Source: Clostridia bacterium (GTDB lineage: Bacteria > Bacillota > Clostridia > RUG12999). From it: a stretch of 40,597 nt of DNA. Shown piece after piece: positions 1-40,597 of this stretch. The translations under genes were made by a program, and so were the position numbers. The notes below the pieces were generated by a model. The model was not told the DNA's origin. It searched no databases and saw nothing but the letters and a program-made list of their open reading frames with translations. Location: NCBI GenBank assembly GCA_022801925.1, contig JAAWTG010000003.1, forward strand, positions 84,611 through 125,207, in the 5' to 3' direction. Position 1 is the first letter of the stretch. Each line of letters opens with the position of its first letter.

Positions 1-1
1 T

Positions 2-220
2 GATACGGCGGCAGGAGATATACTGATGCATTTGGCACAGGAGTATCATACCCTGCAGGGAGAATCCAACGGACTGCTGAAGCATGGCGTATATGTGAAA
101 AAAACGCGACCCGGAAAAGAAGGGATTGGCTGCGGCGATGATGAATGCTGTATTTGGGGAGACTATTTCTATCTGGAAGGCCTTGTGCGTCTAAGCAAAA
201 AGTGGAATCCGTATTGGTAA
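2..220 (+). CDS. GH88 unsaturated glucuronyl hydrolase, C-terminal end (partial)
   Basis: This is the 3' end of a gene that enters from the left edge; the frame is open from base 2 and ends at TAA 218-220. The remaining 72 residues include a GLLKHGVYV stretch and a DECCIWGDYFYLEGLVRL stretch near the end, which I recognise as the conserved C-terminus of glycoside hydrolase family 88. These cytoplasmic enzymes remove the 4,5-unsaturated uronic acid from disaccharides made by polysaccharide lyases. The catalytic Asp residues are outside the window. A PL8 lyase gene lies downstream on the same strand, which supports the role. The next gene starts 17 bases later, so the two are probably cotranscribed. 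Confidence 0.8.
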   Translation, partial: DTAAGDILMHLAQEYHTLQGESNGLLKHGVYVKKTRPGKEGIGCGDDECCIWGDYFYLEGLVRLSKKWNPYW

Positions 221-237
221 GTTGAGAGGAGAAGAAT

Positions 238-1419
238 ATGAAACAAGAACAAACAAGAAAATATTGGGTGGAAACAATGCTGCGCATTGCAACTCCGGTG
301 ATAGATGCGCTGGCAAAACGCGAATTGAGGCAGTGTATGCCGGTGGAACAACGAGATTTTGACCGTACGCCCTATGCGCATTTGGAAGCATTTGGTAGAA
401 CCCTTTGCGGTATTGCGCCGTGGTTGGAAGCAGAAGAATTAACCGAGGAAGAAGCTGTATTGCAAGCCGAAATGAGAAAAAAAGTGTTGCTATGTTTGGA
501 TGCAGCTACGGATCCTGCTTCGCCGGACAGAATGAATTTCGGCGTGCAGGAACAGGCGCAGCCATTGGTAGATGCGGCGTTTTTAGCACATGGATTGGTG
601 CGTGCACCGCAGGCGCTTGTTTTGCCGCTAGAAGATAGAGTAAAACGGAATCTTATTGTGGCATTAAAAGAAAGCAGGGCGATTATTCCAGGTGAGAGCA
701 ATTGGCTGTTATTCAGCGCCATGGTGGAAACTGCGCTGTGCCTGCTGGGGGAACAGGATTTTGATATGTTGAGAATTCAATATGCATTGCGGCAATTTAT
801 GCAGTGGTATAAAGGCGATGGTATGTATGGTGACGGAGCGCCGCTGCATGTGGACTATTATAACAGTTTTGTGATTCAGCCTATGCTGGTGGATATTGTT
901 CGCTTTTTTATGAATCAGCAAACGGAAAGAAAATTTGGCGGCGCGAATCAGGATTTTACGAAATACAGTGAATCCATCCTGACAAGAGCACAGCGTTATG
1001 CCGCGTTGCAAGAACGCATGATTTCGCCGGAGGGGACATATCCCATAATAGGGCGTTCCATTACCTATCGCTTCGGGGCATTCCAAATGCTGGCACAGGC
1101 TGCGCAGGAGCATTTGCTGGACGAATCAATCAATCCGGTGCAGGTGCGCTGCGCGTTGACTGCTGTAATCAAGCGCATTATGGATGTTCCCGGTATGTTT
1201 GATGAAAACGGTTGGCTGCGCCCGGGCGTGTATGGATACCAGCCGGGGCTGGGAGAACAATATATCTGTACGGGCAGCTTATATTTATGCTGTGCAGTGT
1301 TTTTGCCGCTGGGGTTGTCGCCGCAAGACACATTTTGGCGTGGCGAAAATGCAAAATGGACAGCACAGAAAATTGTGGACGGAGAAGATTTTGTTCATGA
1401 CCATAGTATTCCGAATTAA
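238..1419 (+). CDS. DUF2264 family protein
   Basis: A 393-aa protein without signal peptide or membrane segments. The NWLLFSAMVE block (about 155-164) and the GDGMYGDGAPLHVDYYNSF stretch (about 193-211) match my memory of the DUF2264 family, predicted to adopt an alpha/alpha-barrel fold like GH88/GH105 and lyase-related enzymes. No activity is firmly assigned to the family; members recur in uronic-acid polysaccharide loci. It starts at ATG 238 after GAGAGGAGAAG, 17 bases after the GH88 gene, so it is probably the next gene of that operon. Position between GH88 and PL8 suggests a role on oligosaccharides from glycosaminoglycan-like or rhamnose/uronate polymers, which is inference. Confidence 0.78.
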   Translation: MKQEQTRKYWVETMLRIATPVIDALAKRELRQCMPVEQRDFDRTPYAHLEAFGRTLCGIAPWLEAEELTEEEAVLQAEMRKKVLLCLDAATDPASPDRMNFGVQEQAQPLVDAAFLAHGLVRAPQALVLPLEDRVKRNLIVALKESRAIIPGESNWLLFSAMVETALCLLGEQDFDMLRIQYALRQFMQWYKGDGMYGDGAPLHVDYYNSFVIQPMLVDIVRFFMNQQTERKFGGANQDFTKYSESILTRAQRYAALQERMISPEGTYPIIGRSITYRFGAFQMLAQAAQEHLLDESINPVQVRCALTAVIKRIMDVPGMFDENGWLRPGVYGYQPGLGEQYICTGSLYLCCAVFLPLGLSPQDTFWRGENAKWTAQKIVDGEDFVHDHSIPN

Positions 1420-1523
1420 TCACATATGAGAAATGTCTGATAAAAGATAATGGAGGTATAGAAAAAATAACGATTTTAAAACCAATTAATCTATGCTTTA
1501 TGCAAAAGAACGGAGGGAACTGA

Positions 1524-4112
1524 ATGAAGGGGAAAAGCTGGATAGCTATGAGTATTGCGGCAGCAATGGCGTTAGGGAATGTTTCGATATGGGCGGCGGA
1601 AGAAGCGGTACATATGCTGGTAAACTGTCCACGGGCAGCGGTGGGAGAGCAGATGGTGCAAATTGATGCAGAAAACGAAGAAGTAACACCATTTTTAGCA
1701 GGAGACACAAGTATGATTCCGGTTCGGTTTTTAGCGGAAACGCTGGGATATGAAGTGACCTATCAGGAGCAGACAGAAACAGCGGTTTTAACCGGAACAG
1801 AGACCATTCGGTTTCAAAATGAAAGCGCAAAATATGTGATGAATGGGGAAGAAAAAGACATGCCAAAAGCAGCATTGGAACAAGAAGGACGTATGTTTGT
1901 CCCTGTGCGTGCAGTATGTGAAGCGTTGAAATGTACGGTGCTTTGGAATCATGAATTGATTAGTGTGTATCCGGAAGGGGCAGCCGCAGCGTTGCCGCAA
2001 ACGGAAGCAATAAAGTTGGCAGAACAACTGCACAGCGGTACATTGCCGCAAACGGACGATTTTACGGTAATCGGAGAACGAATCATTCAAGATATTTATT
2101 CTACGACAGAGAATCCGGAAAATGTGTTAAAAAACTGGCAGGAAGATGGGAGTTTTTCCACAATCGACTATCAGGATACCAATGCTGCCGGATGGGCGCC
2201 GATGGGGCATTTGAATCATGTGCTTGCTATGGTCAAAGCGGCATATTCACCCGGCAATGCCTATTATCAGGACGAACCACTGAAAAAGAAAATTGCGCTG
2301 GCGTTGACCTATTGGGCAGAAAATGATTTTACTTGTTCCGCGAATACATGGTATACCACACATGGCATACCTACAAAACTGGCGGATATCCTTCTGTTTC
2401 CGATAGAAGGAATTTCGGAAGAAACAAAACAGAAACTGCATGAAATTGTCAAACGGGGGTACCTTGTAGCGGACGATCCGGAGAATCCTTATGTAGAACG
2501 CAGAGTGAGTTCGCAAGGCGGAAACTTAACAGATTTAATTTTGAACTCCCTGAAAATTGCAGTGGCAACACAAGATGCAGCATTTGTTGAGACACTGTCG
2601 GCATTGTTGGAAAACGAACTGCGCATTTTTCCGACAGAAGCAGATCATGAACTTTGGCAGGAAAATGAGGGTATAAAAGCGGACTATAGCTTTTGGCAGC
2701 ATAACCGTTTGCCGTGTTTCGGCAGCTATGGCGAGGTGTTTGTGAATGGGGTGAACAAACTGCTGCTATATTTAGACGGAACCGGGTATATGGTCAGCGA
2801 GGTGGCTGTCAATCAATATACCAATTTGATTGTGGAGGGGCTACAATGGGCTGTCGTGGGACCCTATGTGGACTATACAGTAAATGGACGTTCTATTGCA
2901 AGACAAAATGGAACAAAAGCCTTGCAGTCTCACTTGAAAAAGGCTTGTGAAGTGCTGCTCCGTTTGGAACAAAATCCACGCAAAGAAGAAATAAAAACAC
3001 TGTATGATACGAGATTTGCAGGGGAAGATGGAGGTATAACGGGGCATAAACATTTCTGGAAGTCGGATTATACGGTACACAAAGGTCAGGGATACCACAT
3101 TGGTATTCGTGCAACCTCAGACCGTACCAGACCAATGGATCGCATTAACGGCGAAAACGCTTTGGGATATTATCTGGGCGATGGTACGACCGTGTTCATG
3201 CGTACCGGCGAAGAATTTTTAAACATTTTTCCCACGTGGGACTGGAATAAGATTCCGGGCACAACAACAGCGCAAAATACACTTCCGATACCGGATGATG
3301 AAGCTGCAATGTTTCATTGGTTTGGCAAGACGCCGTTTGCCGGTGGTGTGAGCGACGGCATGGATGGTGCGACAACACTGGACTACAAACGGGACGGCGT
3401 GGAAGCATATAAAAGTTGGTTTATGGCAGACAACATGATGCTGGCGCTGGGCTGCGGCATCACAACGGATAACAGCAATGATATTGTGACAACAGTAAAT
3501 CAAACGCTGCAAAACGGAGAATATACAATGAACAAGGAAGCAAAAGCAGCGGGGGATTTTGTGTCCGGTCTCAGCTGGGTGGAACACGATAAAATAGGCT
3601 ATATTTTTCCGGAGGGCGGCAATGTGTCAATAATGGCACAAGAACAGACTGGACGGTGGAGCGATATTGCTGTGCTCTCTAACAAAGATGAACTTTTGAA
3701 AAATGATGTGTTTACAGTAGAGATACATCACGGTATATCACCCGAAAACGCAAAATATGCCTATTTGGTTGTGATGAATGCCGATGCAGAAGAGACGCAG
3801 CGCACAGCGGAAAACAATCCCTTTGAAATTTTGCAGAATGATAAAACAATACAAGCAGTTCGTCAAAGTGAAAAACAGCTGATACAAGCGGTTTTCAGAG
3901 AAGCAGGAGAACTGCGCATAGCAGAAGGAAAAAGTATTTCCGTAGACCGTCCATGTATTTTAATGTTCCGAGAAGCGGCAGGGGAAATTTCGGTGGCAAA
4001 TCCATATAATAAGCAGGAAACAATAAACGTTAATGTCAACGGACAAACAGTGGAAATAACGCTGCCGGGCGGTCAAAATGCAGGACAAAGTGTCACAATG
4101 AAGATGGAGTGA
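1524..4112 (+). CDS. Secreted polysaccharide lyase family 8 with N-terminal stalk domain
   Basis: An 862-aa exported protein. Residues 1-25 are a signal peptide (KGKSW, hydrophobic core, cut near WAA-EE). Residues about 40-152 look like a copper-amine-oxidase N-terminal (stalk) domain, with two MIPVRFLAETL / MFVPVRAVCEAL repeats. From about 160 on it matches the PL8 hyaluronate/chondroitin/xanthan lyase fold. Visible catalytic candidates are the Asn in NTWYTTHGIP (274), the His in FWQHN (393), the Tyr in GSYGEVF (402) and Arg in NGRSIAR (456/460). The GYYLGDGTTVFMRTGEE and WDWNKIPGTTT stretches are typical of the beta-sandwich part. PL8 enzymes cleave uronic-acid polymers by beta-elimination. 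It starts at ATG 1524 with GGAGGG 8 bases upstream. The exact substrate cannot be told. Confidence 0.88.
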   Translation: MKGKSWIAMSIAAAMALGNVSIWAAEEAVHMLVNCPRAAVGEQMVQIDAENEEVTPFLAGDTSMIPVRFLAETLGYEVTYQEQTETAVLTGTETIRFQNESAKYVMNGEEKDMPKAALEQEGRMFVPVRAVCEALKCTVLWNHELISVYPEGAAAALPQTEAIKLAEQLHSGTLPQTDDFTVIGERIIQDIYSTTENPENVLKNWQEDGSFSTIDYQDTNAAGWAPMGHLNHVLAMVKAAYSPGNAYYQDEPLKKKIALALTYWAENDFTCSANTWYTTHGIPTKLADILLFPIEGISEETKQKLHEIVKRGYLVADDPENPYVERRVSSQGGNLTDLILNSLKIAVATQDAAFVETLSALLENELRIFPTEADHELWQENEGIKADYSFWQHNRLPCFGSYGEVFVNGVNKLLLYLDGTGYMVSEVAVNQYTNLIVEGLQWAVVGPYVDYTVNGRSIARQNGTKALQSHLKKACEVLLRLEQNPRKEEIKTLYDTRFAGEDGGITGHKHFWKSDYTVHKGQGYHIGIRATSDRTRPMDRINGENALGYYLGDGTTVFMRTGEEFLNIFPTWDWNKIPGTTTAQNTLPIPDDEAAMFHWFGKTPFAGGVSDGMDGATTLDYKRDGVEAYKSWFMADNMMLALGCGITTDNSNDIVTTVNQTLQNGEYTMNKEAKAAGDFVSGLSWVEHDKIGYIFPEGGNVSIMAQEQTGRWSDIAVLSNKDELLKNDVFTVEIHHGISPENAKYAYLVVMNADAEETQRTAENNPFEILQNDKTIQAVRQSEKQLIQAVFREAGELRIAEGKSISVDRPCILMFREAAGEISVANPYNKQETINVNVNGQTVEITLPGGQNAGQSVTMKME

Positions 4113-4152
4113 ATAATGACAAAGATTGCCCCTGATTTCGTCACAAGGGACG

Positions 4153-4200
4153 TATTGTCCTGATTTGTATGAACGTACAAATCAGGACAATATATTTTGC
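4153..4200 (+). terminator. 17-bp perfect hairpin after the PL8 gene
   Basis: Arms 4153-4169 and 4176-4192 are perfectly complementary with a 6-base loop (TGAACG), followed by TATATTTTG. It lies 40 bases past the lyase stop codon and probably terminates that operon. The U-tract is weak and the stem AT-rich, so an operator or processing hairpin is also possible. Confidence 0.5.
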
Positions 4201-4204
4201 GCCG

Positions 4205-4218
4205 TAAAACCGGTTTTA
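4205..4218. promoter_or_regulatory. Candidate LacI/CcpA-type operator
   Basis: TAAAACCGGTTTTA is a perfect 14-bp palindrome with central CG, the general form of LacI/GalR-family operators and catabolite-responsive elements. It lies 8 bases upstream of the -35 box of the AraC-type regulator gene. No matching repressor gene is in the window. Confidence 0.4.
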
Positions 4219-4226
4219 GAAGGAGA

Positions 4227-4255
4227 TTGACACTAAAAGAGTTTCGTGTTATAGT
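4227..4255 (+). promoter_or_regulatory. Sigma-A promoter of the membrane AraC regulator
   Basis: TTGACA (4227-4232), 17-base spacer, TATAGT (4250-4255). The start codon is about 58 bases downstream. Confidence 0.75.
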
Positions 4256-4312
4256 AATAAAGAGTTCTTTTTTGTATCGTGCAGACGGCCAGAGGTTTTT
4301 GAAGAAGCGGGG

Positions 4313-6616
4313 ATGCATATGAAATTAAAAAAAATTTATCACTCTTGGATGATATCTTATCTGATTATTATTTGCGTTGCGTTTTTTTGCAGTACCGGTA
4401 TCTATTTGATGATTGGTGCGGTGGTAAAACAGGAGGTAAATCGTTCCAACACAGTTATTTTGGAAAATGTACGCCTATCGACTGACACATATATTAATGA
4501 TATGCAGAAGATGGCAATGGATATCAGAAATAATTCATTGGTTAATACGATATATAACAATGAATTGAATGAAACGGAGTTTTCATATCTATCGACCCAA
4601 ATTCAAAAAGAATTATCGCGTTATCAGACAATGAATACGAATATTGACACAATTTACTTATATTTAAAAGAGCGGGACTATGTCATAGCAACAAACCGTT
4701 CGGTTGATGCGGATACAATGTATGATGTTGCATATAAAAATACAGGTATCACAAAAGAAGAATGGAAAAGTATTTTGTTTGACCATCCCAAAAGCGGATT
4801 TCGTCAACTTCCTGCGATTGCGGACGGAGAAAAAAAACAACAGCTGGCGCTGCTGAATCCGCTTCCGGCAATGAGCAAAGAACCGAAAGCTGTCTTGGTG
4901 GTGGCGGTATCAGGTGAAATCGGAAGCCGCGCACTCAAAAACGGCGGATTTGTGGACGACGGTGTTTTGTTCCTCATGGATAGCAAGAATCAAATAGTGA
5001 TGTCCAGCCATGAGAAGGAACTTCCGGTGACATATGAAATGCTGGAACAGGAGAGCCGGCAAAAAATCCGCTTTGACGGAAAATCCTACGTTATCACGTC
5101 TGCGAAATCCAGTGCAATGAATATGCGCTATGTTTTAGGGATTCCGAATAACACATATTACAAAACAGCAATTGTTATCCGAAACATTGCATTTATTGGG
5201 GTATTTGCGTTTTTGGTATTGGCATTATATGCAGCATTTCATCTGCTGAAAAAGAACTACAGACCACTACGCGAGTTGATGGGATATGTGCATGAAACAT
5301 ATGGTAAAATGGAAGAAGAGGAAAACGAGTATCATGTATTTCAAACAGCTATTACAAAAGCCGTAAAAGAAAAAGCGCTGATGCAAAACAAACTGAAACA
5401 GCAAAACAATACGGTAAGAGAACATATGCTGGGCAATTTATTGAAGGGGAAAAATGAAAATAATTTGCAGATAGAAGATATTTTGTTTTCAAACGGTGTG
5501 GATTTTAAAGGGAAACACAACAGGGTGCTTGTGTTTTATATGGAATATTTTGATGCGCTGTTTGAAGGTTCCTCAAAAGAAGTGGAAGAACAGACAGCGT
5601 TAGCGTTTTTGGTAGTGCGAAATATTACAAAAGAACTGCTGGATTGCGATTTTACAACCGTTTTCGTCGAGGTGGACGACATGATGGTGTGTTTGTTGAA
5701 TGCACAGGAACAAGATGAAAAGCGGACATTGATAAAAATAAAGGAAACGGTGAAAGAAGCAAAAGAAATTATTAAAAGCAATTTTTACATTGATTTTACA
5801 GTATCAATCAGCAGTGCATATGAAGCAGTAAAAGAGGTTGCGACCGCCTATCAGGAAGCAATGGAAGCAATGGATTACAAAATGATTATAGGCAGCGGCG
5901 GTACGATTTGTTATGAGGAATTAGAGGTTACACAGGAAAATTATTATTATCCGATGGAAGCGGAACGCATTATCGTAAATGCTTTAAAAGCCGGAGATGA
6001 AGAAAAGGCAAATGAAATTTTAGAGGAATTATATTCCAGAAATTTCCAAAAAGAATCTTTGTCACTTGCTATGGCTAAATGTTTTATTTCTAATTTGGTC
6101 AGCACAGTTTTAAAAGTGTTGGAAGACATACGCATACAGCAAGGCGTGAATGTCGAAGTTGACATGGAGGAGATTAACCGGATTCTGGCAGGAACTGATG
6201 TTGCAATATCGAAACAGAAAATGTTGGAAATTTTCCATATCATTTGCAGTCAAACACAGCAGCGGACAGAATCCTCAGCACGGCGTATTGTCAAACAAGT
6301 AAAGGAGTATATTGCAGAAAATTATATGGACTTTAACCTGAGTCTATATTCCATTGCGGAGGAATGTCATATCACATATACACATCTGTCCCGTGTGTTT
6401 AAACTGGAGACGGGCATGGGACTATTGCAATATATCAATGAATTCCGCATGGAAATCGCAAAAAAGCATTTACTGGAAACCGACCAAAGTGTTGCACAAA
6501 TTGCGGAATCTGTAGGGTATGGGAACAGTAATTCGTTGATTCGCGCGTTTAAAAAATATAATGGCATTACACCGGGAAAATTCAGAGAGTTAAATAAACC
6601 AAACAAGGAATCATGA
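4313..6616 (+). CDS. Membrane-anchored AraC family transcriptional regulator
   Basis: A 767-aa one-component regulator. A first membrane helix lies at about 13-36 and a second at about 285-310; between them is an extracytoplasmic sensor region of about 250 residues. The cytoplasmic middle part (about 330-640) is typical of two-component-like AraC proteins of Firmicutes. The last 105 residues hold the two helix-turn-helix motifs (LSLYSIAEECHITYTHLSRVF and SVAQIAESVGYGNSNSLIRAFKK). Such proteins usually control neighbouring polysaccharide-uptake genes; here the likely target is the GH88-DUF2264-PL8 group. The start is ATG 4313 or ATG 4319 (MKLKK); AAGCGGGG lies just upstream and fits the second at least as well. 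It has its own promoter and a hairpin separates it from the lyase gene. Confidence 0.9.
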   Translation: MHMKLKKIYHSWMISYLIIICVAFFCSTGIYLMIGAVVKQEVNRSNTVILENVRLSTDTYINDMQKMAMDIRNNSLVNTIYNNELNETEFSYLSTQIQKELSRYQTMNTNIDTIYLYLKERDYVIATNRSVDADTMYDVAYKNTGITKEEWKSILFDHPKSGFRQLPAIADGEKKQQLALLNPLPAMSKEPKAVLVVAVSGEIGSRALKNGGFVDDGVLFLMDSKNQIVMSSHEKELPVTYEMLEQESRQKIRFDGKSYVITSAKSSAMNMRYVLGIPNNTYYKTAIVIRNIAFIGVFAFLVLALYAAFHLLKKNYRPLRELMGYVHETYGKMEEEENEYHVFQTAITKAVKEKALMQNKLKQQNNTVREHMLGNLLKGKNENNLQIEDILFSNGVDFKGKHNRVLVFYMEYFDALFEGSSKEVEEQTALAFLVVRNITKELLDCDFTTVFVEVDDMMVCLLNAQEQDEKRTLIKIKETVKEAKEIIKSNFYIDFTVSISSAYEAVKEVATAYQEAMEAMDYKMIIGSGGTICYEELEVTQENYYYPMEAERIIVNALKAGDEEKANEILEELYSRNFQKESLSLAMAKCFISNLVSTVLKVLEDIRIQQGVNVEVDMEEINRILAGTDVAISKQKMLEIFHIICSQTQQRTESSARRIVKQVKEYIAENYMDFNLSLYSIAEECHITYTHLSRVFKLETGMGLLQYINEFRMEIAKKHLLETDQSVAQIAESVGYGNSNSLIRAFKKYNGITPGKFRELNKPNKES

Positions 6617-6663
6617 TTTGAGACTTTGTGCAGAGATGAAACAGGAGCAAAATAAATAATTGC

Positions 6664-6691
6664 GGCAGGGAATATTTATTCCCTGCCTTTT
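6664..6691 (+). terminator. Rho-independent terminator of the AraC regulator
   Basis: Stem GGCAGGGAAT / ATTCCCTGCC (6664-6673, 6678-6687), loop ATTT, followed by TTTT. Confidence 0.85.
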
Positions 6692-6699
6692 CAGTGTCA

Positions 6700-6734
6700 A
6701 TAAAAAGGGCAGACATCATTAGATGACTGCCCTT
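6700..6734 (-). terminator. Rho-independent terminator of the oxidoreductase gene
   Basis: AAGGGCAG at 6705-6712 pairs with CTGCCCTT at 6727-6734; CATC/GATG extends the stem after one A-A mismatch, with loop ATTA. On the minus strand it is followed by a T-run (A-run at 6702-6706). It converges with the + terminator just to its left. Confidence 0.8.
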
Positions 6735-6818
6735 GATAGTATTCAGCACTGTCTTAAATGATTAGCAAATACTGTCCTATGCACACCATAAATGTGCTAG
6801 CGGATTATAACGAACTAT

Positions 6819-8075
6819 TTATAAGGAAGCGCGCCAAGCGTCCATGTCGACCGTTTTGCCGCTCAGACGGGAAGCTTCTGCCGCGAATGCAAGCGCATGG
6901 CTTTCGGCAGAGACGGAAATGTCCGTCAGAGAAGTGGAAGTTGTTTCGCCGCGCAGCAGGCGTACAAAATCAAGCATGATGCCGGTATCGCCGCCGCCGT
7001 GACCGCTTTCTAATGCTTTGGGATGATAAAATGTGCGGGAGCCTGTTATGAAATCACGGATTTCGATGGTATCGTCATTTGCACGCAGTTCGCCTTTTGT
7101 TCCCATGATTTTCAGCGTGCGGTCGATTTGTTCGGTAAAAGCGCACATGCTGAAGGTCACGGTCGTACCATTTTCGAAACTGAGATTAGCAACCTGATGG
7201 TCTACAACGTCATTGTCACAGTGGAATACGCAGCGTCCATAGGGGCTGGTTTTTAAAATTTCGATGACTTGCTCCGGCGTAGGGTTGCTGCATACGCTGC
7301 TGCATGCTGCATCGCACATCCAAGAATACGGACCGTTAATATATACATGCGGTGCATAATAGGGACAGGTATCGCTGTGCGGACAGCCGTCCAGACAGCG
7401 CTCCGGTGCGCCTTCCGGTGCATTGGATTCTTTAAAATAAGTTAACTCGCCAAAGGAAGAGATACTTTTGCAGCGGCTGCCTATCAGCCAGTAAAGTAAA
7501 TCCATATCATGGCAGCATTTTGCTAAAATCATGGGACTGCTTTCTTCTGTGTTGCGCCAGTTGCCGCGTACAAAACTGTGCGATTGGTGGATATGTCCGA
7601 CATTTTCACAGTGTAACATGGAAACAATATCTCCGATTGCACCACCGTCCAGCAACGCCTTAATTTTTTTGAATAGTGCCGTATAGCGCAGTACATGGCA
7701 AACTAACACATGACGGTCATATTTTTTCGCCGCTTCTGCCAGTTCAAAGCATTCTTTGGCAGAAGGAGAAACAGGTTTTTCCAGCAACAAATGATAACCG
7801 AGTTCCATCGCTTTGAGAGAAGGTATGATATGCATTTTGTCCTGTGTACAGATAAATGCTGCATCAGCAAATTTAGGACGTGCAAACAGTTCTTCATAGC
7901 TGCTGAAACAATTTTCAGCCGGAACATTATGTTCTTTGCGCATGGTCTCGCGCCGCTGTTCGTTAGGCTCTGCAATACCTACAATTTTTAAATCCTGCGG
8001 ATAATTGAGCGCATAGTTTGCATAGACGTGTCCGCGCCCGCCTGCGCCAATGACAACTGCTGTAATGGGATTCAT
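6819..8075 (-). CDS. Gfo/Idh/MocA family oxidoreductase with Cys-rich insertion
   Basis: A 418-aa NAD(P)-dependent dehydrogenase-like protein. The Rossmann motif VVIGAGGRGHVYA is at 8-20, the EKP motif at 99-101, and the conserved KCCHDMDLLYWL block at 186-197. Eight cysteines cluster at 227, 231, 237, 254, 258, 262, 282 and 286 in an insertion between the catalytic block and the C-terminal sheet; I recall similar CPH..TCPYYAP insertions in related oxidoreductases, possibly binding a metal. Family members oxidise or reduce sugars and their derivatives; substrate unknown. It starts at ATG 8075 after AAAGGTGAGG on the minus strand and is divergent from a cupin-AraC regulator, a common regulator-target pairing. 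Confidence 0.88.
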   Translation of the reverse strand: MNPITAVVIGAGGRGHVYANYALNYPQDLKIVGIAEPNEQRRETMRKEHNVPAENCFSSYEELFARPKFADAAFICTQDKMHIIPSLKAMELGYHLLLEKPVSPSAKECFELAEAAKKYDRHVLVCHVLRYTALFKKIKALLDGGAIGDIVSMLHCENVGHIHQSHSFVRGNWRNTEESSPMILAKCCHDMDLLYWLIGSRCKSISSFGELTYFKESNAPEGAPERCLDGCPHSDTCPYYAPHVYINGPYSWMCDAACSSVCSNPTPEQVIEILKTSPYGRCVFHCDNDVVDHQVANLSFENGTTVTFSMCAFTEQIDRTLKIMGTKGELRANDDTIEIRDFITGSRTFYHPKALESGHGGGDTGIMLDFVRLLRGETTSTSLTDISVSAESHALAFAAEASRLSGKTVDMDAWRASL

Positions 8076-8097
8076 AAAACCTCACCTTTCTTTGCAC

Positions 8098-8126
8098 TTT
8101 ACAATGTGCCGCAAATTTGATATACT
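8098..8126 (+). promoter_or_regulatory. Sigma-A promoter of the cupin-AraC gene
   Basis: TTTACA (8098-8103), 17 bases, TATACT (8121-8126), pointing to the gene at 8212. Confidence 0.6.
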
Positions 8127-8127
8127 G

Positions 8128-8156
8128 ATAATAACATAGACAATAATAAAAAACAA
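8128..8156 (-). promoter_or_regulatory. Sigma-A-like promoter of the oxidoreductase gene
   Basis: On the minus strand TTGTTT (8156-8151), 17 bases, TATTAT (8133-8128). It lies next to the divergent AraC promoter, so one regulator could act on both. Confidence 0.45.
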
Positions 8157-8211
8157 TACAAAATCAGACATAATATTTATAAAGTTGGCTACTAACGAAA
8201 AGGGTGGGAAT

Positions 8212-9075
8212 ATGAAAAATTATGAATTGCTGCGAATAGCGTCTAATTTGAGTGTAGAAGCGTTCGTATCTTGTTTTCAACAAACATATCCGCCGGAATA
8301 TTTTTTTGATGGAGAGATGCATCCGTTTTGGGAATTGGTTTATGTGGCAGAAGGCAGAATCGGCGTCACGGCGGGAGAGCGGGTATTGGAATTGGGGGCG
8401 CATCAAGTCATTTTTCATAAACCCATGGAGTTTCACCGGCTCTGGTCGGAGGCAGGGACGTCGCCGCGGCTGATTGTTACAGCGTTTGAGGCAAACGGAA
8501 TGGATATGGAATTGCTGGAGAGAGGCATTTTTGAGGTGCCGCAGCAACAGCGTATGTTACTGGAAGCGGCAGCGCATGAAGCGGAAAAAATTTATGATGG
8601 ATATTACCGGCGTGCGGGAGAGCCGAACCAGCGTGTCCTGCAAATGATGCGATTGTATTTAGAATTGTTCTTGCAATTTTTTGTGCGTGCAGGGCGGCAA
8701 AAACCGCAGCGCAGCTCCGCTGCTGGCGCAAAATTATACCGCAGTGCGGCGGAATATCTAAAAGCGCAGGTAACGCAGCGGCTGAGTGTGGAAGAAATTG
8801 CAGAGCATTGCCACACCAGCGTGAGCAACTTGAAAAAAGTATTTCATCAATATGCAGGAGAAGGAGTGATTCGCTATTTTAACCGCTTAAAAATTGCGGA
8901 AGCGGAAAATTTGATACGGCAGGGATATTCCATGCAGGAAATCAGCGACATGCTGTCCTATGCAACACAGAATTATTTTACAACGGCATTTAAACGTGAA
9001 AAAGGCATAGCGCCTACCCATTACAGACGGCTGGTGGAATCAGAATGGCAGGAACAGGAAATTACGGAAAAATGA
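8212..9075 (+). CDS. AraC family transcriptional regulator with cupin-like sensor
   Basis: A 287-aa cytoplasmic regulator. The N-terminal part (about 37-80; HPFWELVYVAEG, HQVIFHKPMEFHRL) is the AraC-type cupin ligand-binding domain. The C-terminal 95 residues hold two helix-turn-helix units (LSVEEIAEHCHTSVSNLKKVF and SMQEISDMLSYATQNYFTTAF). I chose ATG 8212 because AGGGTGG lies 4 bases before it; the frame could extend to TTG 8185, but that has no binding site. The gene is divergent from the Gfo/Idh/MocA oxidoreductase and probably controls it in response to a sugar or derivative (inference). Confidence 0.88.
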   Translation: MKNYELLRIASNLSVEAFVSCFQQTYPPEYFFDGEMHPFWELVYVAEGRIGVTAGERVLELGAHQVIFHKPMEFHRLWSEAGTSPRLIVTAFEANGMDMELLERGIFEVPQQQRMLLEAAAHEAEKIYDGYYRRAGEPNQRVLQMMRLYLELFLQFFVRAGRQKPQRSSAAGAKLYRSAAEYLKAQVTQRLSVEEIAEHCHTSVSNLKKVFHQYAGEGVIRYFNRLKIAEAENLIRQGYSMQEISDMLSYATQNYFTTAFKREKGIAPTHYRRLVESEWQEQEITEK

Positions 9076-9259
9076 TAGAGCAAGACACCTAAGAACCTTT
9101 GCGCAGCAGAAACAAAGGGAACTATCTCAACGCCGAAGCGGTGAAAAAATAGTTGATTATAAAAAAGGAATAATAACAGTATACAGAGAAATATTCAATT
9201 GGAAAAGCGGATTAAATTTTTTGCATATAAAATTTTATGCGGCAAAAACATTGTGTTAT

Positions 9260-9289
9260 GTATAGTTTCGTTGTTTTTTTGCCATACTA
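9260..9289 (+). promoter_or_regulatory. Sigma-G-like promoter of the Asn-rich protein gene
   Basis: GTATA (9260-9264), 18-base spacer, CATACTA (9283-9289) fits the B. subtilis sigma-G consensus (GHATR / CATNMTA). The same CATACTA -10 box occurs before the spoVA operon in this window. The predicted start is about 25 bases before the ATG. Confidence 0.5.
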
Positions 9290-9321
9290 TTTCCAGACTA
9301 AATGTTTGGAGGTGAAATGGA

Positions 9322-9471
9322 ATGAAAAACAACAATAACAATCGTAACAACAACAGCAACAATAATAATAACAACAACTTCTCAAACAACAATCAGAACC
9401 AGAATAACAACAATAACAACCAGAATTCAAACAACAACAATAACAACAACAATTTCTGCGACCAGAAATAA
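9322..9471 (+). CDS. Asparagine-rich small protein (49 aa)
   Basis: A short reading frame starting at ATG 9322 with a very strong site (GGAGGTG, 9308-9314, spacing 7) and ending at TAA 9469-9471. 34 of 49 residues are Asn; the rest are mainly Gln, Ser, Phe, one Arg, and the tail FCDQK with a single Cys. There is no signal peptide or membrane segment. The frame is bounded by a sigma-G-like promoter and a strong terminator, so it is a monocistronic gene and not chance low complexity. I recall Asn-rich mini-proteins annotated as hypothetical in clostridia, with no function I can name. A forespore role is inferred from the promoter only. AAC and AAT codons are mixed, which argues for selection on protein rather than a pure DNA repeat. 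Confidence 0.75.
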   Translation: MKNNNNNRNNNSNNNNNNNFSNNNQNQNNNNNNQNSNNNNNNNNFCDQK

Positions 9472-9486
9472 GTTTTTGTTTTTCGT

Positions 9487-9545
9487 GCAAAACGCCCTGT
9501 CAGGGAAGGTAGTTCCTTTTCTGACAGGGCGTTTTGCTGTTTTTA
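9487..9545 (+). terminator. Strong terminator of the Asn-rich protein gene
   Basis: A perfect 17-bp stem (9487-9503 with 9521-9537) around a 17-base loop that holds a small GGAA/TTCC hairpin, followed by TGTTTTT. Confidence 0.88.
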
Positions 9546-9606
9546 GTGCGAAAATATCGGGGAGGGGCATATAGATGCGTCTGTCTCGCAAATGCAATGA
9601 AGCAAT

Positions 9607-9639
9607 AACTGCCGGACTGTGCCAGCGGCAGTTTTTTTA
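9607..9639 (+). terminator. Terminator-like hairpin upstream of the proA promoter
   Basis: AACTGCCG (9607-9614) pairs with CGGCAGTT (9626-9633), followed by a T-run. It lies before the proA promoter, so it cannot attenuate proA. It may back up the preceding terminator or end a short unit that includes a 32-codon frame at 9575-9673 with GGGGAGGGG upstream; the hairpin falls inside that frame, so I do not call it a gene. Confidence 0.65.
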
Positions 9640-9693
9640 TATCCAAAACGCGGACGGAATTAAAACAAATTGAACTTTAGGGCATATCTACTA

Positions 9694-9722
9694 TTGAAAT
9701 AGAGGATAATTCATGATACAAT
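9694..9722 (+). promoter_or_regulatory. Sigma-A promoter of proA
   Basis: TTGAAA (9694-9699), 17 bases, TACAAT (9717-9722), with an upstream TG (extended -10). Confidence 0.8.
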
Positions 9723-9772
9723 AGAGAGAAAAAAAGCGTGAAACCTCATCAAATGAGACAGGAGGAACAGTT

Positions 9773-11020
9773 ATGAACCAAGAGTTGGAATATAAAGGAA
9801 AACAGGCGAAACAAGCAAGCAAAGCGTTGATGTGTGCAGGCACGGATATCAAAAACACAGCGCTGGGGAATATGGCGCAGGCGTTACAGGAACAGATGGC
9901 GGAAATTTTGGCAGCGAACCAAATGGACTTGGAAGCGGCAAAAGAAAAAGGAATCAGCGGCGCACTACTAGACCGGTTGACGTTAACGCCGGAACGAATC
10001 GCCTCCATGCAGGAGGGAATTTTGCAAATCAGAGATTTGGAGGATCCCATTGGGGAAACAGTACATATGACGGTACGTCCCAATGGACTGGAAATCGGTA
10101 AAAAACGGGTGCCGGTCGGCGTTATTGGAATTATCTATGAAGCGCGTCCCAATGTCACGGCAGACGCGGCGGCGCTGTGTCTGAAAACATCTAACGCGGT
10201 TATTTTGCGCGGGGGCAAAGAGGCGCTGCGTTCTAATTTATGCATTGTGAAAGTGCTGTCGCAGGCAATTCAGCGGGCAGGACTGCCAGAGGGCACACTG
10301 CAAATTGTGGAGGATACCTCCAGAGAAACGGCAAAAGAGTTAATGAAGCTAAACGATTACATAGATTTGCTGATACCGCGCGGCGGCGGCGGCTTGATTC
10401 AAACGGTTGTGAAAGAATCGACGGTACCTGTCATTGAAACAGGCGTTGGCAACTGTCATACCTATGTGGACAAGTGGGCGGATTTGGAAAAAGCGGCGGC
10501 AATCGCCGTTAATGCGAAATGCAGCCGTCCGGGTGTTTGTAATGCAATGGAAACATTGTTGGTACACAAAGATGTGGCGGCGGCGTTTTTGCCGCGTATG
10601 GCGGCGGGAATGGAGCCATATCATGTGGAACTACGCGGCTGTGCGCAGACGCGAGAGATTTTGCCGGCGATTCGGGCAGCGGAGGAAGCAGATTATGCGA
10701 CAGAATTTTTGGACTTCATTCTGGCAGTCAAAGTGGTGGATAGTCTGGAGGAAGCCATGGAACATATTGGTCGGTACAGCAGCGGGCATTCGGAAGCGAT
10801 TGTGACAGAAAACTACACCAACGCCCGCCGGTTCCAGCAGGAAGTGGATGCGGCGGCAGTTTATGTCAATGCGTCAACACGGTTTACCGATGGATTTGAA
10901 TTTGGATTCGGTGCGGAAATTGGTATCAGCACACAAAAAATGCATGCGCGCGGTCCCATGGGGTTAGAAGCGTTAACCAGTGTGAAATACGTCATTTCAG
11001 GGGACGGGCAAATACGCTGA
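9773..11020 (+). CDS. proA: Gamma-glutamyl phosphate reductase
   Basis: A 415-aa cytoplasmic enzyme that reduces gamma-glutamyl phosphate to glutamate-5-semialdehyde with NADPH, the second step of proline synthesis. It is an aldehyde-dehydrogenase-fold protein of the usual family length. Visible blocks are PVGVIGIIYEARPNVTADAAALCLKTSNAVILRGG split over about 117-151, the LIPRGGGGLI loop, and NAKCSRPGVCNAMETLL with the catalytic Cys at about 256. The start is ATG 9773 with AGGAGG 7 bases upstream. The gene is monocistronic with its own promoter; proB, often adjacent, is not in the window. No clear terminator follows before the lon promoter. Confidence 0.97.
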   Translation: MNQELEYKGKQAKQASKALMCAGTDIKNTALGNMAQALQEQMAEILAANQMDLEAAKEKGISGALLDRLTLTPERIASMQEGILQIRDLEDPIGETVHMTVRPNGLEIGKKRVPVGVIGIIYEARPNVTADAAALCLKTSNAVILRGGKEALRSNLCIVKVLSQAIQRAGLPEGTLQIVEDTSRETAKELMKLNDYIDLLIPRGGGGLIQTVVKESTVPVIETGVGNCHTYVDKWADLEKAAAIAVNAKCSRPGVCNAMETLLVHKDVAAAFLPRMAAGMEPYHVELRGCAQTREILPAIRAAEEADYATEFLDFILAVKVVDSLEEAMEHIGRYSSGHSEAIVTENYTNARRFQQEVDAAAVYVNASTRFTDGFEFGFGAEIGISTQKMHARGPMGLEALTSVKYVISGDGQIR

Positions 11021-11094
11021 GAGATGGGGCAGAATGCGGCTGAATTGTTCCTTTTTGCTGGATTATGTAATGACTGGAATACGGGGAAAAAGGC

Positions 11095-11123
11095 TTGAAT
11101 TGTGGGAAAGAAACGTGTATAAT
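11095..11123 (+). promoter_or_regulatory. Sigma-A promoter of lon
   Basis: TTGAAT (11095-11100), 17 bases, TATAAT (11118-11123). I see no CIRCE or other palindromic heat-shock operator next to it. Confidence 0.8.
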
Positions 11124-11169
11124 AGGGATATGCCAAGAACCCTTTTGGCGTGGAAGGATGAAATAGAAC

Positions 11170-13578
11170 ATGGAACAGATGAAACAACTGCCGCTGATAC
11201 CCCTGCGGGGATTGGTGGTGTTCCCATACATGGTCTTGCATTTTGATGTAGGACGTCCAAAATCCATAAAAGCGCTGGAAAAAGCCATGGTGGAAGACCA
11301 ACTGGTGTTTTTAACATTGCAGATGGATCAGCAGATAGAAGAACCGGATTTTGAGGATTTGGGAAAAATCGGAACGATTGCAAAAGTGAAACAGATTGTC
11401 AAAAGTGAAGAACACGTAGTCCGCGTACTGGTGGAGGGCATCAGCCGCGCGTCGTTGGAACATATTGAAGAAACAGATGGCTACATGGCAGCGAATATCC
11501 ACGAATTTTTACCGTCCCGGGCGCGAATGGACGAGGTGGAATATCAGGCATTGGTACGTAATCTTACGCGAGTGTTTGAACAAAATTTTGAGTTGTCGGG
11601 AAAGTTCCAGCCGGAAACAGTCGCCTCTATTTTAGCCATTCGAGACCCTGGGCAGATGGTGGATGTGATGGCGGCAAATATTATGCTGCAGCCGGAGGAT
11701 AAACAGGCGGTTTTGGAAAGCATTGATGTGCAGGAACGGATGGAATGTCTGCTTGTGATTCTGAATAAAGAACTGGAAATTGCACAGTTGGACAGCAAAA
11801 TCCGCAGCAGAGTGAAAGAGCAGATTGAAAAGAATCAAAAGGAATATTATCTGCGCGAACAACTCAAAGTCATTGAGGAAGAACTCGGGGAAGGCAATCA
11901 GCCGGAAATCAAAGAATATGAAGCAAAAATCAGCGCGCTGGAATTTACGGAGCAGGTGCGTGAAAAATTGACACAGGAAGTGCAGCGGCTGAAAAAAATG
12001 CCGGCGATGACGCCGGAATCAGGTGTGATTAAAAATTATCTGGATTTGGTTTTAGCGCTGCCGTGGCAGGAAAAAACAGAAGAAAATCTGGATTTGGCAC
12101 AGGCGAAAACGGTGCTGGAAGCAGACCACTATGGTCTGGAGGACGTGAAAGAGCGAATTTTGGAGCACTTGGCAGTGAAAGCATTGTCAGGCAAAGGAAA
12201 AGGTTCTATTTTGTGTCTGGTGGGACCTCCGGGCGTGGGGAAAACTTCTATTGCTAAATCCATTGCCCGCGCTGTGGGGCGCAATTATGTACGCGTTTCG
12301 TTGGGCGGCGTGCGAGACGAGGCGGAAATCCGCGGGCACCGGAAAACCTATATCGGCGCTATGCCGGGACGTATTATCAGCGCTGTCAAACAGGCGGGAA
12401 CGAAAAATCCGTTGATTCTGCTGGACGAGATTGATAAAATGTCGAATGATTTCAGGGGCGACCCTGCCGCTGCTATGCTGGAAGTGCTGGATGCAGAGCA
12501 GAACTATCAGTTTAAAGACCACTATGTAGAACTGCCGTTTGATTTGTCTGATGTGATGTTCCTGATGACGGCAAACACGTTAGAAACGGTTCCGCGACCA
12601 CTTTTAGATCGCATGGAAGTGATTGAACTGACAAGTTATACCGAAGCGGAAAAATTGCAGATAGCTTTGCGCTATTTGCTGCCCAAGAGCATGGAAGCGT
12701 GCGGCATGAAGAAATCCGAGCTCAAAATTGAAGCGTCTGCTGTGGAGGAAATCATTGAATACTACACGCGGGAAGCGGGCGTGCGTGAACTGGAACGGAC
12801 GATTCAATCGCTTTGCCGCAAAAGTGCAAAGATGTTGTTGGAAGGGAAACAAAAAAGTGTTAAAGTGTCAGGGCGGAATTTGGAAAAATTGCTGGGGAAA
12901 CATAAATATGAGAGAGAAGTGCAGGAGACGGACGGTGTAGCGGGCGTTGCATGTGGACTGGCGTGGACGGCTGTAGGCGGCGATACGTTGAGTATTGAAG
13001 CAAATGTCATGGACGGCAGCGGCAAGGTGGAACTGACGGGACAGCTTGGCGACGTGATGAAAGAATCGGCGCTTGCTGCGATTAGTTATATCCGTTCGCG
13101 CGCGGAAGAACTGCAAATTGACAGCGCATTTTATAGGACAAAGGATATTCATATCCATGTGCCGGAAGGGGCGACGCCTAAGGACGGCCCTTCTGCCGGT
13201 ATTACCATTGCGTCTGCATTGATTTCAGCTTTGCAAAACCGACCGCTGAAAAGCGGAGTTGCCATGACGGGCGAAGTGACCATTCGCGGACGGGTGCTGC
13301 CCATTGGCGGATTGAAAGAAAAATCCATGGCGGCATATCAGGCGGGGAAAAAGACGGTGGTAATTCCAAAGGGGAATATGAAAGATTTACCGGATTTGCC
13401 GGAGATTGTGAAACAAAACGTGAAATTTATTCCGGTGGAAACGATGGACGAAGTGACGGCGCAAGTGTTCCAAAAAGCGTCCTACCGCACGAAACGGCAT
13501 GTGGAAAAAGACCAACCGGAACTGCCCATCATTTCTAAAGTGCCGGGACAGGGCGCTGTGATGATGGACGAAATTTAA
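11170..13578 (+). CDS. lon: ATP-dependent protease La (Lon)
   Basis: An 802-aa cytoplasmic AAA+ serine protease that degrades misfolded and regulatory proteins. Domains in order: Lon N-terminal substrate domain (about 6-200, [22 protein letters not shown]), coiled coil (about 200-270), AAA+ module with Walker [10 protein letters not shown] (352-360) and Walker [10 protein letters not shown] (about 416-424), and the C-terminal protease domain with Ser675 in [10 protein letters not shown] and Lys718 in GGLKEKS as the dyad. The length is typical of bacterial LonA. The start is ATG 11170 with GGAAGGA 11 bases upstream. engB follows after 19 bases, the same order as in Bacillus, so they form one operon. 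Confidence 0.98.
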
Positions 13579-13597
13579 ACGGGAAAGAGGACTTCAG

Positions 13598-14203
13598 ATG
13601 AATTTGCATAATATTGATATTACGGTTTCTGCTGTGAAAAAAACGCAGTATCCGCAGACAGGTATGCCGGAAATTGCGTTTGCGGGACGGTCTAACGTGG
13701 GAAAATCGTCTTTCATCAACAAAATGGTGGGACGAAAAAAATTGGCAAGAACCAGTTCAACACCCGGAAAAACAGCGCAGATTAACTTTTATAATCTGGA
13801 CAAAACAATTTTTATTGTCGATTTGCCCGGCTATGGTTATGCCGCGGTGTCCAAACAGGAAAAACAGCGTTGGGGACATATGATGGAGGAATATCTCAAC
13901 ACGCGCCGTCAGTTGGTGCAGACTGTTTTGTTGGTGGACAGCCGCCACAAGCCGACCAAGGACGATATACAAATGCTGCAATGGATTCGTCACCGGCATG
14001 GGTTCGCTGTGGTTGTAGCAACAAAAATTGATAAATTGTCCAAAAAACAGGTGGAGGAAAATCTGGGACTGATTTATGAAACCTTGCAGCTTACGGACGA
14101 TGATGTATTGCTGCCGTTTTCCAGCCAGACGGGCGAGGGGCGGCAAGAGGCGTGGGAATTGATATGCGACTTGATGGACGTGGAAATGCCAAAACTGCAA
14201 TAG
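13598..14203 (+). CDS. engB: Ribosome biogenesis GTPase EngB (YsxC)
   Basis: A 201-aa TRAFAC-class GTPase needed for assembly of the 50S ribosomal subunit. G1 is GRSNVGKSS (30-38), G2 the TPGKTAQINFY stretch (about 55-65), G3 DLPG (75-78) and G4 TKID in the ATKIDKL stretch (about 145). Length is normal for the family. It starts at ATG 13598 after GGGAAAGAGG, 19 bases behind lon, and is followed after 24 bases by a FAA-hydrolase gene, so all three are likely cotranscribed. Confidence 0.96.
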   Translation: MNLHNIDITVSAVKKTQYPQTGMPEIAFAGRSNVGKSSFINKMVGRKKLARTSSTPGKTAQINFYNLDKTIFIVDLPGYGYAAVSKQEKQRWGHMMEEYLNTRRQLVQTVLLVDSRHKPTKDDIQMLQWIRHRHGFAVVVATKIDKLSKKQVEENLGLIYETLQLTDDDVLLPFSSQTGEGRQEAWELICDLMDVEMPKLQ

Positions 14204-14227
14204 AGAGATTGGTAGGAGGCGGGACAT

Positions 14228-14983
14228 ATGCGTATGACGTTTGTGAAATGGTGCGGGGAAACATGTGCGGCGTTGTTGGAGCCGCAAGGCGCAGCGCTTT
14301 TGGAAGGGACATTTGGCAGTTGGTCGCGGACGGGAGAAGTGATACCGCCCGAACAAATAGAGATGACCGGCATGCCGCGTCCTTCCAAGGTGGTGGCAGT
14401 GGGGCTGAATTATCGGCAGCATATTGAGGAAATGGGAGAGGAAACACATGCCGACCCGGTTCTGTTCCTCAAACCCGCCAGCGCAGTGATAGGGCATGGG
14501 AAAGCAATTGTATTGCCGCCCCAGTCGGCGCAGGTGGATTTTGAGGCAGAACTGGCGGTGGTGATGAAAAAACAAGCAAAAAATATCACGCCGGCACAGG
14601 CGGAAGAATATATTTTAGGCTATACCTGTCTGAATGACGTGACGGCGCGGGATTTGCAAAAGAAAGACGGACAGTGGACGCGCGCCAAAGGGTTTGATAC
14701 GTTTTGTCCGATTGGCCCCATCATTACTGATGAAATCAATCCCAATCAGGTGGAAGTGAAACTGCTGCAAAACGGCGTGGTGAGACAGCAGGGGAATACT
14801 TCCATGTTTTTGGTTCCGGTGCAGGAATTGGTGAGTTATGTCTCCTCTGTGATGACATTGCTGCCGGGCGATGTGATAACAACAGGAACGCCGTCCGGTA
14901 TTGGTCCCATGCACGCAGGGGATATCATTTCTGTTGAAATTGAGGGCATTGGAACGCTGACCAATCCGGTGGAACATGCCTGA
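14228..14983 (+). CDS. Fumarylacetoacetate hydrolase family protein
   Basis: A 251-aa cytoplasmic enzyme of the FAH superfamily, which cleaves or isomerises beta-diketo and acylpyruvate substrates with a bound Mg or Mn ion. Motifs seen are KVVAVGLNYRQHIEEMG (about 56-72), FLKPASAVIGHG, the acidic DFEAELAVV (metal ligands), LNDVTARDLQ, AKGFDTFCPIGP and TTGTPSGIGPMHAGD near the end. The specific substrate cannot be read; oxaloacetate tautomerase or acylpyruvase activity is as likely as aromatic degradation. It starts at ATG 14228 with GTAGGAGG 8 bases upstream and is the last gene of the lon-engB transcript. Confidence 0.9.
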   Translation: MRMTFVKWCGETCAALLEPQGAALLEGTFGSWSRTGEVIPPEQIEMTGMPRPSKVVAVGLNYRQHIEEMGEETHADPVLFLKPASAVIGHGKAIVLPPQSAQVDFEAELAVVMKKQAKNITPAQAEEYILGYTCLNDVTARDLQKKDGQWTRAKGFDTFCPIGPIITDEINPNQVEVKLLQNGVVRQQGNTSMFLVPVQELVSYVSSVMTLLPGDVITTGTPSGIGPMHAGDIISVEIEGIGTLTNPVEHA

Positions 14984-15089
14984 TATGAAATGGGAGAAAA
15001 TGCAGCAGAGTTGCATCTGTGATAAGCCGCTTTATCTAAAAAGCCGCTTTCGGCAACATAGAGAAACATAAGATTATTAAAAAAATAGA

Positions 15090-15203
15090 GCCTTTGCACG
15101 CTGCTGCCGCCGGGCAGCAGGTGCGTATTTCGGCATAAGAGAAAGCGAAACGCTGTATTACGTTCGTTGCGCCTGTGTCCGAAAAAGGCATATTGCAAAC
15201 CGT
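15090..15203 (+). ncRNA. Structured 5' leader of the MATE gene (candidate riboswitch)
   Basis: The region between the FAA gene and the MATE gene folds into a junction. P1 pairs GCCTTT (15090-15095) with AAAGGC (15184-15189). P2 is a strong hairpin, GCAC/GTGC and CTGCTGCC/GGCAGCAG with loop GCCG (15096-15124). P3 pairs TTTCGG (15128-15133) with CCGAAA (15179-15184, sharing one base with P1) and contains AGCG/CGCT. TTTGCA (15093-15098) can instead pair with TGCAAA (15194-15199). An intrinsic terminator follows directly. I could not match it to a riboswitch class that I know. About 300 bases here hold no protein gene. Confidence 0.45.
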
Positions 15204-15260
15204 ATCGTCAGGCGCGACAGAAAGTATCTGTCGGGGTACGTAAAGCCTGACGATTTTTTT
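15204..15260 (+). terminator. Intrinsic terminator/attenuator just before the MATE gene
   Basis: ATCGTCAGGC (15204-15213) pairs with GCCTGACGAT (15245-15254), an inner CGACAG/CTGTCG hairpin sits inside, and a run of T follows. The T-run ends 10 bases before the ribosome binding site, leaving no room for a promoter between it and the MATE gene. Confidence 0.82.
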
Positions 15261-15285
15261 ATTCATAAAAGGGAAGGAGAGGAAA

Positions 15286-16602
15286 ATGATGGAGCGAAAT
15301 TTAATACGTTCATTTTCAAAGTATGTATCCATGAGCATTTGCAGTATGCTGGGAATTTCCTGCTATGTATTGGCGGATACCTATTTCATTGCGAATGGTG
15401 TGGGAAGCGCAGGGCTTGCGGCGCTGAACATTGCCATACCGGCATATATGGTAATTAGCGCCTGCGGGCTGCTGCTTGGAATGGGTGGCGCGACGTTGTT
15501 TTCTATTGAAACAGGACGAAAATCACCGAAAGAAATCTTACAGTCTATTTTTACAACTGTGATAGTATTGGGGGCAGTCGTGGGCGCTGTTTTAGCGATA
15601 TTGGGCTGGGCTATACCGAGTCGGATAGCCTATGTGCTTGGCGCAACCGAGGGGATTCGTCCGTTTGCCGCCGTCTATATCCGTACCATGGGAACGTTTG
15701 CACCGGCATTCGTTGTGAGTCAGATATTGGTTTGTTTTGTGCGCAATGACGGTCAGCCCAATTTAGCGATGGCAGCAATGATAGTTTCATCTTTTTCCAA
15801 CATTGTGCTGGACTATGTTTTTGTATATCCACTACATATGGGAATGTTCGGCGCGGCGCTGGCAACGGGAATATCACCGGTTATCAGTATCAGTATTTCG
15901 CTGTGCCATTGGTTCCAAAAAGAAAACCATTTGCGGCTGAATGGGAGGGGCATGACAAAGAAATGGATTGTGCCGGTGGTGAAAACGGGCACGCCGCATT
16001 TTATCGGAGAGATTTCCTCCGGAATCGTGATTTGTTTGTTCAATGTTGTCATTGGGAAAATTGGCGGAGAGGTTGCCATTGCGGCATATGGCATCATTGC
16101 AAACGTAGCGCTGGTGATTCTGGCAATCTTTAACGGTATCAGCCAAGGTGTGCAGCCGCTGATGGGGCGTAGCTTCGGCGCGGGGGAACAGGAGGATTTG
16201 AAAAAGCTGTTTTACCTTGCGGCAGGCTTGGCATTGTTGTTGGGCGGCGCGTTTTATGCGTTTTGTGCGCTAGGTGCGGCGGGGATTGTGAAATTGTTTA
16301 ATAAAGAAGGGTTGGACGCGCTTGTAGAAATTACCGTGCCGGGTATCCGTGTATATTTTTCAGCGTTTTTGTTTGCTGGTATCAATGTTGTGGCGGCGAC
16401 GTATTTTTCTGTGATTTTGCGCCCCAAGGCGGCGTTTTTGAACGCTTCCCTGCGCGGCTTTTTGCTGCCGGTACCATTGGTTTTGCTGTTTGCAGCGTGG
16501 TTTGGCATCACGGGCGTATGGCTATCCGTACCGGCGGCGGAATGTCTGACGCTGCTCATTGTTTTAATATTGTACCGGAAACAGAAAAATGGTATGCGTT
16601 GA
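15286..16602 (+). CDS. MATE family efflux transporter
   Basis: A 438-aa integral membrane protein with about 12 hydrophobic segments in two homologous halves, the layout of MATE drug/sodium antiporters. The N-terminal ADTYFIANGVGSAGLAALNIAIP stretch (about 30-52) is the usual TM1-TM2 region, and GISQGVQPLMGRSFGAG (about 285-301) the matching part of the second half. Family members export cationic drugs, dyes or metabolites using Na+ or H+ gradients; the substrate is unknown. The start is ATG 15286 or the ATG directly after it, behind GGGAAGGAGAGG. The structured leader and terminator upstream suggest ligand-controlled attenuation. The fbp promoter overlaps its stop codon. Confidence 0.92.
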   Translation: MMERNLIRSFSKYVSMSICSMLGISCYVLADTYFIANGVGSAGLAALNIAIPAYMVISACGLLLGMGGATLFSIETGRKSPKEILQSIFTTVIVLGAVVGAVLAILGWAIPSRIAYVLGATEGIRPFAAVYIRTMGTFAPAFVVSQILVCFVRNDGQPNLAMAAMIVSSFSNIVLDYVFVYPLHMGMFGAALATGISPVISISISLCHWFQKENHLRLNGRGMTKKWIVPVVKTGTPHFIGEISSGIVICLFNVVIGKIGGEVAIAAYGIIANVALVILAIFNGISQGVQPLMGRSFGAGEQEDLKKLFYLAAGLALLLGGAFYAFCALGAAGIVKLFNKEGLDALVEITVPGIRVYFSAFLFAGINVVAATYFSVILRPKAAFLNASLRGFLLPVPLVLLFAAWFGITGVWLSVPAAECLTLLIVLILYRKQKNGMR

Positions 16603-16627
16603 CTTATGCAAAGAATATGTTTATAAT
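16599..16627 (+). promoter_or_regulatory. Sigma-A promoter of fbp
   Basis: TTGACT (16599-16604), 17 bases, TATAAT (16622-16627). The -35 box overlaps the MATE stop codon. Confidence 0.82.
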
Positions 16628-16660
16628 AGAAGAAAATGGTATAGGAAAGGCCGGTGTGAC

Positions 16661-18622
16661 ATGGAACAAGAAACTTTGAAATTTTTGCGGCTGCTGTCCC
16701 AGAGATATCCCAATATTCAGACCGCAAGTTCGGAAATTATTAACTTGAATGCAATTTTGAACCTGCCCAAGGGAACAGAACATTTTTTGAGTGATTTGCA
16801 TGGTGAATATGAGGCATTCAGCCATATTTTGCGCAATGCGTCCGGCGTTATTAAAGGCAAAATTGACGAAGCCTTCCAGACGACGCTGACGAAGGCGGAG
16901 CGGAAAACACTTGCAACATTGATTTATTATCCGCGGCAAAAGCTGGCGCTTGTAAAAAAAGAACAGCAGTATTTGAACGACTGGTATAAAATCACGCTGT
17001 ATCGGCTTGTGGAAATTTGCCGGATTATTGCCTCGAAATATACGCGTTCCAAAGTGCGTAAAGCATTGCCCAAGGACTTTGAATATATCATAGAAGAATT
17101 GCTCCATGAACATGGAGATGTGGATAACAAGCAGAAATATTATGCCGGAATCATTGATACTATCATTAAAACAGGGCGTGCAGACGCGTTTATTACAGAG
17201 TTGGCACATCTGATTCAGCGGTTAGCCATTGACCGCCTGCACATATTGGGAGATATTTTTGACCGCGGTCCGGGCGCGGATTTGATTATGGAAACGCTGA
17301 AACGGTATCATTGCGTTGATGTGCAGTGGGGAAATCATGACGTGATGTGGATGGGCGCAGCGGCGGGAAGTACAGTCTGCATTGCAAGCGTGCTGCGTTT
17401 AGCGGCGCGGTATAATAATTTGGATACGGTAGAGGACGGCTACGGTATCAGTCTGCGTCCGCTTGTCACATTTGCCATGGAGGTTTATCGGGACGACCCC
17501 TGCGAATGTTTCCTGCCGGAGACTGTGAATGGCAGCGGCGACAGCATAAAAGACCTTGAAATCATGGCGAAAATCCATAAGGCGATTGCGGTGATACAAT
17601 TTAAGCTGGAGGGGGAAATCATTCGGCGTAATCCTGTTTATGAGATGGAAGACCGGCTGCTGCTGGATAAAATTGATTTTGAGAAAGGAACGCTGCGTCT
17701 GGACGGAAAAGAGTTTCCGATGAAAGACACGCATTTTCCAACAGTACAGCCGGAAAATCCGTATCGGCTGACGCCGGAGGAAAATGATGTGATGGAAAAA
17801 CTGCGTACATTTTTCATGCACAGTGAAAAATTGCAGGAACATATCCGGTTTCTTTATTCCAAAGGCGGTATGTATTTGAAATTCAATGGGAACCTGCTCT
17901 ATCATGGGTGCATTCCGGTGGAGGAGGACGGCAGTTTTATGGCGTTTGAGACGGAAGAGGGGATGCTTTCCGGTAAGGCGCTGCTGGACTATGCAGATAA
18001 GACGGCGCGCAAGGGATATTTCCTGCCGCAGGACGCTGAAGAAAAACAGCGCAGCGAAGATTTTCTGTGGTATTTGGGGTGCGGCAAGAAGTCGCCACTG
18101 TTTGGGAAAAGCAAAATGTCAACGTTTGAACGGTATTTTATTGAGGACAAAGAAGAATGGACGGAAAAGAAAAACGCCTATTATGACAAGATGGAGGATG
18201 CGGCGCTGTGTGAACGGATTTTAAAAGAGTTTGACATGGAGCCGGAGACGTCGCACATCATCAATGGACATGTTCCTGTAAAATGCAAAGCGGGAGAAAA
18301 ACCCATCAAAGCAAATGGAAAATTGTTTGTGATTGACGGCGGACTATCCAAAGCCTATCAGGCAACAACAGGAATCGCGGGATATACACTGATTTATAAT
18401 TCCTATGGGCTTTTGTTGACGTCACACCAGCCGTTTTGCTCCAGAGCACGGGCAATTGAGGAAGAACAGGATATCCATTCCTCCACGGAAGTGGTGGAGA
18501 AAACCTCCACGCGTATGCGCGTTGCAGATACGGATATCGGTTTAGCGCTGAAAAGCCAGATAGAGGAACTGCAATTGTTGCTGGAGGCCTATACCAAAGG
18601 ACTGATTCATCAAAACGAATAG
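16661..18622 (+). CDS. fbp: Fructose-1,6-bisphosphatase, class III
   Basis: A 653-aa enzyme converting fructose-1,6-bisphosphate to fructose-6-phosphate in gluconeogenesis, of the Firmicutes-type class III, which uses a calcineurin-like metallophosphatase core. Metal-site motifs are SDLHGEYEAF (44-53), GDIFDRGPG (about 197-205), WGNHDVMW (about 223-230) and INGHVPVK (about 534-541). The length is near that of B. subtilis Fbp. The frame is open further upstream, but the start at ATG 16661 matches the family N-terminus and lies 33 bases past the -10 box; GGAAAGG is about 11 bases upstream. The gene is monocistronic, with a terminator about 65 bases downstream. Confidence 0.96.
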   Translation: MEQETLKFLRLLSQRYPNIQTASSEIINLNAILNLPKGTEHFLSDLHGEYEAFSHILRNASGVIKGKIDEAFQTTLTKAERKTLATLIYYPRQKLALVKKEQQYLNDWYKITLYRLVEICRIIASKYTRSKVRKALPKDFEYIIEELLHEHGDVDNKQKYYAGIIDTIIKTGRADAFITELAHLIQRLAIDRLHILGDIFDRGPGADLIMETLKRYHCVDVQWGNHDVMWMGAAAGSTVCIASVLRLAARYNNLDTVEDGYGISLRPLVTFAMEVYRDDPCECFLPETVNGSGDSIKDLEIMAKIHKAIAVIQFKLEGEIIRRNPVYEMEDRLLLDKIDFEKGTLRLDGKEFPMKDTHFPTVQPENPYRLTPEENDVMEKLRTFFMHSEKLQEHIRFLYSKGGMYLKFNGNLLYHGCIPVEEDGSFMAFETEEGMLSGKALLDYADKTARKGYFLPQDAEEKQRSEDFLWYLGCGKKSPLFGKSKMSTFERYFIEDKEEWTEKKNAYYDKMEDAALCERILKEFDMEPETSHIINGHVPVKCKAGEKPIKANGKLFVIDGGLSKAYQATTGIAGYTLIYNSYGLLLTSHQPFCSRARAIEEEQDIHSSTEVVEKTSTRMRVADTDIGLALKSQIEELQLLLEAYTKGLIHQNE

Positions 18623-18683
18623 AATATTCGAACGAAGAAAGATGCTATGAATTTTAGCGTACTTTGAAAAGAGACGATATATG

Positions 18684-18726
18684 AAAAAACAGTGCCGGGA
18701 GTGTGTATTCCCAGCACTGTTTTTTG
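18684..18726 (+). terminator. Rho-independent terminator of fbp
   Basis: AACAGTGC (18688-18695) pairs with GCACTGTT (18714-18721), extended by A/T pairs and an inner GGGA/TCCC, followed by a T-run. Confidence 0.88.
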
Positions 18727-18854
18727 CTTTAATATGTTTATCGGAAATAATATCATTTTCGTCAATTCAAATTATTTCATTGCACCAATTGATTTGTTTT
18801 GGAAATAGCATAACAGAGAATCGCGTAGAAAGTTTTGACACATGGCAAGTTTAC

Positions 18855-19058
18855 TTATATGTCTTTTCGATATAGTACAATATCCTCCACGCGGCAATCT
18901 AAAATATTACATAAATCATTTAATGTCACGGTGGTGATGGGCTTGTTATGACGCAGCCGATCCAACAGGCTCCGGCTGATATTATATTGCGTAATTAACA
19001 TATATGTCGTGAAGCCTTTTTGCTTCATTGTTTCATAAAAAGGTTCATATGTGATCAT
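18855..19058 (-). CDS. Small XRE/Cro-type helix-turn-helix protein
   Basis: A 67-aa protein that is little more than one Cro/CI-like DNA-binding domain: GFTTYMLITQYNISRSLLDRLRHNK (about 14-38) is the helix-turn-helix and VTLNDLCNILDCRVEDIVLYRKD the following helices. I place the start at ATG 19058 (MITYEPF), where AGGTGA lies 6 bases upstream; the ATG at 19064 is too close to that site. It has its own promoter whose -35 box overlaps that of the divergent unit, and repeated 13-bp sites lie around both promoters, so it is probably a repressor of itself and of the small membrane-protein transcript (inference). Confidence 0.8.
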   Translation of the reverse strand: MITYEPFYETMKQKGFTTYMLITQYNISRSLLDRLRHNKPITTVTLNDLCNILDCRVEDIVLYRKDI

Positions 19059-19078
19059 AGACATTCACCTACTATTTC

Positions 19079-19107
19079 ATTATATTTTATTATCTATCTA
19101 TTGACAA
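19079..19107 (-). promoter_or_regulatory. Promoter of the small XRE gene
   Basis: On the minus strand TTGTCA (19107-19102), 17 bases, TATAAT (19084-19079). The -35 overlaps the -35 of the + promoter. Confidence 0.75.
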
Positions 19108-19148
19108 TGGTCGATAAATAGAGTATAATAATATAGTCGATAAATAGA
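19093..19148. repeat. Three-copy operator-like repeat
   Basis: GTCGATAAATAGA occurs at 19110-19122 and 19136-19148 within a 16-base direct repeat of period 26. An inverted copy with 11 of 13 matches, TCTATCTATTGAC, lies at 19093-19105. The first two face each other across AATG and cover both promoters' -35/spacer regions. Confidence 0.75.
19101..19129 (+). promoter_or_regulatory. Perfect-consensus sigma-A promoter toward the 53-aa protein
   Basis: TTGACA (19101-19106), exactly 17 bases, TATAAT (19124-19129). The transcript would start near 19136 and has a leader of about 240 bases with only very short frames (e.g. 12 codons at 19159-19197) before the gene at 19376. Confidence 0.85.
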
Positions 19149-19375
19149 GTATGCATCTATGAACGAAAATAATTCAGGAAACACACGATTTCTGTGATAA
19201 ATTAAGAGAAATAGATATAAACACCCCATCATAAAAAGGCGTGAAGGATAAGAAGCCGTAAAAGAAAGACTGCATGTATAGTAAAAAGCGCGTGTAGGAA
19301 CATTTTAGAGGTGAAATATTTAAACGTGGAAAGACACAGTAAAACTTAGATATCATAGGAAGGGGTGGTGGATAT

Positions 19376-19537
19376 ATGAATAAGCAAAAAATCATCGTTG
19401 TAAGTCTTATGATATTTTCTGCAATATTCTTCAGTGGAACGATGTTCTATCAAAACAGTGTACAGTATTTAGCCAAACATCATCCTGAACAGGGATATCA
19501 ATTTTACGAAGAAGAACGTTATGAAACAGAGGAGTGA
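19376..19537 (+). CDS. Small single-pass membrane protein (53 aa)
   Basis: A short gene starting at ATG 19376 behind a strong purine-rich site (AGGAAGGGGTGGTGG, 19358-19370) and ending at TGA 19535-19537. Residues 1-5 are positive (MNKQK), about 6-26 form a hydrophobic helix, and the C-terminal half is polar and acidic (HHPEQGYQFYEEERYETEE). It looks like a small inner-membrane protein with an external acidic tail, or a secreted peptide precursor. I do not recognise a family. It is driven by the perfect promoter at 19101-19129 under the probable control of the divergent XRE protein, and the shared terminator at 19711-19740 follows. Confidence 0.6.
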   Translation: MNKQKIIVVSLMIFSAIFFSGTMFYQNSVQYLAKHHPEQGYQFYEEERYETEE

Positions 19538-19710
19538 AACAGTTGTAGTAGGAAAGCAGAGAAATAGAACAGATTCATGATATAGAAAAGGGTAGTGAAT
19601 CTGAATCAAATGTATTCAGCAGAAAAACAGTTGCTATATATCTCCCCCCCCCAGACCCCACACATATATAATGATATATAGCGTTATGATATTGGTGCAA
19701 AAAGCACAAA

Positions 19711-19740
19711 AAAGGCAGGTATTCATACCTGCCTTTTTTT
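19711..19740. terminator. Bidirectional terminator
   Basis: GGCAGGTA (19714-19721) pairs with TACCTGCC (19726-19733), loop TTCA, with an A-run before and a T-run after. It ends the + transcript of the small membrane protein and the - transcript of the portal gene. The 215 bases between the two genes otherwise hold a run of 9 C at 19644-19652. Confidence 0.88.
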
Positions 19741-19752
19741 ATAAACTCTTAG

Positions 19753-21408
19753 TTAGGAGCCCTGATTGCTGTTCTTGTCGGAAGATGGTGTTTTTTCTTT
19801 CTGCACTGATTCAGCGGGCGTCTGTGCAGCGACTGCGTCCTGTTCCTGCAACATTTGTTCCAGTTCGTGAATAAGCTTGTCTTTTCCTTCAAAACTCATC
19901 ATACTCAGCGTCATAATTGCCTGTTTGGCGTTTTCAGGACGGAACATACCCATATTATAAAATTCCTGCGCCATTTGATTTTGCGACAGGCGTGTGAACG
20001 GATTAGACTTTTCAGGCAGAATTTTAATGTCAAACACCGGGGCTTCTACGCTTTCGCCCAGCAAATCCTTATTAGAAAATTTGATATATTTCCGGCTGCC
20101 ATCTTCGCCTGTAATACGAATTTGGCGGTCTTCATCAAAGAACTGCCGAATCAGAGAAATACACATATAGATAATTTGCTTATAGCTTTCATAGGTGTTG
20201 TTAATGATATCGCGGGACAGTTTATTTCCTGCCTCCTGCAAAGCCACAATCGCTCCATATGCCGTGACGCCGCCGGAGGAACCGCCCTGCATGAAATCAC
20301 GGTTTCCTGTCAGTTCTTTGAGTTCTTCGATTTTGTTTAAACGGTGTTGGATAATGTAGGGGTCGAGGGGATTTGCCTGAAATTCACGGACATTTTCATC
20401 GCGCAAACTGCCTGTCACATGTACAATATCCTGCGATAAATCCAGCAGTTCCTCTTCGTTGATACCACCGTTATCACGCACCAGCCAGCGGACTTTTCCT
20501 GAAATTAGCGCATTTTCGGAGATGATAGAATCCAGTTTGTCAACATAAGTCTGGCAGTTTTTAGAAAGGTCAATCAACCCAAAACCAACAGGTGTACCAT
20601 CCATTGGATAGAGCACATCAAAGATAACAGGATAGTGTCCATGCGCATATAGTCCGGTTTGCGCTGTCTGCGGGCGGTCTTCGCTGCTGTCAAGCACAGT
20701 ATCGCCGGTGAATTTGGTCATGTGAAGTATTTTTTTGCCGTCGGGCTGCACTACTTTATAGTAGCAGTCCACCACCAGAGATTTTTCCTGAAAATCTACA
20801 TGTTGTTCACGCGACTGGATGCTGAGCAAACCTTCCTGTCCCAATGCATCACCGGCATGGGGATAGAGCGTGCGCAGTTCGTTGTTATCCACCATGTTGA
20901 CAAGGAACAAGTAGCGGGAGTTTTGAATATCCTCCACACCAGGCTCCCAAAAGATGTTGAGAATATCCAGACGTTGGATATCAATGTCTCCCAAACCGCT
21001 ATTCAGTTCCGGATTGAAAAACACGCCATAGGGAACAACGCCGTTTTTCAATTTGTACCAAGTTGCCTTGGAAAATGTGTCTTTGAAGTTGCATGCGTCT
21101 AACTCAAATGGGATGATTTGAGAGAGCATTTCCGCCTGCGGCACATCGTTTTCCTCTCTTGCCAAAACATTGGGAGAAGGATAGTTATCCATAATCTCCG
21201 CATGTTTATAAGCAAGGGCATTGAATAAAAATGATGTGGTTGTCTCAGGAATTTCTGTGCTGCCGCGCACAAAATCCCAATGCTGTGCACGGTACCATTT
21301 GTCATTTTGAATGACTTTGCTGTCAAATTCTTTTTTTGCATTGACATAGGCAATGAGTTTCTTTTGCATATCTGCAAAACGTTCTTTGGAAATGGTTGTT
21401 TGATACAT
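19753..21408 (-). CDS. Isolated phage portal protein
   Basis: A 551-aa intact protein with features I recognise from portal proteins of tailed phages in Firmicutes: TSFLFNALAYKHAEIMDNYP near the start, an IDIQRLDILNIFWEPGVEDIQNSRYLFL block (split about 152-180), LISGKVRWLV, and the GGSSGGVTAYGAIVALQEAGNKLSRDI stretch (about 385-411) typical of the wing/stem region. The C-terminal 35 residues are low-complexity (Q, E, S, K). Portal proteins form the dodecameric DNA gate of a capsid. No terminase, protease, capsid or tail gene is near. The start is ATG 21408 with AAGGAGG 7 bases upstream. It lies 148 bases behind htpG on the same strand without a clear terminator between. It may be a relic or a domesticated gene. 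Confidence 0.75.
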   Translation of the reverse strand: MYQTTISKERFADMQKKLIAYVNAKKEFDSKVIQNDKWYRAQHWDFVRGSTEIPETTTSFLFNALAYKHAEIMDNYPSPNVLAREENDVPQAEMLSQIIPFELDACNFKDTFSKATWYKLKNGVVPYGVFFNPELNSGLGDIDIQRLDILNIFWEPGVEDIQNSRYLFLVNMVDNNELRTLYPHAGDALGQEGLLSIQSREQHVDFQEKSLVVDCYYKVVQPDGKKILHMTKFTGDTVLDSSEDRPQTAQTGLYAHGHYPVIFDVLYPMDGTPVGFGLIDLSKNCQTYVDKLDSIISENALISGKVRWLVRDNGGINEEELLDLSQDIVHVTGSLRDENVREFQANPLDPYIIQHRLNKIEELKELTGNRDFMQGGSSGGVTAYGAIVALQEAGNKLSRDIINNTYESYKQIIYMCISLIRQFFDEDRQIRITGEDGSRKYIKFSNKDLLGESVEAPVFDIKILPEKSNPFTRLSQNQMAQEFYNMGMFRPENAKQAIMTLSMMSFEGKDKLIHELEQMLQEQDAVAAQTPAESVQKEKTPSSDKNSNQGS

Positions 21409-21556
21409 ATTGCTTCCTCCTTAAAATCGGTTTGAAATTTTAAGAAGGAATCTAAAAAGAGTTCCTATATATAAGCCGGTGCAGCGTCAACGGGAGACGC
21501 CGCGCCGGATGTTGTTCAGGGCAGAAACGTTAGAAACTGCACGAGAGTTTCTGCAC

Positions 21557-23401
21557 TTATTGAAACAATTTGTTTAAAATCTGTCCTGTTCGGGAGACAA
21601 ATTCCGTCATTTGCTCTGCGCTCAGCGGTGTTTGTGCTAATGTCGCAATATCATAGATATAGTGACAGGTTAAATCAGCCAGCTCCTTGTCCGCGCAGCC
21701 TGCAAGCGCACGCACCGCCGGATTTGCCATGTTCAGCGTCAATGTTTTTTGCACAGGACCGCTAGCCATCATCGGACCGCCGAACATTTTGCTCATTTCT
21801 TCCATACGGCGGGATTGTTCATCCAGCGTGACAATGGCAGGAACGGATTCGTTCTTCAGCGATGTTAGTTCAATGTGAAGCTGGTCGTCTTTTAAAGCGT
21901 CTTTGAATAATTGAATCAGTTCTTCCGATTGTTCTACAGAATCGTTTTTGAGAGAATCGGCAAGACCGGCGTCAATACGCTCGAATTTTACTGTATTGTT
22001 TTTATATTCTGCAAAACTAATGAAATGTGTGTCCAAAACATGGGGCAAAATGACTGCTTGCAATCCGTTCTCCTGAAACATGGAAATATATTGTGCCTGC
22101 TGTTTCGGGTCGGAAACATAATAGACTTTGTTTTCGTGCTGCTCTTTTGCCTTGTCCAGATATTCTTCCAGCGTTACATAGGTTTCATCTGTGGTCTTGT
22201 AAAGAATACTGCTGCCGATGCGGTCATAGAATTTTTCGTCTTGCATGCAGCCGAATTTAATAAACGGACTGATGTCGTCCCAATATTTTTCATAGGAGGG
22301 ACGGTCAGTTTTAAACATAGAAGTTAGCTTATCTGCAACTTTTTTTGTGATGTGTTCCGATACTTTGCGGACATATCCGTCGTTTTGCAGAAAACTGCGC
22401 GATACGTTCAGCGGCAAATCAGGACAGTCGATAACGCCCTTGAGCAGCATTAAATATTCAGGAATCACTTCTTTGATATTGTCTGCAACAAATACCTGAT
22501 TGTTGTAGAGTTTGATTTGTCCGGTGGACGAATCCATTTCATGTTTGAGTTTTGGAAAATATAAAATCCCTTTTAAATTAAACGGATAGTCCACGTTGAG
22601 GTGAATCCAAAACAGCGGCGGTGTGAAATCGAAAAAGACTTTATGATAAAAGTCAATATATTCTTCGTCAGTGCATTCCGACGGTTGTTTCAGCCAAAGT
22701 GGATTGGGGTCGTTAATCGGCGTAGGTTCCTTTGGCGTTTCTTCGGTTGTTTCGTCTTCCGCTGCAGTTTCTTCTTTGGAGGCATTTGCATCAATACAGT
22801 AGATGTTGGTGGGCAGAAAACTGCAATATTTGTGCAGAACACTTTCCACCGTATAGAAATTCAGCATGTCTTCATTATCAGCGGAGATATGTAGAATCAC
22901 ATCACTCCCGCGCTGTGTGCGCGTACCTTCCGTGAGTTCGTAGTCCGTGCCGCCTTCGCAGCTCCAAAACGCCGGTTTTGCGTCGGGCTGGCAGGACAAC
23001 GTATGGATTTCCACTTTGTCTGCTACCATGAATGCAGAATAGAATCCAAGTCCAAAATGACCGATGATGGTGTTATCATCTTTATATTTGCTTAAAAATT
23101 CTTCTGCGCCGGAAAATGCCACCTGCGTGATATATTTTTCTACTTCTTCTGCCGTCATACCGATTCCGTTGTCGGAAAATGTCAGCGTTTTGTTTTCTTT
23201 ATCTACCGTTACCGTCACGGCATATTGCGGATTGTCCTCCACCTGCGCTTCGCCCACACCAACCAGTTTTTTTAGCTTTGCAATTGCATCGCAGCCGTTT
23301 GATACCAGTTCGCGGATGAAAATATCTTTGTCAGAATACAGCCACTTTTTAATAATGGGAAATATGTTTTCCGTATGGACTTGAATGGTTCCCTTTGCCA
23401 T
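21557..23401 (-). CDS. htpG: Chaperone protein HtpG (Hsp90)
   Basis: A 614-aa ATP-dependent chaperone of the Hsp90 family. The GHKL ATP site is seen as Glu31 in FIRELVSNGCDAI, DNGIGMT (77-83) and GHFGLGFYSAF (114-124). Middle and dimerisation domains follow, ending in a bacterial-type tail without MEEVD. Between the N and middle domains (about 203-234) lies an acidic Glu/Thr-rich linker, longer than in E. coli HtpG. The frame extends upstream, but ATG 23401 (MAKGTIQVHTENIFP) is preceded by AAAGGAGG and fits the family. A perfect CIRCE element lies 39 bases upstream, so HrcA control is likely. The portal gene follows on the same strand. Confidence 0.97.
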   Translation of the reverse strand: MAKGTIQVHTENIFPIIKKWLYSDKDIFIRELVSNGCDAIAKLKKLVGVGEAQVEDNPQYAVTVTVDKENKTLTFSDNGIGMTAEEVEKYITQVAFSGAEEFLSKYKDDNTIIGHFGLGFYSAFMVADKVEIHTLSCQPDAKPAFWSCEGGTDYELTEGTRTQRGSDVILHISADNEDMLNFYTVESVLHKYCSFLPTNIYCIDANASKEETAAEDETTEETPKEPTPINDPNPLWLKQPSECTDEEYIDFYHKVFFDFTPPLFWIHLNVDYPFNLKGILYFPKLKHEMDSSTGQIKLYNNQVFVADNIKEVIPEYLMLLKGVIDCPDLPLNVSRSFLQNDGYVRKVSEHITKKVADKLTSMFKTDRPSYEKYWDDISPFIKFGCMQDEKFYDRIGSSILYKTTDETYVTLEEYLDKAKEQHENKVYYVSDPKQQAQYISMFQENGLQAVILPHVLDTHFISFAEYKNNTVKFERIDAGLADSLKNDSVEQSEELIQLFKDALKDDQLHIELTSLKNESVPAIVTLDEQSRRMEEMSKMFGGPMMASGPVQKTLTLNMANPAVRALAGCADKELADLTCHYIYDIATLAQTPLSAEQMTEFVSRTGQILNKLFQ

Positions 23402-23439
23402 GATACTGGTTCCTCCTTTGTAGTAAACAAGCAATTTTG

Positions 23440-23466
23440 TTAGCACTCTCATCTACTGAGTGCTAA
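23440..23466. promoter_or_regulatory. CIRCE element (HrcA operator) of htpG
   Basis: TTAGCACTC (23440-23448), 9 bases, GAGTGCTAA (23458-23466): an exact match to the CIRCE consensus. It lies in the htpG leader. No hrcA gene is in the window. Confidence 0.95.
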
Positions 23467-23477
23467 TATTGGGTGAG

Positions 23478-23503
23478 AAAAAAACCGTCTCATCTTTTGA
23501 CGG
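23478..23503 (-). terminator. Terminator of tRNA-Pro
   Basis: On the minus strand CCGTC/GACGG (23499-23503 with 23485-23489) followed by seven T (A-run 23478-23484). It separates the tRNA from htpG. Confidence 0.75.
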
Positions 23504-23512
23504 CTTTTCAAC

Positions 23513-23589
23513 TGGTCGGGGTTGAGGGATTTGAACCCGCGGCCTCATGGTCCCAAACCATGCGCGCTACCAAACTGCGCCAAACCCCG
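23513..23589 (-). tRNA. tRNA-Pro (anticodon UGG)
   Basis: A 77-base tRNA on the minus strand, including an encoded CCA (TGG at 23513-23515 on +). The acceptor stem pairs CGGGGTT with AACCCCG, the anticodon stem-loop is CATGG-TTTGGGA-CCATG giving anticodon TGG, and the T-arm has GGTTCAAATC. It has its own promoter and terminator. Confidence 0.95.
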
Positions 23590-23641
23590 GTGTAATTGTA
23601 ATGTCAACGGACAAAAATATCCATTTATATTACAAAATAAT

Positions 23642-23670
23642 ATTATATCGGAAATCAGAACATTTGTAAA
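23642..23670 (-). promoter_or_regulatory. Sigma-A promoter of tRNA-Pro
   Basis: On the minus strand TTTACA (23670-23665), 17 bases, TATAAT (23647-23642), about 52 bases before the tRNA 5' end. Confidence 0.7.
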
Positions 23671-23740
23671 CTATTAGAAAAAGCGATAAATTGCCGTGAG
23701 ACCAAATTAAGGTATAATTTCATAAAATAACGCCGAAATA

Positions 23741-24787
23741 CTATAAAATACGCTGGATTTTGAGCTCTTTTAGGCATTCTTTGCAGACGATTGCAGTGAT
23801 AAACAGTCCAACATAGCCGAAAAAGGAATAGAGATAACCTACCAGTGTGGAGAAACCGAGCAGTGCTAATAGACCGCCGCCGCCGCAAAGCAGAAAGGTA
23901 TAGGGCAGGCGTTTATTTTCCGGCGCTAAACTCAACACCCCTTGTCCACAGGAGATGGCGGTGGTCAGCATGGCAATATAGATAGTCAGTCCGTAGAATA
24001 GTTTGAAATGTTTTCCCATAAACGCGGCATAGGTAAGCGCCGGCATTTGTGTCAAATAAAAATCAGGATAGAGTGAGACATAATAAATCGAAAGACCGCA
24101 GACACCGATAAAAATGCTGCCCAGTAAACCACCCCAAATGGCAGTAGCGGCATTTGGCATATATTTTTTCATGCCGCAGACCACCGCAGGAATACTGATG
24201 AGATTATAGCTGATATAAACCAGAGCGGAAAGCAGCCAATTGTCGTTGATACAAATCAGTTCATGCAGAGCGTTCATTGTGCTTTGGTCGCCAAACAGCA
24301 ACTTATAAGCGCCCAAAGCAACCATGCCTAATACCATGATTGGTGTGAGAATGGTATTGGCGACAACGGTTCCTCGAATACCGAAAAGAAAAACAACAGA
24401 GCAAACAGCTGCCATGCTGATAATACCTGCCAAATAGGGGAGATGTAACTCTTGTTGAAATAGTGCGCCGCTGCCGGACAGCATGATGCAAAAAGTTGCA
24501 CCCATATAACAATTTCCGAAGATGGAAAAGAATTTTCCGGATTTTTTGCCGAAAAGTTCCTTGCAAAAGTCGGTATAAGAGGACAATGCCAACCGATAAA
24601 TTTTGAGAAACATTCCGCAGCCGACAAAGGCGAAAAACAAGATGGTTAAACACATTCCCCAAAATCCCCACCAGCCGAACCGCCCGAAAAAACGCCAGAT
24701 TTCCTGTCCGGAAGCGAATCCGGCGCCTAAGACCGCGCCGGTATAGACACAGGCAAGCCGAAATGCGCTGGCAGCATTGGTTTTCAT
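23741..24787 (-). CDS. YkvI family membrane protein
   Basis: A 348-aa polytopic membrane protein with about 10 hydrophobic segments. The N-terminal YTGAVLGAGFASGQEIWRFF stretch (about 16-34) is the hallmark I know from the YkvI family, related to the APC/LeuT-fold amino-acid transporters, where the GAGFASGQE loop corresponds to the unwound first helix. Substrate and role are unknown. It starts at ATG 24787 with AAAGGAGG about 10 bases upstream and appears monocistronic, upstream of the tRNA-Pro promoter. A short intergenic region separates it from the divergent GNAT gene. Confidence 0.85.
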   Translation of the reverse strand: MKTNAASAFRLACVYTGAVLGAGFASGQEIWRFFGRFGWWGFWGMCLTILFFAFVGCGMFLKIYRLALSSYTDFCKELFGKKSGKFFSIFGNCYMGATFCIMLSGSGALFQQELHLPYLAGIISMAAVCSVVFLFGIRGTVVANTILTPIMVLGMVALGAYKLLFGDQSTMNALHELICINDNWLLSALVYISYNLISIPAVVCGMKKYMPNAATAIWGGLLGSIFIGVCGLSIYYVSLYPDFYLTQMPALTYAAFMGKHFKLFYGLTIYIAMLTTAISCGQGVLSLAPENKRLPYTFLLCGGGGLLALLGFSTLVGYLYSFFGYVGLFITAIVCKECLKELKIQRIL

Positions 24788-24907
24788 AGATGGCGTTCCT
24801 CCTTTTCATATAAATGGTATAGCTTATTTATATGAAAAAGATGGAAAAGATAGTACTATACAATTCTGTAAAAGTGTGGTAAACTGAAAAAAGTGGGGGA
24901 ATGCGAT

Positions 24908-25324
24908 ATGGAACTAAAAATCAGACAGGCAGAGGAAAACGAGATAGCAGAACTGCTGCAATATGACAGGCATATTGCAGTTGAAAAACTGATGGACTGC
25001 ATTAGAGCAGGAAATGTCTATGCGATATGCTTGGAAAATAAAATGATTGGCGTGCTGCGCTATAGTTATTTCTGGCAGAGCATTCCGTTTTTGGATTTGC
25101 TTTTTTTGGCGCCAGACTGCCGGAAAAAAGGATATGGCAGACATGCTGTGGCATATTGGGAGAAGCAAATGCGGCGGATGGGATACCGGAATGCTATGAC
25201 TTCAACGCAGGCAGATGAAACAGCGCAGTTTTTCTATGAAAAGCTGGGTTATACCCGAGCGGGCGCATTTTTTCCGCCGGAACAGGAAGCGGAAGAAATC
25301 ATATTCAAAAAGCCACTTTTGTAG
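24908..25324 (+). CDS. GNAT family N-acetyltransferase
   Basis: A 138-aa single-domain acetyltransferase. LDLLFLAPDCRKKGYGRHAVAYW contains the acetyl-CoA motif (RKKGYG, about 72-77), and AQFFYEKLGYTRAG is the usual C-terminal GNAT motif. The substrate is not predictable. I chose ATG 24908 with GTGGGGGA 7 bases upstream over the GTG at 24893, which overlaps that site. A second, larger GNAT gene follows after 74 bases on the same strand and may share its transcript. Confidence 0.88.
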   Translation: MELKIRQAEENEIAELLQYDRHIAVEKLMDCIRAGNVYAICLENKMIGVLRYSYFWQSIPFLDLLFLAPDCRKKGYGRHAVAYWEKQMRRMGYRNAMTSTQADETAQFFYEKLGYTRAGAFFPPEQEAEEIIFKKPLL

Positions 25325-25398
25325 ACTCTACTTTGCTTAGACAGGAAAAGATGATAGGAATAACACTTGTGATAGAACAGAAATAGCGGGAGAAATAT

Positions 25399-26355
25399 AT
25401 GGATATCATTGATTTTAGGCAAGAACAAATTGCGGAGGCGGCAGCGCTTGCGCACATATATTATGAAGAAGAACGAAAACAGGTGTCGGTGCTACCTGAG
25501 ACGGATATCTGTTTGCAGTTGGAGACAATGGCGGACAATGGAATGGGAGTGGCAGCGTATGAAAATGGGACAATGGTTGGTTTTATGTGCGCGACAGTTC
25601 CTTTTGCCAATGCATTTGGTGCAACAGATGTAAATGGCGTGTTTTCACCGCTGGGGGCAAATGCGGCAGTGGCAGAGAATCGGGAGGATATCTATGCCGC
25701 GCTGTATCAAAATGCCGCGCGGAAATGGGTGCGTGCCGGAGCGGTGAGCCATGGTATTTGTCTGGGAGCGCATGATATAGCGGCATGGCGGCAGTTTTTT
25801 CAATACGGATTCGGGTTGCGCTGTGTGGATGCAATCCGACCAATGGAACGGATTGTGTGTGAGCCATGCAAAGGATATTCTTTTAGAGAACTTTCAGCGG
25901 CGGAATATCCATTGGCATATTCTTTTGAGCGCATGTTAAACAAACACTATCAGGAAAGCCCTTTTTTTATGAATCGTGTGCAAGAGCAGTATGAAGCATT
26001 TTGCAAGACTTGTGAACGGAAGCGGGAACGGTGCTTTGGCGCGTGGTATCATGGAAATATGTGTGCCTATTTAAAGGTGTCTGGGACTGGTGAGACGTTT
26101 ATAACACAACGGCAAGATTACCAGCATATCACCGGTGCGTTTTGTCTGAAAGAACACAGGGGAAAAGGCGTGGTTCAAAATCTTTTGAACTATGTAATAG
26201 ATGTGTTACAGAAAGAAGGATATGATTATCTGGGCGTGGATTTTGAAAGCATAAATCCAGCGGCACATCACTTTTGGAAAAAATATTTTGCAGCCTATAC
26301 GCATGGCGTTGTGCGCCGGATTGATGAACGGATTTTAGAAATGGGACGGGAATGA
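25399..26355 (+). CDS. Tandem-GNAT acetyltransferase-like protein
   Basis: A 318-aa protein with two acetyltransferase-fold halves. The first (about 1-150) lacks a clear acetyl-CoA loop and is probably non-catalytic. The second (about 160-318) has GAFCLKEHRGKGVVQNLLNYVIDVLQ, where HRGKGVVQ is the acetyl-CoA-binding turn, and NPAAHHFWKKYF near the end, the typical GNAT tail. The substrate is unknown. It starts at ATG 25399 with a modest site (GCGGGAG) 7 to 8 bases upstream. A terminator hairpin follows 90 bases downstream. Confidence 0.82.
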   Translation: MDIIDFRQEQIAEAAALAHIYYEEERKQVSVLPETDICLQLETMADNGMGVAAYENGTMVGFMCATVPFANAFGATDVNGVFSPLGANAAVAENREDIYAALYQNAARKWVRAGAVSHGICLGAHDIAAWRQFFQYGFGLRCVDAIRPMERIVCEPCKGYSFRELSAAEYPLAYSFERMLNKHYQESPFFMNRVQEQYEAFCKTCERKRERCFGAWYHGNMCAYLKVSGTGETFITQRQDYQHITGAFCLKEHRGKGVVQNLLNYVIDVLQKEGYDYLGVDFESINPAAHHFWKKYFAAYTHGVVRRIDERILEMGRE

Positions 26356-26444
26356 TGGTTTAGGCAAATAAAAGTTGAATCTCTTATGCCTATGCCTATG
26401 AAACAAGCAACTAAAATGGAGCGCAGCAGAAAACAGAACGATAG

Positions 26445-26490
26445 AAAACTCTCAAAACACAAGCAATATATGCGTATTTTGAGAGTTTTT
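26445..26490 (+). terminator. Terminator of the tandem-GNAT gene
   Basis: AAAACTCTCAAAA (26445-26457) pairs with TTTTGAGAGTTTT (26477-26489), followed by T. Confidence 0.78.
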
Positions 26491-26542
26491 TATATTCGTC
26501 CTTCAAGAAAACGTATGGTGTTTTTTGGCGTGAAATAAGACA

Positions 26543-26663
26543 TATTTATCCTTGAGATATAAGAAGGGATTGATTCATTGGCAGCTTTGCTAACCTTAAA
26601 GCATACACAACTGTCCCAGCGTGGACGGTGGAATCAAGCATGTATGCGTTTGAAGGATAAATA
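26543..26663. other. 120-base structured intergenic element
   Basis: Perfect 11-bp terminal inverted repeats (TATTTATCCTT 26543-26553, AAGGATAAATA 26653-26663) enclose further nested pairing: GCATACA/TGTATGC (26601-26607, 26641-26647), extended by CCTTAAA/TTTGAAGG with bulges, around the hairpin ACTGTCC/GGACGGT (26610-26616, 26623-26629). TTGATTC/GAATCAA (26570-26576, 26631-26637) crosses it like a pseudoknot. It lies in the 315 bases between the GNAT gene and spoVAE, which hold no protein gene. It could be a structured RNA or a small mobile element. Confidence 0.5.
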
Positions 26664-26672
26664 ATGATTATT

Positions 26673-27029
26673 TTAAGATTTTTCTTTTGATTTGAAAATA
26701 AGTGCGGCAATTAAGCTGAATACCACTGCCGCTGCGATTCCGCCTGCCGTTGCAGTGAGACCTCCTGTGAGAATGCCGAGCAAACCGTGTTCCTCCACAG
26801 CTTTCATCACGCCCTTTGCAAGCGAATAGCCAAAACCTGTCAGCGGAACGGTTGCACCCGCTCCGGCAAGTTTGACCAATGGTTCATAAGCGCCCACCAA
26901 CGTGAGGAATACACCGGCGACAACATAAACCACCAAAATACGCGCCGGTGTTAATTTGGTTTTGTCGATTAAAATCTGCCCGATGACACACAAAATGCCG
27001 CCGACAATAAAAGCCCATAAATAAGTCAT
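26673..27029 (-). CDS. spoVAE: Stage V sporulation protein AE
   Basis: A 118-aa membrane protein of the SpoVA complex, which moves Ca-dipicolinate through the inner forespore membrane during sporulation and out at germination. FIVGGILCVIGQILIDKTKLTPARILV at the start and GAGATVPLTGFGYSLAKG in the middle are the family signature, shared with SpoVAC. There are about four hydrophobic segments. Three ATG codons stand in a row at 27035, 27032 and 27029; GGAGG is 8 bases from the last, so I use 27029. It is the third gene of the spoVAC-AD-AE operon, 19 bases after spoVAD. Confidence 0.95.
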   Translation of the reverse strand: MTYLWAFIVGGILCVIGQILIDKTKLTPARILVVYVVAGVFLTLVGAYEPLVKLAGAGATVPLTGFGYSLAKGVMKAVEEHGLLGILTGGLTATAGGIAAAVVFSLIAALIFKSKEKS

Positions 27030-27048
27030 CATCATTTCCTCCTTCCCG

Positions 27049-28071
27049 TTAGTTTGCTTTGTCCGTGACAATGCGGACAGCGTGCGCAACGCAGGGAATA
27101 GTCTCCCCTTGTTTAAGTGCGGTGGTGCTCATGAGTGCGCCGGTTGCGACGAACAGCAGGCGTTTGATAGCACCGGAGCGCAGTTCCTCAATCAGTTTGG
27201 AACAAAAGACGCTCGCACTGCAGCCACAGCCGCTTGCACCGGCGTGGACATCTTCTGTTTCAAAATCATAAATCATGCAGCCGCAGTCATCAATAACGTC
27301 GGACACTTCGTAGCCTTGTTGACTCAGCAGGTCAATGTTAAGCTGCCGTCCCACCATGCCAAGGTCGCCTGTTACAATCAAATCGTAATCGCTTGGTCCA
27401 AAGCCGGTATCTTGGAAATGGGCGGCAATGGTATCGGCAGCGGCAGGCGCCATGGCAGCGCCCATGTTGTTGACGTCGCTGATACCCATATCTACGACTT
27501 TACCAGTGGTAACATGGGTAATATAAGGGCCGTCGCCCAGCGCAGATACCACTGCTGCGCCGGAGCCGGTCACAGTCCACTGCGCTGTGGGCGTGCGCTG
27601 TCCGCCATATTCCAGCGGAAATCGAAATTGTTTTTCCGCAGAACAAAAGTGGCTAGAGGTGGTAGCAACAGCGTGGTCGGCGAACCCGCCGTCTACCAAT
27701 AGTCCCGCCAGTCCAAGTCCTTCCGCCATGGTGGAACAAGCGCCGTAAATTCCCATAAAGGGGATGTTCGTGTCCCGAACAGCATAGTGCGCGCTGGAAC
27801 ATTGATTGAGTAAATCGCCTGCCAATAGATACTGAATATCGCTTGTGGAGAGAGAGGCTTTTTGTACAACCTTTTGAATCGCGGTACTCATAAATTTGCT
27901 TTCCGCTTTTTCCCAAGAGTCCTCGCCAAACGTATTGTCCTCCACGATTTCATCGAAATAGGTGCGCAGCGGCCCGTTTCCTTCTTTGCTACCAACAACA
28001 GAAAACGTTTCTGTGATGGTCGGCGGAGAAGCGAGCTGCGCGGTTTGTTTGCCAATATGTTTTGTAGACAT
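27049..28071 (-). CDS. spoVAD: Stage V sporulation protein AD
   Basis: A 340-aa protein with a thiolase-like fold that binds dipicolinic acid as part of the SpoVA channel on the forespore membrane. Family marks are the N-terminal PPTITETFSVVGSKEGNGPL, the LAGDLLNQCSSAHYAVR and GIYGACSTMAEGL stretches (Cys region), TSSHFCSAEKQFRFPLEYG, and the C-terminal LLFVATGALMSTTALKQGE. Length equals that of B. subtilis SpoVAD. It starts at ATG 28071 with AAAGGATGG upstream and lies 70 bases after spoVAC. Without spoVAA, AB, B or F neighbours this is the reduced clostridial version of the operon. Confidence 0.97.
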   Translation of the reverse strand: MSTKHIGKQTAQLASPPTITETFSVVGSKEGNGPLRTYFDEIVEDNTFGEDSWEKAESKFMSTAIQKVVQKASLSTSDIQYLLAGDLLNQCSSAHYAVRDTNIPFMGIYGACSTMAEGLGLAGLLVDGGFADHAVATTSSHFCSAEKQFRFPLEYGGQRTPTAQWTVTGSGAAVVSALGDGPYITHVTTGKVVDMGISDVNNMGAAMAPAAADTIAAHFQDTGFGPSDYDLIVTGDLGMVGRQLNIDLLSQQGYEVSDVIDDCGCMIYDFETEDVHAGASGCGCSASVFCSKLIEELRSGAIKRLLFVATGALMSTTALKQGETIPCVAHAVRIVTDKAN

Positions 28072-28141
28072 GAATAGACCATCCTTTCATTATATAAATA
28101 GGAAGTTGAACGATTAAAAGTAAAGCGCCATGCAGCAGTGA

Positions 28142-28573
28142 TTAATGGATAAAATAATAAATCAGCCCTGCAATGACGGAAGCGACGGTTCCATAAACAA
28201 TGACGGGACCTGCGATAATGAACATTTTTGCACCGACGCCCAGCACATAGCCCTCGCTTTTATATTCAATTGCAGGCGAGGCAACAGAGTTGGCAAAGCC
28301 GGTGATAGGGACGAGCGTACCCGCGCCGGCGTGTTTGGCAATGTTATCGTAAATACCAATACCCGTCAGCAATACGCCCAGAAACACCATGGTGATGGAG
28401 GTTGCAGCCGCGACTTCTTCCAGATTGAGCCCCCAATTGGTATAAAAATTACGGACGCCTTCGCCCAAAACGCAAATCAATCCACCGATGAGAAAGGCTT
28501 TCAACATATTCAGCCACAGTGGGGAATTGGGTGATTTTTTTTCGGCATATACTTTATATTCTTGTTTTTGCAT
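28142..28573 (-). CDS. spoVAC: Stage V sporulation protein AC
   Basis: A 143-aa membrane protein, first gene of the spoVA operon; in B. subtilis its homologue acts as a mechanosensitive channel for dipicolinate release. LKAFLIGGLICVLGEGVRNFY and the GAGTLVPITGFANSVASPAIEYKSEG region (split over about 88-113) are conserved family blocks; there are about four membrane segments. I choose ATG 28573 with AGGTGA 8 bases upstream; the in-frame GTG at 28585 overlaps that site. A sigma-G-type promoter precedes it. Confidence 0.96.
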   Translation of the reverse strand: MQKQEYKVYAEKKSPNSPLWLNMLKAFLIGGLICVLGEGVRNFYTNWGLNLEEVAAATSITMVFLGVLLTGIGIYDNIAKHAGAGTLVPITGFANSVASPAIEYKSEGYVLGVGAKMFIIAGPVIVYGTVASVIAGLIYYFIH

Positions 28574-28607
28574 GTTTTGGTTCACCTCATATTTTCGGTT
28601 TTAATTT

Positions 28608-28636
28608 TAGTATGGCATATTTGTCGGAATTTATGA
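28608..28636 (-). promoter_or_regulatory. Sigma-G/F-type promoter of the spoVA operon
   Basis: On the minus strand TCATA (28636-28632), 17 bases, CATACTA (28614-28608), fitting CATNMTA and four of five bases of GHATR. SpoVA operons are known members of the forespore regulon, which supports it. Confidence 0.65.
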
Positions 28637-28721
28637 ATTGGCACATGAAAATCTTGCAGAAGGGTAAATAATTTTTAAAAAGAAAAGCGGAAAAGAAAGC
28701 AAAAATCATTGAAAAATACCA

Positions 28722-28750
28722 TTGACTAATGATGGAAAAAAAGGTATAAT
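28722..28750 (+). promoter_or_regulatory. Sigma-A promoter of pyruvate:ferredoxin oxidoreductase
   Basis: TTGACT (28722-28727), 17 bases, TATAAT (28745-28750). The leader is about 128 bases long. Confidence 0.85.
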
Positions 28751-28759
28751 AAGAAGTGG

Positions 28760-28802
28760 TTTAATTGGAGGGTTTCTCTAATTAAAATAATTGTATACAA
28801 TT
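28760..28802 (+). promoter_or_regulatory. 5'-terminal stem-loop and palindromic site in the nifJ leader
   Basis: TTTAATTGGAG (28760-28770) pairs with CTCTAATTAAA (28776-28786) with one G-U pair, beginning about 3 bases after the predicted transcript start. Right after it, AATTGTATACAATT (28789-28802) is a perfect 14-bp palindrome of the kind bound by GntR-type repressors. Confidence 0.5.
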
Positions 28803-28827
28803 TAGCGGCAGGCGCCGCGCATGATAG

Positions 28828-32406
<3,579 letters not shown>

Positions 32407-32461
32407 TTTTTCGCAAACAAGATAAAAAAAGGAATGTCTATTGGGATATTCCTTCATAAAG

Positions 32462-32509
32462 AAAACAATCCCCGCCGAGATGCACTTGCGTTTCAGCGGG
32501 GATTGTTTT
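32462..32509 (+). terminator. Terminator of nifJ
   Basis: AAAACAATCCCCGC (32462-32475) pairs perfectly with GCGGGGATTGTTTT (32496-32509). A smaller AAGGAATGTC/GATATTCCTT hairpin (32429-32454) lies before it. Confidence 0.85.
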
Positions 32510-32581
32510 GTATAGAAAAGTTAATCTATTAGACAGCTATCCTTTCTCTCCAATAAAGATGTGTATATCTTTTGAGGGAAG

Positions 32582-32625
32582 AAAAAGGCATAAGAGAATC
32601 GAATTTTATACGGTTCTCTTATACC
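32582..32625 (-). terminator. Second minus-strand terminator past yebC
   Basis: ATAAGAGAATCG (32590-32601) pairs with CGGTTCTCTTAT (32611-32622, one G-U pair), with GG/CC outside; on the minus strand it is followed by TTTTT (A-run 32582-32586). Confidence 0.65.
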
Positions 32626-32644
32626 TAACCATCACCATCTCATC

Positions 32645-32685
32645 AAACAAAAGCCCATTTTCGTCCCAACGAACGAAAATGGGCT
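32645..32685 (-). terminator. First minus-strand terminator past yebC
   Basis: AGCCCATTTTCGT (32652-32664) pairs with ACGAAAATGGGCT (32673-32685), loop of 8; the minus-strand tail is TTTGTTTG. The 400 bases between nifJ and yebC hold these terminators and no gene that I can support. Confidence 0.75.
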
Positions 32686-32812
32686 GCATTTGTATTATTT
32701 AAAAGTATTTGAGAATACGCCATACTTCACATTTTGCCTTCATATCCCCATATGTGAGTAAATCAGCGAAGAGACACATATATGATAGGAGACGACGAAC
32801 AACCGGGTACAG

Positions 32813-33550
32813 TTAGTCTTCTTCGTCCATTTCCCAGTTGTGATAGACATTCTGCACGTCCTCGTTTTCTTCCAGAACCTCCAGCAGTTTGTCCATGAAT
32901 TTCACGTCGTCCTCTTCCGTCAACTTGATATAGTTTTGCGGAATCATGGAGATTTCAGCAGAAGAAGCGGTATAGCCGCGTTCCTCCAGTGCTTCCAAAA
33001 CGCCGGAAAAATCCTCCGGTGCGGTCACGATTTCATAGAATTCTTCCTCGGCGGAAAAATCTTCTCCGCCACAGTCTAAAGCATCCATCATCACGGCTTC
33101 TTCGTCTTCGTTGCCTTCGCGGTCAATGATGATAACGCCTTTTTTGTCAAACATCCACGACACACAGCCATTGGTACCCAGATTGCCGTGGAATTTGTCA
33201 AAATAGTGCCGGACGTCGCCGCCGGTACGGTTGCGGTTGTTGGTCAACGTTTCCACAATCACGGCAACGCCCTTGGGGCCATAGCCTTCATATGTGATTT
33301 CTTCATAGTCATCGCCGCCGCCTTCTCCTGCGGCTTTTTTGATACATCTGGTAATGTTGTCATTCGGCATGTTCGCCGCTTTTGCTTTGGCGATAACGTC
33401 CTTCAATTTGAAGTTGGAATTCGGGTCGGGGCCGCCCTGTTTTACTACAACAGCAAGTTCGCGTCCCAGTTTTGTGAAAATTTTTGCTTTTTGTGCATCT
33501 GTTTTTTCTTTTTTATGTTTAATATTTGCCCATTTGGAATGTCCTGACAT
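32813..33550 (-). CDS. YebC/PmpR family transcriptional regulator / translation factor
   Basis: A 245-aa cytoplasmic protein of the universally distributed YebC family. It opens with [32 protein letters not shown], the strict family signature, and contains [50 protein letters not shown] and [11 protein letters not shown]. Members act as DNA-binding regulators, and some have been tied to relief of ribosome stalling at proline runs. The start is ATG 33550 with AAGGAGG about 7 bases upstream. It lies 30 bases after the DEAD-box helicase gene on the same strand and is likely cotranscribed with it. Confidence 0.96.
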
Positions 33551-33580
33551 CGTATAAAACCTCCTTATATCTTGTTTCCT

Positions 33581-35215
33581 TTATTTCACTGCAGCGCGTT
33601 GGAGTGAGAAACGGTTACCTTTTAGTTTCTGCCCTTTGGAGGCGCGGAGCAATTGGTCTACATGCTGCGCCGGAACGTCAACAAAACTATACCGTTGCAA
33701 AACCTTAATATTTTTCACTTCGTCATCTTTGACACTGCCAAGACCGGTTATCATTTGGATTAAATCGCCCGCACCGACTTTTTGTTCAGAACCAACGCTG
33801 ATGAATAGCCGAGTCCGCTGCCCGCCGGATTTTTTGCGGGATCGACCGGATTTTCCGTTGGAACGAATGTTACTGGAAAAGGAGTGCGTCTGGGTGAGTT
33901 CCTCCAGACTGCCGCCCGGTTGGTCATTTAAAATGGATTTAATCAAGGCACAGGCAATCTGAACAGAAGTGCAGTCCTGCGCGTCCATGATTTGATCCAT
34001 AATCGGTTCATATTCTTCCACAGAATCTTTCTGGAGAATTTTTTGAATGTTTTCCACCAGTTTTTCCACGCGTGAGTTGGTGAGAGAACGCACGGAAGGA
34101 ATCTGACCCGGGCGGATTTTTGTTTTGGTATAATACTGGATATTTTTGAGTTGGATAAAATCTTGGCGGGAACTGACAAAACTAAACGCCATGCCTGTTT
34201 TGCCGGCGCGCCCTGTCCGCCCGATACGGTGGACATAATATTCCGTATCCTGCGGAATATCAAAATTGAAAACAGCTTCCACGCCGGAAATATCAAGACC
34301 GCGCGCTGCAACGTCAGTTGCTGCAAGAAGCTGAAATCGCCCGTGGTGAAAACCGGAAATGACATGATTGCGAGTTTCTTGATTCATGTCGCCATGCAGT
34401 CCTTTGATAGGATATCCGCGCAGCTGCAATGCACTGGTCAACTCGTCTACCTGTTTTTTGGTGTTACAGAAAATCAAAGCAAGCTGTGGCTGATAGGACT
34501 CATATAACCGGCACAGTAAGTCGATTTTTTTCTGAGATGGAATTTCATAATAATATTGTTCTATCGCAGGAACCGTAATATCAGTTTTGGAAATATTGAT
34601 ATGTTTCGGATGAGATTGATACTGTTTGGCGATATCCATAATCTGCGCTGAAATCGTTGCGGAAAACAACAGCATTTGCCGATCTTCCGGCAACAGGTTT
34701 AAAATGAAGCGGATATCTTCTAAAAACCCCATGTTCAGCATTTCGTCCGCTTCGTCTAAAATAACGGTGCTTACCAGCGCAGGGGAGAGTGTTTTGCGCT
34801 TCAAATGGTCAATCATACGACCGGGCGTTCCAACGACAATTTGTACACCGCCGCGCAGCCGCCGCAACTGACTGCCAATGGGTTCGCCGCCATAAATTGC
34901 AGTGCACCTGATTTGCGGCTGGTATTTTGAGAAATCTTTGATTTCGCTGCATACTTGCAGTGCAAGTTCACGCGTGGGGCACAAGATAAAAACTTGTGGT
35001 TTTTTAATACGCGGATTGACTTTTTGTAGTACCGGCAGAGCAAACGCAGCCGTTTTCCCTGTGCCGGTCTGTGATTGGGCAATCACGTCCCGTCCGTCTA
35101 AAATGGCGGGAATACTATGCGTCTGGACATCTGTTGGGGATTCATATCCTTTTTCCAACAGCGCCCGCAGCAAAGACTGTGATAAACCGAGATGGATAAA
35201 ATCTGATTGTTGCAT
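33581..35215 (-). CDS. DEAD-box ATP-dependent RNA helicase (DbpA/CsdA type)
   Basis: A 544-aa RNA helicase. From the start I use: Q motif around GLSQSLLRALLEKGYESPTDVQ, motif I AQSQTGTGKT (46-55), PTRELA (80-85), GTPGR (129-133), DEAD (154-157), SAT (185-187), ATDVAARGLD (299-308) and HRIGRTGR (329-336). The C-terminal 75 residues form a DbpA-like RNA-binding domain, after a basic Ser/Arg/Lys linker. Such proteins remodel rRNA during ribosome assembly and often rise in the cold. Several in-frame starts exist: ATG 35254 has no site, 35227 lies directly against AAGAAGG, and 35215 has that site 13 bases upstream. yebC follows. Confidence 0.93.
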   Translation of the reverse strand: MQQSDFIHLGLSQSLLRALLEKGYESPTDVQTHSIPAILDGRDVIAQSQTGTGKTAAFALPVLQKVNPRIKKPQVFILCPTRELALQVCSEIKDFSKYQPQIRCTAIYGGEPIGSQLRRLRGGVQIVVGTPGRMIDHLKRKTLSPALVSTVILDEADEMLNMGFLEDIRFILNLLPEDRQMLLFSATISAQIMDIAKQYQSHPKHINISKTDITVPAIEQYYYEIPSQKKIDLLCRLYESYQPQLALIFCNTKKQVDELTSALQLRGYPIKGLHGDMNQETRNHVISGFHHGRFQLLAATDVAARGLDISGVEAVFNFDIPQDTEYYVHRIGRTGRAGKTGMAFSFVSSRQDFIQLKNIQYYTKTKIRPGQIPSVRSLTNSRVEKLVENIQKILQKDSVEEYEPIMDQIMDAQDCTSVQIACALIKSILNDQPGGSLEELTQTHSFSSNIRSNGKSGRSRKKSGGQRTRLFISVGSEQKVGAGDLIQMITGLGSVKDDEVKNIKVLQRYSFVDVPAQHVDQLLRASKGQKLKGNRFSLQRAAVK

Positions 35216-35311
35216 ACTGCTTTTCATACCTTCTTTATTTAAATTAGAGAACATTACATATCTACAAATTTATGACTTCATGCAGAAACCATTCTGAACA
35301 CACCTTTATTT

Positions 35312-35340
35312 ATTATAGCATAACTTTACACAAAACTCAA
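35312..35340 (-). promoter_or_regulatory. Sigma-A promoter of the helicase-yebC operon
   Basis: On the minus strand TTGAGT (35340-35335), 17 bases, TATAAT (35317-35312), with TGC directly before the -10 (extended). It gives a leader of about 90 bases. Confidence 0.78.
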
Positions 35341-35450
35341 TATTTAACCTACATTTTGTAATAATTAGACAGATTTTTTGATTCAGATATGTAGTATATT
35401 GGCAGTGCAGCAACTGATTTTGTACAACAGGATACTGATAATGGTGTATA

Positions 35451-35498
35451 AAAAAGACTTCTCACATGGACAACGCGCCTAGGTGAGAAGTCTTTTTT
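35451..35498. terminator. Terminator after the Na/Pi cotransporter gene
   Basis: AAAAAGACTTCTCAC (35451-35465) pairs with GTGAGAAGTCTTTTT (35483-35497), loop of 17. Both strands have a T-run; it serves the minus-strand gene ending at 35543. Confidence 0.85.
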
Positions 35499-35542
35499 GC
35501 ATGATAGCAGTCCGTTAGGCATGAGATTTGACTTTTGTTTGC

Positions 35543-37324
35543 CTATGCAATTGGTGCATAGAATTTTTCTTCGTAGTATTTATAATCGGCTTCAAATTCC
35601 GCGCCGCCGCGCTCGGTTGCTTCGCGCGTATAGCCATGCATATCGAATTCGTCCGTAGCGCTGTATTTTTGTGCGACAGTGGTTGCAATATTGCTGCAAT
35701 GGTCGCTGACGCGTTCCAAATTGTTAATTGCTTCTAAGAAATTAACACCGCTGCGAACAGAGCATTCCTGCTGTTTCAAGCGGGAAATATGTTTCTTTTT
35801 CAGCATGATATTAAATTTATCAATTACCTTTTCCAATGGTTCCACCTTGCGAATCAAATCCAAATCATCTTCCTGATAGGCACGGAAAGTAATGTTTAAA
35901 ATTTCCAGTGTAGCGTCAAACATAGCGTTTAGCTCCTGTTTTGCCTTGTCAGAGAACAGGGAGCCACGTTTGATGTTATCCAGCGCCAAACCTGCGATGT
36001 TGTTACAGTGGTCGCCAATCCGTTCAATATCTGTGATGGCATGGAACAAACCGGACACAACTTTACTTTCTGTTTCCGTTAAATCGCGGTCAGTAATCAG
36101 CACGAGATAGTTGTTGAGCTGCACTTCCATTTCGTCAATGGTATCCTCGTTTTTGGCAATTTTCTTGGCGTCTTTCTCGTTATTGTTCACCATGGCATTT
36201 TTCGCAAGCGTTAAGTTTTCAATTGCCAGACGCATCATGGTAATGGCTTCGTTATGACATTGCCCGATAGCAACAGCGGGCGTTGTGAGAAAACGTTTGT
36301 CCAGTGCGCCGACCTTGGAGGGTTTCACTTCTTCACCGCGGTTGCCGACGGTGAGGTTGGCAAGATAAATCAGCAGCTTGGAGAAGGGGAGCAGCATGAG
36401 CACACAAATGATGTTAAAGAAAGTATGTACATCTGCAATGTTGCCGCGCGTCATGGTAGTGTTCCAGAACGGAATATCTACAAATGCGTGTACTGTATAT
36501 AAGATGACAGTACAAACAATGGTACCGGTAATGTTAAAATACAAATGAATCATTGCCGCCTTTTTGGCGTTTTTGCTGGCGCCAATACTGCTTATAAGCG
36601 CTGTGATACAGGTTCCAATATTTTGTCCCATGATGATAGGCATTGCGGAAGCAAATGTCACCATACCTGCCGAGGCAACGGCCTGCAAAATACCTACGCT
36701 ACCGCTGGAACTTTGAATCAAAGCGGTTACACCAGTACCGGCAAGAATACCTGCAACAGGATTTTCAAATTTCACAAACAGGTTGCGAAACCATTCCAGT
36801 TCACCGAGACTGCTGACGGAAGCGGACATAGTATCCATACCGATAAACAACAGCCCGAAGCCTAAAACGATACTACCAGATTCTTTTATTTTGTCTTTTT
36901 TTGCGCTGACCATCAAAATCAAACCAAGAATAACGGCAAGCGGTGCTAATGTCGTTGGTTTAATAAATTCTAATATGACAGAAGCACCCTGTAAATCGCC
37001 TAGACGTAAAATTTGCGCGGTGACAGTGGTTCCGATGTTGGCGCCCATAATCACGCCTGCCGCCTGTGGCAGCGTCATAATGCCGGCGTTAACAAACCCA
37101 ACGACCATAACGGTTGTGGCGCTGGAACTTTGAATCAAGGCAGTGACAACTGCGCCAACCAAAACACCTTTTAGTAGGTTGCCGGTTAATGATTCAATAA
37201 TGGCAGACATTTTGTCACCTGCCACTTTTTCCAAACCATCTCCCATGATATTCATTCCATACAGGAACATGCCGAGGCCACCAAGCAATTGAATTGCCAT
37301 GATGATATAATCTACATAATTCAT
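35543..37324 (-). CDS. Na/Pi cotransporter family protein with PhoU-like domain
   Basis: A 593-aa membrane protein of the NptA/YjbB family. The N-terminal 330 residues hold about eight hydrophobic segments in two repeats, each with the QSSS signature: ALIQSSSATTVMVVGF (QSSSAT 65-70) and ALIQSSSGSVGIL (QSSSGS 204-209). The C-terminal 230 residues are a cytoplasmic PhoU-like helical domain (HNEAITMMRLAIENL, AITDIERIGDHCNNIA, LERVSDHCSNIA). Members move phosphate with sodium; import or export is not settled for bacterial ones. I chose ATG 37324 with AAGGAGTGG 6 bases upstream over the longer frame from 37366. The long structured leader suggests post-transcriptional control. Confidence 0.93.
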   Translation of the reverse strand: MNYVDYIIMAIQLLGGLGMFLYGMNIMGDGLEKVAGDKMSAIIESLTGNLLKGVLVGAVVTALIQSSSATTVMVVGFVNAGIMTLPQAAGVIMGANIGTTVTAQILRLGDLQGASVILEFIKPTTLAPLAVILGLILMVSAKKDKIKESGSIVLGFGLLFIGMDTMSASVSSLGELEWFRNLFVKFENPVAGILAGTGVTALIQSSSGSVGILQAVASAGMVTFASAMPIIMGQNIGTCITALISSIGASKNAKKAAMIHLYFNITGTIVCTVILYTVHAFVDIPFWNTTMTRGNIADVHTFFNIICVLMLLPFSKLLIYLANLTVGNRGEEVKPSKVGALDKRFLTTPAVAIGQCHNEAITMMRLAIENLTLAKNAMVNNNEKDAKKIAKNEDTIDEMEVQLNNYLVLITDRDLTETESKVVSGLFHAITDIERIGDHCNNIAGLALDNIKRGSLFSDKAKQELNAMFDATLEILNITFRAYQEDDLDLIRKVEPLEKVIDKFNIMLKKKHISRLKQQECSVRSGVNFLEAINNLERVSDHCSNIATTVAQKYSATDEFDMHGYTREATERGGAEFEADYKYYEEKFYAPIA

Positions 37325-37544
37325 ATTTTCCACTCCTTGAAAAAGAGTTTTTTCTGTTGGTATCATCTGCCCTCGTAGGCATATTTGCTGTACTTGAAGT
37401 CAAAAAATACTTTCGCCGCTGAGGGGGATGGGGATTATTTACATACGAAAAGCCTGTAAACCATAGATACCGTTTTAACGTTTCTTTCAGTTTCAGGCCT
37501 TCGTTTATTTTTCTAAAACCATCTGGAAATCATTTCATATTTCT
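37325..37544 (-). ncRNA. Structured 5' leader of the Na/Pi cotransporter gene
   Basis: About 220 bases between the predicted transcript start and the start codon. One element pairs ACGAAGGCCTG with CAGGC-TTTTCGT on the minus strand (37494-37504 with 37445-37456). A second pairs CATC-CCCTC with GAGGG-GATG (37421-37430 with 37364-37374) around a GCA/TGC hairpin. A short GAAAAA/TTTTTC hairpin sits right before the ribosome binding site. I cannot match it to a known riboswitch; no terminator lies in it, so any control would be on translation or stability. Confidence 0.4.
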
Positions 37545-37550
37545 AAATTT

Positions 37551-37580
37551 ATCTTAACATATCCGGTAGAAGCTTGTCAA
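37551..37580 (-). promoter_or_regulatory. Promoter of the Na/Pi cotransporter gene
   Basis: On the minus strand TTGACA (37580-37575), 18 bases, TAAGAT (37556-37551), with TG upstream of the -10. It lies just downstream of the dut stop codon. Confidence 0.65.
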
Positions 37581-37620
37581 GATGAAAACAGAAATCTACA
37601 TGAAAAATCTTTTGATTATA

Positions 37621-38085
37621 TTATAGCTGTGTACTGCCGAATCCACCCATTCTGGAACTGGACGCTTCATCATCGTCTGTTTTCAGATAGGTCTGGAACA
37701 CGCCTTGCCCAATACGATCCCCTTTTTTGATGAGAATATCTTCCGGAAAGAAATTATAAAATGCAAACATGATGTGTCCGTCATTGTCCTCGTTGCTGTA
37801 GTAGTCGCTGTCCACAACGCCAACAGAATTCGCCATCACCAATCCTTTTTTGAACGGACCGGAGGAACGGTTGAACAAAAAGAGCGCTTCGTCCTCCTGC
37901 ATATAGGCTTTCACACCGGTTTTCACAAATGCCGGTTTCTTTTCTTTCTGTGACCAAATGGACGGAATCAACGTATCCTCTGCTGCTTCAAAGTCGTATC
38001 CCGCGCTGTGCTTTGTTGCGCGGCGCGGTAAACTGATATGTTCATTTTCAAATCCACGTGCAATTTCAAATCCTCGTTTTTTCAT
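37621..38085 (-). CDS. dut: dUTP diphosphatase (dUTPase)
   Basis: A 154-aa trimeric-type dUTPase that hydrolyses dUTP to dUMP and pyrophosphate, keeping uracil out of DNA and feeding dTMP synthesis. All five motifs are visible: SAGYDFEA (27-34), NRSSGPFKKG (72-81), NSVGVVDSDYY (86-96, catalytic Asp92), GDRIGQGVF (122-130) and the flexible C-terminal RMGGFGST (145-152). The usual arginine-glycine after DY is replaced by a short YSNEDNDG insertion. ATG 38085 has GAGGAGG upstream, 13 bases after the end of the ribonucleotide reductase gene, so the two form an operon. Confidence 0.92.
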   Translation of the reverse strand: MKKRGFEIARGFENEHISLPRRATKHSAGYDFEAAEDTLIPSIWSQKEKKPAFVKTGVKAYMQEDEALFLFNRSSGPFKKGLVMANSVGVVDSDYYSNEDNDGHIMFAFYNFFPEDILIKKGDRIGQGVFQTYLKTDDDEASSSRMGGFGSTQL

Positions 38086-38098
38086 ATTTTTTCCTCCT

Positions 38099-40324
38099 CT
38101 ATTGGCATTTAGACCATCCACAGCTGCAAATGGCGCAGCCGCCTTCATGTTTTAATGCTTCGCCGCATTCGGGACAGGTGTCGCCAACCTGAACCGGTTC
38201 CAGTTTGATTTCAGGCTGGGAATCTTTTCCCTCCGTCGTCAGTTTGACTTTATATTCCTCCGCAAGCGCATGTGCGATAATATCAGGACAGGAAGAACCG
38301 TCCAGTTTCTCACCTTTGGCGCGGGTACGGACGCACGCCTGACAACTGATGAAAGATAACTGGTCGATAATTTCCTCCACTTTCACACCGCTGCGCAGCG
38401 CAAGAGAAATCATGCGGCTCATACCGTCAATATTGGATTTACAAATGCCGTTTTTAGATGTGTTGACAAAGGTTTCCACAATGTTGCCTTCCTTGTCGCG
38501 GTTGATGGTGATAAACAAGCTGCCGCAAGAGGTGCGGTAACGGGAGGTTGTCCCATAGGTTTTACCAAGCGCCGCGCGCCCAACAGGAGAAATAGAATCA
38601 AATTGGAAAGGTTTTTGTTCTGCAGCCGGTGCATCGTTGAGTAAAATACCGCTGCGACGGCAGTTGTCGCGGTAAATCGTCACGCCCTTAAGCCCCTGTT
38701 CCCACGCATAGAGATATAAATCGCGTACCTGCTGGACAGTGAATTCGTTTTTGACATTGACGGTGGAGGAAATGGAAGCGTCAATATGCTTCTGCCAAAC
38801 AGACTGCATATTGATACGTTCTTTATAATCCAGCGTCATTGCGGTAGCAAAGTAGTCCGGTAAACGCTCCTCGCTGTCGATTCCGGTCGCTTCCATATAA
38901 TCTTTTACCACTTCGGTATATACTTTATAATACCGGTCTTCGCCATGCAGGCTTTCCGTTTTGCGCGTATAGGAAATGTTATAAATCGGTTCAATACCGC
39001 CGCTGATGCCCAACATAGTGGAAATGGAACCGGTTGGTGCAATCGTCAGCAGTTGGCTGTTGCGCATACCGTGCTGCTGCACCAATTTTTTGGTTTCTTC
39101 TGTCGTGTTGGCGATAAAATAGGGACTGTTCATGACCGCTTCTTCGCGGTACATGGGATACGAACCATACTGTTCCGCCAACCGCGCGGAAGCCGCAATT
39201 GCAGTATCCGCCATTTCAAAACCGATTTCGTTGCAAAGCGTGAGAGACGCTTCGCTGCCATAGCGAACGCCGAGTTGAACCAGCGCGTCGCCCAGTCCCA
39301 TGATACCAAGACCAATTTGCCGCCAGTTGTTCACGCTTTCACGCTGTTCCGGCAGTGGGTGCAGCGCAAGTCCTTCCTCCAGCACTTCATTGAGAAATGC
39401 AACGGAGGTGCGGACAGCTTCGCGGAATGCCGCGTGGTCAAACGCAGCTTCCGGCGTGAAGGCATCTGTGACGAATGCCGCCAGATTCAAACTGCCCAGC
39501 AGACAGCTTCCGCCGGCAGGAAGCGGTTCTTCAGCACAAGGATTAACGCCCGCAAATGCAAAGTTGTCATCTTCGCTGAGCAGACTCCAAGATTTGATAC
39601 GATCCCAAAACAGTGCGCCCGGTTCCGCCATATCCCAGTTGTTATAGGAAATCTTTTCCATAATTTCACCCGCAGGCAGTTCCTGTTCAACAAGCTGTCC
39701 GGTTTCCTGACGCGTGTAGTGCAGCCGCCACATAGCATTGTCCTGCACTGCTTTCATAAAAGCATCGGACAGGCGGACGGAGATGTTTGCCTTAGTCACT
39801 TTTTCCAAATCTGTTTTAATATCAATAAATTTCAGCAAATCGGGATGGGCACAATCCAGAGAAATCATCAGTGCGCCGCGCCGTCCCGACTGCCCAATCA
39901 ATTCTGTCACAAGAGAATACAGTTCCATGAAAGAAACGCTGCCCGTAGTTTCTTTTGCCGCATTGTTAATGCGCGCGCCGGTCGGCGCCAAACCGGAAAT
40001 ATCAATACCGCAGCCGCCGCCATAGGAATAGGTGCGCGCTAATTTCGTGGCGCATTCAAAAATACTCTCAATGTGGTCGTCGGGCGGAGAAATTACATAG
40101 CAATTAGAATAGGTGATTTTTTTGCCATCTTTTGCTAGTCCGCGGCTTGCCAAAATACGCCCGCCCGGCAAAAACTTTTTTTCTTTCATGAGTTGCATTG
40201 CCGCTTCATTGCCACCGGAAATGCGCTGGAAAAATCCTTCTAAACTTTCATTTTCATAGCAATATTTGCGTGTCCATATGTCATTTTGCAGGGTTGTATT
40301 AAACCAACTTTCTTGTCCCTTCAT
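38099..40324 (-). CDS. nrdJ: Adenosylcobalamin-dependent ribonucleotide reductase (class II)
   Basis: A 741-aa enzyme that makes deoxyribonucleotides without oxygen, using a radical from coenzyme B12. Seen are FLPGGRILASRG (51-62), the active-site Cys75 in SNCYV, QSGRRGALMISLDCAHPD, NPCAEEPLPAGGSCLLGSLNL (from 261; Cys263 and Glu265), and LTIAPTGSISTMLGISGGIEPIY in the barrel. The C-terminus carries the Cys pairs that re-reduce the active site, plus a zinc-ribbon-like CPECGEA..CAICSCGWSKC tail (about 716-740). The start is ATG 40324 with GGGGAGG 7 bases upstream. No B12 riboswitch is seen in the short leader. dut follows in the same operon. Confidence 0.96.
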   Translation of the reverse strand: MKGQESWFNTTLQNDIWTRKYCYENESLEGFFQRISGGNEAAMQLMKEKKFLPGGRILASRGLAKDGKKITYSNCYVISPPDDHIESIFECATKLARTYSYGGGCGIDISGLAPTGARINNAAKETTGSVSFMELYSLVTELIGQSGRRGALMISLDCAHPDLLKFIDIKTDLEKVTKANISVRLSDAFMKAVQDNAMWRLHYTRQETGQLVEQELPAGEIMEKISYNNWDMAEPGALFWDRIKSWSLLSEDDNFAFAGVNPCAEEPLPAGGSCLLGSLNLAAFVTDAFTPEAAFDHAAFREAVRTSVAFLNEVLEEGLALHPLPEQRESVNNWRQIGLGIMGLGDALVQLGVRYGSEASLTLCNEIGFEMADTAIAASARLAEQYGSYPMYREEAVMNSPYFIANTTEETKKLVQQHGMRNSQLLTIAPTGSISTMLGISGGIEPIYNISYTRKTESLHGEDRYYKVYTEVVKDYMEATGIDSEERLPDYFATAMTLDYKERINMQSVWQKHIDASISSTVNVKNEFTVQQVRDLYLYAWEQGLKGVTIYRDNCRRSGILLNDAPAAEQKPFQFDSISPVGRAALGKTYGTTSRYRTSCGSLFITINRDKEGNIVETFVNTSKNGICKSNIDGMSRMISLALRSGVKVEEIIDQLSFISCQACVRTRAKGEKLDGSSCPDIIAHALAEEYKVKLTTEGKDSQPEIKLEPVQVGDTCPECGEALKHEGGCAICSCGWSKCQ

Positions 40325-40375
40325 AAATTTGCCTCCCCACTAGATATTGTGTTTGATTTGCTGTTAGCGAAGTTC

Positions 40376-40404
40376 ATTATACCATATCTATGTATCCTTG
40401 TAAA
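40376..40404 (-). promoter_or_regulatory. Sigma-A promoter of nrdJ-dut
   Basis: On the minus strand TTTACA (40404-40399), 17 bases, TATAAT (40381-40376), with an upstream TG (extended -10). I see no NrdR boxes nearby. Confidence 0.78.
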
Positions 40405-40549
40405 CCCTATTTTGTGAAAAATTTCCTACGGGTATAGGAATAGAAAGGGGGCGCCAAGCGTCAACAGCTTATGGCATGACGGTTGCGGCAATTTTAAAAT
40501 TTTTGATATAATCATTTCTTTTTTGACAAAATGCGATTTAGGCAAAAAG

Positions 40550-40573
40550 AAAAAAGCAACGCCGCAGCGTTAC
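40550..40573 (-). terminator. Terminator of a gene beyond the right edge
   Basis: On the minus strand GTAACGC / GCGTTGC (40573-40567 with 40562-40556, one mismatch) with loop TGCG and a following T-run. It would end a minus-strand transcript entering from the right; no part of that gene is in the window. Confidence 0.6.
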
Positions 40574-40597
40574 TTTCAGACTGTAGACAAAACTGGG

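Follow-up and report, generated by a model that had tools for sequence, protein, structure and literature searches.

Which regulatory RNA lies in front of the gene for a MATE family exporter in this clostridial genome, and to what does it respond? The DNA analysed, referred to here as the window, is a stretch of 40,597 nt from Clostridia bacterium (GTDB RUG12999; assembly GCA_022801925.1, contig JAAWTG010000003.1, positions 84,611-125,207 of the forward strand). A sequence-only reading of the window had proposed a terminator-based riboswitch in the exporter leader and had found in it no conserved core of the common riboswitch classes.

A conserved and strongly folded leader upstream of the MATE gene

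The strongly folded leader proposed at 15084-15285 proved to be real. The predicted fold of this 202-nt RNA was -72.7 kcal/mol as compared to -57.6 +/- 4.1 kcal/mol for dinucleotide shuffles (z -3.66), and none of 200 shuffles folded as well. Leader orthologs were compared between the window and two congeners (L032 and L033; n = 3), whose leaders share 92% and 84% identity with that of the window. Almost no change was seen across the three orthologs in P0, the P1 loop and the stretch CGUAUCGUCAGGCGCG...GGGGUACGUAAA, and the sequence of the P3 arm was the least conserved part of the leader (Table 1). A genome-wide search detected a single copy of the leader in the 2.95-Mb genome. In L032 the FAH-family gene and the MATE leader are separated by a PhzF-like gene (1428-2228), indicating that leader and MATE gene move together.

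The helices that had been described at 15090-15095/15184-15189, 15096-15124 and 15128-15133/15179-15184 were found there, with base 15184 assigned to two of them (a 1-nt overlap). Their naming had to be revised, as the hairpin first called P2 corresponds to P1 of the guanidine-IV riboswitch and the P2 of that family is a second hairpin, at 15201-15240, hidden within the terminator. The strong intrinsic terminator was likewise confirmed, ending 25 bases upstream of the ATG at 15286; the program used to scan for terminators missed it because its loop exceeds the length limit of the scan. A sigma-70 scan of 14900-15400 found no promoter between terminator and gene, in agreement with the earlier reading, and recognised none upstream of the leader. 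A proposed alternative pairing, TTTGCA/TGCAAA, can form in the window, but L032 has lost it and L033 retains it only through a G-U pair; since it is not conserved between orthologs, it was dismissed as a switch.

Table 1. Features of the leader and exporter gene, in window coordinates.
Feature	Position	Strand	Basis
Conserved leader RNA, from P0 base to terminator U-run	15084..15264	+	Ortholog identity; fold z -3.66 for 15084-15285
P0, GCCUUU 15090-15095 / AAAGGC 15184-15189, closes three-way junction; extra AAUA/UAUU pairing beneath	15090..15189	+	Identical in 3/3 orthologs
P1 hairpin: lower GCAC/GUGC 15096-15099/15121-15124; upper CUGCUG/CAGCAG 15101-15106/15115-15120	15096..15124	+	Sequence
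P1 loop CCGCCGGG, equal to guanidine-IV loop 1	15107..15114	+	Identical loop in guanidine-IV relatives
P3 arm, about 57 nt, inserted between P1 and P2	15128..15184	+	Lower stem retained though the arm is the most diverged leader part
P2: CGUAUC 15201-15206 / GGUACG 15235-15240	15201..15240	+	Descriptor match; every pair retained in three orthologs
Loop 2, 5' side, GUCAGGCG, begins GUCAGGC	15207..15214	+	Family consensus RUUAGGYC; covariation
Hairpin inserted in loop 2: CGACAGA/UCUGUCG, 7 bp, resembles Gd4v D2	15215..15233	+	Kept in 3/3 orthologs
G before P2 3' arm, matches conserved loop 2 G (inferred D1 position)	15234..15234	+	G in window and both congeners
Intrinsic terminator: AUCGUCAGGC 15204-15213 / GCCUGACGAU 15245-15254, U-run 15254-15260	15204..15260	+	3' domain fold -24.3 kcal/mol; conserved in orthologs
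Ribosome binding site AAGGAGAGG	15274..15282	+	Sequence
MATE family exporter, 438 aa	15286..16602	+	Pfam MatE E 3e-32; within guanidine-IV-led MATE clade 98/98

Relatives of the exporter carry guanidine-IV leaders

Searches that started from the leader itself stayed within the genus. Rfam returned no credible match in the window leader, at gathering scores or at E 10. A DNA search with the leader in 391 genomes of the class recovered the orthologs and five short matches, two of which (L038 and L040) are coding sequence while the others look like chance, and a covariance model built from the three orthologs (R1) detected no further copies, with weak matches below 19 bits taken as noise. As leader DNA and covariance searches reached only the genus, the MATE gene became the route to identification. 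Separately, Rfam 15 does not report the guanidine-IV class even in plain members (the leaders of L005, L006 and L009), so such leaders may lack labels in Rfam-based genome annotations.

In a protein search of 99 genomes, a guanidine-IV leader preceded each of the seven MATE homologs that ranked closest outside the genus (L004-L010). The L004 leader was detected by eye and with the descriptor given below, the L007 leader precedes a PNPOx-MATE gene pair, and the L008 and L010 leaders were found with model R2, a guanidine-IV covariance model built from four sequences with the window excluded. The 400 bases upstream of the MATE genes of L011-L031 yielded no guanidine-IV leader. The leaders of the nearest homologs in other families are shorter and have UUUGCCGCCGGGUAAA and CAUACCGUUAGGCCUUUGAAGGUAUG ahead of the U-run. 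A maximum-likelihood tree nested the window MATE among riboswitch-led MATEs with support of 98/98, next to L004, L060, L122 and L128; this tree takes in loci gathered via the riboswitch, and thus the nesting is informative and the share of led genes is not. The genome showed no match to guanidine-I, guanidine-II or sugE, and so no competing exporter of these kinds was seen.

The guanidine-IV riboswitch (GGAM-1, mepA motif; Lenkeit 2020, PMC7736828) has been described as an ON switch that acts through control of termination, with targets that include MATE and PnuC genes (PMC7736828). The MATE relatives revealed a guanidine-IV core in the window leader as well, and the earlier statement that it holds no conserved core of a common class was wrong.

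A probable, rearranged guanidine-IV core in the window leader

The leader resembles guanidine-IV RNAs in the P1 loop (CCRCCGGG), the start of the P2 loop (RUYAGGY), the kissing loops, the conserved G of loop 2, the terminator with its U-run and the same-clade MATE gene downstream, MATE genes being a known target. The P1 loop sits atop a 6-bp stem (15101-15120) and the P1 pairs are retained in the orthologs, with C-G to U-G changes. P2 occupies the place of CGUAUC/GAUACG in the L007 leader. Aligned to the family consensus RUUAGGYCNNNG, loop 2 of the window starts with GUCAGG, which is also seen in the members L109 and L121, carries G in place of the C after Y (GGCG as compared to GGYC in guanidine-IV) and has a 19-nt hairpin in place of NNN before the final G. 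The position equivalent to G15234 is G in 99 of 113 aligned family matches and a gap in 10, and L004, L060, L122 and L128 share with the window a G immediately 5' of the P2 3' arm.

Positions 3-5 of loop 1 can pair with positions 5-7 of loop 2 in the window (G15109-C15213, C15110-G15212 and C15111-G15211). Across 104 aligned family matches, loop 1 position 3 and loop 2 position 7 covaried, forming standard pairs in 102, of which 96 were Watson-Crick as compared to at most 73 in 20,000 permutations. This covariation shows the kissing pair to be genuine in the guanidine-IV family. It is the outermost kissing pair, A29-U72 in the C. botulinum RNA, where it was studied together with the adjacent C30-G71 (PMC11611296). 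In that RNA, the compensatory double mutant corresponding to a change at G15212 failed to re-establish kissing. The window orthologs add no covariation of their own in P2 or the kissing bases because these bases are invariant among the three. P2 and the 12-nt GGGGUACGUAAA, which would otherwise be a mere internal loop of the terminator, stayed unchanged in the orthologs while P3 diverged.

These elements were combined into a descriptor consisting of P1, CCNCCGGG, P2 with RUYAGGN and kissing complementarity. The descriptor matched once in the window and 60,000 shuffles gave no match; across 1.08 Mb of searched sequence its matches were confined to family members and the window orthologs. Since it was written after the window was seen, these figures bound chance and are not a blind test. 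A simpler core pattern with a long linker matched one site in the 2.9-Mb genome, that of the window.

Several parts of the window leader depart from the family. Ordinary guanidine-IV members have no P3 arm, no three-way junction at P1 and no hairpin in loop 2, whereas in the window P1 lies inside P0 next to P3, and loop 2 carries the hairpin. The guanidine-IV terminator extends P2; that of the window is formed between loop 2 and sequence further downstream, its 5' arm being part of the P2 5' arm together with loop 2. The leader of L004 (genome G078), whose MATE gene was the nearest homolog outside the genus in the protein search, has the same P1 loop, P2 as CGUAU/AUACG and a terminator, GGCCUGCG/CGCAGGCC, that likewise uses loop 2 as its 5' arm, but it has neither the P3 arm nor the loop 2 hairpin.

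Model R2 found the guanidine-IV family in 85 of the 391 genomes of the class, with MATE, PnuC, SugE, PNPOx-like and GNAT genes among those downstream. Against the window it scored 12.2 bits (E 1.4; 12-14 bits overall), short of significance and through P1 only, which can be explained by the insertions in the window. R2 fails to recruit the window, and we therefore claim descent from guanidine-IV and not recognised membership, recruitment being a criterion of the search and not a molecular feature. Comparison of sequences and predicted structures indicates that the leader very probably descends from the guanidine-IV family, as a divergent member to which an arm and a hairpin have been added and whose terminator is rearranged. 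This points to a guanidine-IV core that tolerates large insertions and rewiring of the terminator, so that such RNAs escape current covariance models.

Comparison with Gd4v and other readings of the leader

Gd4v is an orphan variant of guanidine-IV (Lenkeit 2022, PMC9788692). It is enriched in the gut and is also found upstream of MATE genes, a loop 2 hairpin (D2) is always present in the published Gd4v subset and never in the guanidine-IV subset, and a G (D1) is always present in guanidine-IV and never in Gd4v (PMC9788692). From the mutants described in the papers and from L103 and L116, the D1 G would be position 12 of loop 2. L103 and L116 were taken as examples of Gd4v because they have such a hairpin, similar to the insert in the window, with GNAT and ornithine-cyclodeaminase genes downstream.

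The window leader could accordingly be read as a Gd4v-type riboswitch that uses the same kissing-hairpin mechanism for the Gd4v ligand rather than guanidine. It has the extra loop 2 hairpin on top of the terminator, in which one pair is A-U, G-U and G-C across the three orthologs (one compensatory change), and both the gut enrichment and the MATE targets of Gd4v fit. However, the window and both congeners retain G at the putative D1 position, where L103 and L116 have A, and loop 1 is CCGCCGGG and not TCCCCGGG/CCCCCGGG ((T/C)CCCCGGG) as in those two RNAs. A covariance model built from L103 and L116 (R3) did not match the window, and its matches in 311 genomes were limited to its seeds and to ordinary guanidine-IV RNAs. 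The window MATE also groups with guanidine-IV-led MATEs. We consider a Gd4v-type switch quite unlikely.

With hairpin and G both present, the window and both congeners combine marks of Gd4v and of guanidine-IV. The leader thus carries one diagnostic feature from each of two sister riboswitches that were reported as strictly distinct, which makes it a candidate bridge for learning what distinguishes guanidine sensing from recognition of the Gd4v ligand. A tentative and on balance improbable extension is that it represents a natural intermediate, joining features reported as mutually exclusive. In such an RNA, P3 would be a second arm, for sensing or as a scaffold, the terminator would be built on loop 2, and the ligand specificity might be shifted or dual.

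A different possibility is that the aptamer is the three-way junction of P0, P1 and P3, which would represent an unknown class with a fortuitous likeness to guanidine-IV. This junction is stable, it is conserved in three species and Rfam holds nothing similar. Yet loop 1, loop 2, P2 and kissing complementarity do not occur together by chance, the MATE relatives carry guanidine-IV leaders, and P3 is the least conserved part of the RNA, making a junction aptamer highly improbable. The earlier proposal of a terminator-based riboswitch on the exporter stands as the best reading, with comparative support, but the sensor is most likely the pair of kissing hairpins P1 and P2 and not the junction as such.

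A plain attenuator, whether governed by a leader peptide or a protein or simply a constitutive terminator, has in its favour the strong terminator immediately before the gene and a 10-bp alternative helix between the P3 3' strand and loop 2 in the predicted nascent transcripts of the window, but it is scarcely credible given that the bases within the terminator loop are invariant, a constraint that a plain terminator would not impose, and the leader peptide is dismissed by the lack of an ATG from 15084 to the terminator and by indels between orthologs that break the frames.

A proposed switching mechanism

Taken as a whole, the leader is probably a divergent guanidine-IV-family riboswitch acting as a transcriptional ON switch for the MATE exporter. 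The direction of switching is most likely ON by analogy with the tested guanidine-IV RNAs, and guanidine would be the likely ligand, a somewhat less secure proposition. Without ligand, AUCGUCAGGC would pair with GCCUGACGAU and RNA polymerase would halt at the U-run. With ligand, P1 and P2 would form and their loops would kiss through GCC (15109-15111) and GGC (15211-15213). P2 with its kissing contact and the terminator exclude each other directly because the terminator 5' arm is made of part of the P2 5' arm and loop 2. With P2 and loop 2 occupied, no terminator would form, the exporter would be made and the ligand would be pumped out.

Nearest-neighbour energies, which take account of neither kissing nor ligand, favoured the terminator state over the P2 state by about 10-11 kcal/mol. 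As the finished terminator outcompetes P2 by this amount, switching must be kinetic and decided during transcription, as has been proposed for C. botulinum. The ligand would stabilise P2 and the kissing pair before the terminator 3' arm is transcribed. The P0/P3 junction may present P1 and take the place of the usual single-stranded linker. The 10-bp helix between the P3 3' strand and loop 2 appeared in the predicted nascent folds of the window at 15240-15244 and is imperfect in the orthologs. The identity of the leader also suggests a substrate for this gut MATE exporter.

Other guanidine-IV leaders and neighbouring genes

Guanidine-IV leaders were also detected directly before pyridoxamine-phosphate-oxidase-like genes, in L007 (201-862, followed by the MATE gene), L109, L117 and L129; the word "pyridoxamine" is absent from the main text of the paper describing the discovery of guanidine-IV (PMC7736828). 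In L120 and L124 guanidine-IV leaders precede PnuC-like genes, and there the terminator seems to be formed between the P1 loop region (CCGCC) and sequence further downstream. Judged by these predicted pairings, this appears to be another rewired expression platform.

Elsewhere in the window, a phage portal protein (PHROG 156, E 1.6e-72) is encoded on the minus strand at 19753-21408, near an htpG-like gene (21557-23452) and a tRNA gene (23516-23589), and this region is possibly a prophage or a prophage remnant.
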